From Sphingomonas sp. IW22 (GTDB lineage Bacteria; Pseudomonadota; Alphaproteobacteria; Sphingomonadales; Sphingomonadaceae), in the NCBI RefSeq assembly GCF_041321155.1, contig NZ_JBGGWB010000001.1, positions 868,001-932,000 on the forward strand: a stretch of DNA of 64,000 nucleotides. The letters run 5' to 3'. Under the pieces are notes generated by a model. The model was not told the DNA's origin. It worked only from the letters and a program-made list of their open reading frames with translations, and did no database searches. Both the position numbers and the translations under genes were made by a program. Numbering within the stretch: position 1 is the first letter of the stretch; each line of letters begins with the position of its first letter. Positions 1-64,000 of the stretch are shown here, piece after piece.

Positions 1-304
1 CGACCAGCCGGTAAGCGCCATCCGCGCCAGGGGTCAGCACGCACAGATCCTCCCACACGCCGCGCGCCGCATCGGCCAGCGTGCCGCCGATGCCGATCAT
101 CGCCGCCGCTTCCCGCCCAGCCGCTTCGCCTTCGGGCAGCATCGCGACACTTTCGGGCCAGCGGTCAAAGGCCTCGGCGCGCGCCGCCCGGTCGAAATCG
201 GGTTGCAGCCATTCGCGCTCGGCCAGCCGGGTCAGCCCCATGCGGAGCTGCCCGCCGCGCCGCGCGCGCGGTACCAGCGTTTCGACCGAAAAGCCCAGCG
301 TCAC
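1..304 (-). CDS. DUF3445 / heme-dependent oxidative N-demethylase family protein (partial, 3' end off window)
   Basis: The reverse strand from 304 reads without a stop to the window edge, giving the N-terminal ~101 residues. The sequence begins [18 protein letters not shown] and continues with a segment resembling the start of DUF3445 proteins ([38 protein letters not shown]). Known members are heme-dependent oxidative N-demethylases of methylated amines. The start is GTG at 304-302, which overlaps the mutase stop codon as GTGA, so translation is probably coupled to the mutase. It is the last visible gene of the propionyl-CoA operon; no link between demethylation and propionate is established here. 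Family assignment is from remembered sequence pattern and only about a third of the protein is visible. Confidence 0.6.
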
Positions 305-2442
305 TCGGCGGCCTCGACATCAGGTGGCATGTTGTGGCCCAGCAGTCGCAGCACCTGTTCGGCGGCCTCGATCAAATTGGTGCCGGGGCCGAAAATCGCC
401 TGCACGCCAGCATCGCGCAGGAACTGATAATCCTGTGCCGGGATCACGCCGCCCGCAACGACACGAATATCGGCCCGGCCCGCATCCCTCAGATGACCGA
501 TCAGTTCGGGGATCAGCGTCTTGTGTCCCGCCGCCAGGCTGGACGCACCGACGACGTCGACATCGCTTTCTATGGCCAGCTTTGCCGCTTCCTCCGGTGT
601 CTGGAACAGCGGCCCGGCGACCACGTCGAAGCCCAGATCGCCGAACATGCTCGACACCAGATTGGCGCCCCGGTCGTGCCCGTCCTGCCCCATCTTGGCG
701 ACCAGCATCCGGGGTCTGCGGCCCAGCCGCCGCTCGGTCGCGGTCACGCCGTCGGACAGGCGGGTCCAGCGCGCGTCGTCCTTGTACGCGCCGCCATAAA
801 TGCCGCGCACCGGCGTCGGCTGCGTGCCGTAGCGCCCGAACACGACCTCCATCGACGCCGAAATCTCGCCCAGCGTGGCACGCGCGCGGGCGCATTCGAC
901 CGCCAGCGCCAGCAAATTGGCATCACCCGCCGCCCCTTCGCGCAAACGGGCCAGTGCGGCCTGACAGGCATCCTCGTCACGCGCGGCACGGACGCGCTCG
1001 ATCCGGGCGATCTGGCCCTGACGCACGGCATGATTGTCGATGTCGAGGATCTCGACCGGATCCTCGTCCTTCAGCCGGTATTTGTTGACGCCGACGATCA
1101 CGTCCTCACCCCGGTCGACGCGCGCGGCGCGGGCGGCGGAGGCCTCCTCGATCATTGCCTTGGGCCAGCCGGCATCGACGGCGCGCGCCATGCCGCCCTC
1201 TGCCTCCACCCGCTCGATCAATTCCCATGCGCGGTCGACCAGATCCTTGGTCAGCGCCTCGACATAATAACTGCCGCCCAGCGGATCGACGACGTTGGTG
1301 ATGCCCGTTTCCTCCTGCAACACGATCTGCGTGTTGCGGGCGATGCGCGCGGAAAAGTCGGTGGGCAGCGCGATTGCTTCGTCCAGGGCGTTGGTGTGCA
1401 GGCTCTGCGTACCGCCCAGCCCCGCCGCCAGTGCCTCGATCGTGGTGCGGATGACATTGTTGTACGGGTCCTGTTCCTGCAACGACACGCCCGATGTCTG
1501 GCAATGCGTCCGCAGCATCTTGGACCGCTCGTCCTTCGCGCCCAGATCGGACATCACCCGGTGCCACAGCGTCCGTGCCGCGCGCAGCTTGGCGATTTCC
1601 ATGAAGAAGTTCATGCCGATCGCAAAGAAGAAGGAAAGCCGCCCGGCGAACTTGTCGATGTCCAGCCCCGCCGCCATCGCAGCCTTGGCGTATTCGCGCC
1701 CGTCGGCAATGGTGAATGCCAGTTCCTGAACTTGCGTCGCCCCGGCTTCCTGCATGTGATAGCCGGAAATGGAGATGCTGTTGAACTTCGGCATATGTTC
1801 GGACGTGTATCCGATGATGTCCGAAATGATCCGCATCGACGGCTGCGGGGGGTAGATATAGGTGTTGCGGACCATGAACTCCTTCAGGATGTCGTTCTGG
1901 ATCGTACCGTCCAGCTTTTCCTGAGGGACGCCCTGCTCCTCCCCCGCCACGATGAAGAAGGCCAGGATCGGGATCACCGCGCCGTTCATGGTCATCGATA
2001 CCGACATCTGGTCCAGTGGGATGCCGTCGAACAGGATCTCCATGTCCTCGACACTGTCGATCGCGACGCCCGCCTTGCCGACATCGCCGACCACGCGCGG
2101 ATGGTCGCTATCGTACCCGCGATGCGTGGCGAGATCGAAGGCGACCGACAGCCCCTTCTGCCCTGCGGCCAGGTTGCGGCGGTAAAAGGCGTTCGATTCC
2201 TCCGCCGTGGAAAAGCCCGCATATTGCCGGATGGTCCACGGGCGGCCGGCATACATCGACGCGCGTACGCCGCGCGTAAACGGCGCGAAACCCGGCAGGC
2301 CAGGGTCCCAGCCCTCGACATCCTCAGCGGTATAGAGCGGCTTGACCGCAATCCCCTCCGGCGTGTGCCAGGTCAGGTCGCGGCCCTTCACTTCCTTGTC
2401 GGCAAGCGCGCGCCAGTCGGCCGGGGTGGGTTTGTCGGTCAT
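301..2442 (-). CDS. scpA: methylmalonyl-CoA mutase (single-chain, 713 aa)
   Basis: Adenosylcobalamin-dependent isomerisation of (R)-methylmalonyl-CoA to succinyl-CoA, the last step of propionyl-CoA entry into the TCA cycle, in the cytosol. The large catalytic barrel occupies about residues 1-560. The C-terminal cobalamin domain carries the DGHDRG motif near residue 587, with the histidine that is the lower axial cobalt ligand, and the later GGVIP loop. Length matches homodimeric mutases that carry both domains on one chain. The start ATG at 2442 ([10 protein letters not shown]) was chosen because the upstream extension of the frame is not conserved-looking. It lies 25 bp after the enoyl-CoA hydratase gene and overlaps the next gene by 4 bp. 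No MeaB-type GTPase chaperone is visible in the window. Confidence 0.96.
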
Positions 2443-2467
2443 CGCAAATACTCGGTCGGTGGACGCG

Positions 2468-3250
2468 TCAGCGCCCCTTGAACTCAGGTTTCCGCTTGGC
2501 GAGAAAGGCCATGCCCCCCTCGGTCGCGTCCAGCGTCGTGCGGGCCTGGCGCTGTGCCTGTGCCTCGTGCTGCATCGCCGCAGCATAGTCGCTTTCGTAA
2601 CCATGATGAAGCGCGCGTCGCATCAGGCCCAGTGCGACCGTCGGCCCCGCCGCCAGCCGGGTGGCGAGCGCCAGTGCGGCCTCATCCAGCGCCTCGTCCG
2701 CGACGACCTTGTGGATCATGCCCCATGCCAGCGCGCGGTCGGCCAGCACCCGTTCACCCAGCATCATCATCTCCGCCGCCCGCGCACGCCCGATCAGGCG
2801 CGGCAGCATCCATGAAGCGCCGCCATCGGGGACCAGCCCGATATTGACGAACGCCTGCAGGAAATAGGCGGTGTCGCTGGCGACGCAGAAATCGGCGGCC
2901 AGCGCCAGACTGCACCCGATCCCCGCAGCGGCGCCACGCACCGCGCTGACGACCGGAACGTCCACCGCCGCCATCGCCGCCAGTGTCGGGTTATAATGCT
3001 CGGTCAGCGCGGCGAACGTCGCGGCGCCCGGATCGTCGCTGTTCAGCGCCCCACCGGCCACATCGGCACCCGAACAAAAGGCGCGTCCCGCCCCGGTCAA
3101 CAGTACCGCACGCGCGCCATTCAGGTCGGACAGCGCCGCGCGCAGTTCGTCGAACATCGCCGGGGGCGCGGCGTTCAGCCGGTCGGGCCGATTGAGCGTC
3201 AGGACCAGCACATCGCCGCGATGGTCGGTCAGGATATGCTCGAACGCCAT
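2468..3250 (-). CDS. enoyl-CoA hydratase/isomerase family protein
   Basis: A 260-residue crotonase-fold protein expected to hydrate or isomerise an acyl-CoA thioester. The N-terminal LNRPDRLNA strand, the oxyanion-hole segment [10 protein letters not shown] and the second oxyanion segment [16 protein letters not shown] are all present, as is the C-terminal end with KRKPEFKGR. The start ATG (3250-3248) shares one base with the stop codon of the epimerase gene (TGATG), so the two are coupled. Its position inside the propionyl-CoA operon suggests a substrate feeding propionyl-CoA, for example from branched-chain or odd-chain acyl-CoA breakdown, but the acyl specificity cannot be read from sequence alone. 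Confidence 0.9.
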
Positions 3251-3669
3251 CAATGGTCCCCCTTGGGCGTTTCCATGATCTCGGTCAGCACGCCACCCAT
3301 GTCGCGCGGATGCACGAAGAAGATCGGCGTTCCGTGCGCGCCGATTCGGGGTTCGCCCAGCACGCGCGCGCCCTTTGCCTCGAACCACGCCTTCGCCGCA
3401 TGAATATCGGGCACTTCATAGCACAGATGATGCTGCCCACCCGCCGGGTTCTTTTCCAGAAAGGCGCGGATCGGGGATGCCTCCCCCAGCGGCTCGATCA
3501 GTTCGATCTGCGTGTTCGGGGTATCGACGAAGCAGACCTTTACGCCCTGCGCGGGCAGGTCGAACGGCTCACCGATCGCGGTTGCGCCCATCACGTCGCG
3601 GTAAAAGGCGATGCTGTCGGCAATCGAAGGCGTCGCGATACCGACATGGTTGAGACGACCGAGGTTCAT
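3250..3669 (-). CDS. mce: methylmalonyl-CoA epimerase
   Basis: A 139-residue protein with two VOC/glyoxalase-type modules. It begins LNHVGIATPSI, where the histidine is a metal ligand in this family, and carries a second ligand region GGQHHLCYEV and the final ILTEI-like strand (GVLTEIMETPK). It interconverts the S and R epimers of methylmalonyl-CoA, linking propionyl-CoA carboxylase to the mutase. It starts 10 bp after the pccB stop and overlaps the following hydratase gene, so all three steps of the pathway are in one transcription unit. Confidence 0.95.
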   Translation of the reverse strand: MNLGRLNHVGIATPSIADSIAFYRDVMGATAIGEPFDLPAQGVKVCFVDTPNTQIELIEPLGEASPIRAFLEKNPAGGQHHLCYEVPDIHAAKAWFEAKGARVLGEPRIGAHGTPIFFVHPRDMGGVLTEIMETPKGDH

Positions 3670-3679
3670 GGCGCAGCCC

Positions 3680-5206
3680 TCACAACGGGATGTTGTCGTG
3701 CTTCTTCCACGGATTCTCCAGCGCCTTGCCCCTGAGCTTGCGAAGACCCAGTGCCACGCGCCGGCGTGTGGAGTGCGGCATGATCACCTCGTCGATGAAG
3801 CCTTTTGACGCCGCGACGAAGGGGTTGGCGAAGCGCGCTTCGTATTCCGCCGTCCGTTCGGCAATTTCGTCCGCCGTGCGCCCGCGAAAGATGATCTCGA
3901 CCGCACCCTTTGCACCCATCACCGCGATTTCGGCGGTCGGCCAGGCATAGTTGAGGTCGCCGCGCAGATGCTTCGACGCCATCACGTCATATGCACCGCC
4001 ATAAGCCTTGCGCGTGATAACCGTGATCTTGGGCACCGTCGCCTCGGCATAGGCGAACAGCAGTTTCGCGCCATGTTTGATGATGCCCGAATGCTCCTGC
4101 CCCACGCCCGGCAGGAAGCCCGGCACGTCGACAAAGGTGACGATCGGAATCTCGAACGCGTCGCAGAACCGCACGAACCGGGCGGCCTTTTTAGATGAAT
4201 TGATGTCCAGCACGCCCGCCAGCACCATCGGCTGATTGGCGACGATGCCCACCGTGCGCCCCTCCACCCGGCCAAAGCCGCAGATGATGTTGGCCGCATG
4301 GGCGGGCTGGATTTCAAAGAAGTCGCCCTCGTCCACCACCTTCCGGATCAGCTCGTGCATGTCATAGGGCTGATTGGCGTTGGGCGGGATCAGCGTGTCG
4401 AGGCTATCCTCGATCCGGTCCCACGGGTCGTCGGTCGGCCGCGCCGGGGCCGCTTCCCGGTTCGAGGCCGGTAACAGGTCCACGAAGTCGCGGGCCGCGA
4501 GCAGCGCCTCGATATCGTTTTCGAAGGCCACATCGGCGACCCCCGACTTCGTGGTATGCGTCACCGCTCCACCCAGTTCCTCCTGCGTGACGATCTCGTT
4601 TGTAACGGTCTTCACTACATCCGGGCCGGTGACGAACATGTAACTGCTGTCTTTCACCATGAAGATGAAATCGGTCATCGAAGGCGAATAAACCGCCCCG
4701 CCCGCGCACGGCCCCATGATGAGGCTGAGTTGCGGGACCACACCCGATGCCAGCACGTTACGCTGAAAAACCTCGGCATAGCCGCCAAGGGAGGCGACGC
4801 CCTCCTGAATACGCGCGCCGCCGGAATCGTTCAGGCCGATGACGGGTGCGCCCACCTTCATCGCCATATCCATGATCTTGCAGATCTTTTGCGCATGGCG
4901 TTCGGACAGCGATCCGCCGAACACGGTGAAATCCTGCGAAAAGACGAAGACCAGACGGCCATTGATCGTGCCCGATCCGGTGACGACACCGTCGCCGGGC
5001 ACCACCTGATCCTGCATGCCGAAATCGGTGCAGTTATGTTCGACATACATGTCGAGTTCTTCGAACGAACCTTCGTCGAGCAGCACGTCCAGCCGTTCGC
5101 GCGCGGTCAGCTTGCCCTTTGCATGCTGGGCATCGACCCGGCGCTGACCGCCACCCATACGGGCGGCATCACGGCGGCGTTCGAGTTCGGCGATGGTGGA
5201 CGACAT
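3680..5206 (-). CDS. pccB: propionyl-CoA carboxylase beta subunit (carboxyltransferase)
   Basis: A 508-residue biotin-dependent carboxyltransferase subunit that transfers CO2 from carboxybiotin to propionyl-CoA, giving methylmalonyl-CoA. Both carboxyltransferase halves are complete. The N-half has [14 protein letters not shown] and [16 protein letters not shown], with the GG acyl-CoA oxyanion region. The C-half has [19 protein letters not shown] and [10 protein letters not shown], with the [17 protein letters not shown] segments of PCCB. The start ATG at 5206 gives the usual PccB length; longer upstream in-frame sequence runs into the regulator on the other strand. It is first in the operon. 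The biotin-carrying alpha subunit (pccA) is not in this window and presumably lies elsewhere. Confidence 0.96.
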
Positions 5207-5268
5207 GCGCGCTCCCGAAAAATGACGACAACTTCCTTTCATGGCCCGGCGGCAAAGGCAAATGTGAT

Positions 5269-5300
5269 GTTGCAAACACCCGCGAACCGTGTTTGCAAAC
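5269..5300. promoter_or_regulatory. putative PccR-type operator pair (GTTGCAAA ... TTTGCAAA)
   Basis: In the 99-bp gap between pccB and the divergent regulator, GTTGCAAAC occurs at 5269-5277 and GTTTGCAAAC, containing a perfect TTTGCAAA palindrome, at 5291-5300. Their centres are 23 bp apart, about two helical turns. Short-chain acyl-CoA regulators of the RamB/PrpR/PccR group are known to bind TTTGCAAA repeats, so autoregulation plus control of pccB is the likely role. The spacing differs from the tight 4-bp separation I recall for Rhodobacter PccR. Confidence 0.6.
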
Positions 5301-5305
5301 TGACC

Positions 5306-6703
5306 ATGCCAAAAACGCCACGCCGCCTGTTCGCCGGCCACCAGCTTCGCGCCCTGCGCCGCCGCCATGGCTTGAGCCAGGCGGAGGCGGCCGCACGGCT
5401 GGGAATTTCGACAAGTTACCTGTCGCAGATCGAAAATGGCGACCGCCCGCTGACCGAATTGGTGCTGGCGGCCCTTGCCCGCGCCTTTCCGCAGGACTGG
5501 GGCACGATCGGGGAGGATGCGGGGTTGGCGGCCGCCGCCCTGACCGCCGCGACCGATCCGCGCATCGACGGCGCGACCGAAGCCGATCCCGCCCTGACCC
5601 GCGCGCTTCGGCAGCAGCCGCAACTGGCACGGCGTCTGGTGGCGCTGCACGCCGCCTATATGCGGGTCGAGGCGCAGGTACGGGTGCTGGACGACAGGGT
5701 CGATTCGGGGGAAAGCGCGGCGCGCCAGCCATGGGAAGCGGTGCGCGACTGGTTCCACGACGCGGGCAATTACATCGACGCCATCGACCGGGGGGCGGAG
5801 GCGCTGGCCGCCCGCTTTCCCGCCGATGCCAGCCCGCGCCGGGCCATCGGGGAGCGACTGCAATCACGCCACCGGGTGCAGATCGAAAGCGGTGATGGCG
5901 GCGGCCGGATGCGCGCCTTCGACCCCGTTCGCCGGACGCTTCGCCTTGATCGGACACTGCCGCCCGAAAGCGCGCTGTTCCAGCTGGCGCACCAGCTGGT
6001 CCGGCTGGAACTGGCCGAAGCGATTGACGCAACCGTGGCGACGTCGGGACTGGAGGACGATGCCGCGCGCGCGCTGCTGTCCGTGGGGCTGGCCAATTAT
6101 GCCGCGGGCGCGCTGCTGATGCCATACGCCCTGTTTCGCGACGCGGCGCGCGCGGTGCGCCATGACATCGACCGGCTGCGCCAGCGTTTCGGGACGAGTT
6201 TCGAGCAATGCTGCCACCGCCTGTCCACGCTCCAGCGGCCGGGGGCGGAGGGCGTGCCGGTGTTCTTCTGCCGCGTCGACATGGCGGGCAACATCACCAA
6301 GCGCCATTCGGCGACCCCGCTGCAATTCGCCCGCTTCGGCGGCGCCTGCCCGCTGTGGATCGTGCATGAAGCGGTCGCGATTCCCGACCGCATTCTGGTA
6401 CAGCGCGCGGAAACGCCCGACGGCGTGCGATACGTCACCATGGCCAAGGGGCTGGTCAAGCCATCGGGCAGCTATACGCGCAGCCCCCGCCGTTATGCCG
6501 TCACCTTGGGGTGTGAGGACACGCACGCCGCCGACTTCATCTATGCCGATGATCTTGGTCCCGATGGCGCGGCGACGCCAATCGGCAGTTCATGCCGCAT
6601 CTGTCCGCGCACCAGCTGTGACCAGCGTGCCTTTCCCCCGGCGGCTTCACGGATCGAGATCGACACCGACGCGCGCGGGGTCGTGCCCTATCGTTTTCGC
6701 TGA
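5306..6703 (+). CDS. pccR: short-chain fatty acyl-CoA transcriptional regulator (PccR/ScfR family)
   Basis: A 465-residue protein. An N-terminal XRE-type helix-turn-helix (about residues 5-60, [18 protein letters not shown] then [13 protein letters not shown]) is followed by an IrrE/ImmA-like middle region and a C-terminal ScfR domain. The C-terminal domain carries spaced cysteines ([22 protein letters not shown]) that in relatives bind an iron-sulfur cluster or metal. Family members sense propionyl-CoA or related acyl-CoAs and control propionate genes, which fits its divergent position to pccB. ATG at 5306 puts the start just after the TTTGCAAA sites; an in-frame ATG at 5267 would put the sites inside the coding region and is less attractive. 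Confidence 0.85.
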
Positions 6704-6765
6704 TTGCCGCGCGCCGCCGATAGGCATAGCCTCTCCCGCAAAAATGAGAGGATGAGGAGAGAGCC

Positions 6766-7527
6766 ATGGCTACCGCCGCGCGCAGGGCGCCCGTCATTTC
6801 GGATGTCGAGTGGGAGGCGCGCCAGCAGCTCGCCGCCTGTTACCGTGTCTTCGACATGCTTGGCTGGTCCGAGATGATCTATAACCACATCACCCTGAAA
6901 ATACCGGGTGAGGACGGCGCGTTCCTGATCAACCCCTTCGGTCTGCATTTCAGCGAGGTGAAGGCGTCGAACCTGGTCAAGGTCGATATTGACGGCCACA
7001 AGCTGGACGACTCGCCCTATCCGGTGAACCGCGCCGGATTCGTGCAGCATGCCGTGTTCCATCGCCATTTGCCCGACGCGCACTGCATCATGCACACCCA
7101 TACGACCGCAGGCATGGCGGTCAGTTCGCTGGAAGGCGGGCTGCGTCCCGTCAATTTCTATGCCGCCAGTTTTGCCGGGCGGATCGCTTATCATGATTTC
7201 GAAGGCGTGACCGTCCGCGAGGAGGAAGGCGCAAGGCTGGTCCAGCATCTGGGCGACAAGCGCGTCATGCTGCTCAAAAATCACGGCATCGTCGTCATGG
7301 GCCGCACCCTGCCCGAAGCGTTTCTGAAACACTGGTCGCTGCAGCGCGCCTGCGAGATACAGTTGGCAACGATGAGCATGGGCACCCCCATCGAAGTGCC
7401 CGCCGACGTCATCGCCGTGCATCAGCGCGACATCAGCCAGGCACAGGCGCCCGGCGGCCCCGGCGCGGCGGATTTCGCGGCAATGGTGCGGCTGGTCGAC
7501 CGCATCGACGGCAGCTGGAGGGACTGA
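6766..7527 (+). CDS. class II aldolase/adducin-domain protein
   Basis: A 253-residue protein of the class II aldolase/adducin fold. The metal-binding histidine cluster is present as [12 protein letters not shown] (near residues 109-115), with a third histidine in [11 protein letters not shown]. Many members cleave sugar phosphates such as fuculose-1-phosphate, but this subgroup of about 250 residues is widespread in proteobacteria without a proven substrate. A GAGGAGAG ribosome-binding sequence precedes the ATG. It sits 62 bp after pccR in the same direction; its neighbours do not form an obvious sugar pathway. Confidence 0.85.
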
Positions 7528-7579
7528 GCGGCGGCGGCGCGAGATTGCGAGGGCTGAGCGTGCGTGGCATCTGCCGGGC

Positions 7580-7906
7580 ATGACGGCTTTCGCCTATATC
7601 GGTGCCGCACTGGCCGAAATCGCGGGCTGTTTCGCGTTCTGGGCATGGTTGCGGCTGGACCGGTCGCCATTGTGGCTGCTGCCGGGCGTCGCGTCGCTGT
7701 GCCTGTTCGCCTATCTGCTGACGCTGGTCGATGCCGACAATGCGGGGCGAAGCTATGCCGCCTATGGCGGTGTCTATATCGCCTCGGCACTGGTCTGGCT
7801 CTGGGTGGCGGAGGGGGTGCGGCCCGATCGCTGGGACCTGATCGGCGCGGCAATATGCATTTCCGGCGCGGCCATCATCCTGTGGGGTCCGCGCTCACCG
7901 GCCTGA
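7580..7906 (+). CDS. YnfA/UPF0060 family inner-membrane protein
   Basis: A 108-residue, very hydrophobic protein with four predicted membrane segments. Typical YnfA features are visible: the starting [29 protein letters not shown] in the third segment and a final GAAI-like helix ending in WGP. The family resembles small multidrug-resistance transporters but has no firmly established substrate. It follows the aldolase gene by 52 bp. Confidence 0.9.
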
Positions 7907-7958
7907 GCGCCCCTCCCCCGTTCCCCTGCCGCCCTGCCCACGCTAAAGCCGCGCGTGC

Positions 7959-8504
7959 ATGACCCGGATGACCGTCAACAACCAGCCGATCCAGTACCGG
8001 CTCGCCCCCGACACGCCGCTGGCCTACGCGCTGCGCGACGCGTCGAACCTGACGGGTACGAAGATCGGCTGCTCCAACGGCGAATGCGGCGCCTGTACTG
8101 TCGATATCGACGGACGCGCAGTGCGGTCCTGCACCGTCACCATCGCGGCGGTGGAGGGCAGCTTCATCACCACGATCGAGGGGCTGGCGCGCGACCGCGA
8201 CCATCCGGTGCAACAGGCGTTTCTGGCGGCCAATGTGTCGCAATGCGGCTTTTGCATCCCCGGCATCGTCATGTCGGCGGCAACGCTGCTCCAGCGTGAA
8301 CGCGACCCCGATGACGAGGCGATTCGCCGCGCGGTCGACCATCATTGCCGCTGTGGCATCCAGCCCCGCCTGATCGAAACGGTCCGCCGCGCCGCCGCCA
8401 TTGCGCGCGGTGACGAAACCGTGACGCCGATCGCCCGCCCAGGCACCGACGCGGTGGACGCGGCAGGTGCCGTGCCCGCCCTGACCGCGACGAAAGCTGA
8501 CTGA
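7959..8504 (+). CDS. xanthine-oxidase-family 2Fe-2S subunit (IorA-like), orphan
   Basis: A 181-residue protein. The N-terminal plant-ferredoxin 2Fe-2S domain has GCSNGECGACTV followed by a fourth cysteine in RSCTV. The helical C-terminal domain has the second cluster signature QCGFCIPG and HHCRCGIQP. This is the small electron-transfer subunit of isoquinoline-1-oxidoreductase or aldehyde oxidase type molybdenum hydroxylases. Normally the molybdopterin-binding large subunit (~700 aa) is next door; here neither side has one. About 30 residues rich in Ala, Asp and Pro extend beyond the usual end. It may serve a large subunit encoded elsewhere. Confidence 0.85.
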   Translation: MTRMTVNNQPIQYRLAPDTPLAYALRDASNLTGTKIGCSNGECGACTVDIDGRAVRSCTVTIAAVEGSFITTIEGLARDRDHPVQQAFLAANVSQCGFCIPGIVMSAATLLQRERDPDDEAIRRAVDHHCRCGIQPRLIETVRRAAAIARGDETVTPIARPGTDAVDAAGAVPALTATKAD

Positions 8505-8607
8505 ATGCTGTCACCGCAATTCAGCAACCGCTCACGGCGAATGGCATAGATCGTGCCTCATGCGGTATCGTCTCGATCGTGAGCGTCGCCGCCGGAGGAA
8601 TCGAACC

Positions 8608-9561
8608 ATGAAAATGAAGTGGATGCTGGCGCTTGCGGCCGCGACCGCGCTGATGCCCGCTACGGCCATCGCGCAGGACGGGCGCGGCCGCGAGGGTCGC
8701 AGCTTCGACGGCGGCGAGCGCGCGGCACCGCGCGGCGACCGCGGCCAGCGTTTCGGCGGCGCCCCGCGCGGCGGCGAACGCCCCGTCCGCCCCGCCTTTC
8801 GCAATGACACCCCCCGCCCGGCGCCCCAGCGCGAGGCCGGCCGCGTCCGCGAACAGCGACAGGCATTTCGTGCCGAGCGCCGCGACGACCGTCGCGACTT
8901 TCGCGGCGAACGCCGGGACGACTCACAAGCATTCCGGGCCGAGCGGCGTGAGGATCGTCAGGCGGTGCGGAACGGCACGGTCGACCGGCAGCAGTTCCTG
9001 CGCGACCGGGAAGGTGATCGGCGGGCATTTCGTCAGGATCGCCGCGACGATCGACGCGATTTCCGGACCGATCGTCGCGACGACCGCCGCGACTGGCGAC
9101 AGGAAAACGCGCGCCGCGACTGGCGGCAGGACAACAACCGTCGTGGCCTGATCGGTCAGGGGGAGCGGCGCTGGTATGGCGACAATGACTGGGGCGTCCG
9201 CCGCGACCGTGACGGGCGCGACTGGAACCGCGGCGGCTGGAATCGGGGCGGCTGGAACCGCGACTGGCGGCGCGACGGGCGTTACGACTGGCGCGGCTAT
9301 CGCACGACCAACCGTAACCTGTATCGCCTGCCGCGCTATTACGCCCCGCGCGGGTGGGGCGGCGGCTATCAGCGTTTCGGGATTGGGTTTTCGCTAAACA
9401 GCATCCTGTTCGGTCCCGATTACTGGATCGACGATCCGTTCAGCTACCGCCTGCCGGAAGCCTATGGGCCGTATCGCTGGGTGCGTTACTATAACGACGC
9501 GCTGCTGGTGGACTTGGACACAGGGGAAGTCGTCGACGTCGAATACGACATCTTCTGGTAA
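8608..9561 (+). CDS. RcnB-family periplasmic protein with long Arg/Asp-rich repeat region
   Basis: A 317-residue protein with a clear signal peptide (MKMKWMLALAAATALMPATA, then AIAQ/D). Residues ~25-220 are low complexity, rich in Arg, Asp, Gly and Gln, with recurrent RRDDRRDF and FRAERR units. The last ~70 residues are an RcnB domain, ending PYRWVRYYNDALLVDLDTGEVVDVEYDIFW. E. coli RcnB is a periplasmic protein involved in nickel/cobalt homeostasis; in sphingomonads the domain occurs in many otherwise uncharacterised proteins. The start was chosen at 8608 because GGAGGA lies 9 bp upstream and the signal peptide begins there. A strong hairpin follows the gene. Confidence 0.8.
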   Translation: MKMKWMLALAAATALMPATAIAQDGRGREGRSFDGGERAAPRGDRGQRFGGAPRGGERPVRPAFRNDTPRPAPQREAGRVREQRQAFRAERRDDRRDFRGERRDDSQAFRAERREDRQAVRNGTVDRQQFLRDREGDRRAFRQDRRDDRRDFRTDRRDDRRDWRQENARRDWRQDNNRRGLIGQGERRWYGDNDWGVRRDRDGRDWNRGGWNRGGWNRDWRRDGRYDWRGYRTTNRNLYRLPRYYAPRGWGGGYQRFGIGFSLNSILFGPDYWIDDPFSYRLPEAYGPYRWVRYYNDALLVDLDTGEVVDVEYDIFW

Positions 9562-9580
9562 GTTCGACCGAATGCATCCG

Positions 9581-9608
9581 GGGGTCGGCGCAGCGATGCG
9601 CCGGCCCC
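9581..9608 (+). terminator. rho-independent-type hairpin after the RcnB-like gene
   Basis: GGGGTCGGCGCA (9581-9592) pairs with TGCGCCGGCCCC (9597-9608) through a GCGA loop, 12 bp with one G-T pair. Outer arms AATGCA and TGCATT extend it. The T-run after it is weak. Confidence 0.65.
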
Positions 9609-9645
9609 TTGCATTTGGCCGCGCGCACGCGGCAGGAATAGGGGC

Positions 9646-10323
9646 ATGGCCACTGCCCCCAATCCCGTCGGCAGCCCCAGTGCGATCCGCGCAGCCATTG
9701 GCCGCGACGTCGCCGCGCGGCTGGATGCCAACCCCGCGATCACCCGCGTATCGATCGACGAGGCGCAGGTATATTACCACCTCGATTTCTTGAGCGACGC
9801 CGAGTGCGACATGCTGATGGCGCTGATCGATATCGGGCGGCGGCCCTCAACCTTGCTCACCCAGTCTAAGGACGATCAGTTTCGCACCAGCGAAAGCTGC
9901 GACATGGACCGCTATTCCCCCGACATCCGACCCATCGATGAACGGGTCGCCGCACTCATGGGCATCGCCCCTGAACAGGGCGAAACCATGCAGGGTCAAC
10001 GTTATGCCGCCGGCCAGCAATTCCGCGCGCATCATGACTTCTTCCACGAAAGTGAGCCTTACTGGCCCGCGATGCAGGCGCATGGCGGCCAGCGAACCTG
10101 GACCACCATGGCCTATCTCAACGATGTGGAGGAAGGCGGCGCGACCTGGTTCCCGCAGGCGGGCATCCGCATCCCGCCGCGCCGCCGAATGCTGCTGATC
10201 TGGAACAACATGAAGCCCGACGGCAGCCCCAACGAACTGACCCTGCATGAGGGTACGGCCGTGGTGGAGGGCACCAAATACATCTTCACCAAATGGTTTC
10301 GCGAGGGTCGCTGGCTGCGATAG
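9646..10323 (+). CDS. prolyl 4-hydroxylase-like 2-oxoglutarate/Fe(II) oxygenase
   Basis: A 225-residue oxygenase of the P4Hc family. The iron-binding facial triad is visible as H129-x-D131 (in RAHHDFF) and distal H201 (in LTLHEGTAVV). The 2-oxoglutarate lysine is at K211, ten residues after the distal histidine (KYIFTKWF). The segments YLNDVEEGGATWFP and LLIWNN are characteristic. Such bacterial enzymes hydroxylate prolines or related residues in proteins; the substrate here is unknown. The protein has no signal peptide, so it is probably cytosolic. It stands alone between two hairpins. Confidence 0.9.
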   Translation: MATAPNPVGSPSAIRAAIGRDVAARLDANPAITRVSIDEAQVYYHLDFLSDAECDMLMALIDIGRRPSTLLTQSKDDQFRTSESCDMDRYSPDIRPIDERVAALMGIAPEQGETMQGQRYAAGQQFRAHHDFFHESEPYWPAMQAHGGQRTWTTMAYLNDVEEGGATWFPQAGIRIPPRRRMLLIWNNMKPDGSPNELTLHEGTAVVEGTKYIFTKWFREGRWLR

Positions 10324-10328
10324 GTGAA

Positions 10329-10349
10329 GCACGCTAAATGATGGCGTGC
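10329..10349 (+). terminator. weak hairpin after the prolyl hydroxylase gene
   Basis: GCACGC (10329-10334) pairs with GCGTGC (10344-10349) around a 9-nt loop, a few bases past the stop codon. A run of five T follows only after ten more bases, so termination is uncertain. Confidence 0.35.
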
Positions 10350-10489
10350 AGGGTGGCGTTTTTCACCATTTACGGGGGTGCTCGAACCAAAAACCTTGGA
10401 TTTCCGGGCGTCCCGCAAATTGGCACGATGGGTGCAAAGTCTCCGGCATGCAGGCGAACAAGCCTGACAACATCCAGGGAGACAGAAAA

Positions 10490-10747
10490 ATGACCTACTC
10501 GATCGCCACCCGCACCGTCTTTGCCGCACTCAGCCTGATCGCCGGCACCACCTTCTGCGCCGGGATCGCCAGTGCCGAAGAAACTACCCCCGCAACAGTC
10601 GCGGCAGCCGCCCCTGCCCCGGTCGCGATGGACCGCAACATCTGCGTCAAGACCGAACTGCCCGGCTCGCGGGTGCGCCGCACGCTTTGCGCGACGCGCG
10701 GCGAATGGATCAACGAACAGGGCATCGACCCGGTGACCGCCAAGTGA
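10490..10747 (+). CDS. small secreted protein of unknown function
   Basis: An 85-residue protein with a signal peptide (MTYSIATRTVFAALSLIAG, cleavage likely after ASA). After a short Ala/Pro linker comes a C-terminal segment with two cysteines (NICVKTELPGSRVRRTLC) that could form a disulfide in the periplasm. Similar short proteins, with a conserved CVxTxxxGSRxxRxxC-like pattern, are common in sphingomonads but have no assigned function. AGGGAGAC upstream of the ATG supports this start. A strong terminator directly follows, so it is probably transcribed alone. Confidence 0.75.
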   Translation: MTYSIATRTVFAALSLIAGTTFCAGIASAEETTPATVAAAAPAPVAMDRNICVKTELPGSRVRRTLCATRGEWINEQGIDPVTAK

Positions 10748-10756
10748 TGGCGCTCA

Positions 10757-10784
10757 GGCGGGACCGGCACGATCCGGTCCCGCC
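10757..10784 (+). terminator. terminator hairpin after the small secreted protein
   Basis: A perfect 11-bp stem: GGCGGGACCGG (10757-10767) with CCGGTCCCGCC (10774-10784), six-base loop, followed by CCTCT. Confidence 0.7.
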
Positions 10785-10824
10785 CCTCTAGCCGGGCGCA
10801 GCTTGTGTCGTTAACCGGCTGGGG

Positions 10825-12582
10825 ATGCTTCCCGTCTGTAATGTAACTCGCTCCATCCTGGGTCAGCCATGGCATTGGCGTGGGCTGGCGGGCGACACGC
10901 TGGATGCGGGCTTTGTCGCCGACGATCTGGTGACCCGCCTGTTGCTGGCACGCGGATGCCCGCGTGAGGCGCTGGAGCTGCACCGCGCACCGTCGATCCG
11001 GGGCTTCATGCCCGACCCCTCTATCTTTCGTGACATGGACGTCGCCGCCACCCGGCTGGCCGACGCCGTCGAACGGCGCGAGCAGGTGGCCGTATTCGGC
11101 GACTACGATGTCGACGGCGCAACGTCCGCCGCCCTCATGATCCTGATCCTGCGCGATCTGGGGATCGAGGCGCGCCCCTATATTCCCGACCGCCTGATGG
11201 AGGGCTACGGCCCCTCTGGCGAGGCGCTGGTGCGACTGGCCGGTGAAGGCGCCAGCCTGATCGTCACGGTCGATTGCGGCGCACAGGCCTTTGACGCGCT
11301 GGCCATGGCACGCGACGCGGGCGTCGACGTGGTGGTGGTCGATCACCACAAATGCTCCACCGAGCTGCCCGTCGCTCATGCCATCGTCAATCCGAACCGC
11401 ATGGACGAGGATGCCGGGGCCGCGCACGGGCATCTGGCGGCCGTCGGTGTCGCCTTCCTGCTGGCGGCGGCGCTGCTGCGTGAACTGCGCGCGCGCGGTT
11501 TTTTTGCCGCCCGCGCCGAACCGCGGCTGATCGACCTGCTCGACATCGTTGCGCTGGGCACGGTTGCCGACGTGGCCGCGCTCAAGGGGCTGAACCGCGC
11601 CTTTGTCGCACAGGGGCTGAAGGTCATGGCCGGGCGCCGCAATATCGGCCTGTCCGCGCTGATCGACGCGTCCCGACTGAAACGCGCGCCCACCGCGACC
11701 GATCTGGGCTTTGCGCTTGGTCCGCGCATCAATGCCGGTGGCCGTGTGGGCCGCGCAGACCTTGGCGTCCGCCTGTTGACCACGCGCGACCCGGCAGAGG
11801 CACAGGCAATCGCCGCCGAACTCGACCGGCTGAACGAAGAGCGCCGCATGATCGAAGCGGAAGTACAGGAGGCCGCCGAAACAATGTGTCGCGGCGATTG
11901 CGCCATCGCCGTCGTTGCGGGTGACGGCTGGCACCCCGGCGTGATCGGCATCGTCGCCGGGCGGCTGAAGGAAAAGCTTGGCCGCCCGTCGCTGGTCATC
12001 GCACTCGACGAAAACGGGGTGGGCAAGGGATCGGGCCGCTCGATCCCCGGTGTCGACCTGGGCGCAGCGATTCTGGCGGCCAAGGAACAGGGTCTGCTGC
12101 TGGCCGGTGGCGGCCACGCCATGGCGGCCGGGGTGACCGTGGCGTCCGGCGGCGTCGCAGCGCTGACGACCTTTCTGGAGCAGCGGCTAAGCGACGCCGT
12201 CGCCCGCGCGCGTGAAGATCGCGCGCTGCTGCTCGACGCGGTGCTGGCGCCCGGCGGCGTCTGTGCCGATCTGGTTGACGCGATGGAGGCGGGCGGCCCC
12301 TATGGCATGGGCTGGCCCAGCCCGCGTGTCGCCGCCGGCCCCGTGCGCGTGATCCGCGCCGACCGGGTCGGTAACGGCCATGTCCGTGCGATCGTCGCGG
12401 GCGACGATGGCCGCAGCCTGAAGGCGATGGCCTTTCGCATGGCCGACACCGAACTGGGCGCCGCATTGCTCGGCTGCCCCCCGCACCGCCGCCTGTGGCT
12501 GGCGGGTCGGGCGCGGCGCGACGACTGGAGCGGCCGGGGTGAAGCCGAACTGCATATCGATGACGCCGCCTGGGCAAATTGA
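10825..12582 (+). CDS. recJ: single-stranded-DNA-specific exonuclease RecJ
   Basis: A 585-residue 5'-3' exonuclease acting on single-stranded DNA in recombination and mismatch repair. The DHH phosphoesterase core is complete: motif I DYDVDG at about residues 93-98, motif III DHH at about 173-175, then GTVADVAAL. The DHHA1 domain carries GWHPGVIGIVAGRLKE and the GGGHAMAAG motif, and a C-terminal OB-fold follows. Length is as expected. The ATG at 10825 lies after a terminator hairpin for the gene upstream, so the promoter must be within about 40 bp. Confidence 0.97.
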   Translation: MLPVCNVTRSILGQPWHWRGLAGDTLDAGFVADDLVTRLLLARGCPREALELHRAPSIRGFMPDPSIFRDMDVAATRLADAVERREQVAVFGDYDVDGATSAALMILILRDLGIEARPYIPDRLMEGYGPSGEALVRLAGEGASLIVTVDCGAQAFDALAMARDAGVDVVVVDHHKCSTELPVAHAIVNPNRMDEDAGAAHGHLAAVGVAFLLAAALLRELRARGFFAARAEPRLIDLLDIVALGTVADVAALKGLNRAFVAQGLKVMAGRRNIGLSALIDASRLKRAPTATDLGFALGPRINAGGRVGRADLGVRLLTTRDPAEAQAIAAELDRLNEERRMIEAEVQEAAETMCRGDCAIAVVAGDGWHPGVIGIVAGRLKEKLGRPSLVIALDENGVGKGSGRSIPGVDLGAAILAAKEQGLLLAGGGHAMAAGVTVASGGVAALTTFLEQRLSDAVARAREDRALLLDAVLAPGGVCADLVDAMEAGGPYGMGWPSPRVAAGPVRVIRADRVGNGHVRAIVAGDDGRSLKAMAFRMADTELGAALLGCPPHRRLWLAGRARRDDWSGRGEAELHIDDAAWAN

Positions 12583-12602
12583 ACAAATGTTGAAATTGTC
12601 GC

Positions 12603-12630
12603 TTGACCGCCATGCCGACCTCCCTTACTG
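12603..12630 (+). promoter_or_regulatory. possible tRNA-Glu promoter
   Basis: TTGACC (12603-12608) and TTACTG (12625-12630) are 16 bp apart; transcription would begin about ten bases before the tRNA. The -10 match is poor, so this is tentative. Confidence 0.35.
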
Positions 12631-12647
12631 GCGCGGCTCGCCTCAAC

Positions 12648-12722
12648 GGCCCCTTCGTCTAGCGGTTAGGACGCGGCCCTTTCACGGCTGAAACACGGGT
12701 TCGATTCCCGTAGGGGTCACCA
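12648..12722 (+). tRNA. tRNA-Glu(TTC)
   Basis: A 75-nt cloverleaf. Acceptor stem GGCCCCT (12648-12654) pairs with AGGGGTC (12712-12718), discriminator A and encoded CCA end at 12722. The anticodon stem is CGGCC/GGCTG around loop CTTTCAC, giving anticodon TTC at 12681-12683. The T-loop GTTCGATTC is standard. A 7-bp hairpin (TTCGCAC 12725-12731 with GTGCGAA 12747-12753) lies just downstream and may mark the transcript end, though no T-run follows. The rest of the gap to 12896 shows nothing recognisable. Confidence 0.97.
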
Positions 12723-12896
12723 TCTTCGCACTAAGTTGCGGAGATCGTGCGAAAACCAGCAGATCAATGCTTCGTCAGGCGCCCTATGCTACAAATGGGC
12801 GGACCGGCTGGACATCAGCTTCAATACTCTTGTGAAACAGCATTCGGATTGTTGCGAACCGGGCGTAGCGAAGGCTTGTCGCCCGCGATTCATGCG

Positions 12897-13595
12897 TCAG
12901 GTCACCTTGAGCAGAATCTTGCCGGCCAGATGCCCCTTCGCCGCCCGTTCATGCGCACGACTGGCATCGGCGAGCGGGTAGACGCTGTCGATGGCGACCC
13001 GAAGCGTGCCATCGTTTAGCAGCGGCGCGATTTCCGCCAGTTGAGCCCCGCTTGAGCGGACTTGGGTCGTCGATACGGTAATCCCCAGCCGGGCGGCCTC
13101 GCCATTATCCTCATACCCAAGCCCGAAAATGGGGAACAGTGCTCCGCCAGGTTTCAGTGTGCGCAGGAAGCGGGGGCTTTTCGCACCGCCAACGGCGTCT
13201 ACGACGAGATCAACGTCGCGAATCTCATCTTCAGGAGCGGCTCGGCTATAATCGACAAAGGCGTCGGCGCCCAGATCGCGGAGCATCGCCTCGCGCACGC
13301 CGGATGCAACGGCGATCACCCGGGCGCCCCGCCATTTCACCAGTTGCAACGCCAGATGGCCCACCCCACCTGCCGCGCCGTTCACCAACACGGTCCTGCC
13401 GTGAAGCGGCACGGGCACATGCTGCTCCGGCTGTAGCGGGTTCACCACGTCATGCCCCTGAGTGATCAGAAACTGCCACGCGGTCAGCACGGACATCGGG
13501 GCCGCCGCCGCATGGAGGTGATCGATACCCGCCGGCTTGAGCGCCAGTTCGGCAGCGGGCACCGTGACATATTCGGCATAACCGCGGCTTCCCCC
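12897..13595 (-). pseudogene. zinc-type/quinone oxidoreductase, N-terminus deleted
   Basis: The reverse strand encodes about 230 C-terminal residues of a medium-chain NADP-dependent quinone reductase: [20 protein letters not shown], the nucleotide-binding motif LVNGAAGGVGHLALQLVKW and the final HLAGKILLKVT. The GroES-like N-terminal ~80-100 residues are missing. Upstream of about 13595 the reading frame runs antisense through a LysR gene and no longer resembles the family. There is therefore no plausible native start. The loss shares its breakpoint with the truncated LysR gene on the other strand. A short functional product from an internal start is unlikely because the substrate-binding half is gone. 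Confidence 0.75.
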
Positions 13596-14432
13596 CGCCA
13601 GCTGGCGATTTCCCCCTCGGCGGTGAGCAAGAGTGTGCAGCGGCTGGAGCAGCAGCTCGGCATTTCGCTGTTCACGCGCACCACCCGTTCGCTGTCCCTC
13701 ACGCCTGAGGGTCAAGACCTGCATGAGCGCGCGCTCAAGCTGCTGCAGGATGTAGAGGCGATCGGACAGTTGGCGACTGCGGCGCAGGCAGAGCCTTCGG
13801 GCATGTTGCGGATCGCTGCGTCGCTGCCGATCGGCCTGCATCTGATCGCGCCCGCGCTGCCAGCTTTCCGCGCGGCCCATCCCCGCGTGACGATCGACCT
13901 GCGGCTCGACGATCAACTCGTCGATCTGACGGGACAAGGCATCGACCTGGCAGTGCGCATCGGCAACCCGGCCGATTCCGGCCTGCTGTCGAGGCGACTT
14001 CACTCACTCAGGCTGTGCGCCTTTGCCTCGCCCGCCTATCTCGCGACCCGTGGAACACCGGGCCACCCGGACGAGCTTGCAACGCACGACACCGTGAACC
14101 TGCGCTACCGCAGCTCGGGTCAACTCTTCCGCTGGCCGTTTCGGATCGGCGAGCGGGAGATCGAGATCCTACCCTCGTCCGGCATTGTGGCGGATGCCAG
14201 CGAAGCAGTCATGGCCGCGCTCGTGGCAGGCGGCGGCATCGGCATAACGGCTGTTTTTGTCGCCGCCCCCTATGTCGCGCGCAACGAGCTTGTCCCCCTG
14301 CTGACGGACTTCGCCGTCGAGAGGCACGGCGTCACGGCCCTTTGGCCCGAAAGTCGACGCGCCAATCCAGCGGTGCGCGCTTTTCTCGACCATCTGGCTC
14401 GGGTGGCAAAGCAGACGGCGGTCCCGACGTGA
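13585..14432 (+). pseudogene. LysR-family regulator, 5' end deleted
   Basis: From about 13585 the frame reads as a LysR regulator starting inside the helix-turn-helix ([19 protein letters not shown], here with TAASPRQL). It continues through [21 protein letters not shown] and a full effector domain to the stop at 14432. The first ~25-30 residues normally present before that point (the usual MxxLxxFxxVVExGSFTAAA region) are absent. The only upstream in-frame start (13452) translates unrelated antisense of the oxidoreductase. A hybrid protein of 326 residues could still be made, but DNA binding should be impaired because the first helices are replaced. Confidence 0.7.
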
Positions 14433-14465
14433 CATCTTGCACGACGAAACGCGCCGCCGGCCCGC

Positions 14466-15578
14466 CTATCCCTCGACCAAGGGGCCGTGGATCGGCAGAA
14501 ACGCCGCACCCAGCGTGATGGGCGAGCCGCGCAACCTGGATACCCGAACGGGTGGGCGGCGCTGGTTTACCCCCGTGGCGAGCGGGGCACGATCCAGCCG
14601 GTCGGCGATCCCACGCAGGATAGCACCGGGCAACGGCCCCGCCAGAACGATCGCACCGGGGTCGAGAAGGACGAAGGCCGTGTTGCAGACAAGCTCAAGC
14701 TGTTGCGCCGCACGATCCATCCAGCAGGCGATAACCCCCGCCTGCTCCGGCGCATCGGCGTCGATTTCAGCCACGGAGAAAATCTCGCATCCGCTGGCCC
14801 GCAGGCAGGACAAAAGGTCCAGCGGGCTGGGGCGCGGCCGGTCGCCGGGGAACAGGCAGCCAATCTCCCCGGCCGTGCCGAACTGACCGCGCACCAGCCG
14901 TCCGTCGACGATCACGCCCGCACCGATGCCAAAGCCGAACAGCAGGACGACCGCGCTCGACACCTCACGCACCAGACCGCCCACATGGAATTCGGCGATG
15001 GCAGCAGCATTGGCGTCGTTTTCGATCCAAAGCGGCCAAGCCATTTCGCCCTGCAGGATTTCCCGCAAATCCGCCCCGCGCCAGTCGGGCATGTTGTCGA
15101 CCACTTGCCACTGATCCCCCGCTGGCGACAGCGGCGGACCGGGTACGGCAATGCCGATACCCAGCATCCGCCGGCCCAACAGGCCGTGGCGGTCGACCAG
15201 TTCATGGGTGCATGCACGCACGCGCCGCGCAAAGTCGCGTGGGTTCAGCGGCCCGCATTCCTCATGATGAGTGGCGATGGTGCCGCCTGCATAATCGACG
15301 AGTGCGATGTCGAGCAGCCCCTTGTGCGCCGTCGCGCCCACGGCATAGCCGGCGCCCGCCGCCAGTCGCAGCGGCACCGCCGGTCGACCGCGGCGCGCCT
15401 GTACGCTGTCGGGCACTTCCTCGATCACGCCCCAGGCGGTCAGTTCGCGCGACAGCTTGGTCAGGGCGGTCGGGCTGAGTTCCAGCCGTGCCGACAGGGC
15501 AGAACGCGATAGCGGCCCCGCCCTTCTTAACTCGCGCAACAGACGCCGCTGGTCGATGTCGAAAACGGGCAGGTGCAT
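14466..15578 (-). CDS. ROK-family transcriptional regulator
   Basis: A 370-residue protein. The N-terminal winged helix-turn-helix (about 8-65: RRAGPLSRSALSARLELSPTALTKL) precedes a ROK sugar-kinase-like domain with a phosphate-binding-type GATAHKGLLDIALVDYAG, the WIENDANAAAIAEF motif and GTAGEIGCLFPG. In place of the usual ROK zinc motif CxCGxxGC it has DLLSCLRASGCE, so the zinc site looks degenerate. Members of this kind (NagC/XylR/Mlc-like) repress sugar uptake genes and respond to sugars or sugar phosphates. It is divergent from the TonB receptor at 15709, the most likely target. Confidence 0.85.
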   Translation of the reverse strand: MHLPVFDIDQRRLLRELRRAGPLSRSALSARLELSPTALTKLSRELTAWGVIEEVPDSVQARRGRPAVPLRLAAGAGYAVGATAHKGLLDIALVDYAGGTIATHHEECGPLNPRDFARRVRACTHELVDRHGLLGRRMLGIGIAVPGPPLSPAGDQWQVVDNMPDWRGADLREILQGEMAWPLWIENDANAAAIAEFHVGGLVREVSSAVVLLFGFGIGAGVIVDGRLVRGQFGTAGEIGCLFPGDRPRPSPLDLLSCLRASGCEIFSVAEIDADAPEQAGVIACWMDRAAQQLELVCNTAFVLLDPGAIVLAGPLPGAILRGIADRLDRAPLATGVNQRRPPVRVSRLRGSPITLGAAFLPIHGPLVEG

Positions 15579-15610
15579 GGCAGGCTTTTAACGCCGCCCA
15601 ACCGTTTTTC

Positions 15611-15630
15611 TATTTATTAAAGTAAAAATA
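15611..15630. promoter_or_regulatory. AT-rich inverted arms between the ROK regulator and TonB receptor genes
   Basis: TATTT (15611-15615) and AAATA (15626-15630) form inverted arms within the most AT-rich stretch of the region (about 15605-15635). ROK regulators of the NagC/Mlc type bind AT-rich imperfect palindromes of this general shape, so it is a candidate operator and core promoter. Confidence 0.4.
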
Positions 15631-15708
15631 ATTAAGACTGTCACATTGCGAACCCAACGGGGCCCGGCCGCCGCAACGACGGCGCCGAGATTCGATCCTG
15701 GGGGTCCC

Positions 15709-18201
15709 ATGCTGAAGACTGTACTTGCCACCGGCACCATGCTGTTCGCGCTGAGTGTCGCCTCTGTCGCGCCCGCACAAGCCCAGACGGGCAACAGCGA
15801 AACCACAGCAGCGCAGGACCCGGCGGACGGTGAAGCGAACGACATCATCGTCACCGGCTCAACGCGCGCCCAACGCCGCTTTGATGCGTCCTACGCGATC
15901 AACACCGTGTCGCAGGAAGACTTTGAAAAGATTGCGCCGGTCAATTTTGCCGACCTGATCGGCCAGTTGCCTGGCTTTCAAACCGAAATCACCGGCGGTG
16001 AGGTCCAGAATATCTATCGCATCCGCGGCCTGCCGAACGACGGCGGCTTTGTCAGCTTTCAACAGGACGGCCTGCCGCTGTTTCACGAAAATGACGGCGT
16101 GTTCTTTCGCGGCGACGCGATCCTGAAGCAGGATCTGATGACCGAGCGGGTGGAAGTCGTGCGCGGCGGCCCCGCCCCGGTCTATGCCAGCTATTCGGGT
16201 GCGATCATCAACGCAATCACGGTGACCGGCACCGATACGCCGCGCGGTCGTGCTCAGGTGACGCTGGGCGATACCGGGCTCTACCGGCTGGACGCGGTTC
16301 AATCCGGCCCGCTGGGCGGCAACACCTATTATGCGGTGGGCGGGTTCCTTCGCTATCACGACGGCTATCGCGACAACGGCTTTCCCAACGACAAGGGCGG
16401 CCAGATCCGCGCCAATATCAAGCATGATCTGGACAATGGATCAGTCAAGCTGAACTTCAATTACGTCAACGATCACAACGTGTTCTATCTGCCGATCCCG
16501 ACGGCCGACCCGCGTGACCCCAACGTCTCGCTCGACCCGTATATCGACTATTTCGAAGGCACGATGAACTCGCCGGCGTTTCGCAACGTCAATCTGAAAT
16601 ATCGCGACGGCGCCGGCGTTATCCAGAACCGCACCAGCGACCTGTCCGATGGCCGGCATATGCAGATGGCCAATGTCGGCATCCAATATGATGCCGATTA
16701 TGACGGCTGGCTGGTTTCCGCAAAGGCGGGATACACCCAGGGCAAGCTGGACTTCACCGCCTTTTATTCGACCACCAATCCTGCCGACGCGACCAGTTTC
16801 GCCAATGGTTATCTGGCACGTGCCAATACGGCGTTCGGCCCGGTTTCGCGCTTTGGCTATGTGCTGGCGGGGACGAACACCGTCTATGATCCCTATGCCG
16901 CGTCGGGCCTGGTGATGCAGGGCCAGTACCGCGACATTCATTCCAACTTCTATTCGGCGCAAGCCAATCTGTCGGTCGCCAAGCGGTTCGAGACCGGCTT
17001 CGGCAGTCACGATCTGAAGCTGGGCCTATATGGCAGCCTGTATGGCGAGGATAGCCGGACCACCTATCAGAACTATCTGATCGAGGTCGCGGGCAAGCCG
17101 CGCACGCTGGACCTGCTGGCCTATTCCGCGACTGGTAGCGTCTTGGGCCGGGTGACCGACAATGGCGTGCTGAACCATGCCGCCACGCTGAATCAGGGCG
17201 ATTCAGACGCAAAGATGATCGCCGTCTTTGCCAACGACACCTGGGAAATCGTGCGCGGGCTGCGCATCGATGCGGGCATCCGTCATGAACGCTATGACTA
17301 TCAGGGCTGGGCCGCGCTGACCACGCAAGCCAATCTGGGCGACGCCACGACGCTTGCCGACGATACCACCCGCGCCTTTACCGGCACGATCGTCAATGCC
17401 GAGTTGTCGCCCAATGTCACCAACTGGACGGTTGGCGCCAATTACGATTTCAGCAACCAGATCGGCCTGTATGGCCGCGCCTCTCACCTTGAGACGCCGC
17501 CCAATGTGCAGACCGTGATGAGCATCAATCCGACGATCATCACCACGGTCGCGGACCAGTATGAGGTGGGGCTGAAGCTCGCCTCTGGCCGGTCGTACCT
17601 GTATATCACGGGTTTCTATACGAACTTTGACCCGCTCAACGCTTCGTTCCTGGCCTTTGACCCGACGACGGGCCGCAACGACGTGAACGTGCCTTTCATC
17701 GGCGAAGCACAGGTCAAGGGCGTGGAATTCGACGGCGCGTGGCAGGTGACGCCCTGGTTCACCCTGAACGGCGCACTGACGATCAGCGACCCCAAATATC
17801 GCAATTTCGAAAGCGCGACGGGCGCCGATCCCGAACAGGCAGAAGGCAACCAGATCGTCCGCCAGCCAAAGGTTTATGGCAATATCCGGCCCAGCTTCGA
17901 CTTCAACACGGGTGGTACGGATGTGTCGATCTACAGCCGCTATACCTATATGGGTAAGCGTTATGTCGACCTGTACAACAACACCGCGCTGCCGGAATAT
18001 GGCACGTTCGGCGCGGGCATCACGCTGCGGCGCGATGGTTGGCAGTTGCAGTTGGTCGGCGACAATCTGTTCAACGCGCACGGCCTGACCGAAGGCAATA
18101 CCCGCACCGATTCGTTGAGCGGTCAGGGCAGCGCCGAGGCGATTTACGGGCGGCCCATTTTCGGCCGCAACTTCCGCCTGGTCGTCGGCAAATCGTGGTG
18201 A
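15709..18201 (+). CDS. TonB-dependent outer-membrane receptor
   Basis: An 830-residue receptor. Signal peptide at residues 1-25 (ending APAQAQ), a TonB-box-like segment DIIVTG, a plug domain about 55-165 (FADLIGQLPGFQTE, YRIRGLPNDGG, ERVEVVRGGPAPVY) and a beta-barrel ending in NFRLVVGKSW, with the usual terminal aromatic. It would import a large substrate with energy from TonB-ExbBD. The ATG at 15709 begins the signal peptide; the upstream extension of the frame has no such feature. It is coupled to the next gene by a GTGA overlap and divergent from a ROK regulator, suggesting a carbohydrate-linked substrate. Confidence 0.93.
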   Translation: MLKTVLATGTMLFALSVASVAPAQAQTGNSETTAAQDPADGEANDIIVTGSTRAQRRFDASYAINTVSQEDFEKIAPVNFADLIGQLPGFQTEITGGEVQNIYRIRGLPNDGGFVSFQQDGLPLFHENDGVFFRGDAILKQDLMTERVEVVRGGPAPVYASYSGAIINAITVTGTDTPRGRAQVTLGDTGLYRLDAVQSGPLGGNTYYAVGGFLRYHDGYRDNGFPNDKGGQIRANIKHDLDNGSVKLNFNYVNDHNVFYLPIPTADPRDPNVSLDPYIDYFEGTMNSPAFRNVNLKYRDGAGVIQNRTSDLSDGRHMQMANVGIQYDADYDGWLVSAKAGYTQGKLDFTAFYSTTNPADATSFANGYLARANTAFGPVSRFGYVLAGTNTVYDPYAASGLVMQGQYRDIHSNFYSAQANLSVAKRFETGFGSHDLKLGLYGSLYGEDSRTTYQNYLIEVAGKPRTLDLLAYSATGSVLGRVTDNGVLNHAATLNQGDSDAKMIAVFANDTWEIVRGLRIDAGIRHERYDYQGWAALTTQANLGDATTLADDTTRAFTGTIVNAELSPNVTNWTVGANYDFSNQIGLYGRASHLETPPNVQTVMSINPTIITTVADQYEVGLKLASGRSYLYITGFYTNFDPLNASFLAFDPTTGRNDVNVPFIGEAQVKGVEFDGAWQVTPWFTLNGALTISDPKYRNFESATGADPEQAEGNQIVRQPKVYGNIRPSFDFNTGGTDVSIYSRYTYMGKRYVDLYNNTALPEYGTFGAGITLRRDGWQLQLVGDNLFNAHGLTEGNTRTDSLSGQGSAEAIYGRPIFGRNFRLVVGKSW

Positions 18202-19358
18202 GGATCGCGCCGATCGTCGCGACGGCGGCGCTCTTCCTCGCAACCGCTCCGGCTTCGGCCGGGGCGGTCCGCGATGTGAAGATGGAGATGCTGGCCGAGC
18301 GGCTGTTCCCCCTGTTCGGCGCATTGGCCAGCCAGCCCGAACGTCAGGCGGCGCTGATCGCCCGCTCCGAAATCGCTGCACTGATCGCCGCGCGGCAAGC
18401 GGCACGCGCGGCCTGTGGCGACGACCTGTCCTGCATCGCGCGGGCGGCTTTATGGTCACAGGCGGATGCAACGGTGCTGACGCGCGCACTGGCGGCGACG
18501 CCGGGTTTGTCGACGCCAGGCGACGATGCGGCGGCGCAGGCAGAGCGCGAGATTGCGGGCATCAATGCCATCGTTCGCACCTATGCGCTGGGCCAGTTGC
18601 CGCCCTATCCCGAAATCGACGGTGCAGGCATGCTGGACCCGCAAGAGGCCAATGCACGGTTGCAGGCGGCGGTCTGGCTGGCGCGCGCGCCGCGCGCAGG
18701 ATCGCTGGCGGCGCTGGACCCCAGTGTCGAGCTGGCGCTGGCGCTGCTGGACGCGCATGACCGCACCGACGCGATCGGCTTTGAACCGATCGACCGTGGG
18801 CCGAACGCACCGGCGATGGAGCGCGCGCGCACGCTCGACTGGAGCGCCTATCGCTATCCGGCGATGATCGTCACCGGCGTCGGCCCCGAAACGCCCGACA
18901 TGCCCATCAGCGCATTCGGAAAATATCATCTGCGGCTGGCGGCGGAGCGGTTCGCGCGCGGTGATGTGGGCGTCATCATCCTGACCGGCGGCCGCGCCCA
19001 TCCCCGCGCCACCCGCTTTGCCGAGGCAAAGGAGATGCGCGACGCACTGATCGAACGATACAAGGTGCCCGCCGCCGCCATCGTGATCGAACCTTATGCC
19101 CGGCACACCACCACCAATTTGCGTAACGCCACCCGGCTGATGATGGCGATGGGTGCGCCGATCGACCGCGATGCGCTGATCGTCTGCAATCCGGGTCAGA
19201 GCGAGTATATCGCCAGCGCCCGCTTCACCGCCCGCAACCAGCAGGAACTGGGCTATCAGCCCGGCCGAATCGGCCGGCGGCTGTCCCCCACCGAACTCGC
19301 ATTCCGCCCCTCCCCCCAATCGGTGCGGATCGATCCGCGCGACCCGCTCGACCCCTGA
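18198..19358 (+). CDS. YdcF/ElyC-like (DUF218) protein with signal peptide
   Basis: A 386-residue protein with an N-terminal signal peptide (about residues 1-23, ending ASAGA) and a C-terminal DUF218 domain (about 220-350). The domain shows VTGVGPETPDMPISAFGKYHLRLAA, IILTGGRAHPRATRFAEA, and the EPYARHTTTNLRNA motif, all typical of YdcF/SanA proteins. The role of the family is poorly defined; some members act in envelope integrity. The start is GTG at 18198, overlapping the TonB-receptor stop as GTGA; a second in-frame GTG at 18195 is equally possible. Its coupling to the receptor suggests it acts on the imported substrate or its uptake. Confidence 0.8.
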   Translation: MRIAPIVATAALFLATAPASAGAVRDVKMEMLAERLFPLFGALASQPERQAALIARSEIAALIAARQAARAACGDDLSCIARAALWSQADATVLTRALAATPGLSTPGDDAAAQAEREIAGINAIVRTYALGQLPPYPEIDGAGMLDPQEANARLQAAVWLARAPRAGSLAALDPSVELALALLDAHDRTDAIGFEPIDRGPNAPAMERARTLDWSAYRYPAMIVTGVGPETPDMPISAFGKYHLRLAAERFARGDVGVIILTGGRAHPRATRFAEAKEMRDALIERYKVPAAAIVIEPYARHTTTNLRNATRLMMAMGAPIDRDALIVCNPGQSEYIASARFTARNQQELGYQPGRIGRRLSPTELAFRPSPQSVRIDPRDPLDP

Positions 19359-19383
19359 ACGCCAGCCACAACGGAGCCAGCCG

Positions 19384-20376
19384 ATGCGCCCCTTGTTTTT
19401 TGCGACCATTGCCGCGCTGTCGGCGCTGACCCTTGCGCCGGCCCCGGCGCTTTCCTGGGGCGGGACCGCGCACTCGGTGATCGATCGCGCCGCGATCGAG
19501 GCGATCCCCGATGACGGCCCGGTCTTTCTGCGCCGCTATGCCGATTACATCGCGGCATCGGCATCGCTGCCCGACAGCTGGCGCGGCAATTCGGAAAACT
19601 TCTCGAAAATCGCAGAAGACCCGAACCACGGATGGTTTCGGGAGCAATTCACCTTTGTCCGTCCGATCCCGCGTTCGCGTCACGAGTTCGTGCTGGCGCT
19701 GTTCAAGCAACATCAGCGGATCAAGGCGACCGATCCCGCCACCGCCGCGCGCACCAATGTGCGCTGGGCGGGCACGCTGCCCTATGCCGCAATGGAGGCA
19801 TATGAGCGACTGATCGTGTGCATGCGCCATGTCCGCCGCGCCCGGGCGGAGGGCGGCGACGCCAGCGTGCCAGAACAGCATTGCGCGTTCCACGCCATCC
19901 GGCTGGGTCACTATATCGGCGACGGTGCGCAACCGCTTCACGATTCGGTGAACAGCGACGGTTGGCGCGGGGACAATCCACACGGCTATACCACCGATCG
20001 CTCGATCCATGGCCGGTTCGAAAGCCGCTTCGTCGACGGCATCGGTCTGAAGGTCGGCGACATCGCGCCGCTGATCGACGCGCCCGGTCACCGGACGGGC
20101 GACATGTTCGATGCTGTGCTCGCCTTTCTGGACCGCGCAGGCGACAAGATGGAAACGGTCTACAAACTGGAAAAGCGCGCCGGATTCGCCGATTTCAGCG
20201 ACAGGGATGTGCGCCGCCTGGTCTATGCCCAGACGGCGGCAGGCGCGACGATGCTGCGCGACATGCTGTGCCGCGCATGGACCGAAAGCGCAAAGCCCCC
20301 GGCAGAGGTGGTGCCCAGCCCGCTCGACTTCGACAATCCGCGTTTCAATCCTGAGACCGGATCGGCACCCGGCTGA
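19384..20376 (+). CDS. S1/P1-type nuclease-like zinc enzyme, exported
   Basis: A 330-residue protein with a signal peptide cleaved before WGG, so the mature N-terminus is Trp, as in S1/P1 nucleases where it ligates zinc. Further ligand positions fit: WGGTAH (H6 of the mature protein), HYIGDGAQPLH (H-x3-D-x5-H) and IHGRFES (H-x3-E, where D is usual). This fold, shared with zinc phospholipase C, hydrolyses phosphodiesters of nucleic acids or lipids. It would work in the periplasm. It follows the YdcF-like gene by 25 bp. Its 3' end overlaps the convergent transporter gene by 32 bp. Confidence 0.75.
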   Translation: MRPLFFATIAALSALTLAPAPALSWGGTAHSVIDRAAIEAIPDDGPVFLRRYADYIAASASLPDSWRGNSENFSKIAEDPNHGWFREQFTFVRPIPRSRHEFVLALFKQHQRIKATDPATAARTNVRWAGTLPYAAMEAYERLIVCMRHVRRARAEGGDASVPEQHCAFHAIRLGHYIGDGAQPLHDSVNSDGWRGDNPHGYTTDRSIHGRFESRFVDGIGLKVGDIAPLIDAPGHRTGDMFDAVLAFLDRAGDKMETVYKLEKRAGFADFSDRDVRRLVYAQTAAGATMLRDMLCRAWTESAKPPAEVVPSPLDFDNPRFNPETGSAPG

Positions 20377-21772
20377 GGCGTGCGGCACGGCGGGTGAGCG
20401 CGACGATTACCCGCCCGTGACGAGCGTGTCCGATATCGAAACGCCGCAGCAACAGGACCGCGCCGATGCACCCCGCCAGCGGCACCCCCAGGCCGACCGC
20501 CAGCATTCCCGTCCGCACCGCTTCCGCCTGGACCTGCCCCGGCACATAACCCAGCCAGCCCAGCGACCAACCGATCAGGACGCTCCCTGCCGCGCCGCTG
20601 GCCTTCACCGCGACAAGATAGCCCGCGAACAGCCCCGTCTCCATCCGTCGCCCGTGGCGCCAAGCGACGAAATCGACCGTGTCCGCCAGCAGCCCCCAAG
20701 GCAGCATGTAGACGCTGGCAAAGCCAAAGCCGATCACCACGGCACAACCGACAAGCATGTCGGGTCGGTCGATGCACAGCGCGAACAGGATCAGCCCCAG
20801 CGCACTGACGCCATAGCCCGACGCCAGCAACGCGCTCTTGTCCAGTCGCCCGGTCAGTGCGGTCCAGCCGAGCACCCCCGCAAACTGGCCTACGGTCAAC
20901 GCCAGCAACAGCGACCGGGCCAGATCCGGGCGATCGAGGACATAGGTACAGATATAGATCAACATCCGCCCGAAACTGGGCATCGCCAACCCGGTGATCA
21001 GCGCGATCAGCATCATACCGATGACCAGCCGGTTGCGAAGAGGAATATCGATCCCGTCCCTTGCCACGCCTGCCCCATGGCGAAGCGCGGCGGGTCGGGT
21101 AGTGGCGCTGCTGAGCAACATGGTCGCGACGAACAGCGCGCCGCCGACAGAACCGGTGATCGCCAGACCCTCGAACTGCCCGTCGCGTGCCGCCTGTTGC
21201 ACCAGCGGCGTCAGGATCATCGCAACCGCCAGCGAGGAGGCACAGCTGAACAACAGCCGATAGCCCGAAATGCGACCGCGTGTGCGGCTGTCGCTGCTCA
21301 ATTCGGCCATCAGCGCATTGTGGGGCACATCGATCACGGCATAGGCGCCGCGAAACGCCAGCAGCGCCAGCGCCAGGATCAACCCCTGCCGCACGCCAAG
21401 TGCCGGCAGAGCGTAAAGGCTGGCAAATGCCAGCCCGCACGGCACCGCGCCCACCGATACCAACCAGCGATAACCACGGCCAAAGCGCCGTAACCTAATC
21501 AGCAAGGTTGCGGCAGCGAGATCGAAAACGAGGTCACCGGCCACCGCCCACAACATCAGCGTCCCCGCGGCCGCGGCGTTCAGGCCCAGCAGGTCGGTCA
21601 GCAGGAACAGGATCGTCAGATCGGCCCCGGCAAAGACGATGCCCTTACCGAAATTGCCGGAGGCGTAGGCGAGCAACCGCACCTCGCCGCCCAATCGCGC
21701 CGCAGGGATCGACCGTGCGATGCGGCTCCGAGCGCGGCCGGGGTGAAATGGAATCGTGGCGGTAAAAAACAT
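20345..21772 (-). CDS. GPH-family (MelB-like) MFS transporter
   Basis: A 475-residue membrane protein with about 12 predicted helices. Features of the glycoside-pentoside-hexuronide:cation symporter family are visible: LLAYASGNFGKGIVFAGADLTILFLLTDLLGL at the first helix (spread over about 32 residues), YAVIDVPHNALMAELSSDSRTRGRISGYR after helix 4, and the later YMLPWGLLADTVDF segment. Such carriers import sugars or glycosides with Na+ or H+. ATG 21772 was preferred; an in-frame ATG at 21823 would add 17 residues. With the ROK regulator and TonB receptor it could form an uptake route across both membranes, though it is on the opposite strand. Confidence 0.85.
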   Translation of the reverse strand: MFFTATIPFHPGRARSRIARSIPAARLGGEVRLLAYASGNFGKGIVFAGADLTILFLLTDLLGLNAAAAGTLMLWAVAGDLVFDLAAATLLIRLRRFGRGYRWLVSVGAVPCGLAFASLYALPALGVRQGLILALALLAFRGAYAVIDVPHNALMAELSSDSRTRGRISGYRLLFSCASSLAVAMILTPLVQQAARDGQFEGLAITGSVGGALFVATMLLSSATTRPAALRHGAGVARDGIDIPLRNRLVIGMMLIALITGLAMPSFGRMLIYICTYVLDRPDLARSLLLALTVGQFAGVLGWTALTGRLDKSALLASGYGVSALGLILFALCIDRPDMLVGCAVVIGFGFASVYMLPWGLLADTVDFVAWRHGRRMETGLFAGYLVAVKASGAAGSVLIGWSLGWLGYVPGQVQAEAVRTGMLAVGLGVPLAGCIGAVLLLRRFDIGHARHGRVIVALTRRAARLSRVPIRSQD

Positions 21773-22671
21773 CTGTACTGGGGACGCCCGGACTTGCGGT
21801 TCCGGAGCGTCGTACCGCGTCAATCTTTCAGCAATGCGACGCGCAAGCGGGACACTTTTGGCGGCGCCCCAAGAGCGGGCGGCGCGTCCGACCTGAGGCG
21901 AAGCGGCGACGCACTGGCATCGGTGCCAGCGGCAAGACCGAGCGTATCAGTCAGCTTTGAGGGCGAGGCGATCACAAGCTCTGCTGACGCCGGTGCCAGG
22001 GCCGCGCTTCATTTTGTGGATAAAGTTGTGGACATCTGCGGCGAGTATCTGTGGACGCCGATCGACGGGGATATGTACTCTGGGCAAGGCGAACACGCGC
22101 CTCCTAGTACCGACGCTGGCGCCGGCGCACCGCATGCTCGTGTGGATAACCCTGTGGGTATATATGCCAGCCGAGTTGTGGGCCATTATCTAACGCAGGC
22201 CGTTGGCCGAGACCAACCTAGCGAGGACGACGCCGCTATGCGCGCTTGTGGATAACTGCGTGAACATCCCTGTGGTAATTTTGGGGATCCGATCGACGCA
22301 GGGTCATCTTCAAGGCTCAGCGACCTCACACCCCGCGATGGCGGCACGGCCATTCGCGCCGTGCATAGTCATGTGGATAAATCGGTGGACTTGGTGTTGG
22401 CTGATCTGTGAGCGACATCGGTGAACGCTCACTGCTAGCGGCCCCGCGACCGGCTCATGCGCTTTGATATGCTGAAGACCCCAAGCGGCACTCGCTCTTG
22501 TGGATAAGGTTGTGGGCATGTGCGTTGGCTATTGTGTGGGGAGACGATCAACGCGCGTTCGCGGCGGCAATCCGCCCACGCCGCCCTAGCATGGCGCCAC
22601 TGCTCCGCCTTTGCGAATGGTCCTGTGGAAAACCATGTGGACTTCCCTGTTGGCGATTGCATGGACTGCGA
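21773..22671. other. gene-free 0.9-kb region: candidate oriC or DnaA-binding (datA-like) locus
   Basis: No convincing gene occurs between the transporter start and the LysR stop. The right-hand two thirds hold an ordered array of DnaA boxes. Perfect TGTGGATAA (TTATCCACA on the other strand) occurs at 22015, 22141, 22247, 22372 and 22499, and TGTGGAAAA at 22624. All lie in one orientation, at intervals of 126, 106, 125, 127 and 125 bp. Bacterial DnaA binds TTATCCACA, and clusters like this are found at replication origins and at DnaA-titrating or inactivating sites such as E. coli datA. No long AT-rich unwinding element is obvious; the left part (21773-22010) holds only a CTGGCA/TGCCAG hairpin at about 21917-21932. 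Alphaproteobacterial origins are usually not next to dnaA, so flanking genes do not decide. Confidence 0.7.
22015..22668 (+). repeat. six diverged ~125-bp tandem units with 12-bp-phased DnaA boxes
   Basis: Each unit starts with a strong box (+0). A second box follows exactly 12 bp later: TGTGGACAT 22027, TGTGGGTAT 22153, CGTGAACAT 22259, GGTGGACTT 22384, TGTGGGCAT 22511, TGTGGACTT 22636. A weaker third box lies at +35/36 in most units: TGTGGACGC 22050, TGTGGGCCA 22177, TGTGAGCGA 22407, TGTGGGGAG 22535, CATGGACTG 22660. At about +24, units 3-6 show another degenerate match (for example TGTGGTAAT 22271, TGTTGGCGA 22648). After the third box most units keep a version of CGATCRACGC (22059, 22290, 22544). 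The rest of each unit is diverged, so selection appears to keep the boxes and their phasing. Confidence 0.8.
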
Positions 22672-23577
22672 TCAGGGCAGGTTCGCGGCCAGAAACTCTA
22701 CAAACACCCGCACACGTGCGGGCATGTTCGCGCCGCCGACGAATACGGCATGGATCAACTCCACATCGCCGGGATTGAAGCGTTCGAGGATCGGCGTCAG
22801 CCGCCCGTCCGATAACTCCCGCGCCACGCTGAACGTCCCCACCCGCGCGATCCCCAAGCCATAGGCCGCGAGTTGCCCCAGGGTTTCGCCGTTATTGGCC
22901 TCCAGATTGCCCGTCACCGTCAGCGAAAAGTGCCGCCCCTTGCGCAGGAAAGGCCAGACCGGCTCGGCGCGCCGAAAGTTGAAGTTCAGGCAGTTGTGGC
23001 GGAGCAGGTCCTCCGGTGTCTCCGGCTCTCCAAACCGCGCGAGATAGTCTGGGGATGCAACGATCACCCGGCGCGTCTCGCCCAGCTTTCGAGCCGTCAA
23101 ACTGCTGTCGGGCAAAGGACCGAAACGCACGGCAACATCGGCCTCCCCCGCCGCGACATCGACCAAGGCGTCGGTCAATGCAATGTCGACCAATATGTCG
23201 GGATAGAGTGCCACGAACCGATCGAGCAGCGGCACCACGCATAGCCGCCCGTGCGACAGGGCAGCGCTGACGCGTAGCCTGCCGCGCGGTGCGCCCTGAT
23301 CCGCGATCCGTTGCTCGGCATCATCAAGATCGGTCAGAATGCGCCGCGCCGCCTGAAAATAGGCCTGCCCCTCAGCCGTTAGCGTCAGCGCGCGTGTGGA
23401 GCGCAGCAGCAAGCGCACGCCCAGCCGTTCCTCGATCCGGTCGACCGCGCGACTGACTGCCGATGGGCTCATGGCAAGCGCACGCCCCGCTGCGGAAAAG
23501 CTGCCATGCTCGATAATGGCCGCGAACAGGGCCAGCGCGCGCGCCCGGTCCGCGCCGCCCTTCATCTTTGCGTCCAT
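22672..23577 (-). CDS. LysR-family transcriptional regulator
   Basis: A 301-residue regulator. Helix-turn-helix at about residues 10-65 (FAAIIEHGSFSAAGRALAMS, PSAVSRAVDRIEERLGVRLL) and a LysR substrate-binding domain of the aminoarabinose/CrgA-type group (AALSHGRLCVVPLLDRF, VAVRFGPLPDSSL, HNCLNF). It is divergent, with an 87-bp gap, from an MFS efflux-type gene, the usual arrangement for a regulator and its target. Start ATG 23577 was preferred over an upstream ATG at 23598 because the conserved region begins shortly after it. Confidence 0.9.
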   Translation of the reverse strand: MDAKMKGGADRARALALFAAIIEHGSFSAAGRALAMSPSAVSRAVDRIEERLGVRLLLRSTRALTLTAEGQAYFQAARRILTDLDDAEQRIADQGAPRGRLRVSAALSHGRLCVVPLLDRFVALYPDILVDIALTDALVDVAAGEADVAVRFGPLPDSSLTARKLGETRRVIVASPDYLARFGEPETPEDLLRHNCLNFNFRRAEPVWPFLRKGRHFSLTVTGNLEANNGETLGQLAAYGLGIARVGTFSVARELSDGRLTPILERFNPGDVELIHAVFVGGANMPARVRVFVEFLAANLP

Positions 23578-23664
23578 CGCAAAAGTCCTTCGCGTCAATC
23601 GGCGCTATTCCAATGGGTGCGGCGCCGCCATTTGTGCACGAATATAGCAGCAGGAGCATGATTC

Positions 23665-24849
23665 ATGGAACACCGGCACACGGGCACGCTTGGCCTGCTC
23701 GCCCTGGCGGTCGGCGCGTTCGGCATTGGGGTTACCGAATTCGCGCCGATGGGATTGTTGCCCGTCATCGCCAATGATCTGGGCATCTCCATCCCGACTG
23801 CGGGATTGCTGGTCAGCGCCTATGCGCTGGGCGTGGTGATCGGCGCGCCGATCATGACCCTGTCCACCGGCCGCGTTCCGCGCCGGACGCTGCTGATCGC
23901 TCTCGCCGGCATCTTCACCATCGGCAACCTGCTGGCGGCTGTGTCGGACAGCTATGGGATGCTGATGGCCGCGCGCCTGATCACCTCGTTCAACCACGGC
24001 GCCTTTTTCGGCGTCGGATCGATCGTCGCCGCCAGCCTCGTCGCGCCGGAACGCCGGGCCAGCGCGGTTGCTGCCATGTTCATGGGGCTGACGATCGCCA
24101 ATGTCGTCGGGGTGCCGCTTGCTACCTGGGCGGGGGAGCATCTGGGCTGGCGCGCGTCCTTCTGGGGAATTGCCGCGCTGGGCGTCGCGACGATGGCGGC
24201 GCTGCGCCTGACGCTGCCGCCGCTGCCGGCACCCGCCAGCGGCGATCCGTTGGCCGAATTGCGCACACTGACGCGTGGGCCGGTAGTCGGCGCGCTGGCG
24301 CTGACCGTCGTCGGATCGAGCGCGATGTTCACCGTCTTCACTTATATCGCGCCAATCCTGCGCGACGAAACCCAGGCGTCCCTGGCCTTCGTGACCGCGA
24401 TGCTGGTGGTCTATGGGCTGGGCCTGACCGTCGGTAACTGGCTGGGCGGGCGCTATGCCGACCGTTCGGTCGACCGGACACTGATCGTCACGCTGGGCGC
24501 GCTTTCCGCCATCCTCGTCGCCTTTGGGCTGTTCATGGATCAGCCGATGGTCAGCGCGGTGCTGATCTTCCTGTGGGGCGTGGCCAGCTTCGCGCTCGTC
24601 CCGCCGCTTCAGGTGCGGGTGATGACCGCCGCCTCAGACGCGCCCAACCTTGCCTCGGCGGTCAATATCGGCGCCTTCAATCTCGGCAACGCGCTGGGCG
24701 CGGCCCTTGGCGGCGGCGTCATCGCGGCGGGCTGGGGCTATCCAACGGTGGCACTGGCAGGCGCAGCGACATCGCTGATCGGGCTGCTGGTCGTTTTGTT
24801 CATGGCACACCGCGCCAGAACCGCGGACCCGCAGCTCTGCGATGCCTGA
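23665..24849 (+). CDS. MFS transporter, DHA1/AraJ-like efflux family
   Basis: A 394-residue protein with 12 predicted membrane helices. It opens with LLALAVGAFGIGVTEFAPMGLLPVIANDLG, a stretch of about 30 residues typical of AraJ/YdhP-type sugar or drug efflux permeases, followed by TAGLLVSAYALGVVIGAP and the loop TGRVPRRTLLI. Such proteins export sugars or small toxic compounds with proton influx. Control by the divergent LysR protein is likely. It has no operon partner downstream: the next features are a sulfatase remnant and another MFS gene. Confidence 0.88.
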   Translation: MEHRHTGTLGLLALAVGAFGIGVTEFAPMGLLPVIANDLGISIPTAGLLVSAYALGVVIGAPIMTLSTGRVPRRTLLIALAGIFTIGNLLAAVSDSYGMLMAARLITSFNHGAFFGVGSIVAASLVAPERRASAVAAMFMGLTIANVVGVPLATWAGEHLGWRASFWGIAALGVATMAALRLTLPPLPAPASGDPLAELRTLTRGPVVGALALTVVGSSAMFTVFTYIAPILRDETQASLAFVTAMLVVYGLGLTVGNWLGGRYADRSVDRTLIVTLGALSAILVAFGLFMDQPMVSAVLIFLWGVASFALVPPLQVRVMTAASDAPNLASAVNIGAFNLGNALGAALGGGVIAAGWGYPTVALAGAATSLIGLLVVLFMAHRARTADPQLCDA

Positions 24850-24868
24850 AAACGGCTCTGGGCCGGCC

Positions 24869-24979
24869 TCAACTTTGCACAACCGTTGGGATGACGAAGG
24901 CGGGGTCCGCGACCAGATCGTATAGCTCCCGGTCACGCTTACCGGTCTTCTGTTCGGTCCATCGAACCAGCCTGTGACG
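24869..24979 (-). pseudogene. sulfatase C-terminal remnant (about 36 codons)
   Basis: Between two MFS genes, the reverse strand reads LVRWTEQKTGKRDRELYD then LVADPAFVIPTVVQS and a stop at 24869. The pattern RxTEW/RWTE-x-ELYDL-xxDP is characteristic of the C-terminus of type I sulfatases (iduronate-2-sulfatase-like). An in-frame stop (24980-24982) closes the frame upstream, and no AlkP-superfamily core or CxPxR active-site motif is present anywhere nearby. It is read as the tail of a deleted sulfatase gene, consistent with the broken sulfatase-activating gene 1.4 kb away. The remaining part of the 24850-25083 gap shows nothing else. Confidence 0.6.
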
Positions 24980-25083
24980 CTACGTCAGAGGCGCGACCAC
25001 CATGCGTGCGTGCAAATCCACGCGTTTGCCTTTACCGCACATGGTCCGGATGCTCGCGAGAAGGCACAGGGGATGGAGTTTGC

Positions 25084-26361
25084 ATGAGTGAGGCGCCAGA
25101 CATCGAAACCTCGACGGTGCGGCTGGTTTCGCGTCGCTTGCTGCCCCTGCTCTGCCTTGTCTACCTCATCGCCTATATCGACCGGCAGAATGTGTCCTAT
25201 GCGAAGCTTCAGATGGCCGAGAGCATCGGCCTGAGCGAGGCGGCCTTCGGCCTGGGTGCCGCACTGTTCTTTATCGGATATTTCCTGTTCGAAGTGCCCA
25301 GCAACCTGCTGCTGACCCGCGTCGGCGTCGGCAAATGGTTCGCGCGGATCATGATCACCTGGGGCGCGGTGACGGTCATGCTGGGCTTCACGCCGGGTCC
25401 GGTCAGCTTTTACGTGTTGCGTTTCCTGCTCGGCGCGGCGGAGGCGGGGCTGTTCCCCGGCGTGCTGTACGCGCTGACCCTGTGGTACCCGCATCGCTAC
25501 CGCGCCCGCGCGATCGGGCTGTTCATGATCGCAAGCGTGGTGGCGAACATGGTCGGGGCACTGATCGGCGGGGCGCTCCTGGACCTCGACGGCTGGCTGG
25601 GGCTGCGCGGATGGCAGTGGCTGTTCATTGTGACGGGATTGCCCGCAATGCTGCTGGCGCCGGTCGTGCTGATGGTCATTCCCGACAAACCATCGGACGC
25701 CAAATGGCTCGATGCCGCCGGTGCGGATTGGCTGGCCGGGGAACTGGCAGCGGAAGAGCGGACCTCGCGCGGGGATCACGGCTGGCGCGCGCTGGCCGAT
25801 TCGCGTGTCATCCTGCTCAGCGTGACGTTCGTGGGCTTTCCGCTCGCCGCCTATGGCCTCAGCTATTGGTTACCGACCATCGTCAGCGGATTTGGTGTTT
25901 CCAATACCGTGAACGGAGCGATCAACGCGGTGTTGTGGGCACAGGTTGGGCTGGCGCTGTGGCTGATCCCGCGCTGGGCGTCACGCCATCCCGACCGCAT
26001 CTGGCCGATCATCGCCTGCACCATGACCGGCGCCACCGCCCTGATCGCCAGCGTGCTGCTGCCGAGCCCGGTTATGCAGTTCGTCGCGCTGTGCATTGCT
26101 GCATCGGCGATCTTTGCCGGCCAGCCGATATTCTGGACGTTGCCGCCCCGCTTCCTGCGTGGCGCGGGTGCAGCGGCGGGCTTTGCGATGATCAACGCGA
26201 CCGGCAATCTTGGCGGATTCGCGGCGCAATCGCTGGTCCCACGGATCGCTGAGGCCAATGACAGCGCCCTTGCGCCAATGTTGCTGCTGGCTGCCGCCCT
26301 GGTCGCGGCGTCGCTGGGGGTAATGTTTGTGCAGCGCCGCTTGCCGCGCAACGCCGGATAA
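25084..26361 (+). CDS. MFS transporter, anion:cation symporter (ACS) family
   Basis: A 425-residue protein with 12 predicted helices. The ACS signature is clear: YLIAYIDRQNVSYAKLQM in helix 1, GYFLFEVPSNLLL in helix 2 and GAAEAGLFPGVLYALTLWYP in helix 4. Family members carry organic anions such as hexuronates, tartrate or phthalate. ATG 25084 is preferred over an upstream in-frame start because it follows a GGGGATGGAG sequence and begins the conserved region. It is flanked by a sulfatase remnant and a broken formylglycine-generating-enzyme gene, so it may be the surviving importer of a lost sulfated-compound pathway. Confidence 0.88.
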   Translation: MSEAPDIETSTVRLVSRRLLPLLCLVYLIAYIDRQNVSYAKLQMAESIGLSEAAFGLGAALFFIGYFLFEVPSNLLLTRVGVGKWFARIMITWGAVTVMLGFTPGPVSFYVLRFLLGAAEAGLFPGVLYALTLWYPHRYRARAIGLFMIASVVANMVGALIGGALLDLDGWLGLRGWQWLFIVTGLPAMLLAPVVLMVIPDKPSDAKWLDAAGADWLAGELAAEERTSRGDHGWRALADSRVILLSVTFVGFPLAAYGLSYWLPTIVSGFGVSNTVNGAINAVLWAQVGLALWLIPRWASRHPDRIWPIIACTMTGATALIASVLLPSPVMQFVALCIAASAIFAGQPIFWTLPPRFLRGAGAAAGFAMINATGNLGGFAAQSLVPRIAEANDSALAPMLLLAAALVAASLGVMFVQRRLPRNAG

Positions 26362-26369
26362 CGACCGCC

Positions 26370-26850
26370 ATGAAGCCAAAGCCCCCAACCGCGCGAGCCG
26401 CGTTTCCTCAGTCGGCAAAAGCCGATGTCACGCGTGATGGCATGAAATGGATTCCGGATGGTATTTTCACGACGGGATCGGAAAATTTCTACCCCGAGGA
26501 AGAAGCCCGACGGGAATTTCCGCACCACCGCAGTGGGTCGTTTTCCGGCCAATGGCTATGGCCTGTCGGACATGATCGGCAATATATGGGAATGGACGCG
26601 CGACTGGTACACAGCATCGCCGACACGCACATCTCGCTCGTGCTGCACGGTCGAAAATCCGCGCGGCGCCACGCTTCGCGACAGCCTGGACCCACATGGC
26701 GGAAACCGCGTCGGGCGAAAGGTGCTGAAGGGCGGTTCCCATCTATGCGCGCCCAATTATTGCCAGCGCTATCGCCCGGCGGCGCGCCATCCCCAAGCCA
26801 TTGACAGTCCGACCAGCCACATCGGCTTCCGCTGCATCAGCCGCGCCTGA
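26370..26850 (+). pseudogene. formylglycine-generating enzyme (sulfatase maturase) with internal deletion and frame change
   Basis: Frame one (from ATG 26370) reads MKWIPDGIFTTGSENFYPEEEARR, split here as the N-terminal start of an FGE-sulfatase domain. Just past 26500 the family resemblance jumps to another frame: TTAVGRFPANGYGLSDMIGN, IWEWTRDWY, then KVLKGGSHLCAPNYCQRYRP and the final SHIGFRC, ending at 26850. Intact FGEs are about 300 residues; roughly 190 between these parts are missing. The enzyme oxidises the sulfatase active-site Cys to formylglycine. Loss of the centre removes most of the fold, so this is non-functional. It follows the ACS transporter by 8 bp. Confidence 0.85.
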
Positions 26851-26880
26851 GGAAGCAAGGGCGCCACCCCCGACCTCGCC

Positions 26881-27237
26881 TTAACGACCCTCGATCAGCC
26901 TTTCGATGGTTTGGGCAAACAAAACCGGCGAGCATGGCTTGGAACAGATTGCCGCAGCAGGGTATCTGGAAGACAGGTCTGCCTGATCCGCATGACCCGA
27001 GTGGAAAATGATTGCGATGCCGTGCTCGTTCAGCCGGTCGGCAATCGGAAAAACGTCCCCATCGCGAAGCAATACGTCAAGGATCGCAATATCGGGCATG
27101 GCATGATTCAGGGCGATATTGGCACCGGCGATATCGACATGCGGCCCGTCGACGAGCAGGCCGACACCCTCGATAATATCCTGAAGGTCGAACGCGACCA
27201 GCAGTTCATCCTCGACCAGAAGCGCGCGTTTGCTCAT
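26881..27237 (-). CDS. single-domain response regulator
   Basis: A 118-residue receiver domain with no output domain. The acidic pair is in LLVEDELLVA, the phosphoacceptor is D54 in AILDVLLRDG, the switch region is IIFHSGH, and the conserved Lys is in CSKPCSP. Its ATG overlaps the kinase stop codon (ATGA), so it is almost certainly the cognate phosphate acceptor of the HWE kinase upstream. Such stand-alone receivers commonly feed or drain phosphate in alphaproteobacterial stress pathways. Confidence 0.9.
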   Translation of the reverse strand: MSKRALLVEDELLVAFDLQDIIEGVGLLVDGPHVDIAGANIALNHAMPDIAILDVLLRDGDVFPIADRLNEHGIAIIFHSGHADQADLSSRYPAAAICSKPCSPVLFAQTIERLIEGR

Positions 27238-30200
27238 GCGACCAATACCGATTGGGGAAGATGGACGTCCAGCGTGAAGCTGTCCGGTTCAACGATCCGC
27301 TCGACGCGGGCGCGAAGCTGTCGGGACGATGTGTCGACCAGCAGCGTACCGAAACCCGGCGCACCGCCGGTGCTTACCGTTCCGACACCCTTTTCGACCC
27401 AGCGCAGGTTGATGCCGTCCTCCGCGAAGGACCAATGAACGTGCAGCGTCCCGTTCTCGCTGCCCAGCGCGCCATATTTCATCGAATTGGTCGCCCATTC
27501 ATGCGTCATCAGCGCCAGCGGCGACAGGCAGGATCGGTCAATTTCCACATTCGGCCCGTCCAGTTCGATCTTCATCTGATTCTGGTACGGGGCAAGCGTT
27601 TCGGCAATCAGATCCTGAAGGTCGATCGACTCCTGAAATCCGGGCGGCGAAGCAAGCGAATGGGCGCGGCCCAGCCCGGCGATGCGTTCTCGAAGGTCAT
27701 GGGTAAAGCTGCGCACATCGGTGTGCGACCGGGCACCGGCCGTCAGCAATCCGGCAATGATCGCAAACAGGTTTTTCACCCGGTGATTCATCTCACGCAG
27801 CATGATGCCGCGCGTCTCAGCCACCGCGAATTCCGACGTCACGTCGATCGAAACGCCAATCAGCCGGGGCGGCTCAGGCTCCATCAACCGGGCGAACCCC
27901 TTGATGCGGCGGATCGAACCGTCCGGCATCACCATGCGAAAGGTTGCTTCAAAGTCACCATGGCCACGCCAGGCTTGCTCCAGCTTGGCCGCTACCGCGT
28001 CGCGATCGTCGGGTACGATCTGGGCGAGGATGGCGTCCATCTTCGCCTCACCCCCCGTGATACCGAGCAATGACTGCTCGGCCTCGTCAAGGAATGTAGC
28101 GCCGGTGCGCGGACAATATTCCCATACGCCGATCCCGCCTGCGCGGATCGCCATATCCAGCCGCTCGCGCCCCGATTCCAGCTCGCGCTCCAGCGACAGG
28201 GCATCCGTAATGTCGGTCAGCACCAGCGTCGCACCGTCCACCGTGCCGGTTTGCGTGCGATACGGAAGGACGCGCATCGACCATGTACGCGTGCCATCGC
28301 GGCTGTTCACCCGCCGCTGCACCGCCGGGCCGCCATCCACAACGGAACGGGCGTCCTCCAGATAGGCGTCAGTATCCAATCGGCTGGTCACGTCACCCAG
28401 CGGCCGCCCCTTGTCACTGACCTGGAAGGGGAAAACGCTGCTCGATGCTTCGGTAAAGCTGCGGACGCGAAGATCGCGATCCAGCACGACCACTGCCAGC
28501 TCAGTCGATTCGAAGAAATTGCGCAAATCCGCATTTGCCACGGTGAACTGGTCAACCTTGCTCTTCAGCTCATCGTTGACGGTCGACAGCTCTTCGTTCG
28601 TCGATTGAAGCTCCTCGTTCATCGACATCATTTCTTCGTTGGAGCTTTTCAACTCCTCATTCGCGGTTTCCAGCTCCTCCACCGCAGTCCGCAAGCGATG
28701 CCGCGTCAGGCGCAGTTCGTCTTCGAGCGATTCGAGGTGATCGTCGCCCGCATCGATTTCCTGAAGCTCGGGATCGCTCGACACGCGGAACGGTTCGGTT
28801 TCCTGAAAGACGAACAGCATTCGCCCATGTTCGAGCGGGTCGCAGACGACATCGATCCGTTGCACGCCATATTCGGTCCGCACGTCGGTACCCCGCGCGA
28901 CCATACGCTTGCGCCCGTCGCGCCCCTGCCGAAGCAGCGGCCCGATCACTTCGCGCAGGCCGGGACGGGCAAGGCTGATGGCGCTCGATCCGCCAGTGCG
29001 CGTGACCGGGAAATCAAAGTAGCGGCTGAGCCGTCCATAGGCCGCCAGAATGCCGCCATCGGCGTCCAGCACCATGCTGGCTGGCGCATAGCGGTCGATC
29101 AGCCTGCGCACCGCGATCGTTTCCTGATCCATCGGGTCGCCCGTTTCGCGGTCCTGCTTCGTCGAACGGCGCGGCGCTTCGTCACGGATGCTGCCGGGCA
29201 GGTTGAGCGGATAGGCGGGCGGCCCCGATGCGCGTTCGAACAAGCGCGATTGTGCGTCGACGGGGCGGAACAGCTGTTCGAACCGACCGATGCTTTCCGA
29301 CGGGCCAAGGAACAGGTGCCCGCCGGGCCGGAGCGCGTAGTGCAGCAGCGGCATCACCTGCTGCTGCAAACGATCGTCGAAATAGATCAGCAGGTTGCGG
29401 CACGAAACCAGGTCGATACGCGAAAAGGGCGGGTCCTTGACCAGGCTGTGGTTCGAAAAGCGAACCATGTCCCGCACCGCTTCGTCGATGGTGAAGCGGT
29501 CGGTGTGCAAAACGGTATAGAGTTCGCGCAGCGCAGCCGGAATGTCCGCCAGTGACGACAGCGGATAGGCCCCTTCGCGCGCGATCTGAAGCATCTGTTC
29601 GTCGATGTCGGTTGCGAATATCTGGACCGGGCGGCTGCGCCCATCCTTTCGAACCGCCTCAGCAAACAGCATCGCGATCGTATAGGCTTCCTCGCCGCTG
29701 GAGCAGCCGGCAACCCAGACGCGGATTTCCTCTTCGCGCGATGCAGAAGCGACCAGCGGTTGAATCACCGTGTCGCGCAGGCGATCGAAATAGGCTTGAT
29801 CACGAAAGAAGCGGGTGACGTTGATCAGCAGATCGCGGAACAGCGTGCTGCATTCCTTCGCGTCATTCTGCACCCGCGCCAGATATTCGCGGCCCGATGT
29901 AATGCCCAGTACATGCATCCGCCGCTCAACCCGGCGGATGAAGGTGCTGCGCTTATAACCGGAAAAATCATGGCCGACGGCGGCCTTGATCGCGGCGCAC
30001 AGGTCGTCGATCTGATCGGCAATATGCTCGGCTTCCTCGCCGACGGCAGCGTTGTGACGGCGAGCGAAAAAGGTCGCCAGCCGGGGCAGGATGTCGCCCG
30101 ATATTTCGACGAAATCGACCAGGCCGGTCCCGATGGCTGACACGGGCATGCCGTCATATTTGGCGGTATCGGGTTTTTGTACGACGCAGACGCCGCCATT

Positions 30201-30656
30201 TTCCTTGATCGCGCGCAAGCCGGTCGTGCCGTCGCTGCCCGTTCCCGACAGAATGACGCAGGCGGCATTGGCCTGTTGATCGGTGGCCAGCGATGCAAAA
30301 AAATCGTCGATCGGACGGCGAAGGCCGCGCGGCTGAGCGAATTCGGTCAGTTCAAGAACGCCCGACCTGATCGCCAGCCCGTGACCGGGCGGGATGATGA
30401 AGACCGTATCGGGGCGCAATCGCTCGCCCCCCTCAGCCTGAACGACGTTCAGGTCGGTGCTGCGGTCCAGAAGCTCGGCCAACAGGCTGTCCTGCGTGGG
30501 ATCGAGATGCTGGATGACGACAAATGCCATGCCGGTCGGCAGTTGGGCAGCGGAAAACATGTCCCGCAATGCCTCAAGCCCGCCCGCCGAAGCGCCGACG
30601 CCGATGACGGGCATGTCGGGGCTATTGCCCGACCCCGCCTCATCCGATGGCGGCAT
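27234..30656 (-). CDS. CheB-CheR-PAS-HWE histidine kinase fusion
   Basis: A 1140-residue signalling protein. Domains in order: CheB methylesterase-like (about 15-200; GASAGG, IQHLDP and SGTGSDG supply the Ser, His and Asp of the triad); CheR methyltransferase-like (about 210-480; VAGCSSGEEAYTIAM binds SAM); coiled coil (about 640-710, with repeated NEEL/TNEEL units); PAS (about 712-820); second PAS (about 830-940); and an HWE kinase with EMNHRVKNL (phospho-His near 958), HEWATNSMKYG in the N-box and RWVEKG (the W-x-E motif). ATG 30656 overlaps the end of the LOV gene; a TTG at 30662 is also possible. No transmembrane segment is seen, so it is cytosolic. The receptor it modifies or the partner it phosphorylates is not evident. 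Confidence 0.93.
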   Translation of the reverse strand: MPPSDEAGSGNSPDMPVIGVGASAGGLEALRDMFSAAQLPTGMAFVVIQHLDPTQDSLLAELLDRSTDLNVVQAEGGERLRPDTVFIIPPGHGLAIRSGVLELTEFAQPRGLRRPIDDFFASLATDQQANAACVILSGTGSDGTTGLRAIKENGGVCVVQKPDTAKYDGMPVSAIGTGLVDFVEISGDILPRLATFFARRHNAAVGEEAEHIADQIDDLCAAIKAAVGHDFSGYKRSTFIRRVERRMHVLGITSGREYLARVQNDAKECSTLFRDLLINVTRFFRDQAYFDRLRDTVIQPLVASASREEEIRVWVAGCSSGEEAYTIAMLFAEAVRKDGRSRPVQIFATDIDEQMLQIAREGAYPLSSLADIPAALRELYTVLHTDRFTIDEAVRDMVRFSNHSLVKDPPFSRIDLVSCRNLLIYFDDRLQQQVMPLLHYALRPGGHLFLGPSESIGRFEQLFRPVDAQSRLFERASGPPAYPLNLPGSIRDEAPRRSTKQDRETGDPMDQETIAVRRLIDRYAPASMVLDADGGILAAYGRLSRYFDFPVTRTGGSSAISLARPGLREVIGPLLRQGRDGRKRMVARGTDVRTEYGVQRIDVVCDPLEHGRMLFVFQETEPFRVSSDPELQEIDAGDDHLESLEDELRLTRHRLRTAVEELETANEELKSSNEEMMSMNEELQSTNEELSTVNDELKSKVDQFTVANADLRNFFESTELAVVVLDRDLRVRSFTEASSSVFPFQVSDKGRPLGDVTSRLDTDAYLEDARSVVDGGPAVQRRVNSRDGTRTWSMRVLPYRTQTGTVDGATLVLTDITDALSLERELESGRERLDMAIRAGGIGVWEYCPRTGATFLDEAEQSLLGITGGEAKMDAILAQIVPDDRDAVAAKLEQAWRGHGDFEATFRMVMPDGSIRRIKGFARLMEPEPPRLIGVSIDVTSEFAVAETRGIMLREMNHRVKNLFAIIAGLLTAGARSHTDVRSFTHDLRERIAGLGRAHSLASPPGFQESIDLQDLIAETLAPYQNQMKIELDGPNVEIDRSCLSPLALMTHEWATNSMKYGALGSENGTLHVHWSFAEDGINLRWVEKGVGTVSTGGAPGFGTLLVDTSSRQLRARVERIVEPDSFTLDVHLPQSVLVA

Positions 30657-31200
30657 CGTCAATATCCCCGAGCGTGAGTTTGGCCTGCGCGATCATCGCC
30701 ACGGTGTTGCCGATGGTCATCAGCGAACCATCGACCACCAGTCCGCTGTCCATGAACGCAGGGCTCATCCGGTCGATCGTCCGGGCCAGCGTGACATCAT
30801 ATTCGGCGAGCAGTTCGGGCTTGGTTCGGCTGACATCGAATTGAGAAGCAACGATGAACCGAACGGTTCCATCGCGGTCCCGTAATTTCGCCATATATAA
30901 CAGGTTAACGAACGGCGTGCCGTCCTTGCGGAAATTGACGATTGGCGTGCGTACGCTGGGTTGGTCCGGCCGACCGAGAAACTGGCCGATCAGGCGCCGG
31001 GCATCCGCGTTGGCAGAGGCCCCCTGAATCATCCGACAATTCTTGCCGACGATGTCCGCCGAAGAATAACCGGTCAGTGTCTCGAACGGGGGATTTACGA
31101 AAACCAGTTCATGGTCAGGATCCGGCCGTGACAGCGCGATCGCAACCGATGATTTTGCAAAATACGCTTCCAGCCCGGAAGGAACTCGCTGATCGCGCAA
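30640..31200 (-). CDS. short LOV-domain photoreceptor protein
   Basis: A 186-residue protein. A LOV-type PAS domain spans about residues 10-125: VNPPFETLTGY, then GKNCRMIQG, in which Cys55 fits the flavin-adduct cysteine of the LOV consensus GxNCRFLQ, then NFRKDGTPFVNLLYM and FIVASQFDVS. A C-terminal helical tail of about 60 residues has no recognised output domain. It should bind FMN and respond to blue light. The start is an inferred TTG at 31200 preceded by AAGGG; no ATG lies before the conserved domain. Its stop lies beyond the start of the large HWE kinase, so the two are translationally linked and probably work together. Confidence 0.85.
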   Translation of the reverse strand: MRDQRVPSGLEAYFAKSSVAIALSRPDPDHELVFVNPPFETLTGYSSADIVGKNCRMIQGASANADARRLIGQFLGRPDQPSVRTPIVNFRKDGTPFVNLLYMAKLRDRDGTVRFIVASQFDVSRTKPELLAEYDVTLARTIDRMSPAFMDSGLVVDGSLMTIGNTVAMIAQAKLTLGDIDDAAIG

Positions 31201-31440
31201 TTTATCGTACCCTTACAACCTGTTACGCGTCACGCAACAACGGAACAAAAAGCGACAACATCCCCGGCGCGCGGACCAGCGAAGGTATTACATTATCGTT
31301 TGCAACTTTACCGGTCGACGCACAACCCTGGACGTACTACTGCATCGGACGGCCGACGTACGAGTAAAAGCAAGCTGATGGGGCGTTGCGAACTTGATGC
31401 GTACGGAGCGGCCGCAGCCGCCCCGCCCCGCCATCGTCGG

Positions 31441-32610
31441 TCAGGAAAGGATCGGCGGTTTCGCCTGTGCCTGTGCCTTCAGCACCAGTTCGGCGGCCAA
31501 CAGCGCCTGCACCTGATCCTGGGCGACATCGGTGCGTTCGACCACGTCACTGACGAATTGCGGGCCAAAGGGCAGCGGCACCTTGCTGCAATCCATATAA
31601 CGGGAACCCTTGGCGTCGGTGATCAGCAGATGGTCGCCGCCCGGTCGTCCCGCGACATCGACATATTTGCGTAGTTCGATGAAACCCTCGGTCCCGAGAA
31701 TAAACAGCCGGCCGTCCCCCCATGTCGACAGGCCATCGGGAGTGAACCAGTCGACGCGGATATATCCGGTGCCGCCGTCGCCGGTGACCGTCATGTCGCC
31801 GAAATCCTGAAACCGTGGGTATTTCGGGTTGCCGACATTTCCCGCTTGCGATGCGACCACATCCGCGCGTGTCGAGCCGGTATAGAAAAGGAACTGGTCG
31901 GCCTGATGGCTGCCGATATCCGTCAGGATGCCGCCATAGCGCGCAGTGTCGAAAAACCATTCGGGGCGTGATGCGGCGCTCATGCGGTGAGGCGCCAGAT
32001 TGACCGTCTGCACCACCTTGCCGATCGCGCCCGCCTTGACCAGTTCGCCCGCCTTGACGGCCGCGCGCACTTCGAAGCGTTCCGAATACATGATCGCGAA
32101 TTTGCGCCCGGTTTCGCGGATCGTCCGCCGCACTTCCGCCAGTTGCGGCAGGCTGGTGATACCGGGCTTGTCCGAAAGGAAGTCCTTGCCCGCGCGCATG
32201 ACCCGAACGCCCAGCGGCGCCCGCAAATCGGGGATCGAGGCGCTGGCGACGACCTGAATGCTTTTGTCGTCCAGGATTTCCGCTTCGCTGCGGGCGCGCT
32301 TAACATCGCCGTATCGGCGGCTGAAGGCGGCGAACTGCGCCGGGTCGGGCGCATAGACCGTGACGAGCGTACCGCCACCGCGGATCAGCGCATCGGTCAT
32401 CGCATAAATGTGCGAATGGTCGAGCCCGATCACGGCAAAGCGGATCCGGTGACGCGCGGTCGGGTCCGGCGCGCGGGGGGCGCCCGATTCCGGCGCGGCA
32501 TTACCCTGGCTGGTGGACTGGGCGTGCGCCTCCCCCGCCATCGCCAATGCCATGCCCGCCCCTGCAAAGCCCGCACCCGCCAGCAGCGCGCGTCGATCGA
32601 TCGGGTTCAT
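31441..32610 (-). CDS. Gfo/Idh/MocA-family oxidoreductase, Tat-exported
   Basis: A 389-residue protein with a twin-arginine signal (IDRRALLAGAGFAGAGM, cleavage after AHA). It is followed by a Rossmann NAD(P) domain (about 57-175: FAVIGLDHSHIYAM, and SDKPGITSL in place of the usual EKP) and the C-terminal alpha/beta dehydrogenase domain (about 180-385). Family enzymes oxidise or reduce sugar hydroxyls; exported members carry tightly bound cofactor. It is divergent from uxuA, separated by 173 bp holding a CTGTCTTACAG palindrome. The 31201-31440 gap downstream holds the start region of the LOV gene and otherwise only a GC-rich tract with no clear hairpin. Confidence 0.88.
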   Translation of the reverse strand: MNPIDRRALLAGAGFAGAGMALAMAGEAHAQSTSQGNAAPESGAPRAPDPTARHRIRFAVIGLDHSHIYAMTDALIRGGGTLVTVYAPDPAQFAAFSRRYGDVKRARSEAEILDDKSIQVVASASIPDLRAPLGVRVMRAGKDFLSDKPGITSLPQLAEVRRTIRETGRKFAIMYSERFEVRAAVKAGELVKAGAIGKVVQTVNLAPHRMSAASRPEWFFDTARYGGILTDIGSHQADQFLFYTGSTRADVVASQAGNVGNPKYPRFQDFGDMTVTGDGGTGYIRVDWFTPDGLSTWGDGRLFILGTEGFIELRKYVDVAGRPGGDHLLITDAKGSRYMDCSKVPLPFGPQFVSDVVERTDVAQDQVQALLAAELVLKAQAQAKPPILS

Positions 32611-32684
32611 GCCTTTCTCCTCATCCTTCGGTTATTGTGCCCCAAGCGATATTGGCGCACCGCGACCCCGCCAACCTCGCAAAC

Positions 32685-32695
32685 CTGTCTTACAG
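32685..32695. promoter_or_regulatory. possible GntR-type operator between Gfo1 and uxuA
   Basis: CTGTCTTACAG is a CTGT-N3-ACAG palindrome. It resembles TTGTCAGACAG before the large TonB receptor and fits the FadR-group pattern TNGTNNNACNA except at the outermost bases. Confidence 0.4.
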
Positions 32696-32783
32696 ATTTT
32701 CGTATTGGCCTGCTAGGTTTGCTATGTTAGCCATGTCGCAACGGCCAACGAGCCACAAAAACAGGCGAGAGGGGCAGCATCCC

Positions 32784-33974
32784 GTGTATATGACGCAGGC
32801 AATGCGCTGGTTCGGCGCATCTGATCCGGTGAAGCTGAGCGAGATTCGTCAGGCAGGTGCTGCACAGGTTGTCAGCGCACTGCACGCGATCCCAAATGGC
32901 GCAGTGTGGCCGGTAGAGGCAATTCGGGAACACAAACACCGGATCGAAGCGGCGGGCCTTTACTGGACCGTGGTTGAAAGCGTGCCGGTACACGATGCCA
33001 TCAAGACGCGGTCCGCCGGCTGGGACGAATGTATCGAGGCATATTGCAGGACGCTGACCAACCTTGCCGCCTGCGGGATCAAGGTCGTCACCTATAATTT
33101 CATGCCGGTGCTGGACTGGACGCGAACCGACCTCGGCTGGGAGCTGCCCGACGGCGCCCGCGCGCTGCGTTTCGAGCTTGAGGCGGCGGCCGTCTATGAC
33201 ATCCATATCCTGGCACGTCCGCGGGCAGAACGCGACTATCCCGCCGCAATGATCGACAGCGCCGCGCGGCGTTTCGAGGCCATGGACACCGCGGCGCAGG
33301 ACGCCCTGGAACGCACGATCATCGCCGGCCTTCCGGGCAGCGAGGACGGTTTTACGCGCGACCGATTCCGTGATGCATTGGCGCTATATGGCGATTTGGG
33401 CGCCGACGGCCTGCGCGCCAGTCACATCGCCTTTCTGGAAGCTGTCTGCCCCCATGCGGAGGCGCTGGGCATCCGGCTGGTCGTCCATCCCGACGACCCA
33501 CCCTTCCCCCTGTTCGGCCTGCCACGCGTCGTCAGCACCGAAGCTGATGTCGCCAACCTGTTCGACGAAGTGCCCAGCCCCGCCAACGGCCTGTGCTTCT
33601 GCGCCGGTTCGTTCGGCGCGCGTGCCGACAACGACCTGCCGGGCATGATCGACCGGCTGGGCAGCCGCATCGGCTTTCTCCATCTGCGATCGGTCCAGCG
33701 AGAGGGCAACGGCGCCTTTCACGAGGCCGAGCATCTGGGCGGCGATGCCGGAATGGCCAGCATCGTCGGCGCGATCCATGCGCTGCAACAGCGGGAGGGC
33801 CGATCGATCCCGATGCGGCCCGACCATGGCCACCAGATGCTGGACGACCTCGAAAAGGTGACGCTGCCGGGCTATTCGTTGCTTGGGCGCATGCGCGGCC
33901 TGGCCGAATTGCGCGGGCTGGAGCGCGGCATCGCCTATGCGCGTCAGCATCAGCCGGCGTTCGCACAGGTCTGA
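32784..33974 (+). CDS. uxuA: mannonate dehydratase
   Basis: A 396-residue enzyme of the UxuA family that dehydrates D-mannonate to 2-keto-3-deoxygluconate in hexuronate catabolism. The N-terminal MRWFGASDPVKLSEIRQAGA, the VVESVPVHDAIK segment, MPVLDWTRTDL, and metal-binding residues in VVHPDDPPFPLFGLPRV, LCFCAGSFGAR and HLRSVQREG are all present. GTG at 32784 is proposed as start because GAGAGGGG lies about 9 bp upstream; ATG at 32790 is the alternative. It forms an operon with the ExuT-like gene. The uronate isomerase (uxaC), the mannonate-forming reductase and KDG kinase/aldolase genes are not in the window. Confidence 0.94.
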   Translation: MYMTQAMRWFGASDPVKLSEIRQAGAAQVVSALHAIPNGAVWPVEAIREHKHRIEAAGLYWTVVESVPVHDAIKTRSAGWDECIEAYCRTLTNLAACGIKVVTYNFMPVLDWTRTDLGWELPDGARALRFELEAAAVYDIHILARPRAERDYPAAMIDSAARRFEAMDTAAQDALERTIIAGLPGSEDGFTRDRFRDALALYGDLGADGLRASHIAFLEAVCPHAEALGIRLVVHPDDPPFPLFGLPRVVSTEADVANLFDEVPSPANGLCFCAGSFGARADNDLPGMIDRLGSRIGFLHLRSVQREGNGAFHEAEHLGGDAGMASIVGAIHALQQREGRSIPMRPDHGHQMLDDLEKVTLPGYSLLGRMRGLAELRGLERGIAYARQHQPAFAQV

Positions 33975-34024
33975 TCGCCCGGTAACAGAACAAGGCGGGA
34001 TACCGCATCAAGGAGAGGAACAGC

Positions 34025-35326
34025 GTGACGGCACCCGAAGCGGCCACAGGCCATTCGCCCAAACCCGCAAGCAACATCCGTTGGATCATCTGCGCGCTGC
34101 TCTTCTTCGCCACGACGATCAACTATATCGACCGTCAGATCATCGGCATTCTGAAACCGACCCTTCAGGCCGAACTTGGCTGGAGCGAGGTGGATTACGG
34201 CACCATCGTCTTCTGGTTCCAGGCTGCTTACGGCATCGGCCTGCTGGCGTGCGGGCCGATCATCGACCGGATCGGATCGAAACTGGGCTATGCAGGGGCG
34301 ATCGCGATCTGGAGCTTCGCCGCGATGGCGCATGCGCTGTTCAGGACGCCTGGCGGCTTTTCGATCGCACGCTTCGCACTGGGTTTGGGTGAAGCGGCAA
34401 ACTTTCCCGCCGCCATCAAGTCAGTCGCCGAATGGTTTCCCAAAAAGGAACGCGCGCTCGCTGCCGGCATCCTGAATGCCGGGGCCAATGTCGGTGCCAT
34501 CGCCACGCCGATCGTCGTACCCGTACTGGCGATCCAGTTCGGATGGCAGGCAGCATTTATCGTCACCGGCCTGTTGGGCTTTATCTGGCTGGCCGTGTGG
34601 CTGGCCTTCTACCGCGCGCCGGCACAGCATCCGCGCGTTTCGCCGTCGGAACTTGCCTATATTAACGCCGACGCGCCGACGATGGAGGAAGAGCCGAAGA
34701 TTCCGTGGCGGACGCTTTTCCGCCATCGCGGCACCTGGGCGTTCATGAGCGCCAAGTTCCTGACTGACCCGGTCTGGTATCTGTTCCTGTTCTGGCTGCC
34801 CGATTTCTTTGCGAAGCGCCACGGGCTTGACCTGACCAGCTTCGGCCCGCCGCTGATCGCGGTCTATCTGCTGGCCGATGTCGGCAGCGTGGGGGGCGGC
34901 TGGCTGTCATCGGCGCTGATCCGGCGCGGGTACAGCGTCAATGCGGGGCGCAAGCTGGCGCTGCTGGTCTGCGCGCTGTGCGTACTGCCGATCTTTGCCG
35001 CCAGCGCGGTGTCGGGATTGTGGACGGCGGTTGCGATCATCGGACTGGCCGCCGCCGCGCATCAGGGCTGGTCGTCGAACCTTTATACCATGGTGTCGGA
35101 TACGTTTCCGCGCAGTTCGGTGGCGTCGGTCATGGGGATCGGCGGCGCGGCCGGGGCCGTCGGCGGGATGCTGATGGCCAATTATGTCGGGCGGGTGCTG
35201 GAAACGGTGGGCAGCTATGCCCCGGTGTTCCTGTGGGCGGGCAGCGCTTATCTGGTCGCTCTAGTGGTCATTCACCTGCTCGTCCCCCGTCTGGAGGGCG
35301 CGCCCGCCCCGGTGGTCACACGCTGA
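34025..35326 (+). CDS. ExuT-like hexuronate MFS transporter
   Basis: A 433-residue ACS-family carrier with 12 predicted helices. Its INYIDRQIIGILKPTLQ first helix, the GLGEAANFPAAIKSVAEWFPKKERALAAGILNAGANVG stretch (spread over about 40 residues) and FWLPDFFAKRHG are typical of hexuronate (glucuronate/galacturonate) transporters. It starts at GTG 34025 after AAGGAGAGG. It follows uxuA by 50 bp, which supports import of uronates into the pathway. Its end overlaps the convergent Gfo2 gene by 11 bp. Confidence 0.9.
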   Translation: MTAPEAATGHSPKPASNIRWIICALLFFATTINYIDRQIIGILKPTLQAELGWSEVDYGTIVFWFQAAYGIGLLACGPIIDRIGSKLGYAGAIAIWSFAAMAHALFRTPGGFSIARFALGLGEAANFPAAIKSVAEWFPKKERALAAGILNAGANVGAIATPIVVPVLAIQFGWQAAFIVTGLLGFIWLAVWLAFYRAPAQHPRVSPSELAYINADAPTMEEEPKIPWRTLFRHRGTWAFMSAKFLTDPVWYLFLFWLPDFFAKRHGLDLTSFGPPLIAVYLLADVGSVGGGWLSSALIRRGYSVNAGRKLALLVCALCVLPIFAASAVSGLWTAVAIIGLAAAAHQGWSSNLYTMVSDTFPRSSVASVMGIGGAAGAVGGMLMANYVGRVLETVGSYAPVFLWAGSAYLVALVVIHLLVPRLEGAPAPVVTR

Positions 35327-36584
35327 CCAAGTCCTTTGGCCATTCGATGATGCGTCCGGTGTCCATCGCCTGCTCTCCCAGCAGCGATGCGACACTGGCG
35401 TGATAGGCCTGGTACAGCAGTCCCGGCAGTTCACGCCCGCTGCGGACCGCTTCGCCAAAGCCCTCGAACTGGAGCATCGTTTCGTCATACTCGCCCCATT
35501 TCAGCGCATCCCCGGGGGTGCGGACGGGCAGTTCGGGAAACCAGGTCGCGCCGCCAATAGGGATGGGCCGCTTGCGTCCGTCCCGCACGTCGCACTGCAT
35601 CTGGGCCAGCTGAGCGACACGCGGCGCATCTTCGGAATAAATGCGGCCCAGTTCGGGTTCGATCGTCCCCTTGCTGCCCTGAATCTGTTCTTCACAGCCA
35701 TAGCGCGCATTGTTCAGCAGCGACGAATAGATCGTCTTTCGCCCGCCCGGATAGTCATAGATCAGCGCGACATGGTCATAGACCTCACGCCCGTCCTTCC
35801 AGAAACAGATGCTGCCTGACCCCATCACCCGCGTCGGCAGCGCGTCGAAGAACCAGTTGGTGACCTGAAGCTGGTGGGTGGCCAGTTCGGTCATCACCCC
35901 CGCCGAACGGTCGCGATACAGACGCCAGTTGATCTGCCGGTCCATCTCCCGCCCGGCCCCGTCGGGCAACGGCCGCCGCCAGCTCTTGTTGCGATGCCAA
36001 CTGGCGCGGATCTGGGTGATGGTGCCGATATCACCCGCCTTGGCGCGCTTCAGCGCGTCGAGATAGGTGGGGTGGAACATGCGCTGATGCCCGATCTGGA
36101 GCACCTTGCGACCTGCGCGTGCGCGCGTGACCATGGCGCCGCAATCGGCGATGGTGCGCGCCATCGCCTTTTCACACCAGACGTGAAGCCCCGCGTCGAT
36201 CGCGTCAAAGGTCTGGCGCGCATGCACGTCCAGCGGCGTCGCAATCACCACCCCGTCCAGGCCGCCCGCATCCAGCATCGCGCGATAATCGGTAAAGCTG
36301 CGCGTGGACGCCGGGACCAGCGCCTTGCCGCGCGCCAGGTTGGGAGCATAATTGTCGCAGATCGCCGCCACGGCGCAGTTGCGCGTCCTGGCGATGTTCT
36401 GGATCAGCGCACGGCCCCGGTCGCCGGTGCCCACCACGCCCAGTCGGACGAGGTCGCCCTGCGCCGGTGCGGCCGCCGCCGCCGTCGCCCAGGGCGCCGC
36501 AGACATCACCCCCACACCCGCCGACGCGGCAAATACGCGGTCCAGAAAGGCGCGGCGGGAAAGATCGAATTCGCGGTCGTTCAT
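35316..36584 (-). CDS. Gfo/Idh/MocA-family oxidoreductase, Tat-exported
   Basis: A 422-residue protein. A twin-arginine signal (DLSRRAFLDRVFAAS, cleavage near ATAAAAA) precedes a Rossmann domain (about 47-170: LGVVGTGDRGRALIQNI, VWCEKAMARTI) and a GFO/IDH/MocA C-terminal domain with GHQRMFHPTYLDAL and WHRNKSWRRP. Proteins of this type cluster with DUF1080 proteins in several phyla. It is the last gene of the operon beginning with the DUF1080 gene and overlaps apbE by 4 bp (ATGA). Confidence 0.88.
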   Translation of the reverse strand: MNDREFDLSRRAFLDRVFAASAGVGVMSAAPWATAAAAAPAQGDLVRLGVVGTGDRGRALIQNIARTRNCAVAAICDNYAPNLARGKALVPASTRSFTDYRAMLDAGGLDGVVIATPLDVHARQTFDAIDAGLHVWCEKAMARTIADCGAMVTRARAGRKVLQIGHQRMFHPTYLDALKRAKAGDIGTITQIRASWHRNKSWRRPLPDGAGREMDRQINWRLYRDRSAGVMTELATHQLQVTNWFFDALPTRVMGSGSICFWKDGREVYDHVALIYDYPGGRKTIYSSLLNNARYGCEEQIQGSKGTIEPELGRIYSEDAPRVAQLAQMQCDVRDGRKRPIPIGGATWFPELPVRTPGDALKWGEYDETMLQFEGFGEAVRSGRELPGLLYQAYHASVASLLGEQAMDTGRIIEWPKDLVSV

Positions 36585-37396
36585 AACGCTTGGTTCCCGT
36601 AAGCACCGGCCTGCACCAGCGGCACGCCTTCATGGGTGAACAAATGGCGGCAATCACGCCGCAGGTTGATCAGACGCCGCGCCGCCGATCGGGGCGCGAC
36701 GATCAGGGCGGTGCTCATCGCTTCCGCCACGGCACCGCTTTCGTCCACGACGACGGCCGTAGCGGGTGCGGTCACGATCCCGCCGTCGCTGGGACGCACC
36801 ATCGCGGCCCGCCCCGGCGCCGCCGCGCCTGCCCCGACGGTGGCGGAAATGGACACCGACCGATCCTCGATCTCCAGCCGTATCAGTTCGGCGCCCGGCC
36901 GCGCGGGGTCAGGGATGGACAAGGGCCATTTGCCGCCGAGCGGATGCGATCCCAGCGCCGCGATCGAGCTTTCGCCCGCTGACAGAAGCGCACATTCCAC
37001 GCCCCGCGCGCGCAGGGCCAATATCGCGCGATCCAGCGCATAGCCCTTGCCAAAGCCGCCAAAGTCGAGTGCGACGGGTGCCGAAACTTCGATCCGGGCG
37101 GCGGCGACATCGACATGGACATGGCGCCATTGCCCCGCCTCCCCGACGCCGACGGTGGGATCGAAATGCCCTTCCGTCCAGCGCCACACGTCACAGATGC
37201 CCGACAGCGCGTCCAGCAGCAGCGGATCGTCGACCGCCACCGACCCGCCGCTCGCCAGCCGCTCGTTCAGGGCGGTGGCGGGCGACGGGCGGTGGATTGT
37301 GAGTGCATCGTCCACTGCCTCGATCGCGCGCCGCGCGGCAAACAGCGCGTCCGCATCACCCGCACCGAACTGATGCAGTTCGATGCGCGTGCCCAT
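36581..37396 (-). CDS. apbE: ApbE-family FAD:protein FMN transferase
   Basis: A 271-residue protein. It starts directly at the family's conserved MGTRIEL motif, carries FDPTVGVGEAG, ALDFGGFGKGYALDRA (FAD binding) and the late AMSTALIV segment that coordinates magnesium. ApbE covalently attaches FMN to Thr/Ser of acceptor proteins, normally outside the cytosol. No signal peptide or lipobox is visible and the frame begins at the core domain, so export is uncertain. No protein in the locus shows an obvious DxxS(G/A)AT flavinylation motif that I could identify, so the acceptor is unknown. It sits between two exported Gfo/Idh/MocA genes in the same operon. Confidence 0.88.
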   Translation of the reverse strand: MGTRIELHQFGAGDADALFAARRAIEAVDDALTIHRPSPATALNERLASGGSVAVDDPLLLDALSGICDVWRWTEGHFDPTVGVGEAGQWRHVHVDVAAARIEVSAPVALDFGGFGKGYALDRAILALRARGVECALLSAGESSIAALGSHPLGGKWPLSIPDPARPGAELIRLEIEDRSVSISATVGAGAAAPGRAAMVRPSDGGIVTAPATAVVVDESGAVAEAMSTALIVAPRSAARRLINLRRDCRHLFTHEGVPLVQAGAYGNQAL

Positions 37397-37437
37397 TGCG
37401 GAAAAACGCTCCTCGCGCGCTTCGATCGCAGTCCCGG

Positions 37438-38751
37438 TCAGGCGCGGATCTCCCAGCCGGGTTCATATTCGACCGACCACAGCTTCATCGCATCTGCGCT
37501 GGACGGGCGGCCCGTCGCCGGATCGACCGAGAGCATTGCATCGGTGCGATAGGCCATGTTGCCCAGGTGGCACAATGTCGTGCTGACATGCCCTTCCTGA
37601 ATGGGGGAGGCCAGCGCCTGTTGCTTGCCCCGGATGACGTCGACGAAATTTCCGGCGTGATAAACGTCCAGTGCACCTTCGCCGACGGTGCCCGTGGTTT
37701 CAGATTCGGCCGGCGCCTTCACCTCCCGCACCATCTTGCCCGCCAGATCGTACAGCTCGAACCCGTTGCGATCGACCACCGCCGACCCCTTGGTGCCGAG
37801 CAGCAGCACCCCGCGCCCGCGGCCATAGGTCCGCATCGCGTTACAGCTCTGCCCGTTCCAGCGGATCACGCGGTCATCGTCGTAATTCAGATCGAGCGCG
37901 AGGGTGTCGTACATCTCCCAATCGTCGCCCTGAAAGAAGTTGCGGGCCCCGCGTGCCGATACCGTCCGGGGATAGGCCACGCCCATCATCCAGCGGGCGA
38001 TGTCCAGTTCGTGCATCGCGTTATTGCAGATTTCGCCGGTGCCGTATTTCCAGAACCAGTGCCAGTTATAGTGGACCAGATTGGTGCGATACTGGCCGCG
38101 CGGGCGCGGTCCCTGCCACAGGTCCCAGTCCAGCGTTGGCGGCGGTGCGGCGACCTGTCCCTTGCCGATCGACTTGCGGTTGTTCGCGTACCAGGTCTGC
38201 GCCTCGTACACCTCACCCAGTTCGCCCGAACGCACCATGTCGAGCAACTGCCGCGTTTCCTTGCTGGACCGCTGTTGATTGCCGACCTGCAGCACGCGCC
38301 CGGTGCGCTTTTGCGCGGCGATCAGCGCCTCTCCCTCTGCAGGGGCGATGCCGATCGGCTTTTCCAGATAGACGTGCTTGCCCGCGTTCATCGCATCGAC
38401 GCCAATCTTGGCGTGCGAGAAATCGGGGGTGGCAACGGTGATGATGTCCACGTCCTTGCCCGCCAGCAACCGGCGATAATCGCGCTCGGTCCGGGGCCGT
38501 GCATTGCCCCGGCCCGCAAATTCGTCCGCCCGCTTGGCCAGCACCGCCGCGTCGACATCGACCAGGTGCGTCACTTCGACATTGGGCACCTTGGTAAAGG
38601 CGCTCATATGCGCCTGACCCCGCCCGTTGATCCCGACAACCGCCACGCGCAGGCGGTCGTTCGCGCCCTGTATCCGGGCATAGCTCTTGGCGGTCATGGC
38701 CAATCCCACGGCAGCACCGGCACCCTTTATCATCATGCGTCGATCAAACAT
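37438..38751 (-). CDS. Gfo/Idh/MocA-family oxidoreductase, exported
   Basis: A 437-residue protein. It begins MFDRRMMIKGAGAAVGLAM, a short Tat-like RR signal, then LRVAVVGINGRGQAHMSAF (dinucleotide loop), VYLEKPIGIAPAEGE (the EKP motif with catalytic Lys) and VGNQQRSS. A distinctive C-terminal half follows with WHWFWKYGTGEICNNAMHELDIARW. This subgroup is widespread in planctomycete- and Bacteroidetes-type glycoside loci. Start ATG 38751 gives the signal; the upstream frame is antisense to nothing useful. It lies 16 bp after the DUF1080 gene. Confidence 0.9.
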   Translation of the reverse strand: MFDRRMMIKGAGAAVGLAMTAKSYARIQGANDRLRVAVVGINGRGQAHMSAFTKVPNVEVTHLVDVDAAVLAKRADEFAGRGNARPRTERDYRRLLAGKDVDIITVATPDFSHAKIGVDAMNAGKHVYLEKPIGIAPAEGEALIAAQKRTGRVLQVGNQQRSSKETRQLLDMVRSGELGEVYEAQTWYANNRKSIGKGQVAAPPPTLDWDLWQGPRPRGQYRTNLVHYNWHWFWKYGTGEICNNAMHELDIARWMMGVAYPRTVSARGARNFFQGDDWEMYDTLALDLNYDDDRVIRWNGQSCNAMRTYGRGRGVLLLGTKGSAVVDRNGFELYDLAGKMVREVKAPAESETTGTVGEGALDVYHAGNFVDVIRGKQQALASPIQEGHVSTTLCHLGNMAYRTDAMLSVDPATGRPSSADAMKLWSVEYEPGWEIRA

Positions 38752-38767
38752 CGGATCCCCCTCTTCG

Positions 38768-40168
38768 TCAGCGTTGGCGCAGCTTGATCGACCGGAAATC
38801 GACCCGGTCGCCGTGATCCTGAAGCAGGATCGGCCCTTCTTCCCATTCGCCGAAGCGCGGCCATTTGGCGTATTTGCTGATCGCCACCAGTCGCCGGAAT
38901 TCGGGCGACCCGCGTTCATATTCGACGACCTTGTAGCCGTTCAGCCAATGCTCGACATGATTACCCCGCACGATCAGCAGCGCGCGGTTCCATTCGCCCG
39001 GCGGATTGAAACGCTTTCCGGGGCTGTCGGGGTCGGACAGGTTACGCGCTGGGATCAGGTCGTAAAGCGATCCCAGCGTGCGGTTGCCGTCGCGACCCAT
39101 CTTGGCATCGGGGTGCAGCTTGTCGTCCAGCAGCTGATACTCCAGCCCGATCGCTGATCCGTCGCCCTTCAACAGGTCGGGGTCGACGAAATACTTGATC
39201 CCGCTGTTCGCGCCCGGCGTCAGTCGGAAATCGACCGACAGTTCGAAATCGCGAAAATTGCGGGTGGTGATGATGTCGCCGCCATTGGTCGATTCGCCGC
39301 CGTCCGACTTTTCGACCGACAGCACCCCGTCATTGATGCGCCATCCCCGTGCCGGAAAGCTCGGCCCCTTCGCGCTGCGCCATCCGGCAGTGGTGCGACC
39401 ATCCCATAACAGCGTCCAGCCGTCACGCTTTTCGCCCGCGCTCAACTGGTTCGTCAGCCATCCCTGCTGTTCGATCCCGCTTTCGGGCCGGGCATGACGC
39501 GCGGGCGAGTCGGTCAGGAGGCGGATATTGCGGAAGCGAACCTCCGGCTTTTTCGCGGCGATGTCGTCGGGCACCGAGTGCACCTGGAACGCGATGAAAC
39601 CGCGCGCGTCGGTGTCGTCCACCAGATCGGCAGCGGGCACCCCGTTGACGAAGGTGCGGATGCGGTTGCCGATCGCTTCCACCCGGTAGCGATTCCAATC
39701 CCCCGAACGGAAGGCGGCCCGCGCCGCATCGTTGCGGCCCAGCGTGTACAGCCACTGGCGACGTTGTTCGTCGTACAGCCCGCCGCTCCAGCCCCGCTTG
39801 GATGGGTCGATCTCGGCCTGATAGCCATGGACCACGCCGTTACGGTAATCGGGCCTGCTCTGCCCGCGGATCATCACCCCCGAATTGAGCAGCGGATCGG
39901 TCTTCGCCTCGAACTCGATGATGAAGTCGCCATACTGGTTGTCGGAGACCAGCCAACTATTGGGCGTATCGGCCGCCGCGCGCCCGACCAGTTCGCCATT
40001 CTCGATCGAATAGCTGGCCTTGCCACCCGCCACATGCCAGCCGTCCAGACCGGCGCGCGGAGTAATTTCCCGCCAACCGGCCGCCGCCGTCTGCGCCGCC
40101 GCCGGTGCATGAACATATGCCGTGGCCGCTGCCGCCATCAGCACGCCGAACGCGATCCGTCGCTTCAC
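38768..40168 (-). CDS. double DUF1080 (3-keto-disaccharide hydrolase-type) protein, secreted
   Basis: A 466-residue protein with a Sec signal (MKRRIAFGVLMAAAATAY, ending APAAAQ) and two DUF1080 concanavalin-like domains, about 30-220 and 245-465. Each has the typical W/GD-F-x-L-x-x-E/D-F strand (GDFIIEFEAKTDPLLNSGVMIRG; FELSVDFRLTPGANSGIKYFV), the second with the GLEYQLLDD and NHVEHWLNG elements. Recent work on the family shows cleavage or lysis of 3-keto-glycosides produced by Gfo/Idh/MocA dehydrogenases. It is the first gene of the four-gene operon, divergent from the GntR regulator. Confidence 0.88.
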   Translation of the reverse strand: MKRRIAFGVLMAAAATAYVHAPAAAQTAAAGWREITPRAGLDGWHVAGGKASYSIENGELVGRAAADTPNSWLVSDNQYGDFIIEFEAKTDPLLNSGVMIRGQSRPDYRNGVVHGYQAEIDPSKRGWSGGLYDEQRRQWLYTLGRNDAARAAFRSGDWNRYRVEAIGNRIRTFVNGVPAADLVDDTDARGFIAFQVHSVPDDIAAKKPEVRFRNIRLLTDSPARHARPESGIEQQGWLTNQLSAGEKRDGWTLLWDGRTTAGWRSAKGPSFPARGWRINDGVLSVEKSDGGESTNGGDIITTRNFRDFELSVDFRLTPGANSGIKYFVDPDLLKGDGSAIGLEYQLLDDKLHPDAKMGRDGNRTLGSLYDLIPARNLSDPDSPGKRFNPPGEWNRALLIVRGNHVEHWLNGYKVVEYERGSPEFRRLVAISKYAKWPRFGEWEEGPILLQDHGDRVDFRSIKLRQR

Positions 40169-40264
40169 GGTCGATCCCCTCCAAACCGTTTATCTTTTGC
40201 CGGTCGCGCATGATTCCGGCCGATGGGCCGATATCTGAACGCCTTGCAGCGGCGATCCTATGTC

Positions 40265-40298
40265 GTGGTCCGACCACATGCAATAGCGCTGTCAGACA
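40265..40298. promoter_or_regulatory. two putative GntR operators between DUF1080 operon and gntR
   Basis: GTGGTCCGACCAC at 40265-40277 is a perfect 13-bp palindrome matching the FadR-group pattern TNGTNNNACNA (core TGGTCCGACCA). TGTCAGACA at 40290-40298 is a second, shorter palindrome with the same core as the site before the TonB receptor. Their placement in the shared 231-bp promoter region fits control of the operon and of gntR itself. Confidence 0.55.
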
Positions 40299-40399
40299 CC
40301 CGTTCTGGCAGGCCACGCTTGACCCTGCTTGTGGTTGACTGCAAGCCGGTCGTTGCCGACGATCCCGTTGGCGAATGGATATGGATTGGCAGGAACGTG

Positions 40400-41149
40400 A
40401 TGGCGGCGGGTGAACATGGCGGTAAATTGTACCGCAGGATCGTCGACACGATCATGGCCGACATTGCTGCCGGAACCTACCCGGTCGGCTCTCGACTTCC
40501 CGCCGAACGCGATCTGACCGAGCGGTTCGGCGTCAGCCGCCCGACCATTCGGGAGGCGATGATCGCGCTGGAAATGCAGGGGTTGGTTGAGGCGCGAAAG
40601 GGTTCGGGCGTATTCGTCCTGGCATCGACCGCCGCTGCCGGCACCGATACCGAACTGGATATCGGCGCGTTCGAAATCACCGAAGCGCGCCGCCTGCTGG
40701 AGGGCGAGGTTGCCGCCGTTGCCGCGACCGAGATCGACGAAGAGCAACTGGATGAACTCCGGTCGCTTTTCGAACAGATGGCAAAGGATGACGTGGCCGA
40801 GGCCGAGGCCGCCGACCGACGTTTTCACATCGCCATTGCCGAAGCGACGGGCAATGCGGTGATCATCGCTGCCGTCACCGATTTCTGGGACATGCGTTTT
40901 CGCTCTCCCCTGGCACGGGAAGTGCTCCGCAAGGCGGGAAGTCTGGGCACCGAAAGCCGTCTGGCCGAACATGGCCGCATTCTGCGCGCGCTGGAACAGC
41001 GTTCGCCGGTGGAGGCGCGCAACGCAATGCGCGATCACCTGAACCGCCTTATCACCCACCTGCTGGACGTGACCGAAACCGAAGCGGTCGAGCGCGCACG
41101 CGCCGAAAGCGCACGTCGTCGACGCGCACTGGCGCGCCGGACGGTCTGA
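40400..41149 (+). CDS. FadR-subfamily GntR transcriptional regulator (UxuR/ExuR-like)
   Basis: A 249-residue regulator. The N-terminal GntR winged helix (about 8-75) has IMADIAAGTYPVGSRLPAERDLTERFGVSR (about 30 residues), PTIREAMIAL and VEARKGSGVFV. A C-terminal all-helical FCD effector domain follows, whose metal- and acid-binding residues include the D and H of AADRRFHIAIAEATGN and EHGRILRAL. Regulators of this group sense uronates or other organic acids. ATG 40400 follows AGGAACG; GTG 40397 is adjacent. Its neighbours suggest it controls the uxuA, DUF1080 and TonB-receptor units. Confidence 0.9.
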   Translation: MAAGEHGGKLYRRIVDTIMADIAAGTYPVGSRLPAERDLTERFGVSRPTIREAMIALEMQGLVEARKGSGVFVLASTAAAGTDTELDIGAFEITEARRLLEGEVAAVAATEIDEEQLDELRSLFEQMAKDDVAEAEAADRRFHIAIAEATGNAVIIAAVTDFWDMRFRSPLAREVLRKAGSLGTESRLAEHGRILRALEQRSPVEARNAMRDHLNRLITHLLDVTETEAVERARAESARRRRALARRTV

Positions 41150-41263
41150 CCGTCAACCGATTGCAAATACGCGGGTAACGCCCTGTCGGCATCACATTGT
41201 CGGCGGGGTTTGCGTTGCATCGACGCAACATTCGGTCAAGCCAACGCCGAAAGTTGTAAGCCT

Positions 41264-41280
41264 ATGTTGTCAGACAGCAT
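41264..41280. promoter_or_regulatory. putative GntR operator before the large TonB receptor
   Basis: ATGTTGTCAGACAGCAT is a 17-bp palindrome with one mismatched pair, containing TTGTCAGACAG, 104 bp upstream of the receptor start. It matches TNGTNNNACNA at 10 of 11 positions. The rest of the 41150-41383 gap shows no other clear element. Confidence 0.5.
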
Positions 41281-41383
41281 GGGCAGTGTTACCCAGATAC
41301 CCTGATCCGGGACCAAGGTGCCGAAAGCGCATCGACCGGACTGCAAGATCGCATCGTGAACGAATCGACTTGTTGGAGGGGAT

Positions 41384-44300
41384 ATGGACGTTCAATTGCA
41401 CCGGACGGGCGGACTTTTTGCATCATCCAGCCTTTTGGCGCTGCTGGTTGCCGCACCCGCAATGGCTCAAACCACGGACGTCGCTGCGCCCCAGGTTCAG
41501 GGACCTGTCGAACAGCCGGCCGAAGACATCATCGTCACCGGCTTTCGCGCATCGCTAAACGACGCGCTGGTTCAAAAGCGTGAGGAAACCGCCGCGATCG
41601 ACAGCATCGTGGCCGAAGACATCGGTAAATTCCCCGATTCGAACCTTGCCGAATCGATGCAGCGTATTCCGGGCGTCGCACTGTCGCGCGGTGATGGCGG
41701 CGAAGGGCGCAACATCTCTGTCCGCGGCCTGGGCGCCCAGTTCACCCGCGTCCGCATCAACGGCATGGAGGGCATCTCTCAGGTCAGCGCCAGCGACATT
41801 CGGGGTGGTGTGGGCAGCGGTTCGGGCCGCTCCTTCGACTTCAACACCTTTCCGACTGAAATCTTCTCCTCGCTGGCCGTGCGAAAGACCATGTCGGCCG
41901 ATGTCGAGGAAGGTTCGCTGGGCGCGACCGTCGACCTGAAGGCGCCGAAGCCGTTCGACAATCGCAAGGATTTCGTCTTCTCCGGCACCGCGCGCGGCAT
42001 TTACAACGACATCGCCAAGGACGTCGATCCGCGACTGTCCGCGCTGGTGTCCAAGAAGTTCGGCGACACGTTCGGCATTCTGGGCAGCATCGCCTATTCG
42101 AAGCGGCATATCGACGAATATGCCTATTCGGCGGTCAACGTCCTGCCCACCTATGTCGCCGGTCTGGCCCAGAATGTGCCGACCGCGCCGGGCGCGACCA
42201 CCACGACCAGCGTGCTGTTCCCGTTCTGCACGCCCGTCGGCTATATGTTCAACGGCAGTCCGGTGAACTCGCCCGCGACGGGCTTTGCCAACAGCGGCAA
42301 TTCGGTGGGTGCGGACGCGAATAATTGCAGCACCGGCAACCCGCGCACCAGCACGCAGGAGGCCTATGACTATATCATGAGCCGCACGGGCGTGTCGGGT
42401 CGCCCCGGCGGCGGCGTATTCCTTCCCCGCCTGCCCCGCCCGGTCAAATCCAGCCAGGTGCAGGAACGCATCGCCGGATCGCTGACCCTGCAATGGAAGC
42501 CGGACGACGACACCGACATCTCGATCGACGGCCTTTATGCCCGGTTCAAGGTCAACCGCCTCGATTCGATGATCGATGCCCGCTCGATGGGCCGCAACGC
42601 GTCGAACAACGGCCAGCCGATGATGTCGGTGCGCGATATCGAAGTCGATGATCAGGGCTCGCTGGTCTATGCGCTGTTCGACGGGGTCGACCTGCGATCG
42701 GAAATGCAGGATGAGCGGTTCACCTCGACCTTCCGCCAGGTCAACCTGAACTTCGAGCATCGCTATTCGGACAGCTTCCGGCTGTACGGCATTGTCGGCT
42801 TTTCGGACTCGCGACTGGACGTGAACAAGCTCCAGGTCGCGGTGGATACCAACGACACCGACAACTTCTCCATCGACTTCCGCGACAATCCGGACATTCC
42901 GAAACTGGGTTACGGTGTCGATATCGCCGATCCGTCGATCTTCCTCTACGGCCCGCCCTTGCCCAACGGCGACCAGCGCGGCCAGATCTCGTCATTCGAC
43001 CGGCAGAACGTGGTCATCAACCGCACGTTCGAAGTGAACGGCGAATGGGAAGCCGCGCCCGATTTCAAGGTGGTGGGCGGTGCCCAGTATCGCGAGGGCG
43101 ATTTCAGCCTCGACGAACGCAGCCTGACGCCTGCCTTCGGCCTGCCACTGACGCTGCCCGCCGGTGTCAACGTGGCCGATTTCGCGACCACCACCAGCGG
43201 GATTGCGAGTAATCTGGGCGGCCAGATGTCGGACTTCGTCACGATCGATCCGGGCAAGTTCCGCGATGCGGTCAATTTCGACAGCTATCAGTTCTGCAGC
43301 GTCGATTGCGGGCGCGGCTATGGCCGGGTCGATGAGAAATACGCATCGGGCTATCTGATGGTAAAGTTCGACACCCGCGACACCCTGCCGCTGTCGATCC
43401 GCGGCGACGCCGGGGTGCGTTACGTTCACACCGAACTCAGCACAAAGGGCGTTATTCCGACCGCCGCACCCGCCGGCTCGGTCTTTCCGACGATCGGCGT
43501 CATCGCATCGGTGGACCGCACTTATGAAGACTGGCTGCCGTCTGCAAATCTGGCAGTCGATGTCACCAATAACATCATCGCCCGCCTGGCCGCCGCCCGC
43601 GTCATGTCGCGGCCGTCCTATGGCCAGTTGATCCCCAGCGGCAACGTGAACACGGCCATCCGCACGGGTTCGTTCAGCAACCCGTTCCTGGAACCCATCC
43701 GCGCTAACACGTTCGACGCGGCGGTCGAATGGTATTTTGCGCCGGGTTCGCTGTTCTCGGTCGCTTATTTCTTCAAGGACATCGAAACCTATATCCAGAA
43801 TACAACGTCGCTGGTGCCGTTCAGCGAACTGGGCCTGCCGTCGTCGCTGCTGGTCGATACCAATGTTACGCCGGACGACCTGTTCACCATCAGCCGCAGC
43901 GAGAACACGCCGGGCGGGCCGCTGCGCGGGTTCGAGGCCAATCTGCAACTGCCGCTGACGTTCCTGCCGGGTGTGCTGCGTAATTTCGGCATCCTCGGCA
44001 ACTTCACGCGGGTGCGGTCGAACATCAACTATATCCTGCAAAGCGCCAATGGTGTGCCGACCCTGACGACGACGGCGCCGCTGGTGGGCCTGTCGCCGGA
44101 GACGGCGAGCGGCACGCTGTTTTACGAAGACGACCGGTTCAGCATCCGTTCCACGCTGAACTACCGCGCGGGTTACTTCACCAGCATTCCGTCGGGTTCG
44201 GCAGACAGCGACGTGGTGGGCATGGCCGACACGATCTTTGTCGACGCATCGGCTTCCTACAACCTGACGGAAAACATCAAGCTGATCGCCGAGGTGCAGA

Positions 44301-44410
44301 ACATCACCAACGAACAGACCAAGATGTACGTCGACAGCGTGCGGCGTGATCCACTCTACACCTCCTATTTCGGACGGACATTTGCCCTGGCGGTAAATTT
44401 CCAGTTCTGA
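41384..44410 (+). CDS. large TonB-dependent receptor, glycan-type
   Basis: A 1008-residue outer-membrane receptor. An unusually long N-terminus with a signal peptide (cleavage after APAMAQ near residue 29) leads to the TonB-box-like DIIVTGF and a plug (about 50-190: IDSIVAEDIGKFPDSNLAES, MQRIPGVALSRGDGGEGRNI, VRGLGAQFTRVRINGM). The barrel ends in FGRTFALAVNFQF with terminal Phe. This TonB-dependent type, with the IGKFPDxNxAE motif, is common in Caulobacter, Xanthomonas and sphingomonads and is typically linked to oligosaccharide uptake. Position next to the GntR regulator and uronate genes suggests a uronate-containing oligosaccharide. Confidence 0.94.
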   Translation: MDVQLHRTGGLFASSSLLALLVAAPAMAQTTDVAAPQVQGPVEQPAEDIIVTGFRASLNDALVQKREETAAIDSIVAEDIGKFPDSNLAESMQRIPGVALSRGDGGEGRNISVRGLGAQFTRVRINGMEGISQVSASDIRGGVGSGSGRSFDFNTFPTEIFSSLAVRKTMSADVEEGSLGATVDLKAPKPFDNRKDFVFSGTARGIYNDIAKDVDPRLSALVSKKFGDTFGILGSIAYSKRHIDEYAYSAVNVLPTYVAGLAQNVPTAPGATTTTSVLFPFCTPVGYMFNGSPVNSPATGFANSGNSVGADANNCSTGNPRTSTQEAYDYIMSRTGVSGRPGGGVFLPRLPRPVKSSQVQERIAGSLTLQWKPDDDTDISIDGLYARFKVNRLDSMIDARSMGRNASNNGQPMMSVRDIEVDDQGSLVYALFDGVDLRSEMQDERFTSTFRQVNLNFEHRYSDSFRLYGIVGFSDSRLDVNKLQVAVDTNDTDNFSIDFRDNPDIPKLGYGVDIADPSIFLYGPPLPNGDQRGQISSFDRQNVVINRTFEVNGEWEAAPDFKVVGGAQYREGDFSLDERSLTPAFGLPLTLPAGVNVADFATTTSGIASNLGGQMSDFVTIDPGKFRDAVNFDSYQFCSVDCGRGYGRVDEKYASGYLMVKFDTRDTLPLSIRGDAGVRYVHTELSTKGVIPTAAPAGSVFPTIGVIASVDRTYEDWLPSANLAVDVTNNIIARLAAARVMSRPSYGQLIPSGNVNTAIRTGSFSNPFLEPIRANTFDAAVEWYFAPGSLFSVAYFFKDIETYIQNTTSLVPFSELGLPSSLLVDTNVTPDDLFTISRSENTPGGPLRGFEANLQLPLTFLPGVLRNFGILGNFTRVRSNINYILQSANGVPTLTTTAPLVGLSPETASGTLFYEDDRFSIRSTLNYRAGYFTSIPSGSADSDVVGMADTIFVDASASYNLTENIKLIAEVQNITNEQTKMYVDSVRRDPLYTSYFGRTFALAVNFQF

Positions 44411-44422
44411 TCCCGTGCAAAA

Positions 44423-44450
44423 GGCGGCCTCCCCCGCGCGGGAGGCCGCC
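44423..44450 (+). terminator. terminator after the large TonB receptor
   Basis: An 11-bp perfect stem, GGCGGCCTCCC (44423-44433) with GGGAGGCCGCC (44440-44450), loop CCGCGC, preceded by AAAA and followed by GTTT. Confidence 0.85.
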
Positions 44451-44494
44451 GTTTGCCGCTTGCCTCGTCCAGATCACGCCCACTGGATAGACCG

Positions 44495-44519
44495 GGAACG
44501 CTTTAACCCGCGCACGGTT
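44495..44519 (+). promoter_or_regulatory. possible EcfG (general stress) promoter before the antiporter gene
   Basis: GGAAC (44495-44499) and GTT (44517-44519) are separated by 17 bases. Alphaproteobacterial EcfG sigma factors recognise GGAAC and (C)GTT with about this spacing. The antiporter start is 100 bp downstream. Confidence 0.45.
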
Positions 44520-44619
44520 GAAGCGGCCTGCCGGGGATCGAAGCAGATTGTGGGTCGCGCACGATCGGGGTTCTGCCACAACGGCTGCCGGAACGGGATT
44601 TGCCGACCGTGGGGGAACG

Positions 44620-45951
44620 ATGGACGAACTGACGAAGACGCCGGACCTTTACATCATCCTGCTGACCGCTGCCGGTGCCCTGATCGCGCTGGTCGCGTGG
44701 CTCCCACTGGTTCTGAAGCGCCTGCCGCTATCGCTGCCCATCGTCTGCATCGTGCTGGGTGCCTTGGCGATCCTGACGCCGCTGGTGCGGTTCGATCCGT
44801 CGCCGCTGGCCCATCCGGTCATTGCCGAACGATTCACTGAATTCGTCGTCATCATTGCGCTGATGGGCGCCGGTCTGAAGATCGACCGGCCCTTTTCCTG
44901 GCGGACCTGGGGCGTCACCTGGCGACTGCTGGGGATCACCATGCCGCTCAGCATCGGCGCGATCCTGTTGCTGGGTCATTATGGGCTGGGCCTGTCGCTG
45001 GTTGCGTCGCTGCTGCTGGGCGCGTCGCTGGCGCCGACCGATCCGGTGCTGGCATCGGACATTCAGGTCGGCCCGCCGCAGGGAGGCGCGGAGGATGAGG
45101 TCCGCTTCGGTCTGACATCCGAAGCGGGTTTCAATGACGGACTTGCCTTTCCCTTCGTCAATCTGGCGATCGTCATGGCGCTGTCGGCGGGCACGGGCGA
45201 GCCGTGGCTGGTCGACTGGCTGACCTATAATGTCGCGTGGGAAATCGGCGCCGGGGCGCTGGTCGGATGGATCATCGGCAAGGCGTTCGGCTGGCTGACC
45301 TTTCGCATGCCGGGGCAATCGGCGCTGGCCAAGACGGGCGACGGGCTGATCGCGGTGTCGGCCACGTTCGTCTCCTACGGCGTGACCGAGATGCTGCATT
45401 GCTACGGCTTTCTGGCGGTGTTCGTCACCGCGCTGACGTTCCGTTCCGCGCATCGCAACCACGATTTCCAGCGCGAGATGCATGACCTGACCGAACAGGT
45501 CGAACGTCTGGCGATGATGGTGCTGCTGCTGCTGTTCGGCGCCAGCCTTGTGACCGGGCTGTTGCGGCCGGTCGGCTGGACCGACGTGCTGGTGGCGCTG
45601 GCGATCATTTTCCTGGTCCGGCCCGTCAGCGGCTTGCTGGGCATGTGGGGCACCAAGACGACGGGTGGCGAGCGGGCGTCGATCGCGTTTTTCGGGATCC
45701 GCGGCGTCGGCAGCTTTTACTATCTGGCTTACGCCCTGAACGAAGCGGACTTTGCTGAGGCGGAGCGGCTTTGGGGCATTGTCGGGCTGGTCGCGCTGCT
45801 GTCGATCCTGATCCACGGGCTGACGGTGACGCCGCTGATCCGGTTGCTGGACCGCACCCACGGCCGCGACCCTGACGCCCAGCATCGAAAGGCGGTGCCG
45901 CCAGGCGGGCAGATCGGACCGGCGGGCACGCCGGAAAAGGCATCGGACTGA
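44620..45951 (+). CDS. CPA1-type Na+/H+ (cation/proton) antiporter
   Basis: A 443-residue membrane protein with about 12 predicted helices. The NhaP/CPA1 signature is seen in LLLGASLAPTDPVLASDIQVG (helix 5 region) and LTSEAGFNDGLAFPFVNLAI, where the ND pair carries the ion-binding aspartate; IAFFGIRGVGSFYYLAYAL matches the later conserved helix. It exports Na+ or K+ in exchange for protons, supporting pH or salt tolerance. The short C-terminal tail (about 35 residues) has no regulatory domain. ATG 44620 follows GGGGGAACG. A possible EcfG promoter upstream would place it in the general stress response. Confidence 0.92.
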   Translation: MDELTKTPDLYIILLTAAGALIALVAWLPLVLKRLPLSLPIVCIVLGALAILTPLVRFDPSPLAHPVIAERFTEFVVIIALMGAGLKIDRPFSWRTWGVTWRLLGITMPLSIGAILLLGHYGLGLSLVASLLLGASLAPTDPVLASDIQVGPPQGGAEDEVRFGLTSEAGFNDGLAFPFVNLAIVMALSAGTGEPWLVDWLTYNVAWEIGAGALVGWIIGKAFGWLTFRMPGQSALAKTGDGLIAVSATFVSYGVTEMLHCYGFLAVFVTALTFRSAHRNHDFQREMHDLTEQVERLAMMVLLLLFGASLVTGLLRPVGWTDVLVALAIIFLVRPVSGLLGMWGTKTTGGERASIAFFGIRGVGSFYYLAYALNEADFAEAERLWGIVGLVALLSILIHGLTVTPLIRLLDRTHGRDPDAQHRKAVPPGGQIGPAGTPEKASD

Positions 45952-46028
45952 ACGGGCGCCCTGCGCGGTTGTCGGCAGGCGATGGTTATGAGATGCCGGG
46001 GCCAAGATCATCAAGCGCCTGGAGAGGC

Positions 46029-46943
46029 ATGTCACAGAAAGCCGGGTTGACCCGCCGACAAGTCGGGATCGCAACCATCGCTGCGGGTACGCTGGGCTGG
46101 CGCCCCGCACTGGCCGCGACGCCGACCGCCGCCGATATCGTGCGCCGCATGGCCGATTATCGCGGCGACTCGTGGAAGCCGGACGGGCTGGACGGCTTTA
46201 CGGCAGGCGACCCGCAAGTGCCGGTCAGCGGCGTTGCGGTAACGGCGATGCCGGACCTGAAAACGCTGCAACGGGCCGTGGCCCAAGGCTGCAATATGGT
46301 CGTCAGCATCGAATCGCCGCTCTACGCCCGCCCGCCTGCTCCGGCAGTCGGGGATGCAGCCTCCGGTCCCGCACAGGTCGCGGAGCGGCTGCGGGCCGAT
46401 CCGACCTATCGCGGCAAGCTGCACTTCATCGCGCGCAACCGCATGGCCGTTTTCCGGCTAAGCGACAATCTGGGCAGCGGCGACGATCCGCTGGTCCAGG
46501 GCATTGCAAACACGATGGGCTGGCAGCGCTATTGCAGCGCCGACAACCCCCGGCGTTTCGACATTCCGCGTGGCTCGCTGGCGGCGCTGGCGGCGTCGGT
46601 GAAGCGTCAGCTGGGCGTGAATGGCGGGATGCGCGTGATCGGTCAGGGCGACCACGCCGTCTCACGCGTGCTGGTGGTGCCAAGCCGGATCGACCCCGTT
46701 GCGGTGGTAAAGCAGCTGCCCCAGGCCGACGTGCTGCTGGCAGGCGACCTGCGCGAATGGGAACTGGTCGAATATCTGCATGACAGCTGGGAAACCGACG
46801 CGCCGAAATCGCTGATTGCGGTGGGCCGCATCCTGTCCGAACAGCCGGGCATGCTGGCGGCGGCATCGTGGTTGCGGTCGGTTGCGAACGTGCCCGTGCG
46901 GCCTTTGATGGTCGAAGACCCGTTCTGGAGGCTGCCGGCATGA
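46029..46943 (+). CDS. Nif3-like paralogue A, Tat-exported, metal ligands apparently lost
   Basis: A 304-residue protein. A twin-arginine signal (LTRRQVGIATIAAGTLG, cleavage after ALA) precedes a domain that aligns by eye with the Nif3-like protein encoded next. Shared landmarks are VSGVAVTAMPDLKTLQRAVAQG (split family motif), DPTYRGKLHFI, and the C-terminal LLAGDLREWELVEYLHD with VGRILSEQPGM. Positions that hold metal ligands in relatives are changed: SIESPLY where the paralogue has PHEVTWF, and RLSDNL where it has RNHDLT. It may therefore be a non-catalytic binding protein in the periplasm. GGAGAGG supports the ATG at 46029. Function unknown. Confidence 0.7.
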   Translation: MSQKAGLTRRQVGIATIAAGTLGWRPALAATPTAADIVRRMADYRGDSWKPDGLDGFTAGDPQVPVSGVAVTAMPDLKTLQRAVAQGCNMVVSIESPLYARPPAPAVGDAASGPAQVAERLRADPTYRGKLHFIARNRMAVFRLSDNLGSGDDPLVQGIANTMGWQRYCSADNPRRFDIPRGSLAALAASVKRQLGVNGGMRVIGQGDHAVSRVLVVPSRIDPVAVVKQLPQADVLLAGDLREWELVEYLHDSWETDAPKSLIAVGRILSEQPGMLAAASWLRSVANVPVRPLMVEDPFWRLPA

Positions 46944-47815
46944 CCCCGCGCGAACTGGTCGAACGCATCATCGCCCAGGGCACCGCGGACGGCGCCCCCC
47001 CGCCGCCCGTCGCCGGTTACCGCGACACGTTCAAGATCGGCGACCCGGATGTGCCGATCACAGGTATCGCCACCACCGGCATGACGACGCTGCGCGTGCT
47101 GAAGCGCGCGGTGGCGGAGCGGCGCAACTTCATCATCCCGCATGAAGTGACGTGGTTCAACGACCGCGACGATCCGGCGGGCTATGTCGAGGACGATCCC
47201 GTCTATCGCGCGAAGAAGGCGTTTTGCGAGGATCATGGGCTGGTGATCTGGCGCAACCACGACCTGACCCACCGGATGCGGCCCGACCAGATGTTCGTCG
47301 GCCTGTTGCGCCAGCTGGGCTGGGCGGCGGACGCGACGCCGCTGATCGGCCGGCTGCCCACGGTCACCCTGCCCCGCCCCACGACGCTGGCCGCCCTTGC
47401 CGCGCATGTCGTCGCCCGCTGCGGCGCGCATGCCTATCGACTGGCCGGACCGGCGGACATGACCGTGCGAAAGGTCGCGGTCGGGGTCGGCTATGCCTTT
47501 CCGAATTTCCTGACGGATCCGGATGTCGACGTGATCGTCGGCGGCGAAGCGCAGGAAGGCACCGACAGCAGCTTGCCCACGCACGACCTGATCCAGTTCG
47601 CCGCCGACTCCACGGCGCTGGGCCGACCGCGCGGGCTGGTCGTGCTGGGCCGCATGGCGACGGAGGATATCGGCATGCAGGTGGTGGCCGAATGGATCGG
47701 CTCCCTCGCCCCCGATATTCCGATCGCCTATCTGCCCGCTGGCGAGCCGTTCGCCCGCCCCTTTGCCGCTTTAGCCAAGCGGGCGGCGTCAGTCGCCCTG
47801 CGGCTGGGGCAGTAA
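46940..47815 (+). CDS. Nif3-like dinuclear-metal-centre protein B
   Basis: A 291-residue protein of the Nif3/YbgI-like (GTP cyclohydrolase I type 2-like) superfamily. Motifs are ITGIATTGMTTLRVLKRAV, IIPHEVTWFNDRDDP (candidate ligands His and Glu), DDPVYRAKKAFCEDHGLVIWRNHDLTHR (candidate ligands His, Asp, His; read over about 28 residues) and VIVGGEAQEG. No signal peptide is present, so it is cytosolic. Members assemble as toroidal hexamers with two metals per subunit; activity is not known for this subgroup. Its ATG overlaps the stop of paralogue A (ATGA), and the pair is probably made together. Confidence 0.8.
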   Translation: MTPRELVERIIAQGTADGAPPPPVAGYRDTFKIGDPDVPITGIATTGMTTLRVLKRAVAERRNFIIPHEVTWFNDRDDPAGYVEDDPVYRAKKAFCEDHGLVIWRNHDLTHRMRPDQMFVGLLRQLGWAADATPLIGRLPTVTLPRPTTLAALAAHVVARCGAHAYRLAGPADMTVRKVAVGVGYAFPNFLTDPDVDVIVGGEAQEGTDSSLPTHDLIQFAADSTALGRPRGLVVLGRMATEDIGMQVVAEWIGSLAPDIPIAYLPAGEPFARPFAALAKRAASVALRLGQ

Positions 47816-48475
47816 CAGGGCCAGCAGCAGCATCCGACATTCGGCGTCCATTTCGCCATCGATCATTTCGGGGCGAAATCGCCGCTGAAAGGCCATGATC
47901 GCGGCGCGCGGTTCGGTCACGTCATAGCCGAAGCGTTCCAGCGCCAGGAGAAAGCTGGCCTCGTTCCAGTGCGGGTCCATCAACCCGCGGGTGGGGCGCG
48001 GCAGCGCAAGCCGCAGGCGCGCCAGCCGCGACCAGGGGAAACGCTCGCCAGGATCTTTCTTGCGCGTGGGGGCGATGTCCGAATGGCCGACGACATTGCC
48101 GCGCGTCACCTGATGCCGGTCCTTCAACGCCGCGACCAGCCGGATCACGGCACAGACCTGCTCCTCCGGAAAGTCGCGATACCCCCATTCATGGCCGGGA
48201 TTGACGATCTCGATCCCGATGGAGGCGGAATTGACGTCGGTGATGCCGCGCCAGTGCGAACGACCGGCATGCCATGCGCGGCGTTCCTCATCGACCAGCG
48301 AGAAGATGCGGCCATCCTCTTCGACCAGATAATGCGACGACACCTTGGCCGCCGGATCGCACAACCGCTCCAGTGCCGCCGCACCGGTTTCCATGCCGGT
48401 ATAGTGCAGCACGATCATGCTGACCGGCAGGGCACGTTCGTCGTGATTGGGCGAAGGCGCAGGAATGTGCCGCAT
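47789..48475 (-). CDS. N-acetylmuramoyl-L-alanine amidase (AmiD/AmpD type)
   Basis: A 228-residue amidase_2 protein. The zinc histidines are placed in IVLHYTGM and VVGHSDIAPTRKKDPGERFPW, with the catalytic region SHYLVEEDGRIFSLV and GIEIVNPGHEWGY between. The C-terminal ~70 residues (FLLALERFGYD and FQRRFRPEMIDGEMDAE) form a peptidoglycan-binding-like helical domain. It cleaves the lactoyl-peptide bond of muropeptides. No signal peptide is seen, which favours an AmpD-like cytosolic recycling role. The start is 42 bp after cheR. Its end overlaps the convergent Nif3 gene by 27 bp. Confidence 0.92.
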   Translation of the reverse strand: MRHIPAPSPNHDERALPVSMIVLHYTGMETGAAALERLCDPAAKVSSHYLVEEDGRIFSLVDEERRAWHAGRSHWRGITDVNSASIGIEIVNPGHEWGYRDFPEEQVCAVIRLVAALKDRHQVTRGNVVGHSDIAPTRKKDPGERFPWSRLARLRLALPRPTRGLMDPHWNEASFLLALERFGYDVTEPRAAIMAFQRRFRPEMIDGEMDAECRMLLLALLLPQPQGD

Positions 48476-48517
48476 CGCCCCTGATTGCGGCGCCCGGCGC
48501 GCGCGCGCAAGCCCCCG

Positions 48518-49318
48518 TCAGCAGGGGGAATAAAAGCCGCGCCACGCCTCGTTCGGAGTCAACCGCTCACACTGGCCGATCACGGTCTCGCCCGCGCCCA
48601 GCAGCAACAGCCCGTCGGGCTTCAGCGCATCGGCCAACCCGTCCAGCACCTGCCGCCGCATGGCCGGGCCGAAATAGAGCAGCACGTTGCGGCACAGGAT
48701 CATGTCGAACAGCCCCGGCAACATCGGCTCACCGGCAAGATTGTGGCTACGGTAACGGATGCGGTCAGTCAGTTCGGGGCGGACACACCAATCGTCACCC
48801 GCCGGTTCGAACCACCGCAACAGCCGCCCGATGGGCAGGCCGCGCTGAACCTCGAACTGCGAATATCGGCCTTCGCGCGCCCGGTCGATCGCGACCGGCG
48901 ACACATCGGTCGCATGAATCTCGACCGTCAAACCGCGTTCGGCAAACAACATGGCCAGGCTGAGCGGCTCCTGGCCCGTGGCGCAGCCTGCCGACCAGAT
49001 CCGCACCGGCTGATCGCGAGCGGCCAGTGCCGATGCGGCCTGTTCCAGCACGCCGGGATCGCGAAAAAAGCTGGTTTCGTGGTTGAGCAGCGCCTCGACC
49101 ACGGCCTCGGCCAGCCGGTGGTCGTTCCCATGCGACAGCGCCAGCGCCAGCGCGTCGAAATCGCGCAGTCCGTGTGACTGGAGCAGCGGCGTGAGCATCG
49201 AATCGATCCGCCAGGCACGATTGGCCTGAAGCTGTTGTCCTGTCCGCCGTTCGAGCAGTGTCGCGATTACATCGGCTGGCCGCACGCGGGGCACCGGCCG
49301 ATGGCGAAGCGGCGTCAC
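48518..49318 (-). CDS. cheR: chemotaxis protein methyltransferase CheR
   Basis: A 266-residue SAM-dependent enzyme that methylates glutamates on chemoreceptors. The N-terminal helical domain ends in LLNHETSFFRDPGV, and the SAM domain has WSAGCATGQEPLSLAMLF, ATDVSPVAIDRAREG and ILCRNVLLYF. The start is GTG at 49318, overlapping the cheB stop (GTGA), so CheB and CheR are translated together. No MCP receptor gene is in this window. Confidence 0.95.
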   Translation of the reverse strand: MTPLRHRPVPRVRPADVIATLLERRTGQQLQANRAWRIDSMLTPLLQSHGLRDFDALALALSHGNDHRLAEAVVEALLNHETSFFRDPGVLEQAASALAARDQPVRIWSAGCATGQEPLSLAMLFAERGLTVEIHATDVSPVAIDRAREGRYSQFEVQRGLPIGRLLRWFEPAGDDWCVRPELTDRIRYRSHNLAGEPMLPGLFDMILCRNVLLYFGPAMRRQVLDGLADALKPDGLLLLGAGETVIGQCERLTPNEAWRGFYSPC

Positions 49319-50388
49319 GAAATCGCGTCCGCAAAGCGCGCGCGGACGGCGCGGCCGATGGCGTCAGGCGGCAGCACCGCCTCCGCCAGCCCCTTTTCCA
49401 CCACCGCGCCCGGCATGCCCCAGACGACGCTGCTGGCTCGGTCCTGCGCGATCAGCGCACCGCCGCAGTCGATCAGGCGTTGCGCCCCGATCACGCCGTC
49501 GCGCCCCATGCCGCTCAACACGATCGCCAGCGCACCCGCCCCAAATACTTCGCCCACGCTGGCGAACATCGGGTCGGCAGAGGGCGAACAGCCGCTGTCC
49601 GAACGCCGTCGCTCCAGCCGGATGCTCTGGCCGTCGGTGATTGCCACACAGGTCAGGTGCGCGTCGCCCGGCGCGATATAGGCGTGGCCCGGACGGATGC
49701 GCATCCGATCCTCCGCCACGAAACAGGGGCGTCCGGCCAGTTGCGCGAATTGTCGCGCGAAATAGGGCATGAACGCCGCCGGCAGATGCTGCGTCACCAG
49801 CATAGGCGCATCACAGGCGGCGTCGATTTCGGCCAGCATCTGGCCCAGTGCGTGGATGCCGCCGGTCGATGCCCCGATGGCCAGCACGCGCGGCGCCTCT
49901 CGCCGGACGCGGGGCAGCGGCGTGCTGCGCAATACCGGCCGCTCGACCATGCAGCGCGCTTCGGCCAATCGCGCCAGCCGTTCGTGCAGCAATTCGGCGA
50001 AGCGACCCGCCAGCACCCCCGCGCCCGGCTTCACCAGCGTATCCGCTGCGCCCAGCGCCAGCGCACACACCGTTGCTTCGACTCCGGTCGCGCAGGTCGA
50101 CGAAACGATCAGAACCTGTGCCCCCCGGCCCGCCGCCAGAATTTCGGGAAGCGCCGCAAGCCCGCTCTGCCCAGGCATCTCGATGTCGAGCAGAACCACA
50201 TCGGCATGGTCGCGGGCCAGGAAATTGATTGCCGCCGTCGCGTCCCCGACCGCGCCGGCCACGCGGTAGCGCGGGTCGCTTTCGATGATACGGCGAAGCA
50301 CGGCGCGTGCGACGATCGAATCGTCGACGATCAGGACGTCGGCGGGACGCCGGTCCGAAACCGCACCCGATGCGGGCTGCGCGGTCAT
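49315..50388 (-). CDS. cheB: protein-glutamate methylesterase CheB
   Basis: A 357-residue response regulator with esterase output. Receiver domain about 16-135 (LIVDDSIVAR, phospho-Asp D68 in LLDIEMPGQSG, Lys in LVKPGAG) and CheB catalytic domain about 160-350 with Ser in GASTGG, His in TQHLP and Asp in SGMGRDG. It demethylates or deamidates chemoreceptors when phosphorylated by CheA. It lies 7 bp downstream of cheY and overlaps cheR. Confidence 0.96.
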   Translation of the reverse strand: MTAQPASGAVSDRRPADVLIVDDSIVARAVLRRIIESDPRYRVAGAVGDATAAINFLARDHADVVLLDIEMPGQSGLAALPEILAAGRGAQVLIVSSTCATGVEATVCALALGAADTLVKPGAGVLAGRFAELLHERLARLAEARCMVERPVLRSTPLPRVRREAPRVLAIGASTGGIHALGQMLAEIDAACDAPMLVTQHLPAAFMPYFARQFAQLAGRPCFVAEDRMRIRPGHAYIAPGDAHLTCVAITDGQSIRLERRRSDSGCSPSADPMFASVGEVFGAGALAIVLSGMGRDGVIGAQRLIDCGGALIAQDRASSVVWGMPGAVVEKGLAEAVLPPDAIGRAVRARFADAIS

Positions 50389-50395
50389 CGTCGGA

Positions 50396-50761
50396 TCACG
50401 CCATGCCCACGATCTGAAGCTTCGACTGCAGCGTTTCGCGGTCGAACGGCTTCATCACATATTCGTCGGCACCCGCTTCGATCGCGGCGCGGATATGGGC
50501 CATGCCGTTTTCGGTGGTGCAGAACACGACCTTTGGCTTGTTCTCCATCTGCGTTTCGCGAAGGGCCCGCAGGAAATCCATGCCGCTCATCACCGGCATG
50601 TTCCAGTCGAGCAGCACGACGTCGGGCGCTGATTCAAGGCAAGCGTCCAGCGCCTCCCGGCCATCCGCCGCTTCGCGCACATTGAACGACAGCCCTTCAA
50701 GGATGTGCCGCGCGACCTTGCGGATCACCTTTGAATCGTCGACCACCAGACAGCTTTTCAT
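50396..50761 (-). CDS. cheY: chemotaxis response regulator CheY
   Basis: A 121-residue single receiver domain. Acidic pocket VVDDSK, phosphoacceptor D52 in VVLLDWNMPVMSGM, switch Thr in VVFCTTEN and Lys in VMKPFDR. Phosphorylated by CheA, it controls the flagellar motor. It lies between cheW and cheB in the operon. Confidence 0.95.
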   Translation of the reverse strand: MKSCLVVDDSKVIRKVARHILEGLSFNVREAADGREALDACLESAPDVVLLDWNMPVMSGMDFLRALRETQMENKPKVVFCTTENGMAHIRAAIEAGADEYVMKPFDRETLQSKLQIVGMA

Positions 50762-50822
50762 TCTACGCCCTACTTTCGTTTCGACCCGTCACCGTCCTTG
50801 CACGACGGTTGTAAGCGTCGCG

Positions 50823-51257
50823 TTAATCGCTCGACATTTGCTGAAGGCCGGGGACCAGCGCGGCCAGGTCGATCACCAGCGCCGCTTCGCCGTCGCGGTC
50901 GATCACCGCACGCGTTGCCCGGGCCCATTCGCCGGGCAGCGTGACACCGGCGGCCAGCGGCCGGGGCGTGAATTCAGCCACATCGTCCAATGCATCGACG
51001 GCAAAGGCATAATGATGCCCGTCGATCTGCGAGACGATGGCGCGCCGGGGCACGCCGCCCCCCGCTTCACCGGCCAGAGCGCCCGCGGTGTCCAGCACCG
51101 TCACCACCCGGCTGCGCAGCGTGGCAAGGCCCAGCACGTGGCGTGCGGCGAGCGGCGTCGGCGTCACTTCGCCCAGGTCCACGACCGATTCGACGGCGGC
51201 GGATTCGATGGCCACGGGATGGCCGGCAACCTGTGCGAGCAGATACAGGCAGCTCAT
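50823..51257 (-). CDS. cheW: chemotaxis coupling protein CheW
   Basis: A 144-residue CheW-domain protein that links receptors to CheA: VAGHPVAIESAAVESVVDLGEVTPTP, GLATLRSRVVTVLDT and AFAVDALDDVAEF are the usual strands. Its ATG overlaps the cheA stop codon (ATGA). Short for the family but complete. Confidence 0.92.
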   Translation of the reverse strand: MSCLYLLAQVAGHPVAIESAAVESVVDLGEVTPTPLAARHVLGLATLRSRVVTVLDTAGALAGEAGGGVPRRAIVSQIDGHHYAFAVDALDDVAEFTPRPLAAGVTLPGEWARATRAVIDRDGEAALVIDLAALVPGLQQMSSD

Positions 51258-53581
51258 CGTACACGCTCCAGCCGGGCGCCGACTGCCGCCAGCAAGCCTT
51301 CGCGATCATATCGGTGGATGGCCCCGGTGGCGGCCGCCTTGCCGGGGTCGCTGGCCAGCCGGACCAGCGCAGCGCCGGTCGGCGGGGGCGTATCGTCATC
51401 GGCGTCCAGACGGATCACAACATCGGGTGTCTCCGCCCCGGCATGGGCCGCTACGCGCCAACCCGCGCCGCGAAGCATCGGCGCCAGGAAGGTGGACATC
51501 CAGCCGCCATCCCCCTCGTCCAGCACGCACAGCGGCTGACGCTTGATGTCGCCCACCTCACCATGGGTCGTGAATAGCCACAGCGCGTCGAGCAATTCGA
51601 CCGGCTCCCCGTCAACCAGCACGACCCCGGCAATCGCGCCCGGCGCGGCGGGTGGTGCCTGTTCGGCCGGGATCGTGACGATGTCGCTCGCCTCCTTGAT
51701 GGCATAGGCCAGCTCCGCATCGCCGTCGCGCAGGCGCAGCACGGCAAAGGATCGGTCAGGAATCGTCGCATGGGTGGCCAGCGGCACCAGCCGGTTGTCG
51801 ATCAACAGCCGCAGGCGACCGCCGGTGCGGTATACCTGTGGCGGCTGCGCGGTTTCGATCCGGTCGACGGCCGCCAGCGGCAGCGCGCGGCGCACCCCGT
51901 CCAGATCCTGGAAGGTCAGCAGTGACAGGCCCGGCGCTTCGACCTCTTCCTCTGCAACCGCGACCGGCCCGTCCTCTCGCCGGAAACTCAGGCCCGCGAC
52001 GTTCGCCACCCCGGCGCAATCGACCAGCAGCATCGGCCGTCCGCTGTCGGGCAGCGTCTGCCCGGCATAGACCCCCGCCGCCATCACGGCCGGGGCCGCC
52101 GGCTTGATCACCAGTTCCTCATGGTCCAGCACTTCGTCCACGCCCAGCACGAACGCGCCGACGCCGATGTTGGCGATGATCAGCATGTCCGGCTCCCGGT
52201 CGCCCGCCGACAAACCCAGGAGCGCGCCGAAGGGCACCACCGGCAGGCGGCGTTCGCGCACGGTGGCGACCATCCGCCCGCCAAGCCGTTCGATCCGCAC
52301 ACCCTGCCCGCCCAGCGCAACAATCTCCTCGATCACGCCGCGCGGCACGGCGAAACACTGTTCACCAACGCCGACGATGATCGTCGGCAGAATGGACAGT
52401 GTCAGCGGTACGCGGATTGCAATCCGCAGGCCCCGGCCCGGCGTACTGTCCAGCTCCACCCGGCCCCCGATCGCCTCGATCGCAGAGCGCACCACGTCCA
52501 TGCCAACGCCGCGCCCGGAAATCGACGACACATCGTCCTTGGTCGACAGGCCCGGTTCGAAGATCAGCGCCAGCCGGTCCCGTTCCGGCAGCGCGCGCAG
52601 TGAACCTTCGTCGCGGCCATTCCTGACCAGCTTGGCAATCAGCCTTTCGGTGTCGATGCCGCGTCCGTCATCGGTCACTTCCACGACGATCTGATTGCCC
52701 GCCTGTCGCGCGGCGACCGTCAGATGCCCGGTTTCCGGCTTGCCCGCCGCGCGCCGAGCGGCCGGATCTTCGAGCCCGTGGTCAATCGAATTGCGGATGA
52801 TGTGGACCAGCGGATCGCGCATCACCTCGATCATTTCGCGGTCCAGCTCGACGTCGCTGCCCTCCACCGACAAGGCGACGCGCTTGTCCAGGCTGGCCGC
52901 AGTGTCGCGCACCAGCCGCGGCAAGGCCGAGAACAGCATCTCGATCTTTTGCATGCGGGTCCGCGTCACGGTTTCGCGCATATCCGCGACCGTGGCGGAC
53001 AGGCGTTCCAGCGCGGCCTCCGCCGTGGGGTCGACATCGCCCGCCCGCATCCGGCGCGCGAGTTCGTTTCGCGCCAGCACCATTTCGGACATGCCGCTCA
53101 TCATCCGGTCGAGCAGATCGACACCCAGCCGGACGCTTCGCGAAGGGCTGCGAACCACTACCGGTCCCGCCCGTTCCGCAGGCGGCGGCGAACCGGCCAA
53201 CGCCAGCATTGCTGCCGCCGGGTCTAGCGCGGCGATCAACAGGTCGTCGCTGCCATCGTCGAGCGAGGTTCCGCTGTCGATCGCATCGACGATCTCGCCG
53301 ATCCGGTCGACGATCGCCAGCACCGCGTTGACCAGCCGCGCGTCGGGCACACGGCGACCGTCGCGAACCTGCGCCAGCGTGTCTTCGGCGGCGTGGGCCA
53401 GCCGCTCAAGCCGCGGCAGATCCAGGAAACCGCAGCTTCCCTTGACCGTGTGGACAAAGCGGAAAATGGCGTCCAGCCGCGCGCGGTCGTCGGGCGCGGC
53501 TTCCCACGCGACGATTTCCCCGGCCAATGCCTCGGCCGTTTCGCGTGTCTCCGCGATGAATTCCTGCAACAGGTCGTCCAT
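51254..53581 (-). CDS. cheA: chemotaxis histidine kinase CheA
   Basis: A 775-residue kinase. P1 Hpt domain about 1-105 (phospho-His H44 in FVHTVKGSCGF). The P2 CheY-binding domain is absent. P3 dimerisation follows about residues 150-215, then the P4 ATPase (HIIRNSIDHGLE, TDDGRGIDTERL, GRGVGMDVV) and a P5 CheW-like domain. Beyond this lies an extra ~270-residue tail: a second CheW-like segment (about 560-680) and a degenerate receiver-like end (about 680-775) lacking a clear phospho-Asp. GGAGGA precedes the ATG. It heads the operon cheA-cheW-cheY-cheB-cheR. Confidence 0.95.
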   Translation of the reverse strand: MDDLLQEFIAETRETAEALAGEIVAWEAAPDDRARLDAIFRFVHTVKGSCGFLDLPRLERLAHAAEDTLAQVRDGRRVPDARLVNAVLAIVDRIGEIVDAIDSGTSLDDGSDDLLIAALDPAAAMLALAGSPPPAERAGPVVVRSPSRSVRLGVDLLDRMMSGMSEMVLARNELARRMRAGDVDPTAEAALERLSATVADMRETVTRTRMQKIEMLFSALPRLVRDTAASLDKRVALSVEGSDVELDREMIEVMRDPLVHIIRNSIDHGLEDPAARRAAGKPETGHLTVAARQAGNQIVVEVTDDGRGIDTERLIAKLVRNGRDEGSLRALPERDRLALIFEPGLSTKDDVSSISGRGVGMDVVRSAIEAIGGRVELDSTPGRGLRIAIRVPLTLSILPTIIVGVGEQCFAVPRGVIEEIVALGGQGVRIERLGGRMVATVRERRLPVVPFGALLGLSAGDREPDMLIIANIGVGAFVLGVDEVLDHEELVIKPAAPAVMAAGVYAGQTLPDSGRPMLLVDCAGVANVAGLSFRREDGPVAVAEEEVEAPGLSLLTFQDLDGVRRALPLAAVDRIETAQPPQVYRTGGRLRLLIDNRLVPLATHATIPDRSFAVLRLRDGDAELAYAIKEASDIVTIPAEQAPPAAPGAIAGVVLVDGEPVELLDALWLFTTHGEVGDIKRQPLCVLDEGDGGWMSTFLAPMLRGAGWRVAAHAGAETPDVVIRLDADDDTPPPTGAALVRLASDPGKAAATGAIHRYDREGLLAAVGARLERVR

Positions 53582-53635
53582 GGTCCTCCGCCGGATTGGC
53601 CAGCGAGCCTTGAACGCCTGCAGTTAAAAGGGCGT

Positions 53636-54286
53636 TTATTTGGCGGCGAAATGCACGCCGAACAGCAATACTTCGGCCTCCGCCGGCGAAACCTGAAGCG
53701 TGCCGCCGCCTTCATCGACCAGCTGGCGCACCAGATGCGCCGCCGCCGACCGGGGCGTCAGCGGCCCCGACGCGCCAGAGCCGTCCAGTGCGGTGCGCAG
53801 TTCGGGGTCGAGGACGATTCGCGGCCCATCGGCGCGCACGACAATCTCCACCCGGCCGCCCCCGGCCTCCGCACCAACATCCAGCCGCCCGCCGCGCACC
53901 AGCGCGTCGCCGGCGATCAGCGCCAGGTTCAGCAGCACCTTGATCGCGGGCTTGGGCAACTGCCCCACCTCGACCAGCCAACCCAATTGCAGCCGCTGAT
54001 TGTCGGCAAACAGCCCCTCGATCGCGGCGCATGCCTCCCGCGTGTCAACCATTTCGCCAAACCCGCCCGCCGCACCAAAGGCGAGGCGAAAGAATTTCAG
54101 CTTGTTGGCGGATGCGCGCGCGCTTTCCACCAGCAGCTCGATGCAGCGGGCGCGCATTTCAGGATCATGTTCATCGGCAAGCAGCTCAAGCCCGTTGTTC
54201 AGTGCCCCGACCGGGCTGAGCAGGTCGTGGCACAGGCGCGAACATAACAGGCTGGCGAATTCGGTCGGACTGGTCGGCAACGCCAT
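53636..54286 (-). CDS. chpT: histidine phosphotransferase ChpT
   Basis: A 216-residue protein. The DHp-like helices contain LLCSRLCHDLLSPVGALNNG with the phospho-His at H20, followed by FRLAFGAAGG and a degenerate CA-like domain without an ATP-binding lid. In Caulobacter, ChpT passes phosphate from CckA to CtrA and CpdR, coupling the cell cycle to development and motility. AGAGGAG precedes the ATG at 54286. It lies 54 bp upstream of cheA in the same direction, so CtrA-phosphorelay and chemotaxis genes may be co-transcribed. Confidence 0.9.
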   Translation of the reverse strand: MALPTSPTEFASLLCSRLCHDLLSPVGALNNGLELLADEHDPEMRARCIELLVESARASANKLKFFRLAFGAAGGFGEMVDTREACAAIEGLFADNQRLQLGWLVEVGQLPKPAIKVLLNLALIAGDALVRGGRLDVGAEAGGGRVEIVVRADGPRIVLDPELRTALDGSGASGPLTPRSAAAHLVRQLVDEGGGTLQVSPAEAEVLLFGVHFAAK

Positions 54287-54346
54287 CGGCTCCTCTCGCA
54301 AGCGGGCCTTGTGGCGCAGCGGGACTCCCGGCGCAAGCGATCAGGA

Positions 54347-54760
54347 TCAATCCACGCCCGGTAACCATGGGACCGCGACGAACCGCCCAAGCACATCCCC
54401 GTCTGGGACCGCACGGAACAGCGACAGCGTGCCTCCGCCCAGAATGGCCCACAGCCTGCCATCGGCGTCGGCCATCGCAGCATCGGTCGACGACGGCCAT
54501 GCCATGCCGGTCGGGTGCGAGTGCCAATAGCCGATAATGGCCGGCCTGCCGCCACGCGCCGCACGATGCGCGGCCAGCAGATGCGCGGGATCGATCTCGA
54601 ACCGGGTGGCGGGTGAGGACGCGACATTGGCCGCGATGGTCGCGTGGATGACGTGCGCACCCCGCCCCAGCAGCAGGCCGCACGCCTCCTGCGGGTGGGC
54701 GGCGGCAGCCGCACGATGGATGCAGTCGACCGCCGCCCTTGAAATCATCACATCAGCCAC
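54347..54760 (-). CDS. JAMM/Mov34-family metalloprotein (deubiquitinase-like fold)
   Basis: A 137-residue JAB1/MPN domain. The zinc motif is intact: Glu25 in HPQEACGLLLG and HSHPTGMAWPSSTD at about residues 80-93, giving E plus H-x-H-x10-D. Bacterial members cleave isopeptide or peptide bonds, for example processing sulfur carriers with a C-terminal tail. No sulfur-carrier or E1-like gene is adjacent. It is divergent from rluD with only 17 bp between the two start codons, so their promoters must lie inside the coding sequences. Confidence 0.88.
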   Translation of the reverse strand: MADVMISRAAVDCIHRAAAAAHPQEACGLLLGRGAHVIHATIAANVASSPATRFEIDPAHLLAAHRAARGGRPAIIGYWHSHPTGMAWPSSTDAAMADADGRLWAILGGGTLSLFRAVPDGDVLGRFVAVPWLPGVD

Positions 54761-54777
54761 CCAATTTCTTTACAAGA

Positions 54778-55731
54778 ATGAGCCGGGGGGTTTCCACTAT
54801 AGACGCAACGATCGCGCCCGCCGCCAATGGGTGGCGGCTGGACCGTGCGCTTGCGGACGCGGTGCCCAGCCTGTCGCGCGAACGGCTGAAGGCGTTGATC
54901 GCGTCCGGCGCGGTCATCGGCGCCGACGGCCCTGCACGCGATCCAGCGCGAAAGGCTGTGGCGGGCGCATCCTTCCGCGTCGAAGTGCCCGAACCGCGCC
55001 CCGCCCATAATGAAGCGCAAGCGATCGAGCTGAACATCGCGTTCGAGGATGAGCATCTGATCGTCGTCGACAAGCCGGCCGGGCTGGTGGTGCATCCTGC
55101 CGCCGGCAATCTGGACGGCACATTGGTCAACGCGCTGCTCCACCATTGCGCCGGCGAGCTGTCGGGGATCGGCGGCGTCGCGCGGCCCGGCATCGTTCAT
55201 CGCATCGACAAGGATACGTCCGGCCTGATCGTTGCGGCCAAGCATGACCGCGCGCATGAGGGCCTAGCAAGGCAGTTCAAGGCGCACAGCATCGACCGCC
55301 GCTATCAGGCGATCGTTGGCGGCGTGCCGGTGGCGGGCAAGGGCACGGTCGACGCCCGGCTGGCCCGATCAACCGCCAATCGCAAGAAGATCGCGGTCGT
55401 TCAGGGCGATGCCGGCAAACATGCCGTCACTCACTGGCGCCTGGTCCAGCCACTGCGCGAAGCCGCGCTGGTCGAATGTCGGCTGGAAACCGGCCGCACT
55501 CATCAGGTGCGGGTCCATATGGCGTCCATCGGCCACCCACTGCTTGGCGACCCGGTTTATGGCAGGACCAAGGCCGCGCACCGTGCCGTGCTGGAAACGC
55601 TGGGTTTCAGGCGCCAGGCGTTGCATGCTGCCCGGCTTGGGTTCATCCATCCTGTCACAAGCACCGCTTTGTCGTTCGAAAGCAGGATGCCGGGCGACAT
55701 GCAGGAACTGTTTAACCAGCTTGTCGTATAG
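54778..55731 (+). CDS. rluD: ribosomal large-subunit pseudouridine synthase RluD
   Basis: A 317-residue RluA-family synthase, modifying uridines of helix 69 of 23S rRNA. An S4-like domain (about 17-70, LDRALADAVPSLSRERLKALI) precedes the catalytic domain with VVHPAAGNLDGTLVNALLHH and GIVHRIDKDTSGLIVAAK, in which HRIDKDTSG carries the catalytic Asp. LETGRTHQVRVHM and GDPVYG follow. ATG 54778 was chosen over 54739, which would overlap the divergent JAMM gene. The next gene is rpoH, an order common in alphaproteobacteria. Confidence 0.93.
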   Translation: MSRGVSTIDATIAPAANGWRLDRALADAVPSLSRERLKALIASGAVIGADGPARDPARKAVAGASFRVEVPEPRPAHNEAQAIELNIAFEDEHLIVVDKPAGLVVHPAAGNLDGTLVNALLHHCAGELSGIGGVARPGIVHRIDKDTSGLIVAAKHDRAHEGLARQFKAHSIDRRYQAIVGGVPVAGKGTVDARLARSTANRKKIAVVQGDAGKHAVTHWRLVQPLREAALVECRLETGRTHQVRVHMASIGHPLLGDPVYGRTKAAHRAVLETLGFRRQALHAARLGFIHPVTSTALSFESRMPGDMQELFNQLVV

Positions 55732-55799
55732 CCATTTGACGATATTGCCGCGCGCGGTTGCGGCGGTCACATTCGTCCAACACCAAGGGAGATTCGGTC

Positions 55800-56705
55800 A
55801 TGGCCAGCGGTAGCAACGTCCCGGCGACGATCCCGGCGCTTGGCGGCGAAGCGAGCCTCAACCGCTATCTGTCCGAGATCAAGAAGTTTCCGATCCTCAG
55901 CCCCGAGCAGGAATATATGCTCGCCAAGCGGTTTCAGGATCACGGCGACACGGAAGCGGCGGCACAGCTTGTCACCTCTCACCTGCGGCTCGTTGCCAAG
56001 ATCGCCATGGGCTATCGCGGCTATGGCCTCCCCGTGTCCGAGTTGATCTCGGAGGGGAATATCGGCCTGATGCAGGGCGTGAAGAAGTTCGAGCCGGATC
56101 GCGGCTTCCGCCTTGCGACCTATGCCATGTGGTGGATCCGCGCCTCGATCCAGGAATTCATCCTGCGCAGCTGGTCGCTGGTGAAGATGGGCACGACCGC
56201 GGCCCAGAAGAAGCTGTTCTTCAACCTGCGCCGCATGAAGGCCAAGCTGGACGCGTTCGAGGACGGCGACCTGCGGCCTGAAGATGTGGCGAAGATCGCC
56301 AAGGATCTGGGCGTCACCGAGGATGAGGTGACCAGCATGAACCGCCGCATGGCGATGGGCGGCGACACGTCGCTCAATGTGCCGATGCGGGAGGATTCGG
56401 AGAGCCAGTGGCAGGATTGGCTGGCCGATGACGAGCCGCTTCAGGACCAGCGCGTCGCGGAAGCTCAGGAAGCCGATGTGCGCCACACCATGCTGGTAGA
56501 GGCGATGGACGACCTGAACGAGCGTGAGAAGCACATCCTGACCGAACGCCGCCTGACCGACGATCCCAAGACGCTGGAGGAGTTGAGCCAAGTCTATGGC
56601 GTCAGCCGCGAGCGCGTCCGCCAGATCGAAGTGCGTGCGTTTGAAAAGCTGCAAAAGGCGATGATGCGGCTGGCGGGCGAAAAGCGGCTGCTGGCGCTGA
56701 GCTGA
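55800..56705 (+). CDS. rpoH: heat-shock sigma factor RpoH (sigma-32)
   Basis: A 301-residue sigma-70-family factor. Region 2 (VTSHLRLVAKIAMGYRGYGL, LISEGNIGLMQGVKKFEPDRGFRLATYAMWWIRASI, about 55-115) and region 4 (LEELSQVYGVSRERVRQIEVRAFEKL, about 260-285) are complete. The RpoH box QKKLFFNLRR, characteristic of sigma-32, is at about residue 138-147. It directs heat-shock chaperone and protease genes. AAGGGAGA precedes the ATG at 55800. Confidence 0.97.
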   Translation: MASGSNVPATIPALGGEASLNRYLSEIKKFPILSPEQEYMLAKRFQDHGDTEAAAQLVTSHLRLVAKIAMGYRGYGLPVSELISEGNIGLMQGVKKFEPDRGFRLATYAMWWIRASIQEFILRSWSLVKMGTTAAQKKLFFNLRRMKAKLDAFEDGDLRPEDVAKIAKDLGVTEDEVTSMNRRMAMGGDTSLNVPMREDSESQWQDWLADDEPLQDQRVAEAQEADVRHTMLVEAMDDLNEREKHILTERRLTDDPKTLEELSQVYGVSRERVRQIEVRAFEKLQKAMMRLAGEKRLLALS

Positions 56706-56757
56706 CCGCAGGCGAAAGCTGATTTTCAAGCCTGTCCTCTCACGCTAACCGACGGCA

Positions 56758-57483
56758 ATGGCCAAGGCTGAAGGACAGGCGCGCGCACGGCGCGGCAATC
56801 GCAACTGGGGTCGGCGGATAACCGGTTGGCTGGCGAAGGCGGCAATCGCCTTCGTCCTGTTCAGCGTGGTGATCGTCGGCCTGTATCGTTTCGTGCCTCC
56901 GCCCTTCACCTTCACCATGGCAGGCGACATTCTGGCCGGGCGCAGCGTCACCAAGAACTGGCTGCCGATCGAAGATATCGACGTCGACATGGCCCGCGCG
57001 GCGATTGCGGCAGAGGATTCGAACTTCTGCTCGCATCACGGATTCGATTATTCCGCCATCGCCGCCGCGGCGATGCGAAACGCCAGCGGTGGGCGTGTTC
57101 GCGGTGGATCTACGATCAGCCAGCAGACCGCGAAAAACGTGTTCCTGTGGCAGGGCGGCGGCTATTTCCGCAAGGCCGTGGAAGCGTGGTTCACGGTCCT
57201 GATCGAGGCGATCTGGGGCAAGCGGCGGATCATGGAAGTCTATCTGAACGTCGCGGAAACGGGCATCGGTACTTACGGCGCCGACGCGGGCGCACTTCGC
57301 TATTTCGGCCACGGCGCCGGACGGCTGTCCGAACGGGAAGCAGCCCGAATCGCCGCCGTGCTGCCCCTGCCAAAGAAACGGCCGGGTGTCGCCCCAACGG
57401 GTTTCACCCGGCGCTATGGCAACCGCATCGTGTCGCGCATCGGCGTCGTTCGCCGCGAGCGTCTCGACGCGTGCGTCCGCTGA
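56758..57483 (+). CDS. mtgA: monofunctional peptidoglycan glycosyltransferase MtgA
   Basis: A 241-residue glycosyltransferase family 51 enzyme. A cytosolic basic N-terminus and one membrane anchor (about 24-43) are followed by the catalytic domain: AAEDSNFCSHHGFDYSAI with the catalytic Glu, RGGSTISQQTAKNVFLWQ, and KRRIMEVYLNVAETG. It polymerises lipid II glycan chains at the periplasmic face without transpeptidation. It follows rpoH by 52 bp. Confidence 0.95.
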   Translation: MAKAEGQARARRGNRNWGRRITGWLAKAAIAFVLFSVVIVGLYRFVPPPFTFTMAGDILAGRSVTKNWLPIEDIDVDMARAAIAAEDSNFCSHHGFDYSAIAAAAMRNASGGRVRGGSTISQQTAKNVFLWQGGGYFRKAVEAWFTVLIEAIWGKRRIMEVYLNVAETGIGTYGADAGALRYFGHGAGRLSEREAARIAAVLPLPKKRPGVAPTGFTRRYGNRIVSRIGVVRRERLDACVR

Positions 57484-57490
57484 TCCGGAT

Positions 57491-57736
57491 TTACTCGACG
57501 GCCTTTTGCGCGGCGTCGCCGACCTTCTGCGCGCCTTCGCTCACGCTTTCGGCGGCGCCGGTGATGGCGCTGGTCTCTGCCGTTTCGTTGCGGCTCTGAT
57601 TCATAAGGTAAAAGGCGCCGACGATAATCGCGATCAACAAAGCGATGCCGATCAGCACGGTGCCGCCACTGCTGCGCCGTTCGATCACGGTGGTGGTGTG
57701 CGGCTGATCGCTATAAGTGGTGCGTTCCTCTACCAT
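57491..57736 (-). CDS. small membrane-anchored protein of unknown function
   Basis: An 81-residue protein: a short polar N-terminus, one transmembrane helix (about 25-45: TVLIGIALLIAIIVGAFYLM) and an acidic Ala/Thr/Glu-rich tail (SVSEGAQKVGDAAQKAVE) resembling stress-type amphipathic helices. Homologues are not recognisable beyond this layout. AGGGG precedes the ATG at 57736. A possible general-stress (EcfG) promoter lies about 30 bp upstream, suggesting a stress-induced envelope protein. It is convergent with mtgA. Confidence 0.7.
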   Translation of the reverse strand: MVEERTTYSDQPHTTTVIERRSSGGTVLIGIALLIAIIVGAFYLMNQSRNETAETSAITGAAESVSEGAQKVGDAAQKAVE

Positions 57737-57765
57737 GATGAGACCCCTTGTTGTTACAAGGGCGC

Positions 57766-57791
57766 AACCGTTCAGCCCGCCGGACGGTTCC
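57766..57791 (-). promoter_or_regulatory. possible EcfG promoter for the small membrane protein
   Basis: On the minus strand GGAAC (57791-57787) is followed after 18 bases by GTT (57768-57766), 29 bases before the start codon. This fits the EcfG -35/-10 pattern; as at the antiporter gene, the base before GTT is G, not the usual C. Confidence 0.5.
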
Positions 57792-57887
57792 CGCGCAACC
57801 AATATGCGCGCCGCCGGTTGTTGCCGCGCCGGCCCGCGTGTAGCGTTCGCACAGTCGGTACGTCGCCGAATAAGAGGGGGAGAGATC

Positions 57888-58694
57888 ATGCGTCAGACGA
57901 TCGCCGTGCTTGCCGTCGCCACTACCGCCGTCGCGGTCGCCAGCGTCGCGACGGGCGCGCCGCAGAGCCAGCGTGGCGCACTTCGCGCCGCTGTCGACGC
58001 CCCCACCCGCACGCCCGCCAACAAGGCCCGCGACAATGCCCGCCATCCGCTGGAAACCCTGTCCTTTTTCGGAGTTCAGCCGACGCATACCGTGGTCGAG
58101 CTATATCCCGGCGGCGGCTGGTACACCGAAATCCTGGCACCCTATCTTAAGGACAAGGGACAGCTCTGGGTCGCGGCGCCCGCCCCCAATGGGCTTAAGG
58201 GCGTGCAGTCGCTGATCGCCAAGGATGCCGCCACTTATGGCAAGGTGAAGGTCGCCGCCCTGCCCGCCGGCAATGGCATGACCGGGGTGCCCGATGGCAG
58301 CGCCGACGTCGTCCTGACGTTCCGCAACGTCCATAACTGGCGTTTTGGCGGCGCCGACGCCGCGCAACAGGTATTCAACGCCGCATTCCGCATGCTGAAA
58401 CCCGGTGGAACGCTGGGCGTGGTCGAACACCGCCTGCCCGAAAGCCGCGACGCCGCAGCCGAGGAAAAGAGCGGCTATATGAAGACCAGTTCGGTTATCG
58501 GCTTTGCCCGGAGCGCCGGGTTTGAGGTTGTCGGCCAGAGCGAGGTTAACGCCAATCCCAAGGATACTGCCGACTATCCGGGCGGCGTATGGACGCTGCC
58601 GCCGTCGCTGCGTGGCGCCGATCAGGATCGCGCCAAATATCAGGCGATCGGTGAAAGCGACCGTATGACGATCCGCTTCCGCAAGCCTGCCTGA
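57888..58694 (+). CDS. secreted class I SAM methyltransferase-like protein
   Basis: A 268-residue protein with an N-terminal signal peptide (about 1-23, ending ASVATGA). The methyltransferase fold has VVELYPGGGWYTEILAPYL (glycine-rich SAM loop), DVVLTFRNVHNW (motif IV region) and MLKPGGTLGVVEHRL. Export of a methyltransferase is odd, but this predicted-methyltransferase family (COG4798-like) with signal peptides recurs in proteobacteria. Substrate unknown. AGAGGGGGAGAG precedes the ATG at 57888. Confidence 0.8.
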   Translation: MRQTIAVLAVATTAVAVASVATGAPQSQRGALRAAVDAPTRTPANKARDNARHPLETLSFFGVQPTHTVVELYPGGGWYTEILAPYLKDKGQLWVAAPAPNGLKGVQSLIAKDAATYGKVKVAALPAGNGMTGVPDGSADVVLTFRNVHNWRFGGADAAQQVFNAAFRMLKPGGTLGVVEHRLPESRDAAAEEKSGYMKTSSVIGFARSAGFEVVGQSEVNANPKDTADYPGGVWTLPPSLRGADQDRAKYQAIGESDRMTIRFRKPA

Positions 58695-58702
58695 TCGACC
58701 AG

Positions 58703-58734
58703 CGCCCGGCTGCCGTTATCGCGGCGGCCGGGCG
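58703..58734. terminator. bidirectional terminator between the methyltransferase gene and phaR
   Basis: CGCCCGGCTGCCG (58703-58715) pairs with CGGCGGCCGGGCG (58722-58734), loop TTATCG, 13 bp with one T-G pair. It lies in the 46-bp gap between convergent stop codons. Confidence 0.7.
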
Positions 58735-58740
58735 TTCCAG

Positions 58741-59283
58741 TCAGCCGAGCTTCTCGACCTTGGACTGAAGCTCTGCCAGCTGCGCCTTAAGCGTTGCAAT
58801 TTCTTCGTCCTTGGCCTGCGCCGGAGAGGCGACGCCGCCCTTGGGCTTGAACGCGGCGGTTGCCGCTTCGAACATTTCGATGTTGCGCTTGGCGATTTCG
58901 GCAAAGGGCGAATGGGCAAACGCCCCCTCGACCGCCGTCTTGAACTGTTCCTGATTCCGGCGAAAGCTCTCCATCGACGCTTCCAGGTAACCTGGCACCA
59001 TTGCCTGCATGCTGTCGCCATACAGGCTGATCAATTGACGCAGGAAGCTGACCGGCAACATCGTCTGGCCCCGCGCCTCTTCTTCCATGATGATCTGGGT
59101 CAGGACATTATGCGTGATGTCTTCATCGCTGCGGGCATCGACGACCTTGAAGTCGCGGCCCTCGCGCGTCATCACCGCCAGATGGTCGAGCGTGATATAG
59201 GACGAAGTCTCGGTATTATAGAGGCGCCGATTCGCGTATTTCTTGATGATGACGGGACCGTTTCCCGCACTCGCCTTCTTCAT
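58741..59283 (-). CDS. phaR: polyhydroxyalkanoate synthesis repressor PhaR
   Basis: A 180-residue regulator. The DNA-binding PHB/PHA accumulation domain (about 10-70) has IIKKYANRRLYNTETSSYITLDHLAVMTREGRDFKV (over about 36 residues), followed by the second accumulation-regulator segment LRQLISLYGDSMQAMVPGYLEASM. The C-terminus is a coiled coil (EEIATLKAQLAELQSKVEKL). PhaR binds polyester granules and represses phasin and other pha genes. It is divergent from the phaC-like gene by only 14 bp. Confidence 0.95.
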   Translation of the reverse strand: MKKASAGNGPVIIKKYANRRLYNTETSSYITLDHLAVMTREGRDFKVVDARSDEDITHNVLTQIIMEEEARGQTMLPVSFLRQLISLYGDSMQAMVPGYLEASMESFRRNQEQFKTAVEGAFAHSPFAEIAKRNIEMFEAATAAFKPKGGVASPAQAKDEEIATLKAQLAELQSKVEKLG

Positions 59284-60420
59284 CGCATCGGACCCCTGTG
59301 ACTTTTGACAATCCGACCGTATCATCCTTTGTTGATGCACCGCAACACGGGCCGCGTCCGCTGCCCCTGTTTCTTTCCATGCTGCGCGAAAGGACCGCAG
59401 CATCGTCCAATCGGCGCGACGCCGTTCTGGCCGGACTGGCTGCCTATCAACGCGCCCCGCGCAACACGCCCCGCGCCCCGCGCCCCGTGCTGGCACAGGC
59501 CGGCAACGCCACCCTGCGCGACTATCGCGGAGACGCGAGCAAGGGGGCGCCCGTTGTATTCGTGCCCTCGCTGATCAATCCGCCGCATGTGCTGGACCTG
59601 GCGCCCGACAATTCGCTGCTGGGCTATCTTGCGGATGTGGGATTGGCGCCAATGCTGGTCGATTGGGGCACCTCGGCGTGGGAGGATCGCGGCCTCGACA
59701 TCGGTGGCCATGTCACTGAACGCCTGTTGCCGATGCTGGCGACGCTGGACCAGCCGCCGGTGCTGGTCGGCTATTGCTTGGGCGGGACGATGGCGATGGC
59801 GGCGGCAGCGCTGACGCCGCTTGCCGGGCTGGCGCTGCTGGCGACGCCGTGGCGCTTCTCCGCCTTTTCTGATGCCGCACGCGCGGACATCGCTGGACTT
59901 TGGCAAGCCGGGGAGCCCGGTTGCGCGGCGCTGGGCGTGGTGCCGATGGAGGTGTTGCAAAGCGGTTTCTGGCGGCTGGACCCTGACCGCACGCTCGACA
60001 AATACGCCCGTTTCGCGACGCTTGACCCGGCGGGGCGCGACGCTGCCGCCTTTGTCGCGCTGGAGGACTGGTCCAATCAGGGCGCGCCCCTGACCTATGC
60101 CGCCGGGCGTGAGTTGTTCGACGATTTCTATGACGCGGATATGCCCGGCACCGGGCGCTGGCGCGTCGGCGGCCAGCGTGTCGACGCGGCGGGACTTTCG
60201 ATGCCGCATGTCGAGTTTGTGTCCGCGACCGACCGGATCGTGCCCGCCACGACCAGCGCGATGCTGCGCGACCGGCGCGTGCTGAATGCCGGGCATGTCG
60301 GCATGATCGTCGGCTCTCGCGCCAGAACACAGCTATGGGCGCCGCTGGCCGACTGGTTAAGCGCCGCCGTCGTCGCTAGATTGCCACCCGAACGACCCTC
60401 ATGCCCAGGAGCTTCCGTCC

Positions 60421-61596
<1,176 letters not shown>

Positions 61597-61624
61597 AAAG
61601 CCACGGTCTCCGGAGTGTCGCCGT

Positions 61625-61654
61625 GCGGGATGTGACAGTTTTGTCACGTCCCGC
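61625..61654 (+). terminator. hairpin after phaA
   Basis: GCGGGATGTGAC (61625-61636) pairs with GTCACGTCCCGC (61643-61654), 12 bp with one T-G pair, loop AGTTTT. No T-run follows, so it may be a terminator or another RNA element. Confidence 0.55.
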
Positions 61655-61700
61655 CACCAAGTTTCAGACCGTACCATCCGTGACTTGCTCCCCACGCGTC

Positions 61701-61710
61701 AAAGCGCTTT
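61701..61710. promoter_or_regulatory. possible LacI-type operator before the third TonB receptor
   Basis: AAAGCGCTTT, a perfect 10-bp palindrome with the central CG of LacI-family operators, lies 43 bp before the receptor start. No LacI gene is in the window, so this is tentative. Confidence 0.35.
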
Positions 61711-61752
61711 TGTTCGCTCATCAAGCGTTCAGAAATGTGCAAAGGGGATATC

Positions 61753-64000
61753 ATGCGTAACACTCGATGGATGTCTGCGACTGCGCTGGCAGGCGTCGCG
61801 GCATTCCTGCCGACGGCTGCGTTCGGCCAAGCGGCCGTTCCGCCCGCAGCCGCCCAGGCAGAGCAGCTGGAAGCTGACCAGACCACGCCCGACGCCGACG
61901 CCTCGATCGTCGTCACTGGCACGCGTATCCGCCAGCCCAACCTCGAGTCGACGGTGCCGATCACCTCGGTTTCGGGCGAGGAGTTTTTCGAAACCGGTCA
62001 GGTTTCGGTCGGCGACATCCTGAACGACCTGCCGCAGCTGGCGAACACCTACAGCCAGCAGAACTCGACCCGGTTCCTTGGCACCCGCGGCATCAGCCTG
62101 CTCGACCTGCGTAACCTGGGCACCCAGCGCACCCTGGTACTGGTCAACGGCCGCCGTCATGTTGCTGGCGACATTCTCGTCAACGGCGTTTCGCCCGACA
62201 TCAACACCATCCCGACCGACCTGATCGAGCGCGTGGACATCACGACCGGCGGCAGCTCGTCGGTCTATGGTTCGGACGCGATCGCAGGCGTCGTGAACTT
62301 TGTCCTGAAGGACAATTTTGAAGGCATCCAGCTGCGTGGTCAGGCCGGCGTTAACGTCGACTATGGCGATGCAGGCAACCAGTATGTGTCGGCCTTGGTC
62401 GGCAAGAACTTCGCCGAAGGTCGCGGTAACGTCGCGCTGAACGTCGAATTCTCGCACCAGTCGGACTATTATGGTTCGGGCCGCCCGGCGTTCCGCCAAA
62501 ACAACGGCTTCGTCACCGTCGACACCGACACCGGCACCAATTTCGACAGTACCCCCGACCGTCAGTTCATGCGCGACATCCGTTTCGCGACGCTGTCGCT
62601 CGGCGGCCAGGTGGCTTATGCCAGCCCGTCAGGCGCCTGCGGTCGTGACCCACTGGGCAGCCCCTATACCTGTGCCTATCTGTTCAACCCCGATGGCACG
62701 CTGGTCCCCCAGACCGGCCAGCGGGTCGGCCTGGCACCAAACGGCAACTTCATCGGCGGCAACGGCCTTTCCAATCGCGAAGGCCAGTTGCTGGCGCTGT
62801 CGCCTGATCTTGAGCGCGTGTCGGTCAACGCCATCGGCCACTTTGAAGTGAGCCCGGCGTTCGTTCCGTTCTTCGAGGCGAAGTATTCGCGTTCCAAGGC
62901 GTTCGGTTCGCAGTCGGGCCCGTTCTTCTCGCAGGGTGGCACGCTCGGCGCAGGGGCGCGTGAACAGATCCGCTTCGACAATCCCTATCTGACCGACCAG
63001 GCACGCGGCGTCCTGACGGCGGCCCGCATCGCGTCGGGTGCCAGCGCTCCTGCTGGAGACACCCGCTTCGCGCTTCGCAAGAACTGGGTCGAATTCGGCA
63101 TCCGCGACGAAGAAATCACGCGTGAAACCTTCCGCATCGTTGGCGGTATCCGCGGCGACTTCAACGATGACTGGAACTACGAGCTGTCGGCCAACTATGG
63201 CGAGCACAACGAAACCAACCTGATTGCTGGCAACGTCAACATCCAGCGTTATTTGCTGGGTCTGGATGCCGCTCGCAATTCGGCTGGTCAGATCGTCTGC
63301 CGTTCGCAGATCGATCCGGCGGCAGCAGTCGCCTATGTCGACAATCCCGCAACGCTTGCGGCCGACGTCGCGGCATGCGTGCCCATCAATCCGTTCGGCC
63401 AGGGCGCTTCGTCGCAGGCGGCGCGCGATTATGTGATCATGGACTCACTGGCGACCGGCAAGATCACGCAGTTTGTCGGTTCGGGCTTTGTCTCGGGTGA
63501 CCTCAGCCAGCTGTTCGAGCTGCCGGGCGGCCCGATCGCATTCTCGGTCGGCGCGGAATATCGCCGTGAAACCAACTATTACGATCTCGACGACCTGACG
63601 CAGGCTGGTTACGCCTTCTACAACGCCATTCCGGAATTCACGGCCCCGGCGTTCGAAGTGAAGGAAGTCTTCGGCGAAGTATCGATCCCGCTGCTGAAGG
63701 ACCTGCCGTTTGCGCATGCCCTGACGATCACCGGTTCGGGCCGTCTGGCCGACTATAACAACGCGGTCGGGACCGTGTTCGCATGGAGCGCAGGCGTCGA
63801 CTATGCGCCGATCCCGGATGTCCGCTTCCGCGGCAGCTATTCGCGGTCGGTTCGTTCGCCGAACCTGTCGGAGCTCTACTCGGCCCAGAGCCAGAACTTC
63901 GCACCCGGCTTCAGCGATCCCTGCTCGGAGCGTAACATCGGTCAGGGTTCGAACACTCGCGCCGCGAATTGCGCCGCAGCGGGCCGTCCGGCTGGTTATG
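61753..64000 (+). CDS. TonB-dependent receptor (partial, 3' end off window)
   Basis: The first ~749 codons of an outer-membrane receptor run open to the window edge. A signal peptide (MRNTRWMSATALAGVAAFLP, ending AAFGQ) is followed by SIVVTGTRIRQPNLESTVPI and a plug with GDILNDLPQL, RTLVLVNGRRHV and TTGGSSSVYGSDAIAGVVNFVLK. The barrel region includes SVGAEYRRE and VDYAPIPDVRFRGSYSRSVRSPNLSELY. This type, with VTGSRI-like TonB box and NGRR motif, is the common sphingomonad/Caulobacter family of large receptors, mostly linked to carbohydrate or aromatic substrates. ATG 61753 follows AAAGGGG. Confidence 0.93.
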   Translation, partial: MRNTRWMSATALAGVAAFLPTAAFGQAAVPPAAAQAEQLEADQTTPDADASIVVTGTRIRQPNLESTVPITSVSGEEFFETGQVSVGDILNDLPQLANTYSQQNSTRFLGTRGISLLDLRNLGTQRTLVLVNGRRHVAGDILVNGVSPDINTIPTDLIERVDITTGGSSSVYGSDAIAGVVNFVLKDNFEGIQLRGQAGVNVDYGDAGNQYVSALVGKNFAEGRGNVALNVEFSHQSDYYGSGRPAFRQNNGFVTVDTDTGTNFDSTPDRQFMRDIRFATLSLGGQVAYASPSGACGRDPLGSPYTCAYLFNPDGTLVPQTGQRVGLAPNGNFIGGNGLSNREGQLLALSPDLERVSVNAIGHFEVSPAFVPFFEAKYSRSKAFGSQSGPFFSQGGTLGAGAREQIRFDNPYLTDQARGVLTAARIASGASAPAGDTRFALRKNWVEFGIRDEEITRETFRIVGGIRGDFNDDWNYELSANYGEHNETNLIAGNVNIQRYLLGLDAARNSAGQIVCRSQIDPAAAVAYVDNPATLAADVAACVPINPFGQGASSQAARDYVIMDSLATGKITQFVGSGFVSGDLSQLFELPGGPIAFSVGAEYRRETNYYDLDDLTQAGYAFYNAIPEFTAPAFEVKEVFGEVSIPLLKDLPFAHALTITGSGRLADYNNAVGTVFAWSAGVDYAPIPDVRFRGSYSRSVRSPNLSELYSAQSQNFAPGFSDPCSERNIGQGSNTRAANCAAAGRPAGY

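Follow-up and report, generated by a model that had tools for sequence, protein, structure and literature searches.

The window analysed here, a 64-kb stretch of the Sphingomonas sp. IW22 genome, contains a 0.65-kb non-coding array of DnaA boxes (22015-22668) between two genes on the minus strand. On the left, a sugar transporter gene of the MFS_2 family (20345-21823; Pfam MFS_2, 8e-50) forms the end of an accessory cassette that also comprises ROK, TonB receptor and DUF218 genes and one unassigned ORF. On the right, the stop codon of a LysR-type regulator gene (22672-23598) adjoins the last unit of the array; this gene starts a second cassette and lies divergent to an MFS transporter gene (23665-24849, plus strand), which is found beside LysR in relatives too. 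Positions 14488-21686 of the window match one stretch of genome G305 at 79% nucleotide identity, and the LysR-MFS pair is located on another G305 contig. The array is situated at the junction of these two accessory cassettes. It is intergenic, and no ORF of at least 80 amino acids spans it; three ORFs of 105-170 amino acids overlap it in part, none of which was retained by the choice made on codon positions. The metabolic region containing the array is preceded by a tRNA-Glu gene (12648-12722) that adjoins a RecJ-like gene.

All boxes of the array have the same orientation (minus strand). Five of them are exact TTATCCACA boxes, starting at 22015, 22141, 22247, 22372 and 22499, and the sixth, TTTTCCACA at 22624, deviates by one mismatch. 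The start-to-start spacings are 126, 106, 125, 127 and 125 bp, four of the five not being multiples of three. These positions and spacings reproduce the preliminary description of the locus, which had listed five exact boxes and one near match in a single direction, 106-127 bp apart. In the 64-kb window, boxes with at most one mismatch occur 10 times, compared with 3.83 expected (s.d. 1.64; 100 dinucleotide shuffles, maximum 8). Both box words were searched across the assembly (4,003,234 bases in 43 contigs), which contains TGTGGATAA exactly 13 times, and the array accounts for 5 of these 13; by simple arithmetic from the other eight genomic boxes, about 0.0007 exact boxes are expected per strand of 654 bp. 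The looser pattern TTWTNCACA has 43 matches genome-wide, six of them in the array, and a reversed control pattern has 49; the genome as a whole is thus not enriched in boxes. Judged by its letters, the array would therefore be a cluster of DnaA boxes outside oriC that exceeds chance, with the approximately five predicted high-affinity boxes by which datA is recognized.

Each unit consists of more than its leading box. Unit 1 (22015-22058) combines the exact box at 22015-22023 with a second box at 22027-22035 (7/9 letters) and a third at 22050-22058 (6/9), followed by CGATCGACG at 22059. Unit 2 (22141-22185) is built likewise from an exact box at 22141-22149, a second at 22153-22161 (7/9) and a third at 22177-22185 (6/9). 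In unit 3 (22247-22290), the exact box at 22247-22255 is accompanied by boxes at 22259-22267 (5/9) and 22282-22290 (6/9), and CGATCGACG starts at 22290. Unit 4 (22372-22415) has its exact box at 22372-22380, its second at 22384-22392 (5/9) and its third at about 22407 (5/9), while unit 5 (22499-22543) carries the exact box at 22499-22507, further boxes at 22511-22519 (6/9) and 22535-22543 (6/9), and CGATCAACG at 22545. The near-match box of unit 6 (22624-22668) occupies 22624-22632 (8/9) and is followed by a second at 22636-22644 (6/9) and a weak third (4/9). All six units lie on the minus strand. Hence, the second degenerate box that had been described 12 bp on is present at exactly +12, with a gap of 3 bp, in six of six units (7, 7, 5, 5, 6 and 6 of 9 letters; background mean 2.1), and the third box, described at +35/36 in most units, scores 6, 6, 6, 5, 6 and 4 of 9 (mean 5.5 with one base of jitter allowed, the background of 2.1 being calculated without jitter). 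An additional box at +24 (mean 4.3) was not counted, because the off-ladder offset +14 scores practically as high (mean 4.2). Within 701 bp there are 20 sites with at least 6/9 letters, six of which have a partner at +11/12; 500 shuffles averaged 6.6 and 0.12, respectively, and none reached six partners. In 415,022 bases of the genome we counted 13 doublets with at least 14/18 matches, seven in the array, two in oriC and four in three near-match stretches, a comparison that is partly selected because those three stretches were chosen for their near matches. The best doublet in the scanned part of the genome (L030:9278-9298) pairs an exact DnaA box with TGTGGACAA at a distance of 3 bp, directly upstream of a gene that we take to be dnaE. 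The conserved CGATCRACGC-like element of the preliminary description fared less well: CGATCRACG is found exactly in three of the six units, at offsets from +43 to +46, but with at most one mismatch it has 161 sites in the window compared with 81 expected, and being so common it is weakened as a strong element.

Outside the boxes, the units have diverged. Ungapped identity between units amounts to 71% in the 23-bp box region, 34% upstream and 30% downstream. Nevertheless, the spacers retain traces of common ancestry: their mean local alignment score is 11.8, compared with 8.7 for shuffles (s.d. 0.47, largest 9.9, 200 shuffles), and random window segments reach 11.8 in 1% of 300 sets; the sixth spacer in this test takes in the end of the LysR gene. 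Since the first boxes of the six units retain 53 of their 54 letters while the spacers diverged, the boxes look selected, and this pattern suggests, as the preliminary description had argued from boxes retained amid diverged spacers, that the boxes are under selection. The simplest history compatible with these letters would be tandem duplication of a module of about 125 bp, followed by heavy divergence with retention of the boxes. Counted from the first box, the units lie at 0, 12.0, 22.1, 34.0, 46.1 and 58.0 turns at 10.5 bp per turn, which corresponds to a phase coherence of R = 0.96. Coherence of this degree has a probability of 0.0002 if spacings are drawn evenly from 100-131 bp; given the four gaps near 126 bp, however, about 15% of odd-gap lengths between 95 and 135 bp perform equally well. 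Because the coherence is lost at 10.4 (0.36) and 10.6 bp per turn (0.47) and is mostly due to the 126-bp period, we regard phasing of the units to the DNA helix as a hint only.

The preliminary description had left open whether the array is the chromosomal origin and had named GC skew as a check. The single genomic match to RP001 (PF03618) is at C1:1,684,192, directly downstream of one exact DnaA box and three with one mismatch. The gene upstream of RP001 is presumably hemE. In agreement, a hemE origin has been reported for Sphingomonadaceae (PMC4741004, in excerpt). Within the genus, 292 of 295 genomes match the hemE-RP001 stretch, the own genome included, as do 264 of the 264 of good quality. 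The array is located at 0.890 Mb of the same contig, 0.79 Mb from this origin. GC skew is weak and was sampled in stretches covering part of C1, one of the 43 contigs. Before the RP001 point, 11 of the 16 samples are negative (the other five at most +0.013); the sample spanning it gives -0.017, and five of the six after it are positive; near the array one 4-kb sample gives +0.005 and the others are negative. The sampled skew therefore turns at RP001 and away from the array, which shows neither a skew switch nor an origin gene context. As had been noted, an obvious AT-rich unwinding element is lacking as well: 50-bp windows placed at 50-bp steps between 21700 and 22750 have at most 48% A+T. With the RP001 origin elsewhere on the contig, the skew turn there and the conservation in 292 of 295 genomes, we consider it very unlikely that the array is oriC, and this option of the preliminary description was abandoned. 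The same holds, to a degree that leaves it hardly any credit, for an additional replication origin. Its dense boxes in a single direction would suit such a role, but an origin with DnaA boxes exists at RP001, the skew turns there, no AT-rich element is seen near the array in 50-bp windows, and no dnaA, rep or par family is encoded in the 33 ORFs scanned with Pfam.

We searched other genomes for two exact boxes separated by a gap of 88-118 bp, a pattern that requires exact boxes and so could miss decayed arrays. Such a pair is matched in 24 of the 295 genus genomes. Outside the own genome there are 24 pair loci: 17 look like the hemE origin (nine overlap hemE-RP001 matches and eight were classed by shared sequence) and seven do not, one of which sits in an open frame near its genome's origin. 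A run of exact pairs is found in this genome alone, with none in the 294 other genus genomes and none in 195 further genomes of the order, 489 others in all; in the order sample of 211 genomes (16 of the same genus, own included), any pair occurs in seven and a run only in the own genome. Consistently, when 41 genomes, the own among them, were compared by DNA similarity, the array was found in the own genome only, and the nearest four genomes compared are 80-81% identical over the hemE-RP001 stretch. The preliminary description had said that absence from close relatives would argue for a neutral repeat; at the distances covered by these genomes, no such run is seen. The orthologous neighbourhoods are likewise devoid of it. 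No array lies beside LysR in the best 29 other matches from 121 genomes (one locus ends 138 bp past the gene) or beside MFS_2 in 24 other matches in 295 genomes (two loci incomplete), the latter having at most one box each at one mismatch or fewer, and positions 21700-22700 have no significant match to the LysR and MFS_2 orthologue loci (best E 0.24).

With this sequence and geometry, this concentration of boxes and a position away from the canonical origin, the array may be a non-coding, non-origin cluster of DnaA boxes that acts as a sink for the initiator, a proposal to which we give about an even chance. By analogy, it is best read as resembling E. coli datA and the B. subtilis clusters in its action. 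We infer DnaA binding, its cooperativity, the sink function and an effect on timing, as in the following model. The array consists of six double boxes, mostly spaced by about 12 helical turns, in which a gap of 3 bp separates the consensus 9-mer from a weaker one; another weak box follows at about 35 bp in each unit, and each unit would hold DnaA cooperatively. Perhaps 12-18 DnaA molecules would then be retained at the locus, and the level of free DnaA would fall. A replication fork would copy the array about 0.8 Mb after leaving oriC, whereupon the sink would double and could help to prevent re-initiation, as proposed for the B. subtilis clusters and first for E. coli datA. Of the datA-like regulator envisaged by the preliminary description, one part stands: the anatomy supports a non-origin cluster that works like a DnaA sink. 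Identity with datA is not supported, the IHF consensus WATCAANNNNTTR being absent from 21950-22720 at up to one mismatch; a single site with two mismatches compares with 1.3 expected. Besides the missing IHF consensus, several observations speak against a sink. The run is seen in its own genome only (exact-match pattern, 489 others searched), no array stands at the best 29 LysR or the 24 MFS_2 orthologue loci, and a cassette junction would be an odd place for a cell-cycle locus.

The main rivals of the sink are a relic and, after it, gene regulation. The boxes could descend from the origin of a plasmid or integrative element, or be a functionless tandem repeat, caught at a mobile cassette junction. 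The junction itself, with 14488-21686 in one G305 stretch and the LysR-MFS pair on another contig, is in line with such a past, as are the restriction of the run to one of the genomes searched and the traces of tandem duplication in the spacers. Against this, 53 of 54 box letters have been kept between almost random spacers, Pfam assigned none of the rep, partition or integrase families to the 33 ORFs scanned out of 35 chosen in the part up to 48.5 kb (four of the 33 without a match), and no initiator gene stands beside the repeats in this ORF set, as a plasmid or iteron origin would have. The array has no phage match, and its three plasmid matches span 23-34 bp at E 0.2-0.7. Two of these come from Komagataeibacter plasmids, where they are located within a coding gene annotated as replication initiator protein A, and touch unit 6; they point toward a relic but look like chance. 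On balance, we consider a relic or neutral repeat unlikely, though a serious competitor. DnaA bound at the array might instead regulate the MFS_2 gene or block read-through from LysR and leave initiation unaffected. The array is upstream of the minus-strand MFS_2 gene and ends beside the LysR stop codon, and DnaA also acts as a transcription factor (PMC11317965, in the part available). However, 21650-22750 contains no sigma-70-like promoter (only the E. coli-type consensus was used), six units over 650 bp exceed, in our judgement, what a promoter usually needs, and the 24 MFS_2 orthologue loci (two incomplete) have no such array upstream; transcriptional control is therefore rather improbable.

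A strict equivalent of datA or DARS would go beyond a sink and switch the nucleotide state of DnaA, through ATP hydrolysis or ADP release, with a nucleoid protein placed at a fixed offset. Number of boxes and size are akin to datA (five boxes, about 1 kb, in the accessible text of PMC4585315 and PMC5295017), CGATCRACG recurs at +43 to +46 in three of six units, and an analogue in Massilia, described below, has IHF-like sites at a fixed +38. But the activity of datA requires an IHF site, according to the same portion of PMC4585315, and the array lacks the IHF consensus; we judge a strict equivalent to be quite improbable.

The sink remains our preferred reading, and comparable clusters exist elsewhere. 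A scan of named genomes for box arrays yielded at least 118 stretches; many of the further matches are Bacillota clusters that we take to be oriC. Massilia belongs to a bacterial class other than that of the window genome. Among the matches listed, two Massilia species share an array (L150:5453-6207 and the matching part of L179) of six same-direction units, each TGTGGAYAA plus 3 bp plus a degenerate box, 117-190 bp apart, beside a MotA/ExbB gene and xseA. The two species agree at 126 of 126 doublet positions, at 61 of 65 positions of the IHF-like sites and at 648 of 739 other positions, and in M. mucilaginosa the IHF-like site is found at exactly +38 from the box start in five of six units (two exact, three with one mismatch). 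Like the window array, it is thus a series of six same-direction double-box units, whereas its spacing is irregular, its IHF-like sites stand at +38 and its neighbour genes are others; by its letters it would be the closer analogue of datA. The open-access literature yielded no published DnaA-box array of a sphingomonad or of Massilia, which is a weak negative. Congeners possess non-oriC clusters with box steps of 11 or 12 bp as well, in L019 (1501-1734) and L002 next to a PAPS reductase gene, in L023 next to a PmbA/TldD gene and in L025 next to an alanine racemase gene; the number of steps is reached by 0 of 500 shuffles for each of these regions, which were chosen for their boxes. Together with the Massilia array, these ladders hint that DnaA sinks arise repeatedly. 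Three candidates were dismissed: Chryseobacterium arrays are T-rich units of another make, an Oligosphaera array is a near-perfect tandem repeat, and a 29-bp triple TGTGG motif common to many congeners was dropped because it is apparently coding, lying in a dehydrogenase-like frame (by eye, in the loci inspected).

Two further box arrangements came to light. Three exact boxes at intervals of about 100-130 bp are present in 28 viral contigs (L342-L369). In 15 of 30 loci (L312-L315, L319, L325-L327, L329, L330 and L332-L336), a CcrM-like DNA methyltransferase motif is preceded at about 0.3 kb by two exact boxes 24 bp apart, at about position 1500 in most, with GACTC (a GANTC site) between the boxes in 12 of the 15; L021 encodes a CcrM-like enzyme by Pfam. 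Control of ccrM by DnaA has been predicted for some alphaproteobacteria (PMC2877005, in excerpt).

On the basis of these comparisons, we tentatively suggest that sinks may be built, lost and rebuilt from the double-box module, with the window array as a lineage-specific, helix-phased and tandem-expanded case at an accessory junction and with the congener ladders at other intergenic sites and the Massilia DnaA-IHF array as its like; this broader scenario appears possible but somewhat doubtful. If it is true, initiator titration loci would form a convergent class with fast turnover, and the window array would give an alphaproteobacterium a datA-like locus. How widely DnaA-box clusters occur, and whether they are conserved or easily replaced, matters for models of how initiation is controlled. 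Being compact, made of countable units, remote from oriC and absent from the relatives searched, the array would offer a clean natural test of initiation.

The known systems, taken from those parts of the cited papers that were accessible, place the array as follows. Clusters of DnaA boxes that restrain initiation are known from E. coli, B. subtilis and S. coelicolor (PMC4585315). E. coli datA, located outside oriC, is a non-coding locus of about 1 kb that contains five high-affinity boxes (PMC5295017, PMC4585315); its activity depends on an IHF site between the boxes, and its location is conserved across strains (PMC4585315). Like datA, the array is a non-coding multi-box locus outside oriC on one chromosome arm. 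In contrast to datA, it has no IHF consensus between its boxes (21950-22720), and it is an even series of six doublets found in one searched genome, whereas datA is kept in place across strains. B. subtilis has six DnaA-box clusters outside oriC, and removal of all six leads to early initiation, which fits titration (PMC13220808, PMC5295017); the strong phenotype needs the removal of all six, and PMC5295017 plays down the importance of these clusters. Here, too, multiple boxes are grouped away from oriC, but six clusters there compare with a single array 0.79 Mb from oriC.

The closest parallel to the individual units, within the portion of PMC11317965 consulted, comes from E. coli ChIP-seq data. 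In vivo, DnaA favours boxes paired at a distance of 2-3 bp and, in the authors' conclusion, occupies nearly all targets as a dimer (PMC11317965). At purH, a 7/9 box lies 3 bp upstream of a perfect box, which is the layout of units 1 and 2, and same-orientation pairs 3 bp apart also occur at polA and DARS2/mutH (PMC11317965). All six units of the array follow this 3-bp doublet layout, although four have a second box that matches at just 5 or 6 of 9 letters. Whereas the E. coli pairs are single doublets at regulated genes, the doublet is repeated here in a six-fold array.
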